Part shown: in pieces, positions 1 through 64,000 of the stretch
How positions within the stretch are numbered: the first letter of the stretch is position 1
Layout: each line of letters begins with the position of its first letter
DNA from: Saccharopolyspora montiporae
GTDB lineage: Bacteria; Actinomycetota; Actinomycetes; Mycobacteriales; Pseudonocardiaceae
NCBI RefSeq assembly: GCF_015209505.1
Contig: NZ_JADEYC010000011.1
Location: forward strand, 1-64,000
Reading direction: 5' to 3'
DNA: 64,000 nucleotides
The notes under the pieces: generated by a model
The model's input: only the letters and a program-made list of their open reading frames with translations
The model's database searches: none
Told to the model about the DNA's origin: nothing
Program-made: the position numbers and the translations under genes

Positions 1-45
1 GTCGAGGCGCTGGCCAAGGCCAACCCCCTCTACCCCAACCGCTGA
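1..45 (+). CDS. C-terminal tail of a gene that starts outside the window, possibly serine hydroxymethyltransferase
   Basis: Only 14 codons and a TGA stop are visible; they read VEALAKANPLYPNR. The ending with a PLYP-like motif resembles the C-terminus of bacterial serine hydroxymethyltransferases. The next gene is a CycA-type carrier for glycine, serine and alanine, which would fit. The fragment is too short to prove this. A strong hairpin at 93-129 marks the end of the transcript. Confidence 0.4.
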   Translation, partial: VEALAKANPLYPNR

Positions 46-92
46 CAGCGAAGGGCTGTTCGGCGAGGACTCGCGACCAGGCCCGCTGCGGT

Positions 93-129
93 ACAGCGCC
101 GCGTCCCGGATTCCGGGGCGCGGCGCTGT
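93..129 (+). terminator. Long hairpin terminator after the first gene
   Basis: A perfect 11-bp stem (93-103 with 119-129) continues through a G-U pair (104/118) into five more pairs (105-109 with 113-117), closing on a 3-base loop. No T-run follows, as is common for high-GC actinobacterial terminators. The rest of 130-390 holds no gene that I recognise; it is the leader of the permease gene. Confidence 0.75.
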
Positions 130-390
130 CGCGTTGCGGACCCGATTCGATCCGGCACGGTCGGCTCCCGCGCGGAAGCGGAGCGCAACCGGATCCCGGG
201 GCATACCACTCCTCATCGAACGGTTTGTCCGAAGTAGACCGTTTGCGGCGAAAATTCCTCTGCAACAGCGACTTTCGCCACTTGCTATCGGCGGTCGGGA
301 ACGGGAACATCTGGCGAACCCGAACGAGATCCGTGTTCGCGTGCACCTGGTGCAGCCCGGGAGCGGACGCGCGGTGAGGAGTCCACGCCG

Positions 391-1776
391 ATGAGCCACC
401 CCCCGACCGAGGAATACCGCAAGGAGCTGAGCAACCGGCACATCAGCATGATCGCCCTCGGCGGAGCGATCGGCGTCGGCCTGTTCCTCGGCTCCGGCAA
501 GGCCCTCAACCAGGTGGGCCCCGGCCTCATCCTCATCTACGCGATCGCCGGGCTGATGATCTTCCTGGTCATGCGCGCGCTCGGCGAACTGCTCATGTAC
601 CGGCCGGTCAGCGGTTCGTTCGCCGAGTACGCGGGCGAATTCGTGGGCCCCTGGGCGCGTTTCGCCACCGGCTGGGGCTACTGGCTGGTGTGGATCGTGA
701 CCGGGATGGCCGAGATCACCGCCGTGGGCGAGTACTTCCAGTTCTGGTTCCCCGGCCTGCCGCAGTGGATCCCCGCGCTCGGCGCGCTCGTCGTGCTCAG
801 CGGAGTCAACCTGATCGCGGTCAAGCTGTTCGGCGAGTTCGAGTTCTGGTTCGCGCTGATCAAGGTGCTGGCCATCGTCGGGTTGATCGTGCTGGCCGCG
901 GCCATCCTCGTCTTCGGCTTCAGCAACGTCGGCGACACCGCCTCGATCAGCAACCTGTGGACGCACGGCGGCTTCTTCCCGAACGGCTCCGCCGCCGCGC
1001 TGGTGTCCTTCCAGATCGTCATGTTCGCCTTCGTCGGCGTGGAGATGGTCGGCCAGACGGCCAGCGAGAGCCGGGACCCGAAACGGGTGCTGCCGCGGGC
1101 GATCAACGCCGTGATGTGGCGGATCCTGATCTTCTACGTCGGCGCGCTGGTGGCGCTGGCCTCGCTGGTGCCGTGGAACCGGTTCCCCGCCGACGGCAGT
1201 CCGTTCGTGCACGCGTTCGCGCTGATCGGCATCCCGGCCGCGGCGGGAATCGTCAACTTCGTGGTGACCACGGCGGCGTTGTCCTCGTGCAACAGCGGGA
1301 TCTACTCCACCGGCCGGATGCTGCGCACCCTGGCCACGGAGGGGCAGGCGCCGCGGGCCGTCGGCAAGCTCAGCTCGCGTGCGGTGCCCGCGCGGGCGAT
1401 CGGGGTCACCTTCTGCGCGATGCTGGTCGGCGTCGCGCTGAACTACTTCGTGCCCGAGCAGGCGTTCACCTACATCACCAGTGCCAGCACGGTCGGCGCC
1501 ATCTTCACCTGGGGCATGATCGTCATCGCGCACCTGGTGTACCACCGGCGGATCCGGGCGGGCGCGCTGCCGGCCGGTTCCTTCCGAATGCCGCTCGCGC
1601 CGTACTCGAACTACCTGGTGCTGGCGTTCCTGGCGATGGTCGTGGTGCTGCTGGCCTTCGACGCGGAGACGCGCATCGCGCTCTACATCACGCCGGTGCT
1701 GGCCGCGACCGTGGCGATCGGCTACCTCGCCGCGCGCAAGCGGGCCGCGCAGGAGCGGGAACTCTCCGGCTGCTGA
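391..1776 (+). CDS. cycA: CycA-like amino acid permease (D-serine/D-alanine/glycine type)
   Basis: A 461-residue APC-superfamily proton symporter in the cytoplasmic membrane with about 12 hydrophobic segments. The N-terminal RHISMIALGGAIGVGLFLGS stretch is the AAT-family substrate-binding helix. Long blocks around residues 85-125 (FATGWGYW...VTGMAEI), 145-160 (VKLFGEFEFWFALIK) and 300-330 (SSCNSGIYSTGRML) read like E. coli CycA, more than like GABA or asparagine carriers. The ATG at 391 has a GAGGAG ribosome site about 10 bases upstream. The gene stands alone behind a strong terminator and converges on dedA with a 16-base gap. Possible neighbour logic is a glycine/serine enzyme upstream, but that gene is only a fragment here. 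Exact substrate is inferred. Confidence 0.82.
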   Translation: MSHPPTEEYRKELSNRHISMIALGGAIGVGLFLGSGKALNQVGPGLILIYAIAGLMIFLVMRALGELLMYRPVSGSFAEYAGEFVGPWARFATGWGYWLVWIVTGMAEITAVGEYFQFWFPGLPQWIPALGALVVLSGVNLIAVKLFGEFEFWFALIKVLAIVGLIVLAAAILVFGFSNVGDTASISNLWTHGGFFPNGSAAALVSFQIVMFAFVGVEMVGQTASESRDPKRVLPRAINAVMWRILIFYVGALVALASLVPWNRFPADGSPFVHAFALIGIPAAAGIVNFVVTTAALSSCNSGIYSTGRMLRTLATEGQAPRAVGKLSSRAVPARAIGVTFCAMLVGVALNYFVPEQAFTYITSASTVGAIFTWGMIVIAHLVYHRRIRAGALPAGSFRMPLAPYSNYLVLAFLAMVVVLLAFDAETRIALYITPVLAATVAIGYLAARKRAAQERELSGC

Positions 1777-1792
1777 CGAGCGGGGCCGCGGC

Positions 1793-2467
1793 TCAGGCCG
1801 CTTCGGAGACGTCGCGCGCGGTCTCCGCACCGACCCGGGTCTCGGCGACCGCCGCGCGGCGGCGCTTGACCCGGCGCACGTACCAGACGGCCAGCCCGAT
1901 CAGCAGCAGCGAGACGGCCAGGATCCAGCTCGCGTGGCCGAGCAGGTCTTCGAGGTACTTGGCCGAGGCGCCCGCGGCCCAGCCGATGCCCACGTGCGTC
2001 AGCGACCACGCGGTGGCACCGAACACCGAGGCGAGCAGGAACGGGCCGTAGCGCATCCCGCCCGCACCCGCGGCCGCCGGCACGAGGGTGCGCACCACCG
2101 GGAGGAAGCGGGCCACCAGGACAGCGCCGATGCCGTACTTGCGCAGCAGCCGACCGGCCCGGTCCCAGTGGTGCTGGCCGAGCTTGCGCACGGCCTTCGT
2201 CTCGCGCAGCCGGAATCGGTTGAACCGACCCAGCCAGAAACCGATGCTGTCCCCCGTGGCCGCGCACAGCGCCACGATCCCGGAGAGGGTGAGGAAGAAA
2301 CCGGTGTCGGTCACCGCGGCCGATGCGATCAGCAGTCCGCTCTCCCCCGGGACCAGGAACCCGACCCCGATGGTGCACTCGGCCAGCACAAGCGCTCCGG
2401 TCACCAGGATCAGGAGCGGCCTCGGCAGACCGGCGATGGCTTCGAGGACATCGCTGATGAAGGACAC
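1793..2467 (-). CDS. DedA-family membrane protein
   Basis: A 224-residue integral membrane protein of the DedA/VTT (SNARE-associated) family. The family is linked to undecaprenyl phosphate or phospholipid flipping. Visible hallmarks are the re-entrant helix region VGFLVPGESGLLIASAA near residue 35, the FWLGRFNR stretch, and the conserved R-F-x-P block ARFLPVVRTLVPAAAG near residue 120. Start is a GTG at 2467 with GAGGAG upstream. The C-terminal tail is basic and cytosolic. It is monocistronic, convergent with the permease and followed upstream by the dacB gene in the same direction. Substrate cannot be told from sequence. Confidence 0.85.
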   Translation of the reverse strand: MSFISDVLEAIAGLPRPLLILVTGALVLAECTIGVGFLVPGESGLLIASAAVTDTGFFLTLSGIVALCAATGDSIGFWLGRFNRFRLRETKAVRKLGQHHWDRAGRLLRKYGIGAVLVARFLPVVRTLVPAAAGAGGMRYGPFLLASVFGATAWSLTHVGIGWAAGASAKYLEDLLGHASWILAVSLLLIGLAVWYVRRVKRRRAAVAETRVGAETARDVSEAA

Positions 2468-2621
2468 GAGGTGACTCCTCGGCGTACGTCTGAATGGGTC
2501 CCCATCACGCTACCGGCGCAACAGGAACCCGGCTGTCGGCTTCCTCCCGGCCGGGGAGACCCTCCTCGGCAACCGCGCGGGGCGCAGGCCGTTCCGGCCC
2601 GCCCCGGGCGCGAACGGCGGT

Positions 2622-4196
2622 TCAACAGGTCTTGGTCCAGGAGCATTCGAGCTCGCGCTCCGCGGACCGCGCACGTGCGTCGTCCCGCTGCGCCGGCGGC
2701 AGCGGTGCCGTACCGCGGACGCGGTCCCGCTCCGCGCCGTGCTCGGCGAGCCGGACGGCGATCGCGTCCTCCACGTCGTGGGGCGGTTCGGACAGCACAC
2801 CGTTGAACACCACCGAGAATACCAATTCACGACCGTCCGCAGCGGTTACGTAACCGGACAACGCACTCACTCCGGTCATGGAGCCGGTTTTCGCGTGCAC
2901 GTTGTGCTCAGCGGCCGTCCCCGCCATGCGGTGACGCAGCGTACCTCCGACCGCACGATCTGCCGCACCCGCCACCGGAAGCGCCGCGTACCAGTCGGCG
3001 AACCACGGGCGCTGCCGCACGTTGTCCAGCAGTTCGGCCAGCTGTCCCGGCGTGAGCTGATCCATCGGGGACAGACCGGATCCGTCCACGAGCCGCACCG
3101 CCTCCGGGTCCACCCCGAACCCGGCCAGCCGCTCAGTGAGCAGCGGGATCCCCGTCTCCCAGTCGCCGCGGCCGTGCTGGTGCGCCGCCATCGCTTTGAC
3201 CAGGGTCTCGGCGTGCCCGTTGTTGCTGAGCTTGAGGAACGGCCCCAGCAGCTCGCGCAACGGCATCGACACGTGCTCGGCCAGCACCCGCGAACCCGGC
3301 GGAGCCGCGCCCTCCCCCGTTCCAGAGACCCGCACGCCGTGCTCGGCCAGCGACCGCACGAACAGATCCACCGCGTAGGCCGCCGGATCCGGCACGCTCA
3401 CGTACTCCTCGGCTCCCGGACCACCCGCGGGGACCGCGCCGGTGACCACGACGCGGCCGGTCCCGTGCTCGCGGAGCGCGTCGACGTCCGGAGCGGTGTC
3501 CGGGGCCGCGGTGCGCACCCGGTCGTCCAGCTGCAGCGCGCCGGTCGCCGGTGCGACCGAGGTGCGCGCGGGTCCTCCCTCCGCGCCCGGCTCGACCCGG
3601 ACCACAGCGCTGCCCGCGTCGTAGTCGGTGTCCGGGGCCGCGGTCAGCGCCGAGACCGGCGCCGCGTAGTGGTACGGCTCGTCGTCCCAAGCCCAGCCGG
3701 TGCCCAGCGGGCGGTCGTCGAACCGGGTCGCGTCGGCCAGCACCGCGCCCTCGACGCGCCGGACACCCCGGTCGGCGACCTCGGCGGCCATCCGGTCGAG
3801 GTCGGCGGGCAGCACCGCCGGATCTCCCGTCCCGCGCAGGTGCAGGTCACCGCGCAGCACCGGCCTGTCGACCGGGGCGTCGGTGCGCACCTCGGTGCGG
3901 AACCGGTGTTCCGGGCCCAGCACGTCCAGCGCAGCCGCGGAGGTGGCCAGCTTCGCGGTGGACGCGGGAACGGCCCGCTCGTCGGCCGCTCTGCTGTAGA
4001 GCACCTCGTCGGTGGCCGGATCGCGCACCACCACCCCGGTGTGCGCCCCGGCCAACCGCGGGTCGGCGAGGATGCGATCCAGGTCCGCCCGCAGCGCGTC
4101 GGTCCCGGACGGATCGGCTCCGGACGGTACGACCAGCGCGAACGGCACCACCGCAGCGCCGATCAGTCCCACCTGCACGGCTCCGCGACGGCGCAT
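2622..4196 (-). CDS. dacB: D-alanyl-D-alanine carboxypeptidase/endopeptidase (PBP4 type, peptidase S13)
   Basis: A 524-residue secreted penicillin-binding protein that trims or cleaves peptidoglycan cross-links. All three active-site motifs are present: S79-T-A-K82, S324-N-N and K436-T-G. The large insertion between the first two motifs (about residues 100-310) is typical of class C PBPs. An N-terminal hydrophobic stretch after MRRRG is the export signal or anchor. Length matches the family. The ATG at 4196 has a strong GGAGGAGGG ribosome site, and a near-consensus promoter lies at 4232-4260. The extreme C-terminus (CSWTKTC) has two cysteines that could form a disulfide. Confidence 0.93.
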   Translation of the reverse strand: MRRRGAVQVGLIGAAVVPFALVVPSGADPSGTDALRADLDRILADPRLAGAHTGVVVRDPATDEVLYSRAADERAVPASTAKLATSAAALDVLGPEHRFRTEVRTDAPVDRPVLRGDLHLRGTGDPAVLPADLDRMAAEVADRGVRRVEGAVLADATRFDDRPLGTGWAWDDEPYHYAAPVSALTAAPDTDYDAGSAVVRVEPGAEGGPARTSVAPATGALQLDDRVRTAAPDTAPDVDALREHGTGRVVVTGAVPAGGPGAEEYVSVPDPAAYAVDLFVRSLAEHGVRVSGTGEGAAPPGSRVLAEHVSMPLRELLGPFLKLSNNGHAETLVKAMAAHQHGRGDWETGIPLLTERLAGFGVDPEAVRLVDGSGLSPMDQLTPGQLAELLDNVRQRPWFADWYAALPVAGAADRAVGGTLRHRMAGTAAEHNVHAKTGSMTGVSALSGYVTAADGRELVFSVVFNGVLSEPPHDVEDAIAVRLAEHGAERDRVRGTAPLPPAQRDDARARSAERELECSWTKTC

Positions 4197-4231
4197 CGCT
4201 GCCCTCCTCCGAGTCGCCGATCAGGCGAGGG

Positions 4232-4260
4232 AGCCTAGGCGGATGATCACGTTCGGTCAA
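4232..4260 (-). promoter_or_regulatory. Sigma-70-type promoter of dacB
   Basis: On the minus strand TTGACC (4260-4255) and TAGGCT (4237-4232) are separated by exactly 17 bases, about 35 bases upstream of the dacB ATG. This is the cleanest -35/-10 pair seen in the window. Confidence 0.7.
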
Positions 4261-4283
4261 CGAGCCGACACCATGCGCGTTCG

Positions 4284-4895
4284 CTAGGTCGCGGCGATCG
4301 ACGTGGCCAGCACCAGCAGCGCACCACCGCAACAGCGCTCGAAGACCACGCGGCGCCGCGGGGCGGCGAGCAGCGCGGAGAGCTTCCGCACCGACGGCAC
4401 CACCACCAGCCACCAGACCGCGAACGCGCCGACGGCCACCGCGCTGAGCAGCGCCGCCTGCCGGATCGGCTCACCGGCGGGATCCATGGCCTGCGGCAAC
4501 AGGGTCAGGAAGGTCAGCATCACCTTCGGGTTGAGCACATCGGTCAGCAGGCCGCGCAGGAACACCGAACGCCCGGATACCAACTCGGGCACCGAGCCCG
4601 GTTCGGCGAGCGCCGCACCGGAATGGCGCAGGATCTGCAGCCCCATCCAGACGAGGTAGCCGACTCCGGCGACCTTGACGGCCAGCAGCGCCGCGGGCAC
4701 GGCGGCGAGCAGGGCGGACAGCCCGAGCGTGGCCGCGGTCGCGTGCAGCACCAACCCGCAGGTCACCCCGGCCGCGGCCAGCCAGCCCCAGCGCCTGCCG
4801 CTGGCCGCGCTGCGCGTCACCAGGACGAAGTCGGGGCCCGGGACCACGACGATCACCACCAGGGCGAGCAGGAACGGCCCCCACGCGATGTGCAC
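4284..4895 (-). CDS. LysE/RhtB-family amino acid exporter
   Basis: About 203 residues with six predicted membrane segments. Family hallmarks are the N-terminal VVPGPDFVLV and the NPKV motif in the middle (LTDVLNPKVMLTFL). These exporters expel amino acids such as lysine, homoserine, threonine or branched-chain residues. I place the start at the GTG at 4895, which has GGAGGAGAA directly upstream and gives the usual short N-terminus. An upstream ATG at 4934 would add 13 residues but leave only 51 bases for two divergent promoters. The gene is divergent from an Lrp/AsnC regulator at 4986, the classical arrangement in which the regulator senses the exported amino acid. Confidence 0.85.
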   Translation of the reverse strand: MHIAWGPFLLALVVIVVVPGPDFVLVTRSAASGRRWGWLAAAGVTCGLVLHATAATLGLSALLAAVPAALLAVKVAGVGYLVWMGLQILRHSGAALAEPGSVPELVSGRSVFLRGLLTDVLNPKVMLTFLTLLPQAMDPAGEPIRQAALLSAVAVGAFAVWWLVVVPSVRKLSALLAAPRRRVVFERCCGGALLVLATSIAAT

Positions 4896-4971
4896 TTCTC
4901 CTCCACCGAATCCGTTCGCCACGACCGGCGGCATTCTGCCTGCGCAGTTCGTGCGATCGCCAGCAGTTCCG

Positions 4972-4977
4972 TACTAT
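4972..4977 (+). promoter_or_regulatory. -10 element of the Lrp-family gene
   Basis: TACTAT ends 8 bases before the ATG at 4986, so transcription probably begins at or very near the start codon (leaderless mRNA). No Shine-Dalgarno sequence is visible. Confidence 0.5.
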
Positions 4978-4985
4978 GTTCGGTT

Positions 4986-5549
4986 ATGCAGGAACACGTG
5001 GAACTGGATTCGGTCGACTGGCGGATCCTGGAAGAACTGCAGAACGATGCGACGCTCGCGAACCGGGTGCTGGCCGAGCGCGTCGGCCTGGCCCCGTCCA
5101 GCTGCCTGCAGCGGGTGCGGCGGCTGCACGAGCGCGGCGTCATCCGCGGCTCGCACATCGACGTGGACCCGGCGGCCACCGGTCTGCCGCTGGAGGCGAT
5201 GGTGTCCATCAACGTCCGGCCGCACACCCGGCAGGTGGTCGACCGGTTCCGCGAGTTCGTGATGGCCCAGCCGGAAACCCGGTCGTTGCTGCACGTCAGC
5301 GGGCAGGCCGACTTCCTGCTGCACGTCGCCGTGGCCGATACCGCCCACCTGCAGGAGTTCCTGGTGGACAAGCTCGCCTCGCAGGAGGCGGTGCGGCACT
5401 TCACCAGTTCGATCGTGCTGGAGCAGCTGCACACGAGCGCGCTGACCCCACCCCGCGGTATGCGCCCGACCCGCCGCCGCCGAACCAATCGGGATGGTGA
5501 GCGACCGCGGGACGGGCTCGACACCCGAGCCTCCGGGCCTAGCGGTTGA
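4986..5549 (+). CDS. Lrp/AsnC-family transcriptional regulator
   Basis: 187 residues. The N-terminal winged helix (LDSVDWRILEELQNDATLAN, then RVGLAPSSCLQRVRRL) covers residues 5-60. An AsnC ligand-binding (RAM) domain follows to about residue 150. Such proteins form octamers that respond to amino acids. The divergent LysE exporter is the likely target. The protein is about 35 residues longer than usual: the tail after residue 150 is rich in arginine and proline and looks disordered. The reading frame runs 11 bases into the convergent tesB gene. The start ATG is chosen because the family N-terminus begins just after it and a -10 hexamer sits 8 bases upstream. Confidence 0.88.
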   Translation: MQEHVELDSVDWRILEELQNDATLANRVLAERVGLAPSSCLQRVRRLHERGVIRGSHIDVDPAATGLPLEAMVSINVRPHTRQVVDRFREFVMAQPETRSLLHVSGQADFLLHVAVADTAHLQEFLVDKLASQEAVRHFTSSIVLEQLHTSALTPPRGMRPTRRRRTNRDGERPRDGLDTRASGPSG

Positions 5550-6477
5550 CCCGGAGCAGGCCCTCTTGGACGACGGTGGCGACGAGGTGGCCGTCGCGGG
5601 TGAAGAAGCGGCCGTTGGCCAGCCCCCGCGCGCCCGAGGCGCTCGGCGAGGAGCAGTCGTAGAGCAGCCAATCGTCGGCGCGGAAGTCGCGGTGGAACCA
5701 CATGGCGTGGTCCAGGCTCGCCCCGGCGACCTCGTCCAGGCCCCAGTAGACGCCGTGCCGGGAGAGCACCGCGTCCAGCAGGGTCATGTCCGAGGCGAAG
5801 GCCGCGGTGCACACGTGCAGCAGGTCGTCGTCGGGCAGCACGCCGTCGGCCCGCATCCACACCCGGCTGCGCGCCTCGTGCTGCTCGTCGTCCCGGCTGC
5901 GCCACGGCGGGTCGGTCACGTACCGCACGTCGATCGGGCGCGGTTCAGTCCGGCCGAGCCGTTCGGCGAGGTCGCCGATCTGCTCGCCGAACGTCGGCAG
6001 CGACTCCGGCGGCGGCACGTCGGGCATCGGCTCGGCGTGGTCGATGCCCTCCTCGGGGATCTGGAACGAGGCGGACAGCGAGAAGATCGTCTTGCCGCGC
6101 TGCACCGCCACGACGCGGCGGGTGGTGAACGAGCGGCCGTCCCGGGTGCGGTCGACCTCGTAGACGATCGGGATGCTCGGGTCGCCGGGCCGGATGAAGT
6201 ACGCGTGCAGCGAGTGCACCTTGCGCTCCGGCTCGACCGTGCGCCCGGCCGCCACGAGCGCCTGCCCGGCCACCTGGCCGCCGAACACCCGCACCGGCGA
6301 GGACGCGGGGCTGACCCCGCGGAAGATGTTCTCCTCGACGGTTTCCAGATCGAGCAGGGCAACCAGGCTGTCCAGCACCGGTTGGCCGTGCGGATGCCCG
6401 TCGGTGTCCAACGGGACCGCGCCTCCGGTTCGGGATCCGGCCGGATCGGCGGCCGCGGCCCGCGCCGCTTCGGTCAC
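5539..6477 (-). CDS. tesB: Acyl-CoA thioesterase II
   Basis: 312 residues forming the double hot-dog fold of TesB, which hydrolyses acyl-CoA to free acid and CoA. Recognisable blocks are VFGGQVAGQALVAAGRT, LHAYFIRPGD, ASLDHAMWFHR (carrying the catalytic Asp) and LVATVVQEGLLR (carrying the catalytic Gln). The N-terminal 25 residues are an Ala/Gly-rich extension. GTG start at 6477 has GAGGAG about 7 bases upstream. It lies just downstream of pyk in the same direction, as in mycobacteria (tesB1 next to pykA), but a 12-bp hairpin separates the two. It overlaps the convergent Lrp gene by 11 bases. Confidence 0.93.
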   Translation of the reverse strand: MTEAARAAAADPAGSRTGGAVPLDTDGHPHGQPVLDSLVALLDLETVEENIFRGVSPASSPVRVFGGQVAGQALVAAGRTVEPERKVHSLHAYFIRPGDPSIPIVYEVDRTRDGRSFTTRRVVAVQRGKTIFSLSASFQIPEEGIDHAEPMPDVPPPESLPTFGEQIGDLAERLGRTEPRPIDVRYVTDPPWRSRDDEQHEARSRVWMRADGVLPDDDLLHVCTAAFASDMTLLDAVLSRHGVYWGLDEVAGASLDHAMWFHRDFRADDWLLYDCSSPSASGARGLANGRFFTRDGHLVATVVQEGLLRVNR

Positions 6478-6505
6478 TGCACGCTCCTCGTGATCAGCGC
6501 GCCGG

Positions 6506-6535
6506 TTCGCGGGCGGGAGGGCACCCGCCCGCGAA
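6506..6535 (-). terminator. Hairpin terminator after pyk
   Basis: Perfect 12-bp inverted repeat (6506-6517 with 6524-6535) with a 6-base loop, starting 9 bases after the pyk stop codon. It would end pyk transcription before tesB. No T-run. Confidence 0.7.
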
Positions 6536-6543
6536 TCCCGGCA

Positions 6544-7965
6544 TCAAACGTGGTCTTCTTCGCCCAGCCGGTGCACGCGGATCAGGTTGGTCGACCCGAC
6601 CGTTCCGGGCGGCGAGCCCGCCACGACGACCACCATGTCGCCCCGCTCGGACTTGCCCAACGAGAGCATCGCCTGGTCCACCTGGCGCACCATCTGGTCG
6701 GTCGTGTCCACCTTAGGCACCAGGAACGTCTCTGTCCCCCAGGTGAGAGCGAGCTGACTGCGCACCGATTCCTCGGGGGTGAACGCCAGCAGCGGCACTC
6801 GCGTGTGCAGCCGCGCGAGCCGGCGCACCGTGTCCCCGGACTGCGTGAAGGCCACCAGCGCCTTGGCGTTGAGCCGCTCCCCGATATCGCGGGCGGCGTA
6901 GGAGATCACGCCCCGCTTGGTGCGCGGGACGTGGCTCAGCGGCGGCGGCTGGGTCGAGCCCGCCTCCACGGCTTCCACGATCTTCGCCATCGTCTCGACG
7001 GTCTCCAGCGGGTAGCGCCCCACGCTGGTCTCGCCGGAGAGCATCACGGCGTCCGTGCCGTCCAGCACCGCGTTGGCCACGTCCGAGGTCTCCGCGCGGG
7101 TCGGGCGCGGGCTGCTCATCATCGAGTCCAGCATCTGCGTGGCCACGATCACCGGCTTGGCGTTCTCCCGCGCGATCCGGATGGCCTTCTTCTGCACGAG
7201 CGGGACGTGTTCCAGCGGCAGTTCGACGCCGAGGTCCCCGCGGGCGACCATGACGCCGTCGAAGGCCAGCACGATGGCCTCCAGGTTGTCCACCGCTTCC
7301 GGCTTCTCCAGCTTGGCGATGACCGGCACCCGCCGGCCGACCCGGTCCATGACCTGGTGCACCTGGTCGATGTCGGCCGGGCTGCGCACGAAGGACAGCG
7401 CGATGAAGTCCACACCGAGTTCGAGCGCGAACTCCAGGTCCTCGAAGTCCTTATCGGACAGCGCCGGGACGGAAACGTCCATGCCCGGCAAGGAGATCCC
7501 CTTGTGGTCGGAGACGGTGCCGCCCTCGGTCACCTCGCACACCACGTCGCTGCCCTCGACGGCGGTCACGTTCATCGCGACCCGTCCGTCGTCGACCAGC
7601 AACCGGTCGCCGACCTTCGCGTCTCCGGCCAGTCCCTGGTAAGTGGTGGATACGCGATCGTGCGTTCCCTGCACGTCGTCCACCGTGATCCGCACGACGT
7701 CGCCGGTGCGCCATTCGACCGGACCGGCGGCGAAGGTCCCGAGCCGGATCTTCGGTCCCTGCAGATCACCGAGAACACCGACCGCGCGGCCGGATTCCTT
7801 CGCGGCGTCGCGGACCAGCCCGTAGACCTGCCGGTGGTCGGCGTGGCTGCCGTGGCTGAAGTTCAGCCTGGCGACGTCCATTCCGCTGCTGACGAGCTCG
7901 GCCACCTTCTCCGGAGTGGCGGTGGCGGGGCCCATGGTACAAACGATCTTGGCTCGTCGACTCAC
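6544..7965 (-). CDS. pyk: Pyruvate kinase
   Basis: 473 residues, the usual length. It converts phosphoenolpyruvate and ADP to pyruvate and ATP, the last step of glycolysis. The barrel carries KIVCTMGPAT at the N-terminus, ARLNFSHGSHADH, GDLQGPKIRLG, IAKLEKPEAV and the signature region around MVARGDLGVELP, followed by VIVATQMLDSM. The C-terminal allosteric domain is complete. I choose the GTG at 7965 (protein begins MSRRAKIVCTMGP); an upstream in-frame start at 8019 would add an unconserved 18 residues. A TACGCT hexamer (7979-7974) 8 bases before the GTG and absence of a ribosome site suggest a leaderless transcript. Confidence 0.96.
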   Translation of the reverse strand: MSRRAKIVCTMGPATATPEKVAELVSSGMDVARLNFSHGSHADHRQVYGLVRDAAKESGRAVGVLGDLQGPKIRLGTFAAGPVEWRTGDVVRITVDDVQGTHDRVSTTYQGLAGDAKVGDRLLVDDGRVAMNVTAVEGSDVVCEVTEGGTVSDHKGISLPGMDVSVPALSDKDFEDLEFALELGVDFIALSFVRSPADIDQVHQVMDRVGRRVPVIAKLEKPEAVDNLEAIVLAFDGVMVARGDLGVELPLEHVPLVQKKAIRIARENAKPVIVATQMLDSMMSSPRPTRAETSDVANAVLDGTDAVMLSGETSVGRYPLETVETMAKIVEAVEAGSTQPPPLSHVPRTKRGVISYAARDIGERLNAKALVAFTQSGDTVRRLARLHTRVPLLAFTPEESVRSQLALTWGTETFLVPKVDTTDQMVRQVDQAMLSLGKSERGDMVVVVAGSPPGTVGSTNLIRVHRLGEEDHV

Positions 7966-8040
7966 GTTGTGCCAGCGTAGTCCCCTGTCCGTTTCGCGCA
8001 GCACGCGCCGCCCCCTCATCCGCGCCCACCGGGGAGATCG

Positions 8041-8424
8041 TTGCCGAGATCACTGACGCCCCCGGTCCGGGCGCTGCCCTTCGCGGCCGCGCTGCTGCTC
8101 AGCGTGATCGTTCTGTTCACCCCGGCGTCGGGCGTGCCGAGCGCGCCGCCCGGCACGGACAAGGTGATCCACATCGCGCTGTTCGCCGCGCTCGCGCTGA
8201 CCGGCCGCGCCGCGGGGATCCGCACCCGGGTGTTGCTGCCCGCGCTGGCCGGATACGCGATCGCCTCGGAACTGCTGCAGGGCCGGCTGCCGATCGGGCG
8301 CAGCGCCGACGCGTGGGACGCGGCCGCCGATCTGGTGGGCGTGGCGGCCGGCTTCGCCGCGCACCGGGTGCTCAGCGACGCCGTTCGGCGGTCGTTCCGA
8401 CGTGGTCGGCGACCCAGCGGTTGA
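8041..8424 (+). CDS. VanZ-like small membrane protein
   Basis: 127 residues with about four hydrophobic segments. The pattern DKVIHIALFAALAL, then SELLQGRLPIGRSADAWDAAADLVGVAAG matches the VanZ-like family (residues that precede and follow the third helix). VanZ gives low-level teicoplanin resistance in enterococci; most family members have unknown function. Start is a TTG at 8041 with GGGGAG four bases upstream. It is divergent from pyk with a 75-base gap and overlaps the end of the convergent DUF2461 gene by 53 bases. The basic C-terminus is cytoplasmic. Confidence 0.72.
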   Translation: MPRSLTPPVRALPFAAALLLSVIVLFTPASGVPSAPPGTDKVIHIALFAALALTGRAAGIRTRVLLPALAGYAIASELLQGRLPIGRSADAWDAAADLVGVAAGFAAHRVLSDAVRRSFRRGRRPSG

Positions 8425-9035
8425 GCCCGTCCAGCTGCCGCCAGCGGTCGCGCACCCGGTCCACCAGCGCGCTCGTGCAGCAGGTCGTCCGGTTCCCGGT
8501 GCTGCTGCGCGTACAGCGTGCGGTGCCGCAGCAGGTCCAGCCGCGGGTGATCGGCGGGATAGCCGCGCGGGCGGGTGCGCAGGGTGTTGCCGGTGATCTC
8601 CCAGCCGAGCCCGGCGAGCTCGTCGAGCAGGTCGCGCAGCCGCTGCCCGTGCAGCTGTTCGGCCGCGGCGGTGCGCAGCCGGGCCAGCTGGTCGCTCTGA
8701 GTGTGGAAGCATCCGCCGGCGAGCAGCAGTCCGTCCGCGCTGACCTGCACGTAGTAGGCGCCGCCGCCCCTGCCGGGTTCGACCACGGCCGCGCAGGTCG
8801 TCTTGTACGGCGACTTGTCCGCGGCGAAGCGCACGTCGCGGTGCGGGCGGAACACCTTGCCCGCGCCGAATCCCGGTGCGAACTCGTCGGCGAGTTCGGC
8901 GAGCAGCGCCTCCATCGGCCCGCGCACGTCGCGCCGGTAGAGCTCCTGGTTGTCCCGGAAGTACGCCTTGGAATTGTCGGCCTCCAGGCCCTCGAAGAAG
9001 TCGACCAAACCGGCCCCGAACCCGTCGAACCGCAC
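8372..9035 (-). pseudogene. DUF2461 (TIGR02453) protein, frameshifted near its 3' end
   Basis: From the GTG at 9035 the frame encodes a normal DUF2461 protein (FDGFGAGLVDFFEGLEADNS, then RPHRDVRFAADKSPYKT, then YYVQVSADGLLLAGG). After TLYAQQHREPDDLLHE the conserved C-terminus (LVDRVRDRWRQLDGLNRWV) continues in another frame and ends at 8372. The break falls in a GCGCGC run at 8467-8472; loss of one GC pair of bases, or gain of one base, would explain it. Either a real mutation or a sequencing error is possible. Function of the family is unknown. A TAGCGT hexamer lies 6 bases before the GTG, so the transcript may be leaderless. Without the shift the open frame would run on antisense to the VanZ gene, which is not credible as protein. 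Confidence 0.72.
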
Positions 9036-9278
9036 GCACCGACGCTATCCGGCCCGGGTCGGAGTCCCGCGGCCCCCACCACCGACGCGCAGACCGCACG
9101 ACCTCCGCGTACGGGATGCTCGCTGCGCGCCGGCGCCGCGCCGGCCGAGCTCACCGCCGAGGACTCCCGCACCCTCACCGGGATCTGACCGCGCTGATCT
9201 GGTGATCCCGCGCACCGCGCACGCCTGCGACGATCACTTTCGCAGGTCAGCGCGGGTACGCAGGGTTACGCTCGAAGC

Positions 9279-11627
9279 GTGGTCTCGACTGCGCGACAAG
9301 CCCGGGTGCGCGAACCCGCGGGCAACCTCCCCGCCGACGTCACCAGCTTCGTCGGTCGCAGGCGCGAGATCACGCTCACCAAGCGGCTGCTGGGCGAGTC
9401 CCGCGTGGTCACGCTGACCGGGCCCGGCGGGGTCGGCAAGACCCGCCTGGCGACGCGGGTCGCGGCCAACATGCGCCGCTCGTTCCGGGACAAGGCCAAG
9501 TGCATCGAACTCGAAGACGTCGAGGACGGTGCCGTGGTGGTCGACGCCGTCATCGAGCAGCTGGGCCTGGGTGGCTCGTCGACCGGCGACCTGAACACCG
9601 TGGTCGACCACCTCAAGGACCGCGAGATGCTGCTGGTCCTGGACAACTGCGAGCACGTGGTTCAGGACGTGGCGCTGCTGGTGGACGCGGTGCTGCGCTG
9701 GTGCCCCGGGGTGCGCGTGCTGGCCACCAGCAGGCAGTCGCTCGGCGTCGCCGGGGAGAGCACCGTGGTGGTGCCCTCGCTGAACGTGCCGGACATCGAG
9801 CACCTGCCCGATCCGGAGTCCTACGAGCAGTACGCCTCGGTCCGGCTCTTCGTGGAGCGCGCCCGGTCCGCTGTGCCCGAGTTCGAGGTGACCCCGGACA
9901 ACGCCGTCGCGCTGATGCGCCTGGTGCACCACCTGGACGGCAACCCGCTGGCCATCGAGCTGGCCGCGGTGCGCCTGCGGTCGCTGTCCCCGCAGCAGCT
10001 GGAGCAGCGGCTGGCCGAGCGCTACGACCTGCTCACCGAGGGACGCCGCGGCGCTCCCGCCCGGCAGCGGACGCTGCGCGCGCTGATCGACTGGAGCTAC
10101 GGGCTCGCCTCGGAGACCGACCGGCTGACCTGGGCCCGGGTGTCGGTGTTCTCCGGCACGTTCGACCTGGCCGCGGCCGAGCACGTGGCGGGCGCCGGGA
10201 TGTCGGAGAGCGAGGTGCTGGGGGCGATGCACTCGCTGGTCGACCAGTCGGTGCTGCTGCGCGAGGAGGAGTCCGGGGAGGTCCGCTACCGGCTGCCGCA
10301 CACGCTGCGCGAGTACGGCCACGACAAGCTGGAGGCGTCCGGGGAGGCCGATGCGGTCCGCGGCAGGCACTGTGCCTGGTTCGCCGATGTCACCGCCCGC
10401 TTCGCCCAGCAGTGGGTGGGTCCGGACCAGGTCGCCTGGGTGAACCGGCTGTCCAGCGACCTGGGCAACCTCCGCGTGGCGCTGCGCACCGCGATCAGCG
10501 ACCGCAGCACCGCCGCGCAGGCGATGCGGATGACCATCGACCTCGGCCAGTACTGGGGGATCCGCGGGCTCAACGGCGAAGCCCGGCATTGGCTGGACGC
10601 GGCACTGACCATCGCGCCGTCCGACGCCGTCGAGCGGGTGGGCGCGCTGCGGGTCAACGCGTGGTTCGCCCTGCTGCAGGGCGATCTGGCCAAGGCACGC
10701 CCGCTGCTGGAGCAGGCCACGGTGCTGGCCACCCAGCGGGCCGACGAGATCGAGCGGACCAAGCTCGCGGTGGTGCGCGGTCTGGTGTCCATGTTCGTCG
10801 GCGAACCGCAGCAGGGCGTGTCGGTGTTGGAAGAGGCCCTGGCCAAGGCGCGCAAGTTCGAGCTGCGCACCGCAGAGATGTTCGCGCTGTTCGCCCTCGG
10901 GCTGCTGCGCAACCAGCTGGGTGATCCGCAGGCGGGACGCGACCTGCTGGGCGAGTGCATCCGGATCACCGGCGAGCTGGGCGAGCAGTTCTGGCGGTCC
11001 TACGCGCTGTGGGCCGCGGCGCAGATCGACCTGGAGAGCGGGGATCTGGACCGCGCCGAACGCCAGGCGAAGAAGGCACTGCGCACGCAGGTGCAGCTGA
11101 GCAACCGGCTGGCGATCGCGTTCGACCTGGACGTGCTGGCCTGGATCGCCGAGGCGCAGGGCAGGCACGAGCGCGCCGCGCGGCTGTTCGGCTGCGCCTC
11201 CGCGGCCTGGGAGATGGTGCGGGCGGCGCCGACCGGGTTCGCCGGGTACGCGGAACGGCACGCCGCGCACGAGCGGCGGGTGCGGCAGGCCATCGGCGAG
11301 GAGGCGTTCGAGGACGCCTTCGAGCGCGGGCGAGAACTGACCCAGCACCAGGCCGCGGACCTGGCGCTGGAGGTCAAGAAGCAGCAGCGGCAGCGCACCG
11401 ACGAGAACGTGCACCCGATGCCGCTGACCCGCCGGGAGCGGCAGATCGCCGAGCTGGTCGCGCAGGGCGGCACCAACAAGGAGATCGCCGAGAACCTGGT
11501 GATCGCCCAGCGCACGGTGGAAGGCCACGTGCAGAACATCCTCACCAAGCTCGACTACTCGTCCCGCGCGCAGATCGCCGGCTGGGTCGCCGCGCAGAAG
11601 GGCGCCGGCGAGACGTCCCCCGCGTGA
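9279..11627 (+). CDS. Large ATP-binding LuxR-family transcriptional regulator
   Basis: 782 residues. An N-terminal P-loop NTPase domain has Walker A GPGGVGKT (48-55) and Walker B LLVLDN (118-123), as in AfsR/MalT-like STAND regulators. Residues from about 370 to 700 are helical repeats of TPR character. A LuxR-type HTH closes the protein (PLTRRERQIAELVAQGGTNK onward, about 713-770). Such proteins switch on promoters after binding ATP and an inducer. GTG start at 9279 is 6 bases after a TACGCT hexamer (9267-9272), with no ribosome site, so the mRNA is probably leaderless. It precedes a cell-wall transglycosylase gene whose leader is rich in inverted repeats; regulation of that gene is possible but unproven. 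Confidence 0.88.
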   Translation: MVSTARQARVREPAGNLPADVTSFVGRRREITLTKRLLGESRVVTLTGPGGVGKTRLATRVAANMRRSFRDKAKCIELEDVEDGAVVVDAVIEQLGLGGSSTGDLNTVVDHLKDREMLLVLDNCEHVVQDVALLVDAVLRWCPGVRVLATSRQSLGVAGESTVVVPSLNVPDIEHLPDPESYEQYASVRLFVERARSAVPEFEVTPDNAVALMRLVHHLDGNPLAIELAAVRLRSLSPQQLEQRLAERYDLLTEGRRGAPARQRTLRALIDWSYGLASETDRLTWARVSVFSGTFDLAAAEHVAGAGMSESEVLGAMHSLVDQSVLLREEESGEVRYRLPHTLREYGHDKLEASGEADAVRGRHCAWFADVTARFAQQWVGPDQVAWVNRLSSDLGNLRVALRTAISDRSTAAQAMRMTIDLGQYWGIRGLNGEARHWLDAALTIAPSDAVERVGALRVNAWFALLQGDLAKARPLLEQATVLATQRADEIERTKLAVVRGLVSMFVGEPQQGVSVLEEALAKARKFELRTAEMFALFALGLLRNQLGDPQAGRDLLGECIRITGELGEQFWRSYALWAAAQIDLESGDLDRAERQAKKALRTQVQLSNRLAIAFDLDVLAWIAEAQGRHERAARLFGCASAAWEMVRAAPTGFAGYAERHAAHERRVRQAIGEEAFEDAFERGRELTQHQAADLALEVKKQQRQRTDENVHPMPLTRRERQIAELVAQGGTNKEIAENLVIAQRTVEGHVQNILTKLDYSSRAQIAGWVAAQKGAGETSPA

Positions 11628-11642
11628 GGCCGCCGCGCGGTC

Positions 11643-11679
11643 CGGCACCGCGCAGGACGGCCCCGGCGAACCGGTGCCG
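11643..11679 (+). terminator. Hairpin after the LuxR-family gene
   Basis: 8-bp inverted repeat (11643-11650 with 11672-11679) beginning 16 bases after the stop codon, with a 21-base GC-rich loop. No T-run. Confidence 0.5.
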
Positions 11680-11698
11680 TCCGAGTCATCCGAATTCC

Positions 11699-11829
11699 GA
11701 TCACACCAGGTGATCACACAGTTGACTACACCCCGTATTCGTCTCGGCTCCGTGGGTACTACCTGGTGCACAATCTAGGTAGTCGACTACGTGGAAACAC
11801 CCATGTCTACGTACGTTCCGTAATGGAAC
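11699..11829 (+). promoter_or_regulatory. Structured leader/operator region before the transglycosylase gene
   Basis: The region contains several overlapping inverted repeats. GATCAC/GTGATC pairs 11699-11704 with 11710-11715. ACTACCT/AGGTAGT pairs 11758-11764 with 11777-11783. A 12-bp perfect palindrome GTAGTCGACTAC lies at 11779-11790. GTTCC/GGAAC pairs 11815-11819 with 11825-11829. Two longer pairings are also possible: 11705-11711 with 11761-11767, and 11721-11729 with 11779-11787 (one G-U). They interlock like a pseudoknot. Whether this is DNA operator or RNA structure cannot be decided here. A possible -10 (TACGTT) is at 11812-11817. Confidence 0.45.
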
Positions 11830-11839
11830 CTAGTCCGCG

Positions 11840-12613
11840 ATGACCCCCGACGAGAATCACTCCCCCGACGACATGGCTCCCTCCACGACCCCCCGCCGCC
11901 GGGAGACCCCGCTCCGCCGGGCGGCGACCTGGGTGAGTTCCAGCTTCGCCGGCGACCGCCAGCGCCGCGTGTCCCCGAAGGCGCGGTCGATCCAGATCGG
12001 TGCCGCCGCGGCCGCCTTCAGCGCCGTCGGCGTGCTCGCCCTGCAGGCCGGACCGGACGGCGAGACCGAAGCCGTGCAGCCCGCCGCGGAGAGCGCAGCG
12101 CTGCCGCAGGCCGCCCCGGCCCCCGGTGCAGGCGACCACGAGCGCAAGGCCGCCGACCACGAACGCGCCAAGCAGGACCACGGCAAGCAGCACCGCGGCG
12201 GCGAGCAGGCCCAGCCGCCGCACGCCGCGCAGGCGCAGGCCGGCCCGGCCAAGGACCAGATCGACACCTGGATCGACCAGGCCGTGACGGCGATCAACCA
12301 GCACGGCGAGACCCAGCTCGACCAGACCGACCACGAAGCCATCCGCACGATCATCGAGAACGAGTCCGCGGGGGATCCCAACGCCAAGAACGACTGGGAC
12401 TCCAACGCCTCGGCGGGCACCCCGTCGATCGGCCTGATGCAGACCATCCAGCCGACGTTCGACTCGTTCGCGCTGCCCGGCCGCGAGGACATCTACGACC
12501 CGGTGGACAACATCGTCGCCGCCACCCTCTACTCGGTGGACCGCTACGGCGGCCCGTCCGAGGTGCCCGGGGTCCAGGGCCTCGACTCGGGAGGCAGCTA
12601 CCAGGGCTACTGA
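11840..12613 (+). CDS. Membrane-anchored lytic transglycosylase (SLT domain)
   Basis: 257 residues. Residues 1-50 are cytoplasmic and basic, about 51-70 form one membrane anchor, and 75-140 are an Ala/Gln/His-rich linker with DHER repeats. The C-terminal 115 residues form a soluble lytic transglycosylase fold: IRTIIENESAGDPNAKN carries the catalytic Glu, and SIGLMQTIQPTFDSFALPG plus DPVDNIVAATLY are the typical SLT motifs. It cleaves the glycan strand of peptidoglycan outside the membrane. ATG at 11840 has only a weak ribosome site. Its upstream region is unusually structured. The gene converges on the GntR gene with a 7-base overlap. Confidence 0.85.
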   Translation: MTPDENHSPDDMAPSTTPRRRETPLRRAATWVSSSFAGDRQRRVSPKARSIQIGAAAAAFSAVGVLALQAGPDGETEAVQPAAESAALPQAAPAPGAGDHERKAADHERAKQDHGKQHRGGEQAQPPHAAQAQAGPAKDQIDTWIDQAVTAINQHGETQLDQTDHEAIRTIIENESAGDPNAKNDWDSNASAGTPSIGLMQTIQPTFDSFALPGREDIYDPVDNIVAATLYSVDRYGGPSEVPGVQGLDSGGSYQGY

Positions 12614-13302
12614 TCCGCGCCCAGCACGGACAACGTCCCCTCCAGGGCCTCCGCGACCAGTTCGCGCATGGCCTCCTCCGCCCGCGCCCGGTCGCCACCG
12701 CGGATGCACTCGGCCACCTCGCAGTGCAACCGCACGGCGACCGGGCGCGGGTGTTCGGGCATCAGCCCGCTGCCCGCCCGCCAGCGCAGGACCTCCTCCA
12801 CCGATTCGTGCAGCTGCCCGAACATGGCGTTGCCCGAGGCGGCCAGCACGGCGTGGTGGAAGTCGACATCGGCGTCCATGAACGCGTCCAGATCGCCGGA
12901 CCGGGCGGTGACCACCATCCGCTCGGACAGCGCCACCAACCGCGCCACGTCGTCGTCCCCGGCGCGGCGCGCCGCCGCGGCGGCTGCCACCGGTTCGATC
13001 GCGGTGCGCAGCTCGGCCAGGCTGGTCAGCTGCCGGGTTCGGTCCGCGGCGAGTTCCCAGCGGATCAGCTTCGGGTCGAACGAGTTCCACTCGGCGCGCG
13101 GCCGGACGACGAACCCGACTCGCTTGCGCCCGAAGACCATCCGGATCGAACCGAGCGTGCGGACCGCCTCCCGGGCCACGCTGCGCGAGATGCCGAACCG
13201 CTGCTCGACCTCCTCGATGCGCAGCACGCCGCCGGCGGGATAGGCGCCCGCGGCGATCTCCCGCCCGAGCACGTCCACGACCTCGTCGTGCAGCCCTGCC
13301 AT
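12607..13302 (-). CDS. GntR-family (FadR/FCD subfamily) repressor, probably of the gluconate permease
   Basis: 231 residues from the ATG at 13302, which has AGGGG 7 bases upstream; an earlier in-frame ATG at 13350 lacks a ribosome site. The winged helix is at the N-terminus (HDEVVDVLGREIAAGAYPAG, then RFGISRSVAREAVRTLGSIRM). The all-helical FCD effector domain follows, with likely metal ligands in DVDFHHAVLAAS and RLHCEVAECI. The gene is divergent from gntP, and repeats in the shared promoter region look like its operator. Gluconate, a gluconate phosphate or a related sugar acid is the likely inducer by analogy. Confidence 0.87.
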   Translation of the reverse strand: MAGLHDEVVDVLGREIAAGAYPAGGVLRIEEVEQRFGISRSVAREAVRTLGSIRMVFGRKRVGFVVRPRAEWNSFDPKLIRWELAADRTRQLTSLAELRTAIEPVAAAAAARRAGDDDVARLVALSERMVVTARSGDLDAFMDADVDFHHAVLAASGNAMFGQLHESVEEVLRWRAGSGLMPEHPRPVAVRLHCEVAECIRGGDRARAEEAMRELVAEALEGTLSVLGADQ

Positions 13303-13408
13303 GAACGCACCCCTTCGTGCCGGTCCCGCCGGTGCATCGCCACCGAACATCCAACCCTAGGGCGCCGGTCCGGGTGACCGGGGTTACAAATCTACTTAAT
13401 CGGTCAGG

Positions 13409-13440
13409 GTGACAATAAAGTCATACTTTTGACCTAGGCT
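13409..13440 (+). promoter_or_regulatory. gntP promoter with GntR-type operator
   Basis: A TAGGCT -10 (13435-13440) is preceded by GTGACA (13409-13414) at a long 20-base spacing. Inside the spacer lies the inverted repeat AAAGT-CAT-ACTTT (13417-13429). TGAC/GTCA half-sites at 13410-13413, 13420-13423 and 13430-13433 repeat at ten-base spacing. A repressor bound here would block RNA polymerase. The region 13303-13477 otherwise holds no gene. Confidence 0.55.
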
Positions 13441-13477
13441 GTGCTCGCCCCAGCTCAACGAGGAGCCGAAAAGAGCC

Positions 13478-14872
13478 ATGCCGCACACCCTGACGACCGC
13501 GCTCGCCGCCTCGGCGTGGAGCGCGCACGACACCCGGCTGCTGTTCGCGACCCTCGCGGGCATCGCCGTGATCGTCCTGCTGATCAGCTGGGCGAAGCTG
13601 CATCCGTTCCTCTCGCTGGCCCTCGGCGCAGGCACGCTCGGCGTCGTCGCCGGGATGCCGTTCGGCGACCTGGTGGAGACGTTCACCGAAGGCGTCGGCG
13701 CCACGATCGGCGATGTCGGTCTGCTCGTGGCCCTCGGCGCCATGCTGGGCAAACTGCTCACCGACTCCGGCGGCGCCGAGCAGGTGGTGCAGACCGTCCT
13801 GCGCAGAACCACGGACCGCACGCTGCCCTGGGCGATGGTGTTCATCGCGGCGCTGCTCGGCCTGCCGATGTTCTTCGAGGTCGGCGTGGTGCTGCTGGTG
13901 CCCATCGTGGTCATGGTGGCCGGGCGCGCCCAGCAGCCGGTGCTGCGCATCGGGATCCCCGCGCTGGCCGGTCTGTCCATCCTGCACGGGCTGGTCCCGC
14001 CGCACCCCGGCCCGCTCGCGGCCGTGGACGCGCTGGGCGTGGACCTCGGCCTGACGCTGGCGCTGGGCGTGCTGGTGTCCATCCCCACCGCGATCATCGC
14101 CGGACCGCTGTTCGGCTCGTTCATCGCGCCCCGCGTCCCGCTGCCCGCGGCGGAGAAGCTGCTCGGCGACCAGCGGCCGTCCGCGGACGGCGACGAGAAC
14201 GCCCGGCGGCCCGCGTTCTGGACCTCGGTGGCGATGCTGCTGCTGCCCGTGGTGCTCATGCTGGGCAAGTCGGTGGCCGATCTGGTGCTCACCGAGGGGA
14301 CCGCCGCCTACGGGTTCCTGGACACGATCGGCACCCCGGTCGTGGCGCTGATGCTGACCGTGCTGGTGGCGATCGTCGTGCTCGGCCGCGGCGCCGGGCT
14401 CAGCCGCGGCCGGCTCTCGGACATCGTCGGCGGCGCGCTGCCCACCATCGCCGGGATCATCCTCATCGTCGGCGCGGGCGGCGGGTTCAAGGAGACCCTG
14501 GTCGAATCCGGCGTGAACGGCATGATCACCGACCTGGCCGAGGGGGCGAACCTGTCCCCGCTGCTGCTGGGCTGGCTGATCGCGGTCGGCATCCGGGTGG
14601 CCACCGGTTCGGCCACCGTGGCCACGATCTCGGCGGCGGGCATGGTCGTCCCGCTGGTGGCCGACCTCGATCCGGCGCAGGGCGCGCTGGTGGCCCTGGC
14701 CATCGGCTCCGGCTCGCTGTTCCTGTCGCACGTCAACGACGCCGGGTTCTGGCTGGTCAAGGAGTACTTCGGCATGACCGTCGGGCAGACGCTCAAGACC
14801 TGGTCCGTGCTGGAGACCCTGCTGTCGGTGGTGTCGTTCGCGGTGATCCTGTTGATCAGCGCGCTGCTGTAG
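13478..14872 (+). CDS. gntP: GntP-family gluconate:proton symporter
   Basis: 464 residues with about 12 to 14 hydrophobic segments, full length for the GntP family. Typical features are LLISWAKLHPFLSLALGAG near the N-terminus, GLPMFFEVGVVLLVPI near residue 130, the HGLVPPHPGPLAA loop and the ATGSATVATISAAGM plus SHVNDAGFWLVKEYF blocks near the C-terminus. It imports gluconate or a related sugar acid. No gluconate kinase gene is next to it, so phosphorylation must be encoded elsewhere. The ATG has GAGGAG 12 bases upstream. It is divergent from the GntR repressor gene. Confidence 0.9.
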   Translation: MPHTLTTALAASAWSAHDTRLLFATLAGIAVIVLLISWAKLHPFLSLALGAGTLGVVAGMPFGDLVETFTEGVGATIGDVGLLVALGAMLGKLLTDSGGAEQVVQTVLRRTTDRTLPWAMVFIAALLGLPMFFEVGVVLLVPIVVMVAGRAQQPVLRIGIPALAGLSILHGLVPPHPGPLAAVDALGVDLGLTLALGVLVSIPTAIIAGPLFGSFIAPRVPLPAAEKLLGDQRPSADGDENARRPAFWTSVAMLLLPVVLMLGKSVADLVLTEGTAAYGFLDTIGTPVVALMLTVLVAIVVLGRGAGLSRGRLSDIVGGALPTIAGIILIVGAGGGFKETLVESGVNGMITDLAEGANLSPLLLGWLIAVGIRVATGSATVATISAAGMVVPLVADLDPAQGALVALAIGSGSLFLSHVNDAGFWLVKEYFGMTVGQTLKTWSVLETLLSVVSFAVILLISALL

Positions 14873-14998
14873 GACCGGATGCCGGTGCGCTGCACCGCCG
14901 ACGCACCGGGACCGGTCCGCACGCGAGGTATATTGGCAGGTCGGGCCTCCGCCGGACGGGGGCCCGTCCCTGTCCGCATCCGGCCCGAGGTGGAGCCA

Positions 14999-17281
14999 TT
15001 GTCCAGCACCCGAGTTGATCGGGAAGCAGTGCGCACGCGCGAAATCGCCGCCGAACAGGAATACGTCTCGAAGCTGTACGGGAAGCTCGACCTGCTCCGC
15101 GAGGAGACCACGCGCCGGTTGCGCGAAACCCTGGGCCAGACCGGCGGGTCGCCGCAGGCGCGGACCGAGCGCGACATCTCCACCCGCATGTACACCGAGC
15201 GGCTCACCCAGCTCAGCGCGGTCGAGCACGGGCTGTGCTTCGGCCGCATCGACCAGGACGACGGTGAGACCTTCCACATCGGCAGGCTCGGGCTGTTCGA
15301 CGAGGACAACGACTACGAGCCGTTGCTGATCGACTGGCGCGCCCCGGCGGCGCGGCCGTTCTACCTGGCCACCGCGGCTGCGCGGGACGGCGTGCGGCTG
15401 CGCAGGCACCTGCGCACCAGCTGGCGGCAGGTGCGGGACTTCGAGGACGAGATCCTCGACCTGGACGCGGCCGAGCAGGGCCAGGACCTCGGGCTGGCCG
15501 GGGAGGCGACCCTGCTGGCCCGGCTCGACGCGCGCCGGACCGGCCAGATGCAGGACATCGTGGCCACCATCCAGGCCGAGCAGGACCGGATCATCCGCGC
15601 CGGGCTGAACGGCGTGCTGGTGGTGCAGGGCGGTCCCGGCACCGGCAAGACCGCGGTGGCGCTGCACCGGGCGGCCTACCTGCTGTACACGTTCCGCGAG
15701 CAGCTGACCAAGCGCGGTGTGCTCGTCGTGGGGCCGAACACGACGTTCCTGAGCTACATCGGCCAGGTGCTGCCCTCGCTCGGCGAGACCGGCGTCCTTC
15801 TGTCCACAGTAGGCGGACTGTATCCCGGGATCACCGCCACCGGAGCGGATTCCGCGCGCACGGCCGAGATCAAGGGCCGGGAGTCCATGGTCAAGGTGCT
15901 CACCGCCGCGGTGCGCGACCGCCAGCAGGTGCCCAAGGACCACGTCGAGGTCACCTTCGACCACGAGCCGCTGCACCTGCGCAAGTCGGACGCGACCGCG
16001 GCGCGCGCCAAGGCGCGCCGATCGCGCAAACCGCACAACCTCGGGCGGCGGATCTTCCGGGACGCGATGTTCGAGGCGCTGACCACGCAGGTCGCCGACC
16101 GGCTGGGCCGCGACCTGCTCGACCGCCGCGACCTGGACGAGATCCGGCAGGAACTGCGCGCCGACGCCGGGGTCGCCGCGGCGGTGGACGCGCTGTGGCC
16201 GGAGCTCACCCCGACCCAGGTGCTGGACGACCTGCTGTCCGATGCGACCGCGCTGCGCAGCGCCGGGCGCAAGCACCTGGACGACGACGAGCGGGCCCAG
16301 CTGCTGCGCGAGCGGGGTGCGGCCTGGACACCGGCCGATGTCGCGCTGCTCGACGAACTGGCCGAACTGCTCGGTGAGGACGACACGCAGGCCCAAGCCG
16401 AGCGGGACCGGCAGCAGCGCGAGGAACTCGCCTACGCCCAAGGCGTGCTGCACATCATGGAGCAGGACGAGGAGATCGCCGACGAGGAGCGGCTGCGGGT
16501 CTCCGACGTGCTGGACGCGGAACTGCTCGCCGAGCGGCAGGGCACCCGCAGCGATATGACCGCGGCCCAACGCGCCGCCGAGGACCGCACCTGGACGTTC
16601 GGGCACGTCATCGTCGACGAGGCCCAGGAGCTGTCCGCGATGGCCTGGCGGGTGCTCATGCGGCGCTGCCCGAGCCGGTCGATGACCCTGGTCGGCGACA
16701 TCGCGCAGACCGGTGCGCTCGGCGGGGCGAGCTCCTGGGACGAGGTGCTGCACCCCTACGTCAAGGACCGCTGGAAGCTCGCCGAGCTGACCGTCAACTA
16801 CCGCACTCCGGCCGAGATCATGGACCTCGCGGCCAACGTGCTGTCCGAACTGGACACCGATCTCGCCGCGCCCAGTTCGGTGCGCAGCAGCGGACATCCG
16901 CCGTGGACGCGGGAAGTCGCCGAACGCGACCTGGGAACCGAACTCGTGCAGGCGGTTTCCGGTGAGCTCGCCGAGATCGGTGAGGGCAGGCTGGCCGTCG
17001 TGGTCCCGCCGCACCTGCTGGAGCGGGCGGGCGAGCGGCTGGCCGCGGCCCTGCCCGAGCAGGTGGTGGGCACCGAACCCGACGACCTCGAATCCCCGGC
17101 CGTGGTGCTGGCCGTGGAGCAGGTCAAGGGACTGGAGTTCGACTCGGTGCTGGTCGTGGAACCGGCCGCGATCACCGGGGAGACCGAACGCGGGCTCAAC
17201 GACCTCTACGTGGCGCTGACCCGCGCCACCCAGCGGCTCGGCATCCTGCACAGCGCACCGCTGCCGGCCGCGCTGCGCTGA
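14999..17281 (+). CDS. helD: HelD-like superfamily 1 helicase (RNA polymerase recycling factor)
   Basis: 760 residues from a TTG at 14999 preceded by GAGG and GGAG; the protein then begins MSSTRVDREAVRTREIAAEQ, a typical coiled-coil N-arm. Walker A GGPGTGKT is at 211-218; motif II VIVDEAQELSAM and motif VI DLYVALTRATQRLG are in place. Long helical insertions between them match class II HelD of actinobacteria, which pulls stalled RNA polymerase off DNA and can protect it from rifampicin. No rifampicin-associated element is seen upstream. A TATATT hexamer at 14929-14934 may be the -10. It is monocistronic and ends at a bidirectional hairpin. Confidence 0.88.
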   Translation: MSSTRVDREAVRTREIAAEQEYVSKLYGKLDLLREETTRRLRETLGQTGGSPQARTERDISTRMYTERLTQLSAVEHGLCFGRIDQDDGETFHIGRLGLFDEDNDYEPLLIDWRAPAARPFYLATAAARDGVRLRRHLRTSWRQVRDFEDEILDLDAAEQGQDLGLAGEATLLARLDARRTGQMQDIVATIQAEQDRIIRAGLNGVLVVQGGPGTGKTAVALHRAAYLLYTFREQLTKRGVLVVGPNTTFLSYIGQVLPSLGETGVLLSTVGGLYPGITATGADSARTAEIKGRESMVKVLTAAVRDRQQVPKDHVEVTFDHEPLHLRKSDATAARAKARRSRKPHNLGRRIFRDAMFEALTTQVADRLGRDLLDRRDLDEIRQELRADAGVAAAVDALWPELTPTQVLDDLLSDATALRSAGRKHLDDDERAQLLRERGAAWTPADVALLDELAELLGEDDTQAQAERDRQQREELAYAQGVLHIMEQDEEIADEERLRVSDVLDAELLAERQGTRSDMTAAQRAAEDRTWTFGHVIVDEAQELSAMAWRVLMRRCPSRSMTLVGDIAQTGALGGASSWDEVLHPYVKDRWKLAELTVNYRTPAEIMDLAANVLSELDTDLAAPSSVRSSGHPPWTREVAERDLGTELVQAVSGELAEIGEGRLAVVVPPHLLERAGERLAAALPEQVVGTEPDDLESPAVVLAVEQVKGLEFDSVLVVEPAAITGETERGLNDLYVALTRATQRLGILHSAPLPAALR

Positions 17282-17293
17282 TCCGCCGCTCCG

Positions 17294-17330
17294 GCCGGTC
17301 CGGACCCGGGCGCACCGGGACCGGACCGGC
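17294..17330. terminator. Bidirectional hairpin between helD and gltD
   Basis: Perfect 10-bp stem (17294-17303 with 17321-17330) with five more inner pairs (17305-17309 with 17315-17319). It lies in the 55-base gap between two convergent genes and could stop transcription from both sides. Confidence 0.75.
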
Positions 17331-17336
17331 GGGGGC

Positions 17337-18842
17337 TCAGACCACGGCCAGCGGCAAGGCGGTCGGGTGCACCGGGCTCGGCAGGTCGGAGACGCCGGTG
17401 AGGTACTCGTCCACCGCGCTGGCCACCGACCGGCCCTCGGCGATGGCCCACACCACCAGCGACGCCCCGCGGTGCGCGTCGCCGCAGACGAACACGCCGG
17501 GCGCGCTGGTCTCCCAGTTCGAGCCGCACCCGATGGTGCTGCGCCGGGTCCGGTCCACGCCCAGCCCCTCCAGCAGCGGCATCTGCTCGACGCCCTCGAA
17601 CCCGATCGCCAGCAGCGCCAGATCGCAGGGCAGCTCCTCGGCCTCGTCGGAGACCGGCACCACCTGGCGCCGCCCGTTCTCGTCGCGCTGCACCTGGACC
17701 TCGCGCAGCCGCACCGCCCGCACATCGCCGTTCTCGTCGCCGACGAACGACTCGATGGCCACCGCGAACCGGCGCTCGCCGGCTTCCTCGTGCGCCGCGT
17801 AGGTGCGCAGGATGTACGGCCAGGTCGGCCACGGGGACAGGTCGTCGTCCCGCTCGGACGGCGGCTCCGGGTAGTTGTCCAGCTGGGTCACCGACACCGC
17901 GCCCTGCCGGGTGGCCGTGCCGTAGCAGTCCGCGCCGGTGTCCCCGCCGCCGAGGATGATCACGTGCTTGCCCTCGGCGGACAGCGACGACGGGCCATCG
18001 CCCTCGCGCTCCTTGTTCGCCGGGACCAGGTGTTCCATCGCCAGGTGCACCCCGCCGAGCTCGCGGCCCGGGATGCTGCGGTCGTCGCGCCCCTGCAGCG
18101 CCCCGACGGCCAGCACCACCGCGTCGTAGCGCTCGCGCAGCTGCTCGGGCAACACGTCCACACCGACCTCGCAGCCGGTGACGAACCGGGTTCCCTCGGC
18201 GCGCATCTGCGCCAACCGCCGGTCCAGCACCGACTTCTCCAGCTTGAACTCCGGGATCCCGTAGCGCAGCAGGCCGCCGATGCGGTCGTCGCGCTCGTAG
18301 ACGGTCACCTCGTGCCCGGCGCGGGTCAGCTGCTGCGCCGCGGCCAGGCCGCCGGGACCGGACCCGACGACCGCTACCCGCGAACCGCTGGGCACCTCCG
18401 CCATCTGGGGTGCGACATCGTCGCGCTCCCAAGCGTTTTCGGCGATGGTCTCCTCGACGCGCTTGATGGTGACCGCGCCGCCGGCCTCCGGGGAGATCGC
18501 CAGCACGCAAGCCGCCTCGCACGGGGCCGGGCAGACGCGTCCGGTGAACTCGGGGAAGTTGTTCGTGGCGTGCAGCCGCTCACCGGCCTGCTGCCACTGG
18601 CCCCGGCGCACCATGTCGTTCCACTCCGGGATCAGGTTGCCCAGCGGGCAACCCGCCGAACCGGAGTGGCAGAACGGGATGCCGCAGTCCATGCAGCGCG
18701 ACGCCTGGGTGGACACCTCCGCGTTGCGCTCGGCGGACGAGACCGCCGCGTACACCTCGTCCCAGTCGCCGAGCCGCTCGTCGACGGGGCGCTTCGAGGC
18801 ATCGGCCCGGCCGTGCTTCAGAAATCCCCTCGGGTCAGCCAC
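17337..18842 (-). CDS. gltD: Glutamate synthase (NADPH) small subunit
   Basis: 501 residues. It passes electrons from NADPH through FAD to the large subunit. N-terminal Fe-S cysteines are in [20 protein letters not shown] (about 50-70) and CPAPCEAAC. The FAD motif is [15 protein letters not shown] and the NADPH motif [13 protein letters not shown]. The C-terminal [18 protein letters not shown] closes the FAD site. GTG start at 18842 overlaps the end of gltB by 8 bases, so the two are translationally coupled and made in equal amounts. The C-terminal tail (after EYLTG) is slightly longer than usual. Confidence 0.96.
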
Positions 18843-21800
18843 GGGATGCCTCCATGATCGCCTCGTCCACGTCCCGGCCCTCGATCCTGGCGGTGCGCGC
18901 GGCGTCCAGGACCCGCTGGTAGTCCCGCGGCATCACCTTGGTGAACGCCGCCGAACGCCGCGGCCAATCACCGATCAGCGAGGCCGCGACGGTGGATCCG
19001 GTCAGGTCGTGGTGCCGCTGCACCGTCTCGTGCAGCCACTTCAGTTCCTTCGCGCTGGGCCGCTGCAGGTCGACCATCGCCGTGTTCACCCGCACCGGAT
19101 CCAGGTCCAGCACGTAGGCGATACCGCCGGACATGCCCGCGGCCGTGTTGCGCCCGGTGCCGCCGAGCACCACCGCGCGACCCCCGGTCATGTACTCGAA
19201 GGCGTGGTCGCCGACGCCCTCGCAGACCGCCAGCGCACCCGAGTTGCGCACGGCGAACCGCTCACCGACCTGCCCGCGCAGGAACAGCTCCCCGCCGGTG
19301 GCCCCGTAGCCGATCACGTTGCCCGCGATCACCTGGTCCTCGGCGGCGAACGCCGAATCCGGGTGCGGGCGCACGATGATCCGGCCGCCGGAGAGCCCCT
19401 TGCCCACGTAGTCGTTGGCGTCGCCGATCAGGTCCAGGGTGATCCCGGCCGGCAGGAACGCACCCACCGACTGGCCCGCCGAACCCTCCAGCTCGACGCG
19501 CAGGGTGTCCTCCGGCAGGCCCGCACCGCCGTAGCGGCGGCTGACCTCGGCGCCGAGCAGGGTGCCCACGGTGCGGTTGACGTTGCGCACCGGCAGCTGC
19601 AACCGCACCTCGTGCGCGTCCTCCAGCGCGGCCTCGGCCAGCTGGATCAACGTGCGGTCCAGGGCGTGCTCCAGGCCGTGGTCCTGTTCGCGCACGCAGC
19701 GGCGCACCGGCGAGTAGCCGCTCTCCGGCTCGGCGAACACCGGCGCCAGATCCAGCCCGCGCGACTTCCAGTTGCGCACCGCCTCGTCGGTGTCCAGCGC
19801 GCCGACCTGGCCGATGGCCTCGTCCAGCGACCGGAATCCCAGCTGTGCCAGGTATTCCCGCACTTCCTGAGCCACGAACCGGAAGAAGTTCACCACGTGG
19901 TCGACCTGGCCGGTGTAGCGCTCGCGCAGTTCCGGGTTCTGCGTGGCCACGCCCACCGGGCAGGTGTCCAGGTGGCACACCCGCATCATGATGCAGCCCT
20001 CGACCACCAGCGGTGCGGTGGCGAACCCGTACTCCTCGGCACCCAGCAGCGCGGCGACCACCACGTCCCGGCCGGTCTTGAACCCGCCGTCGACCTGCAC
20101 CGAGATGCGGTCGCGCAGCCCGTTGAGCAGCAGCGTCTGCTGCGTCTCGGCCAGCCCGACCTCCCACGGCGTGCCCGCGTGCTTGAGCGAGGTCAGCGGT
20201 GCCGCACCGGTCCCGCCGTCGTGCCCGGAGACCAGCACCGCGTCCGCGTGCGCCTTGGACACCCCGGCCGCGACGGTGCCGATGCCGAGCTCGGACACCA
20301 GCTTCACGTGCACCCGGGCGCGCTCGTTGGCGTTCTTCAGGTCGTGGATGAGCTGGGCGAGGTCCTCGATCGAGTAGATGTCGTGGTGCGGCGGCGGCGA
20401 GATGAGCCCGACACCGGGCGTGGAGTGCCGGGTCTTGGCGATCCACGGGTACACCTTGTGCGCGGGCAGCTGACCGCCCTCGCCCGGCTTGGCGCCCTGG
20501 GCCATCTTGATCTGGATGTCCGAGGCGTTGACCAGGTATTCGCTGGTGACGCCGAACCGACCGCTGGCGACCTGCTTGACCGCCGAGCGTCGCTCGTCGT
20601 CGTAGAGCCGGTCGACGTCCTCGCCGCCCTCACCGGAGTTGGACCGCCCGCCGATGCGGTTCATCGCCATCGCCAGCGTCTCGTGCGCCTCGGCGGAGAT
20701 CGCGCCGTAGCTGATCGCCCCGGTCGCGAAGCGCTTCATGATCTCCGAGGCCGGCTCGACCTCGTCGATGTCGATCGGCTCGCGCCCGCTGTCCAGCGTG
20801 AACAGCCCGCGCAACGTCCCGCCCTCGGCGGCCAGCCGGTCGCACTCGGCGGTGTACTCGCGGAACTTGGCGTAGCGGCCGGTCTTGGTGGAGTGCTGCA
20901 GCAGGAACACCGTCTCCGGCGTGAACAGGTGCAGCTCGCCCTCCCGGCGGTAGGCGTAGTCCCCGCCGACGTCGAGCTTGCGGTGCGCGTGCTCGGTGGG
21001 GTTGTCCGGGTAGGCGGTGCGGTGGCGCAGCGCCACCTCCTCGGCCAGCTCGTCCAGCCCGACCCCGCCGAGCTTGGACGTGGTGCCCGCGAAGTACCGC
21101 TGCACCAGCTGCTCGGACAGCCCGACGGCCTCGAACACCTGGGCCGCGGTGTAGGCGCCGACCGTGGAGACGCCCATCTTGGACATCACCTTGCGCACGC
21201 CCTTGACCAGCGCCTGCACGTAGTTCTGGATCGCGACCTTGGGACGGACGCCGGGCAGCCGCCCGTCGGCGATCATGTCCTCGATCGTCTCGAAGGCCAG
21301 GTACGGGTTCACCGCGGCCGCCCCGTAGCCCAGCAGCGCGGCCACGTGGTGCACCTCGCGGGCGTCGCCGCTCTCCACGACCAGCGCGACCCGCAGCCGC
21401 TCCTTGGTCTGCACCAGGTGGTGGTGCACGGCCGAGACCAGCAGCAGCGACGGGATCGGCGCGTACCGGTGGTCGGAGTCGCGGTCGGACAGCACGAGCA
21501 CCCGCGCCCCGCCCTCGATGGCCTCGGACGCCTCGGCACAGATCCGGTCGATCGCCTCGGCCAGGGTGGTGCCGCCGCCGTCGGCCTCGTACAGGCCGGA
21601 CAACACCGCGGAGGTGAAGCCGGGCAGGTCCCCGTCGTCGTTGACGTGGATCAGCTTGGCCAGCTCGTCGTTGTCGATGACCGGCTCGGGCAACACGATG
21701 TGCCTGCAGGACGCCGGGGACGGGGTGAGCAGGTTCTGCTCCGGCCCCATGACCCGCTCCATCGAGGTGACGATCTCCTCGCGGATCGCATCCAGCGGCG

Positions 21801-23385
21801 GATTCGTGACCTGCGCGAACTGCTGCACGAAGTAGTCGTAGAGCACCCGCGGGCGCGCGGACAGCGCCGCGGGCGGGGTGTCCGCGCCCATCGACCCCAG
21901 CGATTCGGCGCCGGAGGTGGCCATCGGCGCCAGCAGCAGGCTCAGCTCCTCCTCGGTATAGCCGAAGGACAGCTGCCTGCGCAGCACCGACTCGTGGCTG
22001 TGCACCACGTGCTCGCGGGCGGGCAGCTCGTCCAGGTTCAGCAGCCCGGCGTGCAGCCACTCGCCGTAGGCGTGCGCACCGGCCAGCTCGGACTTGATCT
22101 CCTCGTCGTCGACGAGCTTGCCCTGCTCGGTGTCGATGAGGAACATCCGGCCCGGCTGCAGCCGGCCCTTGGCCACGACCTCCTCCGGCTTGAGGCTGAG
22201 CACACCGGTCTCGCTGGCCAGCACGACCCGGTCGTCGGCGGTCTGCCACCAGCGCGCGGGGCGCAGGCCGTTGCGGTCGAGCACCGCGCCGATCAGCGAG
22301 CCGTCGGTGAACGTCACGCAGGCCGGGCCGTCCCACGGCTCCATCAGGTTGGCGTGAAACCGGTAGAAGTCGCGCCGCTGCGCCGACATCTCGTCGTGGT
22401 TCTCCCACGCCTCCGGCACCATCATCAGCACCGCGTGCGGCAGGCTCCGCCCGCCCAGGTGCAGCAGCTCCAGCACCTCGTCGAAGGACGCCGAGTCCGA
22501 GCCGTCGTCGCTGCAGATCGGGAACAGCCGGGACAGGTCGCCGGGGATCAAGTCCGATTCCAGCAGCGCCTCGCGGGCCCGCATCCGGTTGCGGTTGCCG
22601 CGCACCGTGTTGATCTCGCCGTTGTGCGCCACGTACCGGAACGGGTGCGCCAGCGGCCACGAGGGGAACGTGTTCGTGGAGAACCGGCTGTGCACCAGGC
22701 CGATCGCGCTGACGAGCCGCTCGTCGTGCAGATCGGGGAAGAACGCGGGCAGCTGTTCGGTGGTGAGCATGCCCTTGAAGACGAAGGTGCGCGCGGACAG
22801 CGACGGGAAGTACAGCTCCAGGCCCGCGCGCGCGGCCTCGCGCTCGGAGCGCTTGCGCAGGCAGAAGGCCAGTCGGTCCAGGTCGACGCCGGCCTCGTCG
22901 GCGGTGCCCGCGACCAGCAGCACCGAGAAGTGCGGCATGCTGCGCAGCGCCGTCCGCCCCACGCCGGCCCGCTCGGGCGCGATCGGGACGTCGCGCCAGC
23001 CGAGCACCTGCAGGCGTTCCTCGGCGGCGACCCGCTCGACGAGTTCGCGCACCGCGGCGCGCTCGTCCTCGTCCGCGGGCAGGAACGCCATCCCGGCCGC
23101 GTAGCGCGACCGCCCCTGCTCGTCCGGCTGCGGCAGGTCGACCCCGGCCTCGGCGCGCAGCAGCTCGTCCGGCAGCTGGACCAGGATCCCGGCCCCGTCG
23201 CCGCTGGTGGGCTCGGCACCCGCCGCACCGCGGTGCTCCAGGTTCGCCAGCGCGGTCAGCGCGTCGGCGACGATCCCGTGCGTGCGTCGTCCTCGGACGT
23301 CGGCAACCATGGCCACACCGCAGGAATCCTGCTCCGCAGCGGGGTCGTAGAGCCCCTGCGCTGCTGGGACGGCAGAGAAGACCAT
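18835..23385 (-). CDS. gltB: Glutamate synthase (NADPH) large subunit
   Basis: 1516 residues. It makes two glutamates from glutamine and 2-oxoglutarate. The N-terminal glutaminase domain has its nucleophile Cys22 ([12 protein letters not shown]), exposed after removal of the preceding residues. A central domain, the FMN-binding synthase barrel (about 850-1200, with [13 protein letters not shown] and [19 protein letters not shown]) and the Fe-S motif [15 protein letters not shown] follow; the C-terminal beta-helix is complete. Start is the ATG at 23385 with GAGGGAGG upstream; an in-frame ATG at 23448 would add 21 unconserved residues. It is divergent from the B12 uptake operon across a 600-base gap. 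Confidence 0.96.
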
Positions 23386-23770
23386 GCGCAGACCTCCCTC
23401 GTCATGTCTCGTGCTCCGAAGTCGATCGACTCCAGGAATGCCGGGCACGGGACGACGCTGGCCCGTAGATGGGGACTCCGGTTCCTCGACAGAATTCGCG
23501 GGGGAAATGCCCGCGTTTCGACCGGATGTTCAGAAAACTTTAACAGCCGCGGTACCGCTGAGCAGCAACGCAAAGGTGATGCTGACCATCTTGTTGCCAC
23601 CGGGAAGCGTGCGCTAACGACCGGATGCGCGAGCACGATCGGCTCATCGACGAGCACGGTGCGCGTCGAGAATAGCGAGCGCGGCGCGGGCCGGACAGCC
23701 CCTCGTGCTCGACGCCACTCGGCCGCATCGTGGCGCGTGGATCTTTTCCTGGTATCTTTCCAGCTCAGAA
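23386..23770. other. Non-coding gap between gltB and the B12 riboswitch
   Basis: About 385 bases with lower GC than the flanks and no convincing gene on either strand. It must hold the gltB promoter and leader (minus strand) and the promoter for the btu operon (plus strand). I could not assign either hexamer pair with confidence. Confidence 0.5.
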
Positions 23771-23888
23771 GCGACCTCCACGGAGGGAGCTCCGCCGAAC
23801 GCCGACACCCGAGCGAAATCCGGTGCGAAACCGGTGCTGTGCCGCAACTGCGATGCCCCGGCGACAACCGGGGACGAGCCAGGTCGCC
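23771..23888 (+). promoter_or_regulatory. Cobalamin riboswitch
   Basis: The B12-box GAGCCAGGTCGCC lies at 23876-23888. The core AAATCCGGTGCGAAACCGG (starting 23816) is followed by GCTGTGCCGCAACTG. GCGACCT (23771-23777) pairs perfectly with AGGTCGC (23881-23887) to close the aptamer, and CCCCGG/CCGGGG (23856-23861 with 23868-23873) forms a peripheral hairpin. Downstream, CCGGTGCA (23918-23925) can pair with TGCACCGG (23961-23968) just before the ribosome site of the first gene, a plausible expression platform. Binding of adenosylcobalamin should shut off the importer genes. Confidence 0.93.
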
Positions 23889-23985
23889 TCGGTGCGCGGC
23901 GTCGATGTCCACCACCCCCGGTGCAGGGGTGCGGCGTCGGCAACGCCCGGCCGCTCCTGGTGCACCGGCCGACCAGAGGGAAGCG

Positions 23986-24924
23986 ATGAACGGGTTGCGC
24001 CGCCTGCACGTGCTGCTGTTGGCCACGCTGGTACTGCTGGTCGGGAGCGCGTGCGCTACGCGCCCCGAGCCGCAGACGCAGGAACCGGTGGACGATCCGG
24101 CCTCGTCCTTCCCGGTCAAGGTCGAACTGCCCGGCCAGGAACCGGTCACGCTGACCCAGCAGCCCAAGCGGATCGTGTCGCTGTCGCCCAGCGCGACCGA
24201 ATCCCTCTACGCCATCGGCGCCGGGGAGCAGGTCACCGCGGTGGACTCCGAGAGCAACCACCCGCAGGAGGCGCCGCGCACCGACCTGTCCGGACTCGAA
24301 GCCGACGCCGCCGCGGTCGGCGCGCACGACCCGGACCTGGTCATCGCCCCGGACAGCGCCACCGAGCTCGCCGAGGGGCTGCGGTCGGTGGACGTCCCGG
24401 TGCTGCTCACCCCGACCGCCGAGCGCCTGGACGACGCGTACGCGCAGATCGAGGCCCTGGGCAAGGCCACCGGGCACGCCGGCCAGGCGCAGCACGTGGT
24501 GAACGGGATGCGCGCCGAGATCGCCGAGATCGTGCGCGGGACGCCGAAGGCGCCGGAACCGCTCAGCTACTACCACGAGGTCAGCCCGGACCACTACACG
24601 ACGACCTCGCGCAGCTTCCTCGGCGACATCTACGCGAAGTTCGGCCTGCGCAACATCGCCGACGAGGCCGAGGGCGACTTCCCGCAGCTGTCCGAGGAGC
24701 AGATCGTGCGGGCCGACCCGGCGCTGGTGTTCCTGGCCGACGGCAAGTGCTGCCAGGTGACGCCGGAGTCCGCGGCCCAGCGCCCCGGCTGGTCGACGAT
24801 CACCGCCGTGCGCGACGGCAACGTCGTCCCGCTCGACGACGACCTCGCCGGACGCTGGGGCCCGCGGGTCGTCGACCTGGTCCGCGACATCGGCGAAGGC
24901 GTCGCCGGGGCGCAGCGGCGTTGA
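23986..24924 (+). CDS. btuF: Vitamin B12 ABC transporter, substrate-binding lipoprotein
   Basis: 312 residues. A lipoprotein signal (LLATLVLLVGSAC) puts the acylated cysteine at residue 23. The mature part is a class III periplasmic-binding protein with a single helical linker, beginning QPKRIVSLSPSATESLYAIG as in BtuF and other corrinoid or siderophore binders. ATG at 23986 has AGAGGG upstream, directly after a cobalamin riboswitch, which supports B12 rather than iron chelate as ligand. The stop overlaps the next start by one base (TGATG). Confidence 0.88.
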   Translation: MNGLRRLHVLLLATLVLLVGSACATRPEPQTQEPVDDPASSFPVKVELPGQEPVTLTQQPKRIVSLSPSATESLYAIGAGEQVTAVDSESNHPQEAPRTDLSGLEADAAAVGAHDPDLVIAPDSATELAEGLRSVDVPVLLTPTAERLDDAYAQIEALGKATGHAGQAQHVVNGMRAEIAEIVRGTPKAPEPLSYYHEVSPDHYTTTSRSFLGDIYAKFGLRNIADEAEGDFPQLSEEQIVRADPALVFLADGKCCQVTPESAAQRPGWSTITAVRDGNVVPLDDDLAGRWGPRVVDLVRDIGEGVAGAQRR

Positions 24925-25970
24925 TGCCCGCCCGGCTGCGCGGCCACCGCGCTGCCGCCCCGGTCAACCGCTCGAAACTCCGTGCCCGGCACCTGCTTTC
25001 CGCGATCGCGCTGCTGCTGGCCGCGGTTCTGCTGTCGATCGTGGTGGGCTCGGTGGACCTCGGCTGGCAGCGCGTGCTGGGCGAGATCACCGCGCAGCTG
25101 ACCGGCGGCACCGCCCCGCTGTCCGAACGCGAGGCCGCCATCCTCTGGGAACTGCGGGTGCCGCGGGTGGTGCTCGGCGTGCTGGTGGGCGCGGCGCTGG
25201 CCGTGTCCGGAGCCGCGTTCCAGGGCGTGTTCCGCAACCCGCTGGCCGATCCGTACCTGCTCGGGTCGGCGGCGGGCGCCGGACTCGCGGTCACCGTGCT
25301 GATCGTGCTGTTCCCCCAGGGCCCGGTCGTCCCGGTGCAGGTGGCCGCGTTCGCCGGTGCGCTGGGCGGCGTCGGGCTGACCTGGGTGGTCGGCCGGTCC
25401 GCGGGCCGCGACACCACGACGCTCGTGCTGGCCGGGGTGGCCGTCGGCGCGTTCCTGACCGCGGGGCAGACCTTCGCCCAGCAACTGCGGCTGGACTCGC
25501 TGGACCAGGTCTACCTGTGGATCCTGGGTCGGTTGAGCACCACCGGGTGGCACGAGGTGCTCGTGGTGCTGCCCTACCTCGCGGTGGCGGCAGCGGTGCT
25601 GCTGGTGTGCGCGCGGCTGCTGGACCTGCTGGGCACCGGGGACGAGGAGGCGACGGCCCTGGGTGTGCACCCCGGCCGGGTCCGGGCGCTGGTGCTCGTG
25701 GCGGCCTCGCTGGCCACCGCTGCGGCCGTGTCGGTGGCCGGGTTGATCGGGTTCGTGGGCCTGGTCGTACCGCACCTGGTGCGGCTGGCGGCGGGCGGCA
25801 GCTTCCGCATCATCGTGCCGCTGTCCCTGCTGTTCGGCGGGGTGTTCCTGGTGCTGGCGGACATGCTCGCGCGCTCGCTGCTGTCCCCCGCCGAGATCCC
25901 CATCGGGGTGATCACCGCGTTCACCGGTGCCCCGTTCTTCGCCGTCCTGCTGCACCGGAGGGCATCGTGA
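24924..25970 (+). CDS. btuC: Vitamin B12 ABC transporter, permease
   Basis: 348 residues of the FecCD/BtuC family with about ten membrane helices. Family blocks include WELRVPRVVLGVLVGAALAV, GAAFQGVFRNPLADPYLLG (the conserved loop near the substrate path) and GLIGFVGLVVPHLVRLAAG, which contacts the ATPase. The N-terminus is basic and about 25 residues longer than in E. coli. The start codon shares one base with the btuF stop, and the stop overlaps the btuD start by four bases, so the three genes form one operon under the riboswitch. Confidence 0.92.
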   Translation: MPARLRGHRAAAPVNRSKLRARHLLSAIALLLAAVLLSIVVGSVDLGWQRVLGEITAQLTGGTAPLSEREAAILWELRVPRVVLGVLVGAALAVSGAAFQGVFRNPLADPYLLGSAAGAGLAVTVLIVLFPQGPVVPVQVAAFAGALGGVGLTWVVGRSAGRDTTTLVLAGVAVGAFLTAGQTFAQQLRLDSLDQVYLWILGRLSTTGWHEVLVVLPYLAVAAAVLLVCARLLDLLGTGDEEATALGVHPGRVRALVLVAASLATAAAVSVAGLIGFVGLVVPHLVRLAAGGSFRIIVPLSLLFGGVFLVLADMLARSLLSPAEIPIGVITAFTGAPFFAVLLHRRAS

Positions 25971-26743
25971 GCACGCATCTGCAAGTCCGCGGGCTGACGG
26001 CCGGCTACCGGCGCAGCACCGTGCTGCACGACGTGTCGGCCGAGGTCCGGCCCGGCGGCTGGCTGGGCATCATCGGACCGAACGGCTCCGGCAAGTCCAC
26101 GCTGCTCAAGGCGGTGGCCGGTGTGCTCGGCCACCGCGGCGAGGTGCTGGTGGACGGTCGGCGGCTGGCTGGGCTGTCCAGCCGCGAGCGGGCCCGCGCC
26201 GTCGGCTACGCCCCGCAGATCCCGCAGCTGCCGATCGGGCTGACCGTCACCGATTACGTGCTGCTGGGCCGCACCCCGCACCTGGGACTGCTCGGCCGCG
26301 AAGGCCGCGGGGACCTCGACGTGGTGCGCTCGCTGCTGGAGCGGCTCGACCTGGTCCACTACGCCGACCGCGCGCTGGCCACGCTGTCCGGCGGGGAGCG
26401 CCAACGCGCCGTGCTCGCCCGCGCGCTGGCCCAGCAGGCCGGGATCCTGCTGCTGGACGAACCGACCACCGGGCTGGACGTGGGGCACGCGCAGGCGCTG
26501 CTGGACCTCGTCGACGACCTGCGCGCGGAGCTCGGCACCACGGTGGTGACGACGCTGCACGACCTCACGCTCGCCGCCCAGTACGCCGAGCGGCTGCTGC
26601 TGCTCGACGAGGGGCGGGTCGCCGGCGCGGGCCCGCCCGAGGAGGTGCTGACCGCGCAAGCGCTCAGCGAGCGCTACTCCGCACGGGTCGCCGTGTTGCG
26701 CACCGCGGACGGTGCACCGGTGATCGCCCCGGTCCGCGGCTAG
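25967..26743 (+). CDS. btuD: Vitamin B12 ABC transporter, ATP-binding protein
   Basis: 258 residues from the GTG at 25967 (GTGA overlap with btuC). All ATPase motifs are present: Walker A GPNGSGKST near residue 38, signature LSGGERQRAVLARALAQQ, Walker B ILLLDEPTTGLD and switch histidine in TTLHDLTLAAQYA. The sequence belongs to the FepC/BtuD group of metal-chelate importers. With BtuF and BtuC it completes a type II ABC importer. A short hairpin follows the stop. Confidence 0.92.
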   Translation: MSTHLQVRGLTAGYRRSTVLHDVSAEVRPGGWLGIIGPNGSGKSTLLKAVAGVLGHRGEVLVDGRRLAGLSSRERARAVGYAPQIPQLPIGLTVTDYVLLGRTPHLGLLGREGRGDLDVVRSLLERLDLVHYADRALATLSGGERQRAVLARALAQQAGILLLDEPTTGLDVGHAQALLDLVDDLRAELGTTVVTTLHDLTLAAQYAERLLLLDEGRVAGAGPPEEVLTAQALSERYSARVAVLRTADGAPVIAPVRG

Positions 26744-26751
26744 CGAGCGCT

Positions 26752-26768
26752 GCGCCGGCTGCCGGCGC
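26752..26768. terminator. Short hairpin between btuD and lgt
   Basis: GCGCCGG/CCGGCGC (26752-26758 with 26762-26768) with a 3-base loop in the 33-base gap between two convergent genes. No T-run; may act in both directions. Confidence 0.5.
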
Positions 26769-26776
26769 CGCTGCGG

Positions 26777-27919
26777 TCAGTCCGCCGACGTGCGGTCGGA
26801 TCCGCCGTCCTTCCCGGTCCGCTTCTCGTCGGTCTGGTCCTCGTCGCCGGTCTGCTCGCCGGGCCCGGGTCGGTCCTCCGGGTTGTCCACGTCGTCATCG
26901 GCGATGTCCCGCGGCGTCCCCGCCGGTTCGGCGGCTCCCGCGCGCTCGTCGGCCGGATCCGGCAGGCCGGCGGGCGGTGGTCCGTCCGCACGCCGCTCGG
27001 CGGAGCCGTCCGGGTAGTCCGGGTCACCGGGCATCGGCCTGCCGCGCAGGCTCTCCGGGTCCTCGCGCCCACCGCGGACCAGCACCAGGTAGACCACCGC
27101 CGCGACGAGCACGACCAGCGAGGTGAACACGTTGATCCGCACCCCGAGCACCAGCGTCGCGTCGTCGGTGCGCATCATCTCGATCCAGAGCCGGCCCAGC
27201 GTGTAGCCCGCGACGTACAGCGCGAACACCCGGCCGCGGCCCATCCCGAACCGGCGGTCCGCCCAGATGATCAGCAGGAAGACCCCGACGTTCCACAGCA
27301 GCTCGTACAGGAACGTCGGGTGCACCACCGCGATCGGCGTGTGGTCGATGGCCGTGCCCGCGATCGGGTCGGCCAGACCGGCCTCGTCGATGCGCCGGTA
27401 GATCTCCAGGCCCCAGGGAAGATCGGTGGGACCGCCGTAGAGCTCCTGGTTGAACCAGTTGCCGAGCCGCCCGATGGCCTGGGCGAGCACGATGCCGGGC
27501 GCGACCGCGTCGGCGAAGGCGGGCAGCGGGATCTCGCGCCTGCGGCAGCCGATCCACGCGCCCAGCGCACCCAGGGCGACGGCGCCCCAGATACCGAGGC
27601 CGCCCTCCCAGATCTTCAGCGCGTCCAGCGGGTTGCGGTCCGCCCCGAAGTACTTGTGCCAGTCCGTGGCCACGTGGTACAGCCGACCGCCGACCAGCCC
27701 GAACGGCACCGCCCAGACGGCGATGTCCACCACGGTGCCCGCGCGGCCTCCGCGCGCCCGCCAGCGCCGGCTGCCGAGCCACACCGCGACGACGATGCCG
27801 AGCATGATGCACACCGCGTACGCGCGGAGCGGGAATCCGCCGAGGTACCAGACGCCTTGGTCCGGGCTCGGGATATTGGCCAGGTACGTGTTCGCAGCGG
27901 CGACAACCGGGGCACTCAC
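26777..27919 (-). CDS. lgt: Prolipoprotein diacylglyceryl transferase
   Basis: 380 residues. It attaches diacylglycerol from phosphatidylglycerol to the lipobox cysteine of prolipoproteins. Seven membrane helices cover residues 20-285; the signature GRLGNWFNQELYGGPTDLPW and the YHVATDWHKYF and HPTFLYELLWN blocks are present. Residues from about 290 to the end form a long acidic, Pro/Gly-rich cytoplasmic tail typical of actinobacteria. I use the GTG at 27919: a TACGGT hexamer at 27932-27927 lies 7 bases before it, and an alternative GTG at 27928 would overlap that hexamer. The position after trpA is conserved in mycobacteria. Confidence 0.95.
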   Translation of the reverse strand: MSAPVVAAANTYLANIPSPDQGVWYLGGFPLRAYAVCIMLGIVVAVWLGSRRWRARGGRAGTVVDIAVWAVPFGLVGGRLYHVATDWHKYFGADRNPLDALKIWEGGLGIWGAVALGALGAWIGCRRREIPLPAFADAVAPGIVLAQAIGRLGNWFNQELYGGPTDLPWGLEIYRRIDEAGLADPIAGTAIDHTPIAVVHPTFLYELLWNVGVFLLIIWADRRFGMGRGRVFALYVAGYTLGRLWIEMMRTDDATLVLGVRINVFTSLVVLVAAVVYLVLVRGGREDPESLRGRPMPGDPDYPDGSAERRADGPPPAGLPDPADERAGAAEPAGTPRDIADDDVDNPEDRPGPGEQTGDEDQTDEKRTGKDGGSDRTSAD

Positions 27920-27991
27920 GCGCTCCACCGTATCGGGCGGCCCACGCGCGGTGAGCGCGACCCGCTGATCATGCCCGCGGCGGGTCCGCGG

Positions 27992-28789
27992 TCAGCGAGA
28001 ACGCACGCCCCGGCCGAGTTCCGCGGCCAGTTCGCGCACCCCGGCGACCCCGTCGGCCTCGGCGCGGTTCACGAACGCCGACCCGACGATCACGCCGTCG
28101 GCGAACCCGGCGACCTCCGCCGCGTGCTCCGGCGTGCGCACGCCCAGGCCCACTCCGATCGGCAGATCGGTGTGCGCACGGGTGCGCCGCACCAGGCCCG
28201 CGGCCGCGCTGCCCACCGAGTCCCGCGCACCGGTCACGCCCATCACGGAGGTCGCGTACACGAACCCCGAGGAGGCCTTGGCGGTCATCGCCAACCGCTG
28301 CTCGGTGGACGACGGGGCGACCAGGAAGATCCGGTCGATCCCGTGCGCGTCGCTGGCGGCGATCCAGTCCTCGGCCTCGTCCGGCACCAGGTCCGGGGTG
28401 ATCACCCCGAGTCCACCCGCGGCCGCGAGGTCCCGCGCGAAGCGTTCCGGGCCGTACTGGTGCACCGGGTTCCAGTAGGTCATCACCACCGCGTGCTTGC
28501 CGGCCTCGGCGACCGAGGAGACCACGTCGAACAGGTCCCGCACCCGGAATCCGGCGCGCAGCGCGGTATCGCTGGCGGCCTGGATCGTCGGCCCGTCGAT
28601 GACCGGATCGGAGAACGGGATGCCGATCTCCACCAGGTCGCAGCCGGGCGCGTCCCCGGTACCGGAGAGCATCCCGTCCAGCAGCTCCTTCGAACCGGCC
28701 ACCGTCGGGTAACCGGCGGGCAGATAGCCGATCAGCGCGGCGCGGTCCTCCGCGCGGCACGCCGCGAACACGTCCTGCAGACCGCTCAC
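27992..28789 (-). CDS. trpA: Tryptophan synthase alpha subunit
   Basis: 265 residues, a TIM barrel that cleaves indole-3-glycerol phosphate to indole. Visible are [10 protein letters not shown], the catalytic region [19 protein letters not shown] (Glu and Asp), and [12 protein letters not shown] with [13 protein letters not shown] at the phosphate site. GTG start at 28789 overlaps the trpB stop (GTGA), ensuring coupled synthesis of the alpha2beta2 enzyme. It is the last trp gene; lgt begins 73 bases further on with its own promoter. Confidence 0.96.
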
Positions 28790-30096
28790 CGCGCCTCCCC
28801 TTCCTCGCCGTCCGCCGCCGGTCCGTCCGCGACGGGCGCACCGGTTTCCTCGTCGACGAGGCCGAAGTACTTCGCAGCGGTGTCCATGTCCTTGTCCCCG
28901 CGGCCGGACAGGCTCACCAGGAGCGTGGCGTCCGGGCCGAGCTCGCGGCCGAGCCGGATCGCGCCGGCCAGCGCGTGCGCCGACTCGACCGCGGGGATGA
29001 TGCCTTCGGTGCGGGACAGCAGCTGGAACGCCTGCATCGCCTCGTCGTCGGTGACGCCGAGGTACTCCGCGCGCCCGGAGTCCTTCAGGTACGAGTGCTC
29101 CGGGCCCACACCCGGGTAGTCCAGCCCGGCGGAGATCGAGTACGCCTCGATGACCTGCCCGTCCTCGTCCTGCAGCAGGTAGGACCGGGCGCCGTGCAGC
29201 GTGCCCGGGGTGCCCTTGCTCAACGTGGCGCCGTGCTCACCGCTGTCCAGCCCGTGCCCGGCGGGTTCGATGCCCACCAGCCGCACGCCCGGATCGTCGA
29301 TGAAGCCGTGGAAGATGCCGATCGCGTTGGAACCGCCGCCGACGCAGGCCACCACCGCGTCCGGCAGCCCGCCGTACTGCCGCACCGACTGCTCGCGGGC
29401 CTCCTCGCCGATGACCTTGTGGAAGTTGCGCACCATCACCGGGAACGGGTGCGAACCGGCCGCGGTGCCCAGCAGGTAGTGCGTGTCCTCGACGTTGGCG
29501 ACCCAGTCGCGCAGCGCCTCGTTGATCGCGTCCTTGAGCGTGGCCGAGCCGTTGGCCACCGGGATCACCTCGGCGCCGAGCAGCCGCATCCGCGCCACGT
29601 TCAGCGCCTGCCGCTCGGTGTCCACCTGCCCCATGTAGACCACGCAGTCGAGCCCGAGCAGCGCGCAGGCGGTGGCCGTGGCCACGCCGTGCTGCCCGGC
29701 GCCCGTCTCGGCGATGACCCGGCGCTTGCCCATCCGCTTGACCAGCAGCGCCTGCCCGAGCACGTTGTTGATCTTGTGCGAGCCGGTGTGGTTGAGGTCC
29801 TCGCGCTTGAGCAGGATCCGCGCCCCGCCCGCGTGCTCGGCGAAGCGGCGGGCCTCGGTCAGCAGCGAGGGCCGGCCCGCGTAGTTGCGCAGCAGGTCGT
29901 CCAGCTCGGCGAGGTACTGCGGATCGCGCTGGGCCTTGGCGTACTCCTCGGCCAGCTCGTCCTGCGCGGCGATCAGCGCCTCCGGCATGAACCGGCCGCC
30001 GTAGTCGCCGAAGTGCCCGCGCGCGTCGGGATCGTGCCCCTCCGGCACCGGTTTGCCCGGCCGGTGCACCCGGCCGGAATCGGCGTCCACGGTCAT
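28786..30096 (-). CDS. trpB: Tryptophan synthase beta subunit
   Basis: 436 residues. The PLP enzyme joins indole and serine. The PLP lysine is K108 in [19 protein letters not shown]; the glycine-rich phosphate site [15 protein letters not shown] and the GRGDKDMDT end are present. It is a TrpB1-type enzyme that pairs with TrpA. A 20-residue acidic tail follows the core. ATG at 30096 has AGGAGG 7 bases upstream. It lies 61 bases after trpC; no trpM-like gene lies between them, unlike the order I recall for streptomycetes. Confidence 0.96.
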
Positions 30097-30157
30097 CTCG
30101 TCCCTCCTGTGCCTGACCGCGCGGCGCGCGGTCCCTGCGCCGCCGCGGTGGGCCGGC

Positions 30158-30967
30158 TCACCTGCTCGGTCGCGGGCACGCCGGGTGCGACCCGGCCGTG
30201 ACCAGCTGCGTCACCGCGGTCTTCGGGCTCTCGCTGGTGACCAGGCCCTCACCCACGAGCACCGCGTCCGCGCCGGAGCCCGCGTAGGCCATCAGGTCGC
30301 TGGGGCCGCGCACACCGGACTCGGCGATCTTGACCACCTCCGGCGGCAAGCCCGGCGCGATCCGGCCGAACACGTCCCGGTCCACCTCCAACGTATGCAG
30401 GTTGCGGGCGTTGATGCCAATGACTTTCGCGCCCGCCTCCAACGCCCGGTCGGCCTCCTCGGCGGTGTGCACCTCGACCAGCGCCGTCATGCCGAGCGAT
30501 TCCACCCGGTCCAGCAGCGCCTCCAGCGCGTTCTGCTCCAGCGCCGCCACGATGAGCAGCACCATGTCCGCACCGTGCGCGCGGGCCTCGTGCACCTGGT
30601 ACGGGCTGACGATGAAGTCCTTGCGCAGCAGCGGAGCGCTCACCCGCGACCGGACGTCATCGAAGTCGGCCAGCGAACCGCCGAACCGCCTGCTCTCGGT
30701 GAGCACGCTGATGACGCGGGCACCCGCGTCGGCGTAGTCGGCCGCCAGGTCCGCGGGCTCGCCGATCTCGGCGAGGTCGCCCTTGGACGGGCTGCGCCGC
30801 TTCACCTCGGCGATGACGCCCACGCCCGGCGACTGCAGCGCAGCCAGCACGTCGTGCGCCGGTGCGGCCTCCGCGGACCGCTGCTTGATCTCGTCCAGCG
30901 GGACGGCGGCCTCACGCTCGGCGAGGTCCTCCCGCACGCCGTCGATGATGCTTTCCAGGATGCTCAC
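30158..30967 (-). CDS. trpC: Indole-3-glycerol phosphate synthase
   Basis: 269 residues, a TIM barrel that closes the indole ring. Motifs include [14 protein letters not shown] near residue 53 (catalytic Lys and Ser-Pro-Ser), [33 protein letters not shown] and [14 protein letters not shown]. It is monofunctional; no trpF domain is fused. GTG start at 30967 overlaps the stop of a 27-residue upstream ORF (GTGA) and has no separate ribosome site, so its translation likely depends on that ORF. Confidence 0.95.
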
Positions 30968-31047
30968 GCAAACACCTCGCCGGCCGTGCCCCGAACACTC
31001 ACCCGCAGGTCACCGATTGCGCAGATGAACTCATTGCGCTCGATCAC
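30964..31047 (-). CDS. 27-residue ORF translationally coupled to trpC
   Basis: A GTG at 31047 is preceded by AAGGGGAG at good spacing, and the frame reads [20 protein letters not shown] then TAGEVFA before a TGA that overlaps the trpC start by four bases. It has no tryptophan codon, so it is not a classical trp attenuator peptide. Its ribosome site is better than that of trpC, so it may serve to load ribosomes for trpC, or may be a small functional protein. I do not recognise the family. A possible -10 (TAGCAT, 31088-31083) lies about 35 bases upstream, and a CCCCT/AGGGG hairpin at 31115-31129. Confidence 0.5.
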
Positions 31048-31230
31048 GACACTCCCCTTCCCGTCGTGCCGTCGCAGGGCCGATGCTAAACCTCGCCCGT
31101 CTCGCCCCTTTTCGAGGGGTGGGCACAACGTCCCAGCGCAGCAAGGACCTTCGACCCTGGACGTGGCGGCGAACACGTGTTCCCGAACCCCGCCGAACTG
31201 CGCTTTCACCCCCGCCGGAGCAGAACCGGA

Positions 31231-31842
31231 TCACCGGCCCCGATCGTCACCGGTCGTCGGGTCCCGGCCCTCGCTCAGGTCCTCCCACATCTGCCGGTCG
31301 GGATCGTGGGACACCTTCTTCTGCGCGCCGGGGGCCGAGTACTTGGCCCCCATCGCCGGCATCCGCCCCGCCGCCACGACGACGAGCAGGCCCGCGGCCA
31401 CCAGCGCGACCGCCCCGGCCGACATCAGCAGCGGACCGAGCGGATCGGTCGACAGCACCTGCACCGGGAAACTGCCCGGCGGTGCGTCCGGTGCCGCCGG
31501 CACCGGAGTCCCGTCCTGCCAGTGCTGCACCACGCGCCACACCAGCACCCCGCCGGAGAGCACCACCAGGGCACCCACCACCCGGCGCAGGAAACCGCCG
31601 GTCGCCAATACCGCCGCACCGGCGGCCAGCGCGGCCAGCGCCACCGGGCCCAGTTCGGGCCGCAGCACGCCCCCGGCGATACCGACCTCGGTCTCGGTGC
31701 CGAACTGCGAGCGGTGCAGCTGCTGCACCCAGTCCAACGACGAAGCGCCGCCCAGCAATCCCGCGGCGAGCAGCACCAGCAGCACCACCGACCACAGCAG
31801 CCCCTTGGACCGCGGCCGGGCCTCAGATTCCGGCGTGGTCAA
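31231..31842 (-). CDS. Trp operon-associated membrane protein (TIGR02234 type)
   Basis: 203 residues from a TTG at 31842 with GGGAGAG upstream; the start lies 20 bases inside the end of trpE. Four membrane segments are visible at about 15-34, 66-82, 86-104 and 135-155. A conserved cytoplasmic tail ([12 protein letters not shown], then [14 protein letters not shown]) ends the protein. Homologues sit between trpE and trpC in most high-GC actinobacteria (Rv1610 in M. tuberculosis, from memory). Function is unknown; its position suggests a link to tryptophan synthesis or transport. Confidence 0.85.
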
Positions 31843-33397
31843 CGCGCTCTCCCGTCCGGCCCGCCCCTGCCGGGCGCCGCAGGGTCTCCGCGGTCGCCAC
31901 GGCGTTGAGCACAGCGCGGGCCTTGTTGATGCACTCCTCGTCCTCGGCGGCCGGATCCGAATCGGCCACGATCCCGCCGCCGGCCTGCACGTGCGCGGTC
32001 CCGTCGCGCACCAGCGCGGTGCGGATGGCGATGGCGGTGTCCGCATCCCCGGCGAAGTCGAAATACCCGACCACACCGCCGTACTGGGCCCGCTTGGTCG
32101 GCTCCAGCTCCTCGATGATCTGCAGCGCCCGCGGTTTCGGCGCCCCGGACAGCGTTCCGGCCGGGAAGCACGCGGTGACCGCGTCGCAGGCGGTGCGGTC
32201 CGCGGCGAGCTTGCCGGTGACCGTGGACACGATGTGCATCACGTGGCTGTAGCGCTCGATCCGGAAGAAGTCCACGACGTGCACCGACCCCGGTTCGCAC
32301 ACCCGGCCCAGGTCGTTGCGGCCCAGGTCGACCAGCATCAGGTGCTCGGCGCGCTCCTTGTCGTCGGAGAGCAACTCCTTCTCCAGCAGCGCGTCCTCGT
32401 CCTCGTCCGCGCCGCGCCACCGCGTCCCGGCGATCGGGTGCGTGGTCGCCTGACCGTCCCGCACCGTCACCAGCGATTCGGGGCTGGAGCCCACGATGTC
32501 GAACGGTGCCCCGCCGTCCGGGTCCTGCATCCGCAGCAGGTACATGTACGGGCTCGGGTTGGTGGTACGCAGCACCCGGTAGATGTCCAGCGCATCCGCG
32601 GTGGTGGCCATGTCGAAGCGCTGCGAGACGACGACCTGGAACGCCTCGCCCTCCCGGATCGCCTCCTTCGCGCGCTCCACGGCCGCGTGGTGCTGCTCGG
32701 GACTGCGCCTGCGCACGAAGTCCGCCGCCGGCCGGGCGAACTCGGCCACGGTCGGCGCCGCCGGGGTGCACAGCTGCGCGGTCATCTCGTCCAGCCTGCG
32801 CACCGCGTCGTCGTAGGCGGCATCGACCCGCTCCGGCGAGTCGTCCCAGTTCACGGCGTTGGCGATGAGCGTGATCACGCCCTCGTGGTGGTCCAGCGCG
32901 GCCAGGTCGGTGGCCAGCAGCATCACCAGTTCCGGGATCTGCAGGTCGTCCTCGGTCAGGTCCGGCAGCCGCTCCAACCTGCGCACGGTGTCGTAGCCGA
33001 GGTAGCCGACCATGCCCCCGGTCAGCGGAGGCAGGCCCGGCAGCGGCTCGGTCCGCAGCAGCCGCACCGTCTCGCGCAGCGCCTCCAGCGGATCCCCGCC
33101 GGACGGCAGCCCGACCGGGGGCGTCCCCGTCCAGTGCGCCTGCCCGTCGCGGACCGTCAGCGCCGCAGCGCTGCGCACGCCCACGAAGGACCACCGCGAC
33201 CAGGAACGACCGTTCTCCGCGGATTCGAACAGGAAGGTGCCGGGGCGGTCTCCGGCGAGCTTGCGGTAGACGCCCAGCGGCGTCTCGTCGTCCGCGAGCA
33301 GCCGCCGCACCACCGGGATCACCCTGCGCTCCCGCGCGAGCGCGCGGAAGTCCGCACGCACCGGGCTGATGCTGCCCATCTCGCCGTCGCCGACCAT
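31823..33397 (-). CDS. trpE: Anthranilate synthase component I
   Basis: 524 residues. It makes anthranilate from chorismate with ammonia from a TrpG partner encoded elsewhere. The chorismate-binding domain has [37 protein letters not shown] and [20 protein letters not shown]. The N-terminal domain has the tryptophan feedback element ([19 protein letters not shown]). Start at ATG 33397 has a CACAAT hexamer 6 bases before it; ATG 33379 is an alternative. No leader peptide with tryptophan codons is seen in the 89 bases to the divergent TetR gene. trpD and trpG are not in the window. Confidence 0.93.
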
Positions 33398-33486
33398 GCC
33401 GACATTGTGCCGCGCGCCCGGTGCCGCCCGTGCGGCGCCTCCGGACCGCTTTGCCCGGGGCACCGCGCGACCGCGAGGATGCACGG

Positions 33487-34089
33487 GTGAGCAGCAGCGA
33501 CGAGCGGAGTGGTCCCGGCAAGCAGCGGAGCGGAAACGACGCCGGGCAGCGGCTCCTGGCGGCCGCCCGCGCCACGTTCGCCGAACTGGGGTACGAGTCC
33601 GCCACGGTCCGCACCATCGCCGCCCGCGCCGGGGTCGACCCGGCCATGGTCAACCACCGCTTCGGCGGCAAGGAACACCTGTTCACCGCGGCGATGGCGA
33701 TCCCGGTCGATCCAGCGGAGGTCCTGCCGGGACTGCTCGGCGGGGACCCGCAGCAGCTGGCGGAACGCCTGCTGCGCTTGTTCCTGGAGGTGTGGGACGG
33801 GGCGGGCGGTGGTCGGTTCGCCGCGCTGGTGCGCAGCGCCAGCAGCAACGAGTCGGCGGCCCGGATGCTGCGCGAGTTCGTGCAGGACGTCGTGTTCCGC
33901 CGGGTCACCGAGCACCTGGGTGTGGACCACCCCGAGCTGCGCACCGCGCTGTGCGCGACGCAAGTGGTGGGCCTGGGCATGGCCCGCTACATCGTCCGGC
34001 TGGAACCACTGGCCTCGGCCGACCACGACACGGTGGTCCGAACCGTAGCCCCCAACCTCCAGCACTACCTCACCGGCGACCTGGGCTGA
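33487..34089 (+). CDS. TetR-family transcriptional regulator
   Basis: 200 residues from a GTG at 33487 with GAGG 8 bases upstream. The N-terminal HTH is clear ([20 protein letters not shown], then [23 protein letters not shown]). The C-terminal ligand domain resembles the TetR_C_7/17-like group. It is divergent from trpE with an 89-base gap, so it might repress trpE or only itself; neither can be decided. It occupies the place where mycobacteria carry unrelated genes between hisI and trpE. Confidence 0.85.
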
Positions 34090-34191
34090 GCCGAAGAACG
34101 ACACGGACAAACGCGCCCGATCACCAACCATCGGCGTCGGGCAACCACACGACGCACAGCCGAAGGCGAGCGAAAACCCGCCCCACGTCAG

Positions 34192-34212
34192 GCAAGCGGT
34201 GAAGCCGCTTGC
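34192..34212. terminator. Hairpin between tetR and hisI
   Basis: 8-bp stem GCAAGCGG/CCGCTTGC (34192-34199 with 34205-34212) with a 5-base loop, in the 171-base gap between two convergent genes. Confidence 0.6.
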
Positions 34213-34260
34213 ACCCCACCGATCACCCCGCACGGCCCAGCAAGCCGACCCGAGACACCG

Positions 34261-34599
34261 TCACATCAAGACATCCGCGTCGAAGCAGGTGCGATCCCCG
34301 GTGTGACAGGCACCATCCTGCTGCTCGACCAGCACCAGCACGGTGTCCCCGTCGCAGTCGAGCCGCACGCCGCGCACGTGCTGGACGTGCCCGGACGTCG
34401 CTCCCTTGACCCAGTACTCGCCCCTGCTGCGCGAGTAGTAGGTGCCGCGGCCGGTGCTGAGCGTGCGGTGCAGCGCTTCATCGTCCATCCACGCGAGCAT
34501 GAGCACTTCCCCGGTGTCGTGCTGCTGCACGATGGCGGGGAACAGCCCGTCGGCGTTGCGCTTGAGCCGCTCGGCGATCACCGGGTCCAGATCGCTCAT
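34261..34599 (-). CDS. hisI: Phosphoribosyl-AMP cyclohydrolase
   Basis: 112 residues, the stand-alone HisI form. It opens the purine ring of phosphoribosyl-AMP in histidine synthesis. The core [16 protein letters not shown] and the zinc ligands DCDGDTVLV, then [11 protein letters not shown], are present. ATG start overlaps the hisF stop (ATGA). hisE and hisG are not in the window. It is the last gene of this his block and ends at a hairpin shared with the TetR gene. Confidence 0.95.
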
Positions 34600-35369
34600 C
34601 GAACCGTGATCCCCTCCGCGCGCATGGCTTCCTTGACCTCGCCGATCCGCAACTGTCCGAAGTGGAACACGCTGGCGGCCAGCACCGCGTCCGCGCCGGC
34701 GCGCACAGCGGGGGCGAAGTGCTCGACGGCGCCGGCACCGCCGCTGGCGATCAGCGGGACGTGCACGACCTCACGCACCGCGCGGATCATCTCCAGGTCG
34801 AACCCGGCCTTCGTCCCGTCGGCGTCCATCGAGTTCAGCAGGATCTCCCCGACGCCGAGCTCCTGGCCGGTGCGCGCCCATTCCACGGCGCAGATGCCGG
34901 TGCCGCGCCGACCGCCATGCGTGGTGACCTCGTAACCGGACGGGGTCGGCGTGCCGCCTTCCGGCACTCGCCGCGCGTCGACGGACAACACCACGCATTG
35001 CGCGCCGAACCGGCGGGAGGACTCGTTGAGCAATTCGGGGCGGGCGATGGCGGCTGTGTTCAGGCTCACCTTGTCCGCGCCGGCGCGCAGTAGCCGGTCG
35101 ATGTCGTCCGGGCTGCGCACCCCGCCGCCGACGGTCAGCGGGATGAACACCTGCTCAGCGGTGCGCCGCACCACGTCGAACGTGGTTTCCCGGTCCGCCG
35201 AGGAGGCGGTCACGTCCAGGAAGGTGAGCTCGTCGGCGCTCTCCGCGTCGTAGGCGTGGGCGAGTTCCACCGGATCGCCCGCGTCCCGCAGATCGGTGAA
35301 GTTGACGCCTTTCACCACACGCCCCTGGTCGACGTCCAAGCAGGGGATCACGCGCACCGCAACGGCCAT
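34596..35369 (-). CDS. hisF: Imidazole glycerol phosphate synthase, cyclase subunit
   Basis: 257 residues, a TIM barrel with catalytic Asp11 ([17 protein letters not shown]) and the second Asp in [10 protein letters not shown]. It uses ammonia from HisH to make imidazole glycerol phosphate and [25 protein letters not shown] and [15 protein letters not shown] complete the phosphate sites. ATG at 35369 lacks a ribosome site, but TACCCT (35381-35376) stands 6 bases before it, so a leaderless transcript may start here even though hisF follows priA by only 57 bases. Confidence 0.95.
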
Positions 35370-35426
35370 GCCACCAGGGTAGAGACGCCGGGCCGGTGCG
35401 CGCGGATCACCCCCGCGCGGCCGCGG

Positions 35427-36161
35427 TCAGCGCACGGCCGCGAGCGCTTCGCCGAGGGTGAAGTTGCCCGCGTACAGGGCCTTGCCGACGATCGAGCCCT
35501 CCAGACCGGACGGGGCCAGCCGGGACAGCTGCACGAGATCATCCACGGTGGACACTCCGCCGGAGGCGATCACCGGCGCATCCGTGCGCCGGCACACGTC
35601 CTGCAGCAGAGCGGTGTTCGGGCCCTGCAGCGTGCCGTCCTTGCTGACGTCGGTCACGACGTAGCGGCGGCAGCCGGCGGCGTCCAGCCGCGCCAGCACC
35701 TCCCAGAGGTCGCCGCCGTCCTGGGTCCAGCCGCGGGCCGCCAACCGGTGGTTGCCCTGCTCGGTGATCCGCACGTCCAGGCCGACCGCGACCCGGTCGC
35801 CGTGCTCGGCGACCACGCGTGCCGTCCATTCCGGATCTTCCAACGCAGCTGTGCCCAGATTCACCCGCGCGCAACCGGTTCCGAGCGCGGCGGCCAGCGA
35901 TTCGTCGTCGCGGATGCCCCCGGACAGCTCGACCTGCACGTCCAGTTCGCCGACCGCGCGGGCCAGCAGATCGCGATTGCTACCGCGCCCGAAGGCCGCG
36001 TCCAGGTCCACGAGGTGCACCCAGTCGGCGCCGGACCGCTGCCAGGTCAGCGCGGCCTCCAGCGGATCACCGTAGGAGGTTTCGGTTCCGGCGGCGCCCT
36101 GCACCAGGCGCACGGCCTGACCGTCGGCGACGTCGACAGCGGGAAGCAGCGTGAATGTCAC
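35427..36161 (-). CDS. priA: Bifunctional HisA/TrpF isomerase (PriA)
   Basis: 244 residues from a GTG at 36161; a longer frame starting at 36263 is not conserved. It isomerises ProFAR in the histidine pathway and, in actinobacteria, also phosphoribosyl anthranilate. [52 protein letters not shown] and [17 protein letters not shown] match mycobacterial PriA closely. The absence of trpF from the trp genes of this window agrees with the dual role. TAGGCT (36174-36169) is 7 bases before the GTG, suggesting a leaderless start. Confidence 0.93.
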
Positions 36162-36240
36162 GCGGACAAGCCTACGACGGCGCGAGAACCGGCTCGGCCC
36201 GCCCCTGCACGGCTTGGGCCCCGGACAGCTGCGCCAGGAC

Positions 36241-36444
36241 TCAGTCGGGGCGCCGCTCCGCACGCATGATCATGCCGGTCGGCACACCCATCACCACGAG
36301 CACCAGGAGCGTCGCCGCCCACAGCGGCACCCCGGCCTGGACCAAGTACGGCACACCGATCCCGGCGGCCAGACCGACCACCAGCACCAGCGCCACGACC
36401 CGCGTCCAGCCGCCGGAACCCATCAGACCGTGCCGTCTCGTCAC
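36241..36444 (-). CDS. Small two-helix membrane protein between hisH and priA
   Basis: 67 residues. GTG start overlaps the hisH stop (GTGA). Two membrane segments (about 15-36 and 41-59) are joined by a short polar turn, with basic ends. It has no motif that I recognise. Translation coupling to hisH suggests that it is expressed with the his genes. In mycobacteria an unrelated phosphatase gene (impA) lies near this place. Confidence 0.7.
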
Positions 36445-37070
36445 AAACTCTCCAACCAGTTGCGCAGCAAGCGGGAACCAGCCGCACCGGATTTCTCCGG
36501 GTGGAACTGCGTCGCGGACAGGGCTCCGTTCTCCACGGCCGCCACGAACGGTTCGCCGTGCTCGGCCCAGGTGATCCGGGGCGGGGTGATGCGTTCCGGT
36601 ACCGGCATCGTCCACTCGCGCACCGCGAAGGAGTGCACGAAGTAGAAGCGCGTCCCGGGGTCCATCCCGGCGAACAACGCGCTGTCCGGCGGGGCGCTGA
36701 CCTCGTTCCACCCCATGTGCGGCAACACCTCGGCGTCCAAGCGCTCCACCCGGCCGGGCCACTGCCCGCAGCCCTCGGCGCGCACGTCGTGCTCGACGCC
36801 CGCGTCGAACAGCACCTGCATGCCCACGCAGATGCCCAGCACCGGGCGGTCCCCGGCGAGCCGCCGATCGATGATCTTGTCGCCCCCGGCGGCCAGCAGG
36901 CCGTCCATGCAGGCGGAGAAGGCGCCCACCCCGGGCACCACCAGGCCGTCGGCCTCCAGCGCCGCATGCCGGTCCGCGGTCACCTCGACGTCGGCACCGG
37001 CGCGCTGCAACGCGCGCTCGGCGGAGCGGAGGTTGCCGGATCCGTAGTCCAGGATGACGACTCGTACCAC
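36441..37070 (-). CDS. hisH: Imidazole glycerol phosphate synthase, glutaminase subunit
   Basis: 209 residues, class I glutamine amidotransferase. The catalytic triad is Cys81 ([11 protein letters not shown]), His190 and Glu192 (TQFHPEKSG). The start is a GTG at 37070, with TAGCCT (37082-37077) 6 bases upstream and no ribosome site, so this is probably the start of a leaderless transcript. In most actinobacteria hisH directly follows hisB; here about 6.5 kb of other genes separate them, which would explain why it has its own promoter. Confidence 0.95.
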
Positions 37071-37118
37071 GCCACCAGGCTACCGACCCCGGACCACCGC
37101 CCCGCCGGTGCTCCCGGA

Positions 37119-38024
37119 TCAGCCGAGGAAGCCGCGGACCTCGGCGGCGATGCCCGCGGCGTCCAGGCCGTGGGCGGCGGTGTGCTGCTGCGCGGTGCCG
37201 TAGTTGCGCAGCTCGGTGTCCCGGCGCACGCCCAGGGACAACGCCCGGTGCGGGAGGTCCGCCAGCGCCCGCTGCACCTCGTGCGCGGACGTCCCGCGCA
37301 GGTACGGCTCCACCAGCACCACGTCCGGTCGCGCCGATCCGGCCGCGGCCCGCAGCCCGACGGCGTCGAACGGGCGGATCTCGCCGGTGTAGAGCACGGT
37401 CACATCCAGTCCCGCGGTCGCGGCCAGGACCGGATCCAGGGTCGGGCCCACCGCGGCGACGACGCCGCGCGTGCCGTGCCGGACAACCTGCCAGCCGGGT
37501 CCGCCGAGCCGCGGTTCGGCGTTGACCTGCTCGGACATCCGCAGGTAGACGCGGTCGTCACCGGCCAGCGCCGTGTCCAGCGCGGCGCGCAGCTCGTCCG
37601 GGTGTCCGGGGACGTGCACCGCCCATCCGGGCAGGGTGTCCAGCAGCGCCACATCGGCCGGGGCCATGTGCGTGCGCCCGGCACCCGGGTAGTCGTAGGA
37701 CGCCCCGGTGCTCACCGCCACCGCGCCGACGCCCTGGTGCCCCAGATCGAGTTTGAGCTGCTCGTACGGTCGCTCCACCAGGAACGGGGTGATGGTGTGC
37801 AGCACCGGGCGCAGACCCGCCAGCGCCAGTCCGCCGGCCACCCCGACCATCGCCTGCTCGCGGATGCCGACGTCGTGGATCCGGTCGGGGTGCCGCTCGG
37901 TCACCTCGGTGAAGCGGTCCGCGGAGATGTCGGCGAGCACCAGCGCGATCCGCGGATCGTCGTCCAGGGCCGCCGACATCGCGTGCACGAACACGTCGCG
38001 CATGGTCTGCTCCGTCGCGGTCAT
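37119..38024 (-). CDS. Transketolase, C-terminal section (split enzyme)
   Basis: 301 residues comprising the pyrimidine-binding domain and the C-terminal domain of a transketolase. The catalytic Glu for thiamine diphosphate is E56 in HDVGIREQAMVGVAGGLAL. The C-terminal domain (VVAAVGPTLDPVLAA to VLVEPYLRGTSAHEV) resembles the transketolase C domain. ATG at 38024 has AGGAGG 5 to 6 bases upstream and overlaps the stop of the N-terminal section (ATGA). Split transketolases are known from archaea and scattered bacteria; the sugar substrate cannot be told from sequence. Confidence 0.88.
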   Translation of the reverse strand: MTATEQTMRDVFVHAMSAALDDDPRIALVLADISADRFTEVTERHPDRIHDVGIREQAMVGVAGGLALAGLRPVLHTITPFLVERPYEQLKLDLGHQGVGAVAVSTGASYDYPGAGRTHMAPADVALLDTLPGWAVHVPGHPDELRAALDTALAGDDRVYLRMSEQVNAEPRLGGPGWQVVRHGTRGVVAAVGPTLDPVLAATAGLDVTVLYTGEIRPFDAVGLRAAAGSARPDVVLVEPYLRGTSAHEVQRALADLPHRALSLGVRRDTELRNYGTAQQHTAAHGLDAAGIAAEVRGFLG

Positions 38025-38737
38025 GCTGCTTCCTCCTGGTCGTACGGTTCGACGACGGCCACCACGGCCAGCGGGCGGTCCGGGTGCGCCTCGGTCAGCG
38101 CGCGGTGCAGGTCCTCGTGGTCGCGCCCGTCGGCGGTGCGGGTCGCCCAACCCTCGCGGGCGAACCGGTCGGCGATACCGCCGGGCCAGCCGTGCGTGGA
38201 CGAGCTGTTGTCCACCACCACGGCGGTGAGCTGCTCCAGCCCCCAGCGGCCCGCCACCGCGATCGCCTCGTGGTTGCTGCCTTCGTCGAGTTCGGCATCG
38301 CCGAGCAGCACGACCGCGCGCGGGCGGGTGCGGCCGCGGGCGCGCAACCCGCGCACGACGCCGACGCCGAGCGGCAGGCCGTGCCCGAGCGAACCGCTGC
38401 CGATCTCGACGCCGGGCACGAGCACGCGGTCGGGGTGCAGCCCGAGACGGGATTCGAATTCCGCCCAGGACCCGAGCTCGTCCGGGTCCAGGAAGCCCTT
38501 CTCGGCCAGCACCGCGTAGTAGGCCATCGGTCCGTGCCCCTTGGACAGCAGGAAGCGGTCGCGCTCCGGATCGTCGGTGCGGTCGGGGTGCGCGCGCAGC
38601 ACCCGGTCGTAGAGCACCCACAGCACGTCCATGGTCGACGTGGCGGCGTTGTCGTGCTTCTCGTCGCCGGTCATCCGGCTCATCAGCGGGCGCAACCGGT
38701 CGTACCCGGTCGCGGCCACCGCATCGATCGCAGTCAT
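38021..38737 (-). CDS. Transketolase, N-terminal section (split enzyme)
   Basis: 238 residues forming the thiamine diphosphate (PP) domain. FLLSKGHGPMAYYAVLAEKG (63-82), GSLGHGLPLGVG and the metal motif GDAELDEGSN (147-156) with N177 are present. With the coupled downstream gene it makes the two-chain enzyme, which moves two-carbon units between sugar phosphates. ATG at 38737 follows GAGGG by 8 bases. The promoter contains a perfect SoxR-type operator between a TTGACT -35 and the -10, so expression should rise with redox-cycling stress sensed by the divergent SoxR. Confidence 0.88.
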   Translation of the reverse strand: MTAIDAVAATGYDRLRPLMSRMTGDEKHDNAATSTMDVLWVLYDRVLRAHPDRTDDPERDRFLLSKGHGPMAYYAVLAEKGFLDPDELGSWAEFESRLGLHPDRVLVPGVEIGSGSLGHGLPLGVGVVRGLRARGRTRPRAVVLLGDAELDEGSNHEAIAVAGRWGLEQLTAVVVDNSSSTHGWPGGIADRFAREGWATRTADGRDHEDLHRALTEAHPDRPLAVVAVVEPYDQEEAA

Positions 38738-38743
38738 GGCACC

Positions 38744-38774
38744 ACCCTCGGACTTCGAGTTAACTCGAAGTCAA
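38744..38774 (-). promoter_or_regulatory. SoxR-type promoter of the transketolase genes
   Basis: On the minus strand TTGACT (38774-38769) and GAGGGT (38749-38744) are 19 bases apart, the stretched spacing of MerR-family promoters. The spacer holds a perfect 22-bp palindrome at 38751-38772 with the centre GAGTTAACTC. Its layout is the same as that of the E. coli soxS promoter (-35, 19 bases, -10), where the operator centre is AAGTTAACTT. Confidence 0.85.
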
Positions 38775-38796
38775 TACTCGGATCGCCGAGTTGTTG

Positions 38797-38815
38797 TTCG
38801 AGTCAACTCCAAGTC
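38797..38815 (+). promoter_or_regulatory. Second, imperfect SoxR box near soxR
   Basis: Positions 38797-38815 match 38754-38772 of the first box at 17 of 19 bases in the same orientation, 43 bases apart. It lies just upstream of TATGCT (38826-38831), the likely -10 of soxR, whose GTG follows 6 bases later. Occupancy here would cover the -35 area, so autorepression is plausible. Confidence 0.6.
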
Positions 38816-38837
38816 TCTGGAGCGCTATGCTGGCGCG

Positions 38838-39293
38838 GTGAGCAAACTTCCGGACGTGCTGACCATCGGCGAGGTCGCCGAACGCAGCGGAGTGGCACCC
38901 ACGGCACTGCGCTTCTACGAGCAACGCGGGCTGATCCGCGCGCAGCGCACCGGCGGCAACCAGCGGCGCTACCAGCGCTCGGTGCTGCGCAGGCTGGCAT
39001 TCATCCGCGCAGCGCAGCGGGTCGGGCTGAGCCTGGAGCAGGTGGCCGAGGCGCTGGCGGCGCTGCCGGACGACCGGGCCCCCACCAAGGCCGACTGGGC
39101 GAGGCTGTCCCGGCGCTGGCGCGACGAGCTCGACGCGCGCATCGACGGCCTGCAGCGGTTGCGCGACCGGCTCACCGGCTGCATCGGCTGCGGCTGCCTG
39201 TCGCTGCGCACCTGCGCGCTGCACAACGCCGACGACCGGTTCGCCGAGCTCGGCCCCGGGGCACCGCTGCTCCGCCCGGCCGCCGACGACTGA
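38838..39293 (+). CDS. soxR: SoxR-type redox-sensing MerR-family activator
   Basis: 151 residues. The N-terminal HTH (LTIGEVAERSGVAPTALRFY, then EQRGLIRAQRTGGNQRRYQR) is followed by a coiled-coil dimerisation helix and the [2Fe-2S] motif CIGCGCLSLRTC with cysteines 115, 118, 120 and 126. This is the CX2CXCX5C spacing of true SoxR. Oxidation of the cluster by redox-cycling compounds turns it into an activator. The GTG at 38838 is 6 bases after TATGCT with no ribosome site (leaderless). It is divergent from the split transketolase and ends 4 bases from the convergent response regulator gene. Confidence 0.93.
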   Translation: MSKLPDVLTIGEVAERSGVAPTALRFYEQRGLIRAQRTGGNQRRYQRSVLRRLAFIRAAQRVGLSLEQVAEALAALPDDRAPTKADWARLSRRWRDELDARIDGLQRLRDRLTGCIGCGCLSLRTCALHNADDRFAELGPGAPLLRPAADD

Positions 39294-39297
39294 GCGC

Positions 39298-39975
39298 TCA
39301 GTCGGCCACCCAGCGGTAGGTCATCTCCGGGCGGCCCACGCCACCGTACTGCGGGCTGCGTTCGGCCGTGCCGTTGCCGACCAGGTATTCCAGGTACCGC
39401 CGGGCCGTCACGCGGGAAACCCCCGCCGCGGCGCCGACCTCGTCCGCCGCCGCGCCGTCCGGATTCCCGCGCAGCACGGCGATGATCCCGGCCAACGTCT
39501 CCTGTCCCATGCCCTTCGGCAGGCCACCGCCGCCGGTGCCGCGCAGCGAGGCGAACGCCCGGTCGATTTCCGCCTGCCCGTTCGCCTCCCGGTCGTGCCC
39601 GAGGCCGGCCCGGAACCGCGCGTAGTGCTCCAGCTTGTCCCGCATCGCGGCGAAGGTGAACGGTTTGAGCAGGTACTGCACCACGCCGCTGGACACCGCG
39701 GCCCGCACCACCTTGAGATCGCGGGCCGAGGTGACGGCGATGACGTCGATGTCGCTGCCGCTGTGCCGCAGCGACCGGGCCACCGCCAGCCCGTCCATGT
39801 CCGGCAGCCGCAGGTCCAGCAGCACCAGGGCGACCGGGTGCTGCTCGACGAACTGCAACGCGCTCTGGCCGGTGCGCACCCGGCCCACGACGCCGAACCC
39901 CTCGACGCGGTTGACGTAGGTCTCGTGCGCCTCGCCGACGATCGGATCGTCCTCCACCACCAGCACCGAGATCAT
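39298..39975 (-). CDS. CitB/DcuR-type response regulator
   Basis: 225 residues. The receiver domain has Asp9/Asp10, the phosphorylation site Asp54 (LLDLRLPDMDG), Thr82 and Lys104. The C-terminal HTH (about 170-220, AAADEVGAAAGVSRVTARRY then LEYLVGNG) is of the CitB group. ATG at 39975 overlaps the stop of the sensor kinase gene (ATGA). Its partner senses a C4-dicarboxylate or citrate by family analogy, and the divergent dctA gene is the likely target. Confidence 0.9.
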   Translation of the reverse strand: MISVLVVEDDPIVGEAHETYVNRVEGFGVVGRVRTGQSALQFVEQHPVALVLLDLRLPDMDGLAVARSLRHSGSDIDVIAVTSARDLKVVRAAVSSGVVQYLLKPFTFAAMRDKLEHYARFRAGLGHDREANGQAEIDRAFASLRGTGGGGLPKGMGQETLAGIIAVLRGNPDGAAADEVGAAAGVSRVTARRYLEYLVGNGTAERSPQYGGVGRPEMTYRWVAD

Positions 39976-41594
39976 CCGCGCCCCCCGGTCCGCAGCGGGA
40001 TCCGGACCTCGAACACCGCACCCCGCTCGTTGCGCACCCCGATCGTGCCGCCGTGGCGCCGCACGCTGCGCCCGACCAGCGCCAGGCCCAGACCGCGCGC
40101 ACCGTCCTTGGTCGACCAACCGCGCCGGAACACGGCCTCCACCCGCTCCGGCTGCACGCCAGGACCGTTGTCGGCGACCCGGATGACCAGCTCGTGCGCA
40201 TCGGACCGGGCGGTGACCTCCACCCGCGGACCGGGCACCTCCAGCACGGCCTCGACGGCGTTGTCGACCAGGTTGCCCACCACCGTCACCAGATCACGAT
40301 CGTCCAGCCCGGCCACGGCCTCCTCGTCCACCCCGCTGTCCTCGCCGAGCACGACCTCCACCCCGCGCTCAGCCGCCTCGGCGCTCTTGCCGAGCAGGAC
40401 CGCGGCCAGCACCGACTCGCCCACCGACCCGACCACCTGATCGGTCAACGCCTGGGCCAGCTGCAGCTCGGAGGTCGCGAACGCCACCGCCTCATCGGGC
40501 CGCCCCAGCTCCACCAGGGACACCACGGTGTGCAGCCGGTTGGCCGACTCGTGCGCCTGCGAGCGCAGCGATTCGGTGAACCCGCGCATCGTGTCCAGCT
40601 GTCCGCTCAGCTCCTGCAGCTCGGTGTGGTCGCGCAACGTCGCCACGGTGCCGAGGTCCCGCGCCCCGCTGCGGATCCGGGACACACTCACCAGCAGCAC
40701 CCGGTCGTCGGTCACGTGCAGCTCGTCGCGGACGTCCCGGCCCGCGTCGAGCGTGCCGGCCAGCGGTGCGGGCAAGCCCAGCTCGTCCACCGGGCGCCCC
40801 TCGACCTGGTCCGGATCGCGGGCCAGCAGCGCTGCGGCGCCGTCATTGCACAGGGTCACTTCGCCGCGCGGCGAGACGAGCAGCAGCCCTTCGCGCACCG
40901 CGTGCAGGATCGCGTCGTGGTACTCGTACATGCGGCTGAGCTCGTCGGGTCGCAGGCCGTGCGTGTGCCTGCGCAGCCGCACACCGACCAGGTGCGTCAG
41001 CCCGGCACCGAGCAGCAGCGCCCCGCCCGCGGCGGTCACCAGCGCCGCCACCTGGCCGCGCAGCTCCGCGCTGAGCACGCGCACCGCGATGCCGACCGCG
41101 ACGTGCCCGCGCACCTGCCCGTCGCCGTCGAGCACCGGGACGACCGCGCGCACCGTGGGGCCGAGCGTGCCGGTGTGCGTCTCGGTGAACACCTCGTCGT
41201 CCACCGGCGCCGCGTCCACGTGCCCGAGGAACCGCTCGCCGATGCGCTCCGGATGCGGATGGGTGTAGCGGATCCCCTCCGGGGACATGACCGTGATGAA
41301 CGCCACTTCGGTGCTCGCGCGCACCTGCTCGACCAGCGGCTGCAGCACCCGCGGCGGGTCCGGGCCGTGCACCGCCTCGCGCACCGCGGGCTGCTGGGCG
41401 AGCGTGCGGGCGACCGCGACCACCTCGTCGGCGGCGGCCTGCTCGGTACGCCTTCCGGCGTCGTACCAGGCGAGTCCGGACCCGGCCAGCACCACGAGCG
41501 CCACCACGGCCACCTGCAGCACGAACAGCTGCCTGGCCAGGCTCCACCGCGGCCGCACCAGGGCGGGCCGGTCGCGATCGGCGGCACGGGACAT
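39972..41594 (-). CDS. CitA/DcuS-type sensor histidine kinase
   Basis: 540 residues. TM1 about 20-43, an extracellular Cache/PASc sensor domain (50-180), TM2 about 183-206, a cytoplasmic PAS domain (225-320), then the phosphoacceptor His348 in SLRSQAHESANRLHTVVSLV and an HATPase domain (LVTVVGNLVDNAVEA, ADNGPG, GLGLALV). This is the citrate/C4-dicarboxylate sensor family. I take the ATG at 41594; a TTG at 41609 is possible. It is divergent from dctA across 240 bases that contain an inverted repeat. Confidence 0.9.
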   Translation of the reverse strand: MSRAADRDRPALVRPRWSLARQLFVLQVAVVALVVLAGSGLAWYDAGRRTEQAAADEVVAVARTLAQQPAVREAVHGPDPPRVLQPLVEQVRASTEVAFITVMSPEGIRYTHPHPERIGERFLGHVDAAPVDDEVFTETHTGTLGPTVRAVVPVLDGDGQVRGHVAVGIAVRVLSAELRGQVAALVTAAGGALLLGAGLTHLVGVRLRRHTHGLRPDELSRMYEYHDAILHAVREGLLLVSPRGEVTLCNDGAAALLARDPDQVEGRPVDELGLPAPLAGTLDAGRDVRDELHVTDDRVLLVSVSRIRSGARDLGTVATLRDHTELQELSGQLDTMRGFTESLRSQAHESANRLHTVVSLVELGRPDEAVAFATSELQLAQALTDQVVGSVGESVLAAVLLGKSAEAAERGVEVVLGEDSGVDEEAVAGLDDRDLVTVVGNLVDNAVEAVLEVPGPRVEVTARSDAHELVIRVADNGPGVQPERVEAVFRRGWSTKDGARGLGLALVGRSVRRHGGTIGVRNERGAVFEVRIPLRTGGRG

Positions 41595-41675
41595 CTCGGG
41601 GCAACTCAATCTCGGGGGCGATCATCGCGCGCAGGCCGGGGCGTGCGCAGTGCCGCTGCGCAGCGGATTCAGCCG

Positions 41676-41702
41676 GTCACACCCGGTTTTCGGTGATGTG
41701 AC
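41676..41702. promoter_or_regulatory. Inverted repeat between the sensor kinase gene and dctA
   Basis: GTCACA (41676-41681) and TGTGAC (41697-41702) form an inverted repeat with 15 bases between. The region is the only shared promoter space of the two-component genes and dctA, so it is a candidate site for the response regulator or for a Crp-like protein. No promoter hexamers assigned. Confidence 0.35.
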
Positions 41703-41834
41703 GGCGCCGTGAACAGAATGAACGCAACGGTGACGGCAACCGTACTCGCCGCCGATAGTCACCTCTCGGCCCAGGTCCGTGACCTGCCGCACGGAAGGGC
41801 CCGAGAGTCAACGGCAGCCCACCAGGAGCAATCA

Positions 41835-43226
41835 GTGGCGAGCAACGATGCTGCGACGACGCCCCGCAAGCGGGACCGGACGCACTACCTCTACATCGCG
41901 GTGATCATCGCCGTCCTCGGCGGAATCACCCTGGGCTTCGTGGCCCCCGACGCCGGTCAGGCCCTCAAGCCGCTGGGCACCGGGTTCGTGGACCTGGTGA
42001 AGATGATGATCTCCCCGGTCATCTTCTGCACCATCGTGCTGGGCGTCGGCAGCGTCCGGCAGGCCGCCAAGGTCGGCAAGGTCGGCGGCATCGCGATGGT
42101 CTACTTCCTGGTGATGTCCATCGCGGCGCTGATCATCGGACTGCTGGTCGGCAACGTGCTGCACCCGGGCGAGGGACTGGACATCGCCGGGCAGACCGGC
42201 GGTGGCGGCGAGATCGAAGGCGCCGAGGGCGGCGAGAGCACCACCGACTTCCTGCTCGGCATCATCCCGGACACGCTGGTGTCCGCGCTGACCGCGGGCG
42301 AGGTGCTGCAGGCGCTGCTGGTGGCACTGCTCACCGGTTTCGCGCTGCAGTCGCTGGGCGACAAGGGCGCGCCGATCCTGCGCGGCATCGAGCACATGCA
42401 GCGGCTCGTGTTCAAGATCCTGTCCATGGTCATGTGGGCGGCCCCGGTCGGCGCGTTCGGCGCGATCGCCGCGGTCGTGGGCGCGACCGGGACGGATGCG
42501 CTCAAGGGCCTGGCCACGATCATGGTCGGCTTCTACGTGACCTGCCTGCTGTTCGTGTTCGTGGTGCTGGGCCCGCTGCTGTGGATGTTCGCGCGGGTCA
42601 ACATCTTCTCGCTGCTGCGCTACCTCGGCCGCGAGTTCCTGCTGATCGTGTCCACCTCCTCGTCGGAGGCGGCGCTGCCGCGGCTGATCGCGAAGATGGA
42701 GCACGTCGGCGTGAGCAAGCCGGTCGTGGGCATCACGGTGCCCACCGGCTACTCGTTCAACCTGGACGGCACCGCGATCTATCTGACGATGGCCTCGCTG
42801 TTCATCGCCAGCGCCATGGGCCAGCCGTTGTCCGTGAGCGAGCAGATCTCGCTGCTGATCTTCATGATCATCGCCTCGAAGGGCGCCGCGGGCGTCAGCG
42901 GTGCGGGCATCGCCACCCTGGCCGGCGGGCTCAGCTCGCACCGCCCGGAGCTCGTGGACGGCGTCGGCATGATCGTGGGCATCGACCGGTTCATGTCCGA
43001 AGCCCGCGCGCTGACCAACTTCGCGGGCAACGCGGTGGCCACCGTCCTGATCGGATCGTGGACCAAGGAACTCGACCGCGACCGGATGCAGCGGGTGTTC
43101 ACCGGCGAGGAGCCGTTCGACGAGCAGACCTTCGCCGCAGAGGGCCACGGCGGTGGCGACGACAGCGGTTCCGCGGCGTCGTCGGCACCGGAGAAGCCGG
43201 AGCCGGAGAAGGCCGCCACGTCCTGA
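41835..43226 (+). CDS. dctA: C4-dicarboxylate:cation symporter (DctA, DAACS family)
   Basis: 463 residues with eight membrane helices and two re-entrant hairpins. The family signature is clear: STSSSEAALPRLIAKME (first hairpin), TGYSFNLDGTAIYLTM (motif for substrate and sodium) and GIDRFMSEARALTNFAGNAV. It imports succinate, fumarate or malate. Start at GTG 41835 has CAGGAG 6 bases upstream; the open frame reaches back to 41709 but that part is not conserved. An acidic Gly/Glu-rich insertion (about residues 122-140) and a polar tail are unusual but outside the core. A very long hairpin follows. Confidence 0.92.
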   Translation: MASNDAATTPRKRDRTHYLYIAVIIAVLGGITLGFVAPDAGQALKPLGTGFVDLVKMMISPVIFCTIVLGVGSVRQAAKVGKVGGIAMVYFLVMSIAALIIGLLVGNVLHPGEGLDIAGQTGGGGEIEGAEGGESTTDFLLGIIPDTLVSALTAGEVLQALLVALLTGFALQSLGDKGAPILRGIEHMQRLVFKILSMVMWAAPVGAFGAIAAVVGATGTDALKGLATIMVGFYVTCLLFVFVVLGPLLWMFARVNIFSLLRYLGREFLLIVSTSSSEAALPRLIAKMEHVGVSKPVVGITVPTGYSFNLDGTAIYLTMASLFIASAMGQPLSVSEQISLLIFMIIASKGAAGVSGAGIATLAGGLSSHRPELVDGVGMIVGIDRFMSEARALTNFAGNAVATVLIGSWTKELDRDRMQRVFTGEEPFDEQTFAAEGHGGGDDSGSAASSAPEKPEPEKAATS

Positions 43227-43231
43227 GGCCG

Positions 43232-43284
43232 CGCGAGAAGCGGGGTGCTGCCGGGAGAACCCGGTCGGCACCCCGCTTCTCGCG
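43232..43284 (+). terminator. Very strong hairpin after dctA
   Basis: Perfect 17-bp stem (43232-43248 with 43268-43284). Its loop contains another 5-bp stem (43251-43255 with 43260-43264) closing on AGAA. It begins 6 bases after the dctA stop. No T-run. Confidence 0.85.
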
Positions 43285-43357
43285 TGCGGGGCGGGCTCGT
43301 CGCGCGAGCGGCGGCACCCGGGGCCGGACGGGGGTGCACCCCCGGTAACCTGGGCGC

Positions 43358-43516
43358 ATGGCCGACATCCTGCCGATCATCCTGCTCGGCCTGGCCGGGT
43401 TCCTGCTGGGCGGCGTCTATGCCACCTGGAAGACCGCGCGCGGGCTGGCCGTGCTGCTGGCCGCCGCCGCGGTACTCGCGGTCGCGGGCGGCATCGGCTG
43501 GCTCTACTGGGGCTGA
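43358..43516 (+). CDS. Small membrane protein (52 residues)
   Basis: MADILPIILLGLAGFLLGG opens a protein of two membrane helices (about 5-22 and 28-49) joined by a short polar turn (TWKTARG) and ending in YWG. TAACCT (43346-43351) is 6 bases before the ATG, consistent with a leaderless mRNA, which supports it as a real gene. I do not recognise a family. It lies between the dctA terminator and the convergent hisB gene; a weak hairpin (43532-43543) follows. Confidence 0.65.
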   Translation: MADILPIILLGLAGFLLGGVYATWKTARGLAVLLAAAAVLAVAGGIGWLYWG

Positions 43517-43634
43517 GCGACGCGAAAACCTGCGCTGCAGCGCGACTTTCCCGACGCTTGTTCCTCCAGCCGCGCCGACCGCTTCCACCGCACCCGAGCA
43601 ACCCGCGCCGGCACGCGAGCCGTGCGCTCAGCGG

Positions 43635-47111
<3,477 letters not shown>

Positions 47112-48368
47112 ATGTTGAGCTCACGGCGCAGAACGGCGCTGGTGGCGGCCACCGCATGCCTGGCGCTGCTTCCGGTGCAGGCAGGGGTGTCGGCCGCCCA
47201 ACGACCGGACGCGGACGCCGGACCGGCCGTGTACGCGGTCCCCGGCACGGACACCGGCACGCGCACCCAGATCCAGCGCATCGGAGCCGAGGTGCTGTCG
47301 GTGTCCGGGAACGTGGCCACCGTGGAAGCGACCCCGCAGCAGGCCGGGCAACTGCGCGCGGCGGGGATCGACCTCGGCGCGGGAACCCCGGCCGCCGACA
47401 CGCTGCCCGAACGCGGCGGGCAGCGGGCCGCGGCGGGCGACTTCCCACCCGGCGACGAGGCGTACCACACCTACGACGAGACGGTCGCCGAACTGGACCG
47501 GATCAGCACCGAGCACCCGGACGTCGCCGCCAAGACCAGCATCGGCACCTCGTTCGAGGGCAGGGACATCCCGGCGCTGAAGATCTCGGACAACGTGCAG
47601 GAGGACGAGGGCGAGCCCGAGGTCCTGTTCGACTGCAACCAGCACGCCCGCGAGCACCTCACCACCGAGATGTGCCTGCGCGTGGCGCAGCGGTTCACCG
47701 ACGAGCGCGCCCGGCCGGAGAACCGCGCCGCCGCCGAGGACCGGGTGCTCTGGGTCATCCCGATCGTCAACCCGGACGGCTCGGCGCACGACGTGGAGTC
47801 CGGCCAGTACCAGGGCTGGCGCAAGAACCGGCAGGACGCGGGCACCGACCTCAACCGCAACTGGGGTTACAAGTGGGGCTGCTGCGGCGGCGCCAGCGAC
47901 GACCCGAACGCGGAGACCTACCGCGGGCCGGAGGCGTTCTCGGCACCGGAAACCGCCGCGCTGCGCGATTTCATCGATTCGCGGGTGATCGGCGGCGAGC
48001 AGCGGATCAAGGCCGCTATCGACTTCCACACCTACTCCGAGCTGGTGCTGTGGCCGTTCGGGCACACCACGGACGACACCACCGAGGGCATGACCCAGGA
48101 GCAGTACGACCGGTTCGAGCGGGTCGGTACCGAGATGGCCGGGACGAACGGCTACACGCCGCAGCAGTCCAGCGACCTCTACATCACCGACGGCGACGTG
48201 CTGGACTGGATGTGGTCGGAGCACGAGATCCTCGCCTACACCTTCGAGATGTACCCGGCGGAATCCGGTGGGCTGGACGGCTTCTACCCACCGGGCGACG
48301 TGATCGATCGGGAGACGCAGCGCAACGACCAGGCCGTGGACGTCCTGCTGCGCGAAGCGGGCGCCTGA
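47112..48368 (+). CDS. Secreted zinc carboxypeptidase (peptidase M14)
   Basis: 418 residues. A Sec signal peptide covers about 1-29 ([20 protein letters not shown]); an 80-residue propeptide follows. In the catalytic domain zinc ligands are His178 and Glu181 ([11 protein letters not shown]) and His306 ([15 protein letters not shown]). Arg249 (DLNRNWGY) binds the substrate carboxylate, and Glu379 (AYTFEMYP) is the catalytic base. It resembles carboxypeptidase T of Thermoactinomyces and CPSG of Streptomyces. It removes C-terminal residues from peptides outside the cell, probably for nutrition. ATG has GGAGA 6 bases upstream. Confidence 0.92.
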
Positions 48369-48454
48369 TCCCGGCGGAGCTCCCCGGTGACCGCCGGGGA
48401 GCTCCGGGCAACCCCTGTCCGGGTGATCGTCGTCGGCTCCGGATAATGCGGGGC

Positions 48455-49162
48455 ATGGCTGGCGCATCGTCGACCGAGGTCACCGCGGGTTCGTGGGCCA
48501 CCCGGTCTCCCTGGTTCCTGCTCCCGCTGCTGGGCGCGGTGATCGGTCTGCTGCTGCGCATCGCCGCGCTGTGGCTGGTGGAGCTGCGCTGGGCCCCGTT
48601 CCAGGGCGTGTTCGAACTGCTGGCCACCGGTGCGGAACCCGTGGGGTCCGCTGTGGTCGTGGCCTGCTGCGCGGTCGTCGGACTCGGCTTCGCCGGGCTG
48701 CGCGCCCAGGAGCGGCTCCGTGTCTCGGTCGGCCCGGAGGAGCTGGTGCTGGCCCGCGGCACCGGCGAGCACCGCTTCGCGCGGACCGCGGTCGGCGCGG
48801 TCTACCCGGACGGGACCGACCTGGTCGTGCTGGACCCGGACGGCGGCGAACTGACCCGGCAGCGGTGCGATCTGGCCCGCGCCCGCCTGCGGGACGCGCT
48901 GGCCGAGCACGGATACCCCTGGCGGGACCGGGATCCGCACAGCGGCGAGTACCGGGAGTGGACCGGGGACAGCCCGGAGCTGTCGCTGCGCTGCAACGCG
49001 CTGCTGGCCGAGCGGGAGCGGGCGCTGCACCGGCGCTCGACCGGTGAGGCCGAGTCGTTGCGCCGCAGGCTGGCCGAACTGGGCGCGGTGGTGCGCGACG
49101 AGAACAAGCGCCAGTTCTGGCGGACGGGTCCGGTGCGCTCGGATCCGGGTCCGACCGGCTGA
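48455..49162 (+). CDS. YqeB-family membrane protein
   Basis: 235 residues. Two membrane segments (about 19-41 and 60-82) flank a WAPFQGVFELLA motif; a PH-like domain follows (SVGPEELVLARGTGEHRFAR). The C-terminal 90 residues (HGYPWRDRDPHSGEYREW, then RRLAELGAVVRDENKRQFWR) resemble the end domain of cysteinyl-tRNA synthetase. The arrangement matches YqeB-like proteins of actinobacteria; function unknown. GATAAT (48442-48447) is 7 bases before the ATG, suggesting a leaderless mRNA. Confidence 0.72.
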   Translation: MAGASSTEVTAGSWATRSPWFLLPLLGAVIGLLLRIAALWLVELRWAPFQGVFELLATGAEPVGSAVVVACCAVVGLGFAGLRAQERLRVSVGPEELVLARGTGEHRFARTAVGAVYPDGTDLVVLDPDGGELTRQRCDLARARLRDALAEHGYPWRDRDPHSGEYREWTGDSPELSLRCNALLAERERALHRRSTGEAESLRRRLAELGAVVRDENKRQFWRTGPVRSDPGPTG

Positions 49163-49219
49163 TCCCGGACCGGGCTGTTCGCGCCGCACGGTGCGGTGCG
49201 GACTGCCAGAATCCGGCGG

Positions 49220-50515
49220 GTGGACGGCATCGCGTGGAATCTGGCCCTGGTGCTGGTGTTCGTGCTGCTGGGCGGGTTCTTCGCCGCCGCGGAGATCGCA
49301 CTGGTCTCGTTGCGGCAGAGCCAGGTGCACAAGCTCGCGGAACGCGGCCGCGGCGGTGCGCGGGTGGCCCGGTTGCGGGGCGATGCCAACCGTTTCCTGT
49401 CCGCGGTGCAGATCGGCGTGACCTTCACCGGGTTCTTCGCCTCCAGCTACGGCGGGGCGACAATCGCGGTGCGGGTCGAACCGGTGCTGACCGGCTGGGG
49501 CTTGCCGGTGGGTCTGGCCGCTGCGGTCGCCCTGGTGCTGGTGACGCTGCTGGTGTCCTACCTGTCGCTCGTGCTGGGCGAGCTCGCGCCGAAACGCTTG
49601 GCGCTCCAGCAATCCGAGCGCGTCGCACTGGCCACCGCCGGGGTGCTCGACCTGCTGGCCACCGTCGCCCGGCCACTGATCTGGCTGCTGTCGGTCTCCA
49701 CGAACGCGGTGGTGCGGTTGATCGGCCTCAACCCGCGCGCGGCGGAGGGCGAGGTCACCGAGGAGGAGCTGCGCGACATGGTGCGCACCAGCGAGCAACT
49801 CTCCGTGGAGGAGCGGCAGCTACTCAGCGACGCGTTCCAAGCCACCGACCGGGTGCTCAACGAGGTCATGGTGCCGCGCACCGAGGCGGACTTCCTGGAC
49901 CGCACCACCACGCTGGACGCCGCGGTCGACGAGATCACCGACAAACCGCACTCGCGCTACCCGGTGATCCGGGACACCGCGGACGACGTCGTGGGGTTCA
50001 TCCACGTGCGCGACCTGCTCACCGCGACCCGCAACGGCGCGGGCGCCGAGCGCACCGTCGCCGAGATCACCCGCCCGGTGATCGCGCTGCCGGGCAGCAA
50101 ACCGGTGCTGGCGGCGCTGTCCCAACTGCGGCGCCGCGGCGGGCACCTGTCGGTGGTGGTCGACGAATACGGCGGCACCGCGGGCATCGTCACGGTCGAG
50201 GACCTGGTGGAGGAGGTCGTCGGCGATATCTGGGACGAGTACGACCCGAGCGCGGCGCCGGTGCACACCCGCCGGGACGGGGGTTTCGACGCGGACGGCA
50301 TGCTGCACCGCAGCGATTTCGCGCAGCAGACCGGGATCGTGCTGCCGGACGGCCCGTTCGACACGCTGGCGGGATTCGTGGTCAGCAGGCTGGGGCGCAT
50401 CCCCGTCGAAGGGGATGTGCTGACCGCACTGGGGCACCGGTTCACGGTGCGCGAGATGGACGGCAGGCGGGTGTCCCGGCTGTTGGTGACCACCGAGCCG
50501 GGCCAGCCCCGGTGA
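49220..50515 (+). CDS. CNNM/CorC-family (HlyC/CorC) membrane protein with CBS domains
   Basis: 431 residues from the GTG at 49220; an earlier GTG at 49196 would add 8 residues. The N-terminal DUF21/CNNM domain has four hydrophobic segments (FFAAAEIALVSLRQSQVHKL, SYLSLVLGELAPKRLAL). A pair of CBS domains follows (VMVPRTEADFLDRTTTLDAA onward; DEYGGTAGIVTVEDLVEEVV). The C-terminal CorC_HlyC domain lies at about 345-420. Members move or sense magnesium and other divalent ions. CAGAAT at 49206-49211 lies 8 bases before the GTG. It is a lone gene. Confidence 0.88.
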   Translation: MDGIAWNLALVLVFVLLGGFFAAAEIALVSLRQSQVHKLAERGRGGARVARLRGDANRFLSAVQIGVTFTGFFASSYGGATIAVRVEPVLTGWGLPVGLAAAVALVLVTLLVSYLSLVLGELAPKRLALQQSERVALATAGVLDLLATVARPLIWLLSVSTNAVVRLIGLNPRAAEGEVTEEELRDMVRTSEQLSVEERQLLSDAFQATDRVLNEVMVPRTEADFLDRTTTLDAAVDEITDKPHSRYPVIRDTADDVVGFIHVRDLLTATRNGAGAERTVAEITRPVIALPGSKPVLAALSQLRRRGGHLSVVVDEYGGTAGIVTVEDLVEEVVGDIWDEYDPSAAPVHTRRDGGFDADGMLHRSDFAQQTGIVLPDGPFDTLAGFVVSRLGRIPVEGDVLTALGHRFTVREMDGRRVSRLLVTTEPGQPR

Positions 50516-50579
50516 GCCGTTCCGGCCGCGGGCGTACCACCGCAGGCGCGGCGGATCCGCCCGCGGCGCGGACAGGTCC

Positions 50580-50738
50580 TTAGAACAGCACGAGGATCCC
50601 GACACCGACCACGATGGCCAGGACCACCACCACCGCGGCGGTCAGCAGCAGCGCGCGCAGTCTCGGCTGGTTCTCCCGGGCCTCCGACTGAGCGCGCTCC
50701 CGCCACTGCATGAAGGTCGTGCCCTCACCGTCACCCAT
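50580..50738 (-). CDS. Small tail-anchored membrane protein (52 residues)
   Basis: The protein begins MGDGEGTTFMQWRERAQSEA and ends in one long hydrophobic helix (about 30-51), so it is a single-pass membrane protein with a charged cytoplasmic part. ATG at 50738 has CAGGAG 7 to 8 bases upstream. I do not recognise a family. It is convergent with the CNNM gene (64-base gap) and divergent from the nitrilase-family gene. Confidence 0.6.
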   Translation of the reverse strand: MGDGEGTTFMQWRERAQSEARENQPRLRALLLTAAVVVVLAIVVGVGILVLF

Positions 50739-51031
50739 TGCTGACTCCTGCTCGTGCCGGACTCTCGACCGCCGGTCGGCGGTTGCGCAGACCACGATGT
50801 CATACGGTTTGCCCGTTGCTGCGGCACGCGCCGAGCAGCGGGACCCGGTTCTGCGCGCGCGACCGCCACCGCGCGGGGGTCAAGGACACCTCTTCAGCAG
50901 ATTGTCCACCCGATCGTGCGAGGCGGTGCGCGGCGCGACCGGTCCGCGCAGCGGCACTCGGGCCCGGACCGGACTGGTATACAGCGCGTGGGGCCCGGGC
51001 GAGGCGGGCCGCAGGGACGAAGGGACCACGC

Positions 51032-52184
<1,153 letters not shown>

Positions 52185-52223
52185 GCACCGCGCCCGCCCT
52201 CGGGCGGCTCCTCCGGAATCGAA

Positions 52224-52240
52224 TACACCCCCCGGGGTAC
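52224..52240 (+). promoter_or_regulatory. Second CstR-type operator, before the persulfide dioxygenase gene
   Basis: ACCCC (52227-52231) and GGGGT (52234-52238) form an inverted repeat, flanked by TAC (52224-52226, 52238-52240 region). It is 13 bases upstream of the next ATG and resembles the first operator, so the dioxygenase gene may have its own CstR-controlled promoter. Confidence 0.55.
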
Positions 52241-52252
52241 TGGAGTGACACC

Positions 52253-53656
52253 ATGACGACTGCACCGCTGCCCGACGAGGTCCACGTCGAGGTCATCGAG
52301 ACCTCGTCGCTCGGCGACCGGAGCTACCTGGCCACCGACGGCGAGCTGGCCGTGGTGGTCGACCCGCAGCGCGACGTGGACCGGGTCCTCGCGCTGGCGG
52401 GTCGGCTGGGCGTGCGCATCGCACTGGTCCTGGAGACGCACGTGCACAACGACTACGTCTCCGGCGGGCTGGAACTAGCCCGGCTGACCGGCGCCGACTA
52501 CGCCATCCACGCCGCCGACGAGGTCCCGTTCCGCCACCTGCCGCTACATCCCGACGATGAGCTGGAGGTCGCGCCGCGGCTGCGGGTGCGCGCGGTGGCC
52601 ACCCCGGGGCACACGTTCCACCACCTGTCCTACGTGCTGCTGCACGACGACCGGCCGATCGGCGTGTTCACCGGCGGTTCGCTGCTGTACGGCACCACCG
52701 GGCGCACCGACCTGCTCGGCGAGGAGCACAGCGAGGAGCTCGCCCGCCACCAGCACGCCTCCGCGCACAAGCTGGCCGACCTGCTCCCGCAGGGGGCGCG
52801 CATCTGGCCCACGCACGGGTTCGGCAGCTTCTGCTCGGCGAGCCAGGCGAGCGGCGAGTCCTCGACCATCGGCGAGCAGTGGGCGGTCAACCCGGCGCTG
52901 TCGCTGGGCGAGCAGGACTTCGTCGAGACCACGCTGGCCGGCCTGGACGTCTATCCCGCCTACTACGCGCACATGGGCGTGCGCAACGCCGCGGGGCCGG
53001 AGCCGCTCGACCTGCGCGCACCGACCCGCGCCGACGCCACCGAGCTCGCCGAGCGGCTGCGGCGCGGCGAGTGGGTGGTCGACCTGCGCTCGCGCACAGC
53101 CTATGTGGCCGCCCACCTCACCGGGACCATCAGCCTAGGGCTGGACGGTCCGATGGCCACCTGGCTGGGCTGGATGATCGACTGGGGTGCCCCGATCACC
53201 CTGCTCGGCGAAACCCCCGCCCAGGTCGCCGACGCGCAGCGGGAACTGGCGCGGATCGGCATCGACGCGTTCGCCGCCGCGGCCACCGGGCAGCCCGCCG
53301 AGCTAGCCGCCCGTCCGGACCAGCTGACCAGCACGCCGGTGGCGGGCTTCCCGGAACTGGCCGCCGCGCTGTCCGGGGCTCCCGGCGACCTGCCCGGGCC
53401 GGACGTGGTGCTGGACGTGCGCACCAACAACGAGTGGAACGATGCGCACGTGGTCGATGCCGTGCACGTTCCGCTGTACGAACTCCCCCGGCGGCTGGCC
53501 GAGATCCCGGCCGGAACCGTCTGGGTGCACTGCGGCAGCGGGTACCGGGCCACCGCCGCGGCCTCACTGCTGGAGTCGGCCGGGCGGACCGCCGTGGTCG
53601 TGGACGACCAGTTCGCCACCGCGGGCCAGGCGGGCGTTCCGCTGGCAACCGGCTGA
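52253..53656 (+). CDS. cstB: Persulfide dioxygenase fused to rhodanese domains (CstB-like)
   Basis: 467 residues. The N-terminal metallo-beta-lactamase domain is ETHE1-like: THVHNDYVSGG gives iron ligands His63 and His65 with Asp67, and ATPGHTFHHLSYVL gives a third His. A rhodanese-like domain without its cysteine (about 255-350) is followed by a second with Cys427 (VWVHCGSGYRA). This layout matches S. aureus CstB, which oxidises low-molecular-weight persulfide and releases thiosulfate. ATG at 52253 has GGAG about 8 bases upstream. Confidence 0.9.
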   Translation: MTTAPLPDEVHVEVIETSSLGDRSYLATDGELAVVVDPQRDVDRVLALAGRLGVRIALVLETHVHNDYVSGGLELARLTGADYAIHAADEVPFRHLPLHPDDELEVAPRLRVRAVATPGHTFHHLSYVLLHDDRPIGVFTGGSLLYGTTGRTDLLGEEHSEELARHQHASAHKLADLLPQGARIWPTHGFGSFCSASQASGESSTIGEQWAVNPALSLGEQDFVETTLAGLDVYPAYYAHMGVRNAAGPEPLDLRAPTRADATELAERLRRGEWVVDLRSRTAYVAAHLTGTISLGLDGPMATWLGWMIDWGAPITLLGETPAQVADAQRELARIGIDAFAAAATGQPAELAARPDQLTSTPVAGFPELAAALSGAPGDLPGPDVVLDVRTNNEWNDAHVVDAVHVPLYELPRRLAEIPAGTVWVHCGSGYRATAAASLLESAGRTAVVVDDQFATAGQAGVPLATG

Positions 53657-53718
53657 AATCTCTTATCGCGCAACATCAACCGTGGGCAGCAGCCCGCCAC
53701 GAGTCCGGAAGGACGACC

Positions 53719-54303
53719 ATGACCGCTTTACCGTCCACATCGGATGTCCACCAGGTGCGCGAACTGCGCACCAGCCACCCGCGCGCCCGCGTCATCGACG
53801 TGCGCACCCCGGGTGAATTCGAGTCGGCGCACATCCCCGGCTCGCGCAACGTCCCGCTGGACCTGCTGCAGCGGCACCGCGGCGCGCTGGCCACCGAGCA
53901 CACCGACCCGGTGGTGCTGGTGTGCCGCACCGGCAACCGCGCCGAGCAGGCACGCACCCTGCTGGCCGAGTCCGGGTTCGACGAACTCACCGTGCTCGGA
54001 GGCGGCGTGGACGCCTGGGACCGGTCCGACGCGCCGCTGGAGCGCGGTCGCGGGAAGTGGGCCATGGAACGCCAGGTCCGCCTGGTGGCCGGATCGGTAG
54101 TGCTGACCAGCGTCCTCGGCAGCCGGTTCGTCCCGAAGCTGAAGTGGGTCGCCGCGTTCATCGGCGGCGGGCTGACCTTCGCCGCGATCACCGACACCTG
54201 CGGCATGGCCAAGGCGCTGTCCCTGCTGCCGTACAACCGGACCCCGCAGCACGACGCCGACGACCTGCTGTCCGCGCTGACCGGCGCGGATCCGGCTCGC
54301 TGA
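53719..54303 (+). CDS. Rhodanese with C-terminal DUF2892 membrane domain (YgaP-like)
   Basis: 194 residues. The rhodanese domain covers about 10-108 with Cys69 in [13 protein letters not shown], which carries the sulfane sulfur. The C-terminal half (about 115-165) contains two membrane segments of the DUF2892 type, as in E. coli YgaP. It may hand sulfur from persulfides to an acceptor at the membrane. ATG at 53719 has GGAAGGA upstream. It lies 62 bases after the persulfide dioxygenase gene and 7 bases before the TauE gene, in one operon. Confidence 0.87.
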
Positions 54304-54310
54304 GTCGACC

Positions 54311-55078
54311 GTGCCGCTGATCGCCGCCGCCGGCATCGTCCTCGGCCTGTGCATGGGCCTGCTCGGTGCCGGCGGTTCCGTCCTCGCACTGCCGGTGCTG
54401 GTGCACGGCGCCGGCCAATCGCCGGCGACCGCCATCCCGACCGCGCTGGCCGTGGTCGCGCTGTCCTCGCTCGGCGGACTGCTGTCCCGGCCCCGGCTGC
54501 GCCAGGTCCGCTGGCCGGTGGCGGCGGTCTTCGCCGCGAGCGGCGTACCGGGTTCGTTCGCCGGGACCGCGCTCAGCCGGACCCTCGACGACGACCTGCT
54601 GCTGCTGGGTTTTTCCGTGCTCATGGCGGTGGTGGCGGTCCGGATGCTGCGCGGCGACGATGCCGGCGTGGACCACTGCCACACCGCGGGTGGGGCGTTC
54701 GACTGGCGCAGGTGCCTGCCGCGATCCGCGCTGACCGGTGCCGGTGTGGGCGTGCTGACGGGTTTGTTCGGCGTGGGCGGCGGTTTCCTCGTGGTGCCCG
54801 CGCTGACAGTGCTGCTCGGCCTGTCCGCGGGCCAGGCGGTGGCGACCTCGCTGGTGGTGGTCACGGTCAATTCGGCGGGCGGGCTGCTGGCCCACCTCAG
54901 CGATCTGCAGGGCGTGGACCTCGGCGTCCTGGCGGTGTTCGCGGTCACCGCGCTGCTGGCCTCGGTGCCCGCCGGACGGCTGGCCCACCGGCTGCCGGGC
55001 GAGCTGGTGCGCCGCGCGTTCGCGGTGGTCGTACTGCTCGTGGCGGTTGGGATGGCGGCGGGCGCGCTGCTGGGCTGA
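54311..55078 (+). CDS. TauE/SafE-family sulfite or organosulfur exporter
   Basis: 255 residues with about eight membrane helices. Two repeat motifs typical of TSUP transporters are [18 protein letters not shown] and [20 protein letters not shown], each at the start of a half. In cst-type operons a TauE protein exports sulfite or thiosulfate made during sulfide oxidation. GTG start at 54311 is 7 bases after the rhodanese stop, so it is the last gene of the operon. The stop touches the convergent CPBP gene stop. Confidence 0.85.
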
Positions 55079-55984
55079 CTAGGACCGCGCGCGCCGGAAC
55101 GCGATGTGCGCGACGACCGCCCCGGCCAGCAGGACCGCCGTGGTGACCAGGCTGCCCTCCACGCCGAAGCCACCGCCGGTGAGCAGGTCCTCACTACCGG
55201 GCACCGGCACGGTCCGCAGCAGCGTCGCCTGCAGGTCCATTCCGGACACCGGGATGCCGTAGACGTTGCCCTGCAACCAGTTCCACACCACGTGGAAGGC
55301 ACACACGCCCCACAGACCGCCTTCGGCCAGCGCCCACAGCGCCAGCAGCACCCCGATGAGCGCGATGTTGACCAGCGCGACCCAGCTGAAGTGCATGTTC
55401 ACCCCGTGCAGCGCGGCGAACACGGCGGCCTGCACGAGCACCGCCGCCACGAGTCCCCACCGGCGAAAGGTGACCTGCAGCAGGTATCCGCGGGTGACGA
55501 CCTCCTCGGTGGTGGCCTGCACCGCGAAGCCGGTCAGCGCCACCAGCACGACGCCGATCCCCGCGCGGGCCGCACCGGAGGTGGAGGCGCCGCTGAGCAG
55601 GCCGAGCAGCACCGGGATCGACACCAGGACCGCGGCCACGACCGCGCCCAGCGCGAGGTGGGTCAGCGGGCGGCCGCCGGTGGTGAACCCGATGCTGCCG
55701 AACGGGCGGCGCTCCTTGCCGGCCATCCACAGCCACAGCAGCAGCACAGCCCCGCCGAAACTCAGCATCGTGGCCTGCTGGGTGGCCAGGCCCATCCGCC
55801 CGGTGAGCAGCTCGACCGGGTCGGCGCCGAACAGCGGGATCAGCGCGAACCCGGCCAGCAGCTGCCCCACCAACAGGCACACCAGCGCCACGACGATGCC
55901 TACCACCGGGCCGGTGGGCCTGCGGGCGCGCTCGGCTCCGGCCAGCAGGGGCGAGATGGCGGGGGCACGGCTCTGCTCGGTCAT
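55079..55984 (-). CDS. CPBP-family intramembrane metalloprotease
   Basis: 301 residues with about eight membrane helices. The Rce1-like motifs are [13 protein letters not shown] (EExxxR), [13 protein letters not shown] and [16 protein letters not shown]. Bacterial members are linked to protein processing, bacteriocin immunity or maturation; the substrate is unknown here. ATG at 55984. It lies directly before nadC in the same direction with a 50-base gap and is convergent with the TauE gene. Confidence 0.85.
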
Positions 55985-56034
55985 AGCCGCCGATCGTGCC
56001 CGACCGCTTCCCGAGCGGCACGAACCCCCGCGGC

Positions 56035-56883
56035 TCACATGTCCAGACCCAGGTCCAGGCTCGGGGCCGAGTGCGTGAGCCCGCCGACCGCGAGGTAGCC
56101 GACGCCGGTCGCGGCGTACTCCCGCGCGTGCTGCAGCGTCAGCCCGCCGGACGCCTCCAGTTCGGTGCCGCACCCGCGTTCGCGCACCAGCGCGACCGCC
56201 GCCGCACACTGCTGCGGGGTGAAGTTGTCCAGCAGCACCAGGTCCACGTCCTCGTCCAGCACCTCGGCCAATTCATCCACTGTGGACACTTCGACTTCCA
56301 TCGGCAGGTCCGGGGCCCGCAGGCGGCAGGCGCGCACCGCCGCCACCACCGAGCCGGCCGCGACCACGTGGTTGTCCTTGATCAGCAGCGCGTCGCCGAG
56401 TCCCATCCGGTGGTTGCGGCCACCACCGCAGCGCACCGCGTACTTCTGCAGGTCACGCATGCCCGGCAGCGTCTTGCGGCTGTCCCGGATGACGCAGCCC
56501 GTGCCGGAGACCGCATCGACCCACTGCCGGGTGCGCGAAGCGATGCCGGACAGGTGGCACAACAGGTTCAGCGCGGTGCGCTCGGCGGTGAGCAGTCCGC
56601 GCACCGGAGCCCGCACGCGCAACGCGCAGTCCTCCGCCCGCACCCGGTCGCCGTCCGCGCGTTCGGCGAGCACCGTGTAGCGGTCGGCTCCGATGACCTC
56701 GTCCAGCACCGCGCGCACCACCGGCACACCGGCCAGCACCCCCGCCGAGCGGGTGTTGAACCCGGCCTCGGCCACCGCCTCGGCGGGCACGGTGGCCTCG
56801 GTGGTGGCGTCCGGACCGTGCCGCAGGTCCTCGCGCAGCGCGGTGCGCACGACCTGCAGCGCGCTGTCCCGATCGACACTCAC
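56035..56883 (-). CDS. nadC: Nicotinate-nucleotide diphosphorylase (quinolinate phosphoribosyltransferase)
   Basis: 282 residues. It converts quinolinate and PRPP to nicotinate mononucleotide. RDSRKTLPGMRDLQKYAVRC, GGGRNHRMGLGDALLIKDNH and the C-terminal VDLVLLDNFTPQQ and LEASGGLTLQHAREYAATGV are family signatures; the consensus has Thr where this one has Ser in RDSRKT. GTG start at 56883 overlaps the nadB stop (GTGA). It is the last gene of nadABC. Confidence 0.96.
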   Translation of the reverse strand: MSVDRDSALQVVRTALREDLRHGPDATTEATVPAEAVAEAGFNTRSAGVLAGVPVVRAVLDEVIGADRYTVLAERADGDRVRAEDCALRVRAPVRGLLTAERTALNLLCHLSGIASRTRQWVDAVSGTGCVIRDSRKTLPGMRDLQKYAVRCGGGRNHRMGLGDALLIKDNHVVAAGSVVAAVRACRLRAPDLPMEVEVSTVDELAEVLDEDVDLVLLDNFTPQQCAAAVALVRERGCGTELEASGGLTLQHAREYAATGVGYLAVGGLTHSAPSLDLGLDM

Positions 56884-58480
56884 GCCGCCACCTCCGACAC
56901 CGCGGTGTCCGCACCGAGCAGGAATCCGGACACGTCCAGGCGCAGCGCCGTACTGCGGCGCAGCTCCCGGTCCGGCTGCGGGAAATCCGTCCTGCGGTGG
57001 CTGCCGCGCGATTCGGTGCGTTGCGCCGCTGCGGTCAGCAACGCCTGGGCGGTCAGCAGCAGCGCCGAGTCTTCGACGGCCTGCCGGGTGCTCAGCGGCC
57101 GGGCCACCGACCCGCGGTCGAGCACCCGGGCCGCCTCCGCCAATCCCGCGGCGCTGCGCCCGATCCCGGCGCGACGGCTCATGGTGCGCTGCAGCAGGTC
57201 CCGGTCGACGACCGGCTGGGCGGGCGGCGGCGCGGCCCGGTCCGGCGACTCGGCGGCCAGCACTCCGGAACGCAGGTCGGCGCCGGCGGCCTCGGCGGCC
57301 TGCTGCCCGACCACGAGCCCTTCCAACAGGCTGTTCGAGGCGAGCCGGTTGGCGCCGTGCAGGCCGGTGCGGGCGACCTCACCGGCCGCGTACAGCCCGG
57401 TGACCCCCGTCCGCCCGTGCACGGTGGACACCACGCCGCCGCACGCGTAGTGCGCGGCCGTGGTGACCGGGACCGGTTCGCGGCGCGGATCGATCCCCGC
57501 CTGCGCGCAGGCGGCCAGCACCGTGGGGAACCGATCGCTGAACTGCGCGGAGATCCCGGTGGCATCCAAGTACACGTGGTCGGTCCCGGTTTCGGCCATC
57601 CGCCGCGCGATCGCGGCGGACACGACATCCCGCGGGGCCAGATCGGCCAGCTGGTGCTCGTCGCGCATCACCCGCTGCCCGCGGGCGTCGACCAGCACCG
57701 CGCCCTCTCCCCGCACGGCCTCGGTGACCAGGGGGCGACGGCCGCGCGGAGCCCCCGGCGCGTACAGCACCGTGGGGTGGAACTGGACGAACTCCAGATC
57801 GGCCACCGCGGCACCGGCCCGCAGCGCCAGCGCGACACCGTCCGCAGTGGACACGTCGGGGTTCGTCGTCGCCTCGTAGAGCTGGCCGAGCCCGCCGGTA
57901 GCCAGGAGGACCGCGGGTGCGCGCAGCAGTCCGGTGCGCCCTTCGGCGTCGATGGCCAGCGCACCGGTCACCGCGCCGCGCGACCCGCGGACCAGCTCGG
58001 CCACGCAATGCCGCTCCAGCACCGCGATCCCGCCTTCGCGCGCCGAATCCCCGAGCGCCCGCTGCACTTCGGCGCCGGTGGCGTCCCCACCCGCGTGGAT
58101 CACCCGGAACGCGCTGTGCCCGCCTTCCCGGGTGCGGTCCAGGCTCCCAGCGGCATCGGCGTCGAACCGCGCGCCGAGCTCGCACAACCGGCGTACTGCG
58201 GCGCCCCCGGCGGACAGGATGCCGGTCACCGCCGGACGCGAGCACAGCCCGGCACCGGCCAGCAGCGTGTCCTGGACGTGCGCGCCCAGGCTGTCCCCGG
58301 GGTCGCCGTCCTCATCGCGGTGCACCGCGATCCCGCCCTGCGCCCATCCGGTGTTGCCCGCCAGCGCGTCGTCCTTGCTGATGACCAGCACGCGCAACCC
58401 CAGTTCCCGAGCGCGCAGCGCCGCGGTCAGCCCGGCCACACCGGTCCCCACCACCAACAGGTCGGCGTGCGCCTCCCAGC

Positions 58481-58484
<4 letters not shown>
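56880..58484 (-). CDS. nadB: L-aspartate oxidase
   Basis: 534 residues. The flavoenzyme oxidises aspartate to iminoaspartate. N-terminal FAD motif [17 protein letters not shown], the [12 protein letters not shown] loop, [12 protein letters not shown], the active-site region [33 protein letters not shown] and [20 protein letters not shown] are all present. The C-terminal helical domain is complete. ATG at 58484 overlaps the nadA stop (ATGA). It works with NadA to produce quinolinate. Confidence 0.96.
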
Positions 58485-59497
<1,013 letters not shown>

Positions 59498-59554
59498 GTC
59501 GTCCTCCTCGCCGCCGGGTGGTCTCCACCGGCGCCCCCGGGACCTCCGGTTCAA

Positions 59555-59577
59555 GTTTTCGCCTTACAATCGAAAAC
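59555..59577. promoter_or_regulatory. Probable NrtR operator between nadA and nrtR
   Basis: GTTTTCG (59555-59561) and CGAAAAC (59571-59577) form a perfect inverted repeat with a 9-base spacer. TACAAT (59565-59570), the likely -10 of nrtR, lies inside it, and the ATG follows directly at 59578. Binding would repress nrtR and probably the divergent nad operon. Confidence 0.75.
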
Positions 59578-60291
59578 ATGCCGGATCCTAACACCGCGAA
59601 CCGGACATCGACCCGGGACCTTGGTCACGAAGTGCTGGGCGCGGTGCTGCGCATCCGGGACGGGCGGGTCGGGGTGCTGCTGTGGCAGCGCGCCCGCCAA
59701 CCGGACGTGCACCGCTGGTCACTGCCCGGTGGCAAGCTCGCCGCCGACGAGGACGTGGAGACCTCGGTGCGCCGGCAGCTCGCCGAGAAGGTCGATGTGC
59801 GCACGCTCAGCCACGTCGAGCAGCTCGCCGTGTTCAGCAGGCCCGACCGGGTGCCGGGAGCGCGCCTGGTGGCCACCGCGTTCCTGGCCCTGGTCCCCAC
59901 CAGCGTCGACCCGGAGATCCCCGCCGACACCGCGTGGTGGCCCGTCGACGAACTGCCCGAGACCGCCTTCGACCACGAGCAGATCGTGCACGCGGCCCGG
60001 GACCGCCTGCGCGCCAAGCTCTCCTACACCAACATCGGATTCGCGCTGGCCCCCGCCGAGTTCACCGTCTCCGAGCTGCGGCGCATCTACTCCGCGGCAC
60101 TGGGCTACGAGGTCGCGGCCACCAACCTGCAGCGCGTGCTCACCCGGCGCGGCGCCCTGGAACCGACCGGCGACACCGTGCCGGCCGGCCCCGCGGGCGG
60201 ACGACCGCCCGCGCTGTTCCGGTTCGCCTCCCGAGATCTGGCGGTCACCGATCCGTTCGCCGTGTTCCGCCCGCCGGGACCGGGGAACTGA
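59578..60291 (+). CDS. nrtR: NrtR-type Nudix regulator of NAD synthesis
   Basis: 237 residues. The N-terminal Nudix fold (about 15-150) has a decayed Nudix box: GGKLAADEDVETSVRRQLAEK, where the catalytic REUXEE reads RQLAEK. So it likely binds ADP-ribose without cutting it. The C-terminal winged helix (SYTNIGFALAPAEFTVSELR, then YEVAATNLQRVLTRRG) is the NrtR DNA-binding domain. It represses nadABC in related actinobacteria (Rv1593c in mycobacteria, from memory). ATG at 59578 is 7 bases after TACAAT, suggesting a leaderless and autoregulated mRNA. Confidence 0.9.
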   Translation: MPDPNTANRTSTRDLGHEVLGAVLRIRDGRVGVLLWQRARQPDVHRWSLPGGKLAADEDVETSVRRQLAEKVDVRTLSHVEQLAVFSRPDRVPGARLVATAFLALVPTSVDPEIPADTAWWPVDELPETAFDHEQIVHAARDRLRAKLSYTNIGFALAPAEFTVSELRRIYSAALGYEVAATNLQRVLTRRGALEPTGDTVPAGPAGGRPPALFRFASRDLAVTDPFAVFRPPGPGN

Positions 60292-60357
60292 ACCGGACCG
60301 AGAACACACCGGCGCCGAGCGACTGCCACACGCCCGGCCACAACGTAGGTTGGAACG

Positions 60358-61035
60358 GTGATGGACACGCTTGCGCTGTTCCCCTTGGGTTCCGTGTTGC
60401 TGCCCGGCGGCGACCTGCCGCTGCACATCTTCGAGCCGCGCTACCGGCGGCTGATCGACGACCTGGCCAACGAGGTGCTCCCGGACCGCACGTTCGGCGT
60501 CGTGGGCATCCGCCAGGGCTGGGAGGTCGGCGACGACAACGTGGACTCGATGTACGACGTCGGGTGCACCGCCGAGCTCGGCCAGGTCCGCCAGCTGCCC
60601 GCGGGCCGGTTCGACGTCAACGCCACCGGCGGGCAGCGCTTCCGCCTGCTGCAGATCGACAGCACGTCCGCGCCCTACCTCATGGCCCGGGTCGAACCGC
60701 TGCCGGACGACCCGCCACCGGACGACGGGCCACAGCGCCGCGCCCGGCTCGTCGACGCGGCCCGCGCGGCGCACCGGCGCTACCACGAGACCGGCCTGCG
60801 CGGCGGGGCGACCGAGTTCGCCGAGGACACCGACCCGGCGGACCTCGCCTACCGGCTGGCCGACGACAGCGTGCTCACCGTCGAGGACCGGCAGTCGCTA
60901 CTGGCCGAGACCGACCCGCTGGCCCGGCTGCGCAGCGTGCGCGGGCTGCTGCTGCGCGAAGCCGAGTTCCTGCGCGAGCTACGCGCGGTTCCGGCACCGC
61001 TGACCGAGTTCGCGCACGAGACCAGCACGAACTGA
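60358..61035 (+). CDS. LON N-terminal (substrate-binding) domain protein
   Basis: 225 residues. It has the LON substrate-binding domain without ATPase or protease parts: LALFPLGSVLLPGGDLPLHI, then FEPRYRRLIDDLA, and LGQVRQLPAGRFDV near residue 78. A helical C-terminal part follows. Such stand-alone proteins are common in actinobacteria and have no firm function. GTG at 60358 is 6 bases after TAGGTT (60346-60351); an ATG directly follows the GTG. It lies 66 bases after nrtR and is convergent with the DUF2567 gene (6-base gap). Confidence 0.85.
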   Translation: MMDTLALFPLGSVLLPGGDLPLHIFEPRYRRLIDDLANEVLPDRTFGVVGIRQGWEVGDDNVDSMYDVGCTAELGQVRQLPAGRFDVNATGGQRFRLLQIDSTSAPYLMARVEPLPDDPPPDDGPQRRARLVDAARAAHRRYHETGLRGGATEFAEDTDPADLAYRLADDSVLTVEDRQSLLAETDPLARLRSVRGLLLREAEFLRELRAVPAPLTEFAHETSTN

Positions 61036-61041
61036 GCCGGG

Positions 61042-61659
61042 CTAGCTGCGCCTGCCGAGGTCGTCGAACCCGTTCCAGGACGCCGCCAGCCCGTAGGTCA
61101 GCGCGCAGGTCAGCGGCTGCACCAGCACGGCCCACCCGGTGCCGATCTCCGGGGCCCGAGCGACCGGCTGCCCCACCGCCGGATCCGCCGGCGGCGGGTG
61201 CAGCGCCGCCGCGAACGAACCGCCCAGCTGCATGCCCAGCCATGCCGCCAGCAGCGAGCCGATCGCGGCACCCACCAGCAGCACCGGCCCGCGGCGACTG
61301 CGCACCAGCCACAGCACGGCACCGACCAGCACGCCGAAACCCGCGCTGAGCAGCAAGAACAGCGCCAGTGCATCGAACTCGTGGTAGGACTCGACCAGCG
61401 AGGAGGTGGTTCCGCCCGGGGCCAGCACGCCGTGCTCCGGCGGGGCCAACCGGGACCAGATCCAGCCCAGCGGCACGCCGAGCAGCGCGATCAACGACGC
61501 CGCGCTCAACGCAGGTAGCAGATCCGCCCGGACCACCGGCCGCGGGACCGGCGGGGGCGGCAGGAAGCCGTCGAGCGCCGCGTCCGACTCGGCGGCAGCC
61601 GGCTCGGACGGCGAGTCCGGAGCGCCGCCGTCGTCCGGGTCCTCCTGCCTGTCCGGCAC
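61042..61659 (-). CDS. DUF2567-family membrane protein
   Basis: 205 residues from the GTG at 61659, which has GAGGAGG 5 bases upstream. The first 45 residues are acidic and Pro-rich, and cytoplasmic. Four membrane segments follow (about 50-66, 88-108, 117-135 and 170-188). The GWIWSRLAPPEHGVL motif after the first helix and QPLTCALTYGLAASWNGFDDLGR at the end are typical of DUF2567. A homologue is next to the nad genes in mycobacteria (Rv1591, from memory). Function unknown. Confidence 0.75.
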   Translation of the reverse strand: MPDRQEDPDDGGAPDSPSEPAAAESDAALDGFLPPPPVPRPVVRADLLPALSAASLIALLGVPLGWIWSRLAPPEHGVLAPGGTTSSLVESYHEFDALALFLLLSAGFGVLVGAVLWLVRSRRGPVLLVGAAIGSLLAAWLGMQLGGSFAAALHPPPADPAVGQPVARAPEIGTGWAVLVQPLTCALTYGLAASWNGFDDLGRRS

Positions 61660-61841
61660 GCCGACCTCCTCGGACACGCGATCGAGCCCCCTCGGGCACG
61701 CGGTTCCCGGGCGACCCCCGGGCGTCGGCCACCCTAGCCTGCGCCCACCGGCGATCCGCATCACCCGACACCCGGATGCAGTGGGCTCATCAACTATTCT
61801 GCGCGGCGACATCTGTCAACTGTCGCCAAAGGACTAGCTCA

Positions 61842-63839
61842 GTGGCGGGAATCGTCCCCACACCGGTGCTGACCGGCCCGAGTCCGATCGATGAACCACG
61901 GCGCGATTCGGCGGTGCGGCTCACGCTGCGCAGCACGCTCGGCGAGCTGGTACTCGGGTCCGCGACCGCAGCCCTGGTGAGCCTGCTGCTGCAGTTCGCG
62001 GTGTCCCGGTTCACCATCGTCGAACCGAGCTTCGCACCGGAAGCCCTGGCCGCGGCCTCGTCGGCCGTCGTGCTGCTGGTCCTGTTCGCGCTGCTGGCGT
62101 TCGGCCACCGCCGCTCGCCGCGGTGGCTGCGGCTGCTGGGCAGCTGGGTGGCGCTGAGTTCGCTGTCCACGTTGGCCTTGGCCCTTCCGCTGCAGAGCAC
62201 GCGCTTCTACTACGGCGGGTCCTCGGTGGACAACGGCTTCCGCATGCAGTACATGACGCGGATGGCCAGCACGGCCGGGCTCGCCGACATGAACTACGCC
62301 GAAACGGCCCCCTACTACCCGGCGGGCTGGTTCTGGCTCGGCGGGCGGTTCGCCAACCTCATCGGCTGGGAGGGCTGGGCCGCCTACAAGCCGTACGCGC
62401 TGGCCTGGGTGGCGGTGACCACCGTGCTCGCGTTCACCGTGTGGAGCGTCGTGGTGCGGCGCAGGCTCGCGCTGCTGGCCGCGGTGGTGACCGGCCTGTC
62501 CGGGATGCTGCACGGGATCGAGGAACCCTACGCCTGGCCGTCCGCCGCCCTGCTGCCGCCGGTGGCCGTGCTGTGCTGGCACGCCCTGCGCCGCGAGCAG
62601 CGGGCCCCGCGCTGGACCCTGGCCTGCATCGGCGGGTTCGTCGGGTTCGCGGCGATCACCTACACGCTGCACTTCGCGTTCGCGGTGCTCATGGTGTTGA
62701 TCATGGCCATGATCATCGGCGTGTCGAAGGTGCACCGCGGCGCACCGGCCGGCGCCACCGCGCGCGTGCTGTTCCTGCGGCTGCTGCCGATCGGCCTGGT
62801 CAGCCTGGTCATCGCGCTGATCGTGTGGCTGCCCTACCTGTGGTCGACCGGGTTCCTGCTGAACAACCCGCGCAGCGCCGCGCAGCACTACCTGCCCGAG
62901 GACAGCGCCTTCCTGCCGGTGCCGATGCTGGACAGCACCGTGTTCGGCGTGCTGTGCCTGGCCGGCTTCGCCTGGCTGCTGCTGCGCTGCACCCGCAGCG
63001 AGGTCGCCGCCGCGATGCTGTCCATCGTGGTCGCGGTGTACGGCTGGTTCCTGCTGTCCACCCTGGCGCTGCTGGCCAAGAGCACACTGCTGGCCTTCCG
63101 GCTGAACGTCATCCTCGACGTGACGCTGGCCGCCGCGGGCGTGTTCGGGCTACTGGAGCTGATCGGCTACCTGCGGCGCACGCTGGACGCGCGGCACGCC
63201 GCGCGCATCGGGCTGCTGGCCGGCTCGCTGGGCCTGCTGGGCGCGGTCGCGATCAACCAGAACGCGCTCAGCGACACGCTCAAGGATTCCACCGAGGCCG
63301 CCTACTCCGACTACTACCCCACCGGCACCAACGCGGTGGGCGGCACGGACACCGCCGAGGACGGGGCCTGGCTGGACGACGAGATGCGGGCGATCGCCGA
63401 ACTCACCGGCAAGCCGCCGCAGGAGAACATCGTGCTGTCCACCGACTACACACTCATGTCGTTCGCGCCCTACTGGGGCTTCCAGCAGGAGACACCGCAC
63501 TACGCCAACCCGCTGGCCGACTACGACGGCCGGGCCGAGGAGATCGCCTCCTGGACCGAGGCGACGAACCCGGAGGACCTGCTGCACCGGCTGGACAGCA
63601 GCCCCTTCCCGGCGCCGAACGTGTTCGTGCTGCGCAACAGCCCGAGCGCGCAGGACGCGGAACAGCCCGAGGTCGGCGGGGACTACGAGGAAGTGCTGGC
63701 GCTGCAGCTCAAGGAGGACGCGTTCCCGCAGCAGCCCAACGTCCGCGACTACGACGTCTACTTCGACCCGGCGGCGTTCGCATCGCCGGAGTTCGTGAAG
63801 CGGCAGATCGGCCCGTACAGCGTGATCGTGCGCCGGTGA
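61842..63839 (+). CDS. aftA: Galactan 5-O-arabinofuranosyltransferase (AftA-like, GT85)
   Basis: 665 residues. It adds the first arabinofuranose to the galactan of cell-wall arabinogalactan, using decaprenyl-phosphoryl arabinose. About eleven membrane helices (40 to 470) are followed by a 180-residue extracellular C-terminal domain. The loop SVDNGFRMQYMTRMASTAGL followed by NYAETAPYYPAGWFWLGGRF is typical of AftA and carries the probable catalytic Asp. GTG start at 61842 is chosen because the conserved region begins soon after; the ribosome site is not clear. It converges on a P450 gene. Confidence 0.88.
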   Translation: MAGIVPTPVLTGPSPIDEPRRDSAVRLTLRSTLGELVLGSATAALVSLLLQFAVSRFTIVEPSFAPEALAAASSAVVLLVLFALLAFGHRRSPRWLRLLGSWVALSSLSTLALALPLQSTRFYYGGSSVDNGFRMQYMTRMASTAGLADMNYAETAPYYPAGWFWLGGRFANLIGWEGWAAYKPYALAWVAVTTVLAFTVWSVVVRRRLALLAAVVTGLSGMLHGIEEPYAWPSAALLPPVAVLCWHALRREQRAPRWTLACIGGFVGFAAITYTLHFAFAVLMVLIMAMIIGVSKVHRGAPAGATARVLFLRLLPIGLVSLVIALIVWLPYLWSTGFLLNNPRSAAQHYLPEDSAFLPVPMLDSTVFGVLCLAGFAWLLLRCTRSEVAAAMLSIVVAVYGWFLLSTLALLAKSTLLAFRLNVILDVTLAAAGVFGLLELIGYLRRTLDARHAARIGLLAGSLGLLGAVAINQNALSDTLKDSTEAAYSDYYPTGTNAVGGTDTAEDGAWLDDEMRAIAELTGKPPQENIVLSTDYTLMSFAPYWGFQQETPHYANPLADYDGRAEEIASWTEATNPEDLLHRLDSSPFPAPNVFVLRNSPSAQDAEQPEVGGDYEEVLALQLKEDAFPQQPNVRDYDVYFDPAAFASPEFVKRQIGPYSVIVRR

Positions 63840-63862
63840 TGCCCGCGCCGGTCGCCGCCGGA

Positions 63863-64000
63863 TCAGCGCAGCAGCACCGGTAGTTCGCGCAGGCCTCGGA
63901 TCAGCGTGCTGTAGCGCCACTGCGGTTCCCGCAGCGCAGGCGCCGCGCGCAGGCCGGGGAACCGGGCGGACAGCTGTCGCAGCGCGGTCCGCCCTTCCAG
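63863..64000 (-). CDS. C-terminal end of a cytochrome P450 (gene runs past the window)
   Basis: 45 codons before the stop at 63863 read LEGRTALRQLSARFPGLRAA, then EPQWRYSTLIRGLRELPVLL. This is the end of a bacterial cytochrome P450 (helix L after the heme loop, and the final RGLRELPV strand). The heme cysteine and the rest lie beyond base 64000. Family CYP number cannot be told. Confidence 0.8.
   Translation of the reverse strand: MEGRTALRQLSARFPGLRAAPALREPQWRYSTLIRGLRELPVLLR

Follow-up and report, generated by a model that had tools for sequence, protein, structure and literature searches.

The region between a gene for a LuxR-family regulator and a lytic transglycosylase gene of Saccharopolyspora montiporae (11699–11829) is filled with interlocking repeats, which raises the question of whether it acts as a folded RNA or is read as DNA by proteins. 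A preliminary description made from the letters of the DNA had considered both a riboswitch-like RNA with a pseudoknot and a dense operator, in which the LuxR-family protein binds the palindromes. The window, i.e. the whole stretch of DNA that was analyzed, comprises 64 kb of a genome of 4.16 Mb (G000). The genes around the region are:

9279–11627, forward strand: STAND-LuxR gene, candidate cognate regulator (782 amino acids; NB-ARC, TPR and LuxR/GerE DNA-binding domains)
11840–12613, forward strand: SLT gene, putatively under control of the region (257 amino acids; lytic transglycosylase domain PF01464, E 3.2e-11 in Pfam)
12607–13350, reverse strand: GntR/FCD regulator gene (domain match)

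The product of 9279–11627 belongs to the STAND/LuxR class, as it combines an NB-ARC/STAND NTPase domain (PF00931, E 6.2e-7) with a TPR domain (PF13424, E 4.2e-9) and a C-terminal LuxR helix-turn-helix domain (PF00196, E 1e-17; all Pfam). Further upstream, positions 6544–8019 are occupied by a pyruvate kinase gene (pyk). The GntR/FCD gene is divergent from a gene for a large hydrophobic protein (12607–14872 for both), which on reading is a candidate permease, of the gluconate type by appearance. A simple scan of 11500–12000 for sigma-70 promoters and terminators returned nothing.

When the sequence of 11699–11829 was read directly, every pairing that the preliminary description had named was present:

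11758–11764 with 11777–11783: helix ACTACCT/AGGTAGT
11705–11711 with 11761–11767: helix ACCAGGT/ACCTGGT
11721–11729 with 11779–11787: helix GTTGACTAC/GTAGTCGAC, which needs one G-U pair
11779–11790: palindrome GTAGTCGACTAC

Each test of how far these pairings exceed chance used 300 dinucleotide shuffles. Watson-Crick helices of the region reach at most 8 bp, a length equalled in 50 of the 300 shuffles, and 51 contained at least as many Watson-Crick helices of 7 bp or more as the region, which has two. With G-U pairs allowed, the numbers of helices of at least 6 and at least 7 bp were ordinary (106 and 87 of 300 shuffles as high). The number of helices of at least 8 bp was high, since six occur and only 4 of 300 shuffles reached this count. 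The predicted fold of 11690–11845 has a z-score of -1.31, and 23 of 200 shuffles folded as well or better.

Conservation of the pairings was followed through the genus. The SLT protein has a match in all 22 Saccharopolyspora genomes, and the upstream region was readable in 20 of them, giving an alignment with two gap columns in which 37 of 145 columns are invariant. In G004 and G013 the orthologous genes are cut by contig ends, and their copies were recovered with a sequence model. The helix ACTACCT/AGGTAGT is paired in 36% of the cells of 20 genus orthologs compared to 37% after shuffling. ACCAGGT/ACCTGGT, with all seven pairs present in the window, is paired in 52 of 147 cells of the other 21 orthologs, which is about chance. 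For GTTGACTAC/GTAGTCGAC 51% of the cells in 20 orthologs are paired versus 45% after shuffling (1 of 500 shuffles as high; covariation score reached by 7 of 500), and for the palindrome GTAGTCGACTAC 69% versus 59% (0 of 500 as high), but these shuffle counts are not probabilities because the ortholog rows are related. Just two of the nine pairs of GTTGACTAC/GTAGTCGAC hold throughout the orthologs, both nearly invariant, and only 33 of 72 distinct copies retain the full GTA-N6-TAC of the palindrome. As it has no loop, this partly kept palindrome is more in keeping with a weak DNA dyad than with a fold. The pairings named at the outset exist, and with G-U pairs allowed the region is unusually rich in helices of at least 8 bp, but most of the named pairings are within chance and at best half kept among the orthologs.

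The region is nevertheless a real conserved cis-element, of roughly 115 bases and other than the one initially described. A first search model that used sequence only was built from 23 copies and run on the 22 genomes of the genus, where matches with E from 0.03 to 1 are left out of the counts. Each of the 22 genomes carries the copy before the SLT gene and a second strong copy elsewhere, located before a gene for a GH25 muramidase; in the genome of the window this is G000:C14:105360-105454 (E 1.4e-17 with the 23-copy model). G002 and G016 harbor a third copy, likewise before a GH25 gene. The GH25 assignment is based on PF01183 matches for all 11 proteins tested, which come from seven genera (Pfam), and on a sequence-motif check for the remaining ones.

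A larger model, built from 63 copies, detected the element in 40 of 259 genomes of the family, distributed over 7 of 46 genera. The six related genera contribute 22 genomes, in which the element precedes GH25, SLT or SLT_2 genes. Outside the genus Saccharopolyspora it lies before 22 GH25 genes, eight SLT genes, two SLT_2 genes (PF13406; two genera) and one frame of 136 amino acids without a Pfam match. This last copy (L202, G034:C1:4704226-4704310) is a partial third copy. Another SLT-type copy, L188 in G253, is followed only by a frame of 103 amino acids, perhaps due to a frameshift, and its label was taken from the N-terminus. Altogether 79 copies were collected, 30 before SLT, 46 before GH25, two before SLT_2 genes and one before a frame of unknown type. 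In a sample of 100 genomes of the family, searched with a smaller model, 49 matched at E ≤0.1; 34 of these were weak (E ≥0.002) and not counted, and the same 34 genomes give no match below 0.001 with the 63-copy model. With the 63-copy model, a search of 150 genomes at the level of the order identified four with the element, of which only one lies outside the family, with a weak match (E 0.006). As far as searched, the element is limited to Saccharopolyspora and the six related genera. No title or abstract opening found in the literature describes it.

Within the genus, the copies before SLT genes (20) and before GH25 genes (22) share an identity of 0.91 in the block of the -10-like hexamer and AGGTA and of 0.67–0.69 in the leader. 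Identity amounts to 0.40 in the upstream box, 0.49 before the -10-like hexamer and 0.52 before the start codon; flank and spacer reach 27% and 29%, respectively. The SLT and GH25 proteins of the window genome have no significant BLASTP match to each other. Conservation of the element is therefore not a by-product of protein similarity, given the high identity of the block. The SLT copy of the window is the weakest of the genus copies listed with the 63-copy model (E 1.6e-11, whereas its GH25 counterpart in this genome has 1.7e-22). In genes that carry the element, the first codons form repeats around CCCCGA, mostly encoding P-E or P-D (11844–11853 and 11862–11871 in the window), and these early codons are common to the element genes although the enzyme families differ.

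In all these copies, which stand before SLT, GH25 and, in two genera, SLT_2 genes, a single element with nearly constant spacing is recognizable. It was numbered from the TAGGTA at position 11776 of the window and comprises the following parts:

11701–11713, no strand assigned: TCACACCAGGTGA, an inverted repeat of 13 bp without mismatch, agreeing with the BldD-box consensus TNAC-N5-GTNA at six of six positions
11726–11738, no strand assigned: CTACACCCCGTAT, the box at the conserved position, with the core AC-N5-GT and four of six consensus positions in the window
11771–11776, forward strand: CAATCT, a -10-like hexamer, mostly NAANCT in the copies, the last base being T in 68 of 79 and C in 11 of 79
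11777–11781, forward strand: AGGTA, the most conserved part, with GGTA in 79 of 79 copies
11791–11793, forward strand: GTG, the second island (GTR), located 12 bp downstream of the GT in AGGTA
11798–11805, forward strand: CACCCATG, the third island (consensus CC-N3-RTG), from which the window departs at the second C
11813–11821, forward strand: ACGTTCCGT, AC-N5-GT, a short inverted repeat directly ahead of the ribosome-binding region, which may be a hairpin or an operator
11815–11829, forward strand: GTTCC-GTAAT-GGAAC, a 5-bp hairpin that includes GGA at 11825–11827, a conserved SD-like triplet

The islands GTR, CC and RTG keep fixed distances among the copies. A GTG or ATG start codon follows TAGGTA at a distance of 64 nt in 49 copies, 63 nt in 14, 65 nt in 13 and 62 nt in two. 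These are 78 of the 79 copies, and L152 is the sole copy without a start codon at the usual distance. CAATCT probably represents a -10 element, and the conserved leader extends about 58 nt downstream of it. An alternative assignment, in which AANCTAGGTA serves a non-housekeeping sigma factor as its -35-type element and the transcript begins some 25–35 nt further downstream, could explain why the -10 hexamer is imperfect, with C as the last base in 11 of 79 copies, and why no conserved -35 was seen at the proper distance in the alignments; the inner positions of the hexamer also contain conserved A and C. This assignment is very unlikely, because no second block with a recognized -10 motif was identified and the GTR and CC islands, although fixed in spacing, are not known to match a sigma consensus.

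The RTG of the third island, present in 66 of 79 copies, could also be a start codon, from which an upstream peptide is translated that attenuates the main gene. In the window, the ATG at 11803–11805 opens a frame MSTYVP-stop (11803–11823). The distance to the main start codon varies from 62 to 65 nt, so that the frame relation is not kept, RTG is missing in 13 of 79 copies, and no excess of substitutions at third positions was visible by eye. The peptide was set aside on grounds of frame and codon pattern, and we give it hardly any credence.

A regulatory RNA was the first reading proposed for the region, and several properties of the leader agree with a structured RNA, be it a riboswitch, a thermosensor or a protein-bound leader. 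In such an RNA, translation would be controlled by a hairpin that contains the SD-like GGAG or lies beside it. Conservation of the leader reaches as far as the start codon, its length is nearly fixed, and the single leaders fold with a mean z-score of -0.75 (68 leaders). Many GH25 leaders of the genus can pair CACGCTCC with GGAGTGTG around the SD sequence, and L149, L151 and L152 from g6 and g14 keep other inverted repeats just before GGGAG or GGGAA. The helix GTTGACTAC/GTAGTCGAC and the palindrome also exceed nearly all shuffles among the orthologs, as shown above. However, the helices of the single copies use different registers, and RNAalifold returned 0 pairs on 63 copies. On 20 orthologs it returned 10 pairs with 0 compensatory changes, and the small hairpin at 11815–11829 shows one compensatory cell. 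The covariation check on relatives suggested in the preliminary description was carried out on 71 distinct copies with an own script instead of R-scape, using a G statistic with APC and a null in which the inferred substitutions are shuffled on a FastTree tree. It yielded no significant column pair beyond the tree null (best E about 6). The columns averaged about 7.7 substitutions, but the invariant islands had hardly any, so that this test cannot judge them. Neither RNAalifold nor the tree-null test nor the pair counts revealed compensatory changes in support of a common fold. Moreover, if the -10 element is correctly placed, AGGTA, the most conserved part, is not or hardly transcribed.

Comparison to known RNA families gave the same picture. 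Neither the 64-kb window nor twelve further loci contained a match to any Rfam family at the gathering score. At looser thresholds, 11620–11900 produced only two matches at chance level (E 6.8 and 7.4), and four orthologous loci produced seven sub-threshold matches, all outside the element (best E 0.001). The element resembles the c-di-AMP (ydaO/yuaA) riboswitch in its position before actinobacterial wall-hydrolase genes. It differs in that the Rfam covariance model does not match at the gathering score, no conserved structure was detected and the leader is only about 58 nt long. The preliminary description had not seen the c-di-AMP consensus either. With two of the proposed helices at chance level in the orthologs, the third half kept, and neither a common fold nor covariation nor an Rfam family detected, the pseudoknot is not supported. 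A riboswitch is not supported either and was dropped as the leading reading on the basis of Rfam, RNAalifold, pair counts and tree-null covariation; a structured leader in the broader sense appears improbable. What the copies share is sequence, whereas a secondary structure common to them was not detected. We infer that the element is read as DNA by proteins rather than as a folded RNA. A search for DNA dyads at the core found the best centers at z-scores of 3.7, 3.5 and 3.4 versus other centers, within a block that is conserved anyway, and the third of them is the palindrome GTAGTCGACTAC; we place no weight on these centers.

Several proteins are candidates for binding it. About 50 bp upstream of TAGGTA, at positions 11–13 of the 62 bases preceding it, lies a box with the consensus TCAC-N5-GTGA. 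Compared to TNAC-N5-GTNA, at least four of six positions are matched in 74 of 79 copies and at least five in 66, comprising 40 with exactly five and 26 with all six. Single-base shuffles match at six of six positions in 0.08%, a frequency to be read with the copies being related and not independent. The perfect repeat TCACACCAGGTGA sits 25 bp upstream of the box position in relatives, and may for this reason be a displaced copy of the box. It includes 11705–11711, one arm of the pseudoknot proposed initially.

In Streptomyces, BldD boxes follow TNAC(N)5GTNA (PMC4151990), and most copies show this consensus at their upstream box. For this reason BldD, a c-di-GMP effector, is the main competitor for the role of the binding protein. 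It would bind TCAC-N5-GTGA as in any promoter of its regulon, with the LuxR gene as a mere neighbor and the leader serving initiation and translation. The perfect box at 11701–11713 of the window adds to this possibility, while the window box at the conserved position matches only four of six positions. In contrast to BldD boxes, a single box stands here at a fixed place in a larger element, of which the AGGTA core and the leader are no part of a BldD site. The response regulator MtrA could play the same role with less likelihood. In mycobacteria it binds the wall-hydrolase genes rpf and ripA, as stated in PMC6265350, so that the targets are of the same kind as here, and GTNAC-like half sites occur in the element. 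However, the MtrA motif given there is a 9-nt direct repeat with 2-nt spacing (motif also in PMC5650626). No degenerate GTNAC direct repeat with this 11-bp period was found; the half sites of the copies are 10 bp apart and the first is degenerate. MtrA fits less well than BldD because of this half-site spacing. The strongest constraint rests on AGGTA and the leader and not on the box. Furthermore, BldD and MtrA are widespread, whereas the element was found in no more than 7 of the family's 46 genera. Control by BldD or MtrA is therefore possible but doubtful.

The distribution of the element coincides with that of the STAND-LuxR regulator. In the sample of 100 genomes of the family, in which only the ten best candidates per genome were scored, LuxR orthologs with at least 55% identity were found in 15, exactly the 15 genomes with the element at E <0.001. 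The next LuxR homologue shows 51% identity and belongs to a genome without the element. A recognition-helix string, RTVEGHVQ, is identical in all 19 LuxR orthologs read and absent in all five non-orthologs. The pyruvate kinase and LuxR genes are about 0.4–4.5 kb apart in 14 of the 15 element genomes of this sample, and on different contigs in G016; this kept proximity supports the orthology of the LuxR genes. In an unrooted pyk tree of the 30 best-matching loci, the 15 element genomes fall on one side with a support of 100/99. As the seven genera group together in this tree, the co-occurrence counts as one origin, and element and regulator may each go back to a single event in one common ancestor. 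Their co-occurrence hints at a functional link but does not prove it.

The LuxR gene is the immediate upstream neighbor of the SLT copy, in the same orientation, in 22 of 22 genomes of the genus and in the g13 and g46 genomes read, and next upstream of the SLT_2 gene bearing the element in g6 and g14 (one genome each). It adjoins a copy of the element in five of the seven genera. This adjacency is not independent evidence, because the pyk, LuxR and SLT genes are passed on together as one neighborhood. The LuxR gene adjoins no element in the two g35 and three g38 genomes read, where the GH25 copy was the only one found. Regulator and GH25 element are both kept there though they lie apart, as expected for action in trans. 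At the g38 loci L221–L223 a GntR-like stretch directly follows the LuxR gene on reading, as if the SLT gene had been lost.

The proposal that the LuxR-family protein binds this region as DNA gains from the finding of a conserved element common to hydrolase genes and from the co-occurrence, but of the palindromes originally named only GTAGTCGACTAC is partly kept, and the co-occurrence has a single origin. Auto-regulation by the same element was rejected, since none of the 14 readable regions before LuxR genes contains the TAGGTA core; a GGGTA string occurs elsewhere in three of them. A fifteenth sequence, L205, starts within the gene and was left out. A separate conserved sequence, CAGGTCAG ... 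GGGTTAAGCTCGGG ... GTG, precedes the LuxR-STAND gene at about 9230–9279 and in most of the genus orthologs compared. Its start codon follows a -10-like TTAAGCT after about 6 nt, which suggests a leaderless transcript. At other wall-hydrolase genes of the family (L050, L055, L058 and L060) a different upstream pattern common to them was noticed by eye, roughly GATCTGTGTT ... ACACC ... GTGA ... TTCGTAA-CTC, which is possibly a second regulon.

From the sequence comparisons taken together, the element would be the composite promoter and operator of a small peptidoglycan-hydrolase regulon of the Saccharopolyspora clade, most likely read by the neighboring STAND-LuxR protein, a reading to which we assign a probability of about 0.5. 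The promoter would consist of the upstream box, the -10 element, the start-site core and a conserved leader of nearly fixed length. The STAND-LuxR protein would bind the AGGTA-N9-GTR core, the TCAC-N5-GTGA box or both, and thereby switch the hydrolase genes together. The trigger may be an envelope or peptidoglycan signal sensed by the STAND/TPR part, and the leader before the start codon, with its AC-N5-GT repeat and GGA, could set the efficiency of translation. Besides the single origin and the inherited neighborhood, several observations weigh against this reading: the consensus of BldD suits the upstream box no less than any LuxR site would, the roughly 58 conserved nucleotides downstream of the -10 element exceed the need of one operator, no dyad or repeat clearly defines a site for a LuxR dimer, and the window's own copy is the weakest one listed for the genus.

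A similar arrangement is known from the mycobacterial IniR-iniBAC system, in which envelope genes are controlled by a large regulatory NTPase that carries a LuxR-type DNA-binding domain at its C-terminus. IniR is described as a signal-transduction ATPase/LuxR-type regulator of the cell-envelope stress promoter iniBAC (PMC5760070). The regulator of the window is not a member of this family by the NCBIfam IniR model, which matches it in the DNA-binding domain only, with 26.4 bits at a cut-off of 750. The targets also differ, being peptidoglycan hydrolases here, and conservation of the element spans the leader in full.

Peptidoglycan hydrolases are dangerous to the cell that produces them, and their control in filamentous actinomycetes is, in our judgement, poorly mapped. 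As a more speculative extension, which we consider unlikely in this complete form, the locus could encode a self-contained circuit of peptidoglycan homeostasis. A NOD-like (STAND) LuxR protein would sense a wall fragment or wall stress and switch muramidase and lytic transglycosylase via a composite operator reaching from about -60 to the start codon, combining DNA binding with control at the level of the leader. If true, this would be a regulator-element pair of the Saccharopolyspora clade. The case also cautions against taking strong conservation of a leader beside wall-hydrolase genes as the mark of a riboswitch. Through the element, a transglycosylase and a muramidase are linked to one type of control region that has a candidate regulator, and the genes may represent a new wall-homeostasis regulon in a non-pathogenic genus of industrial importance.
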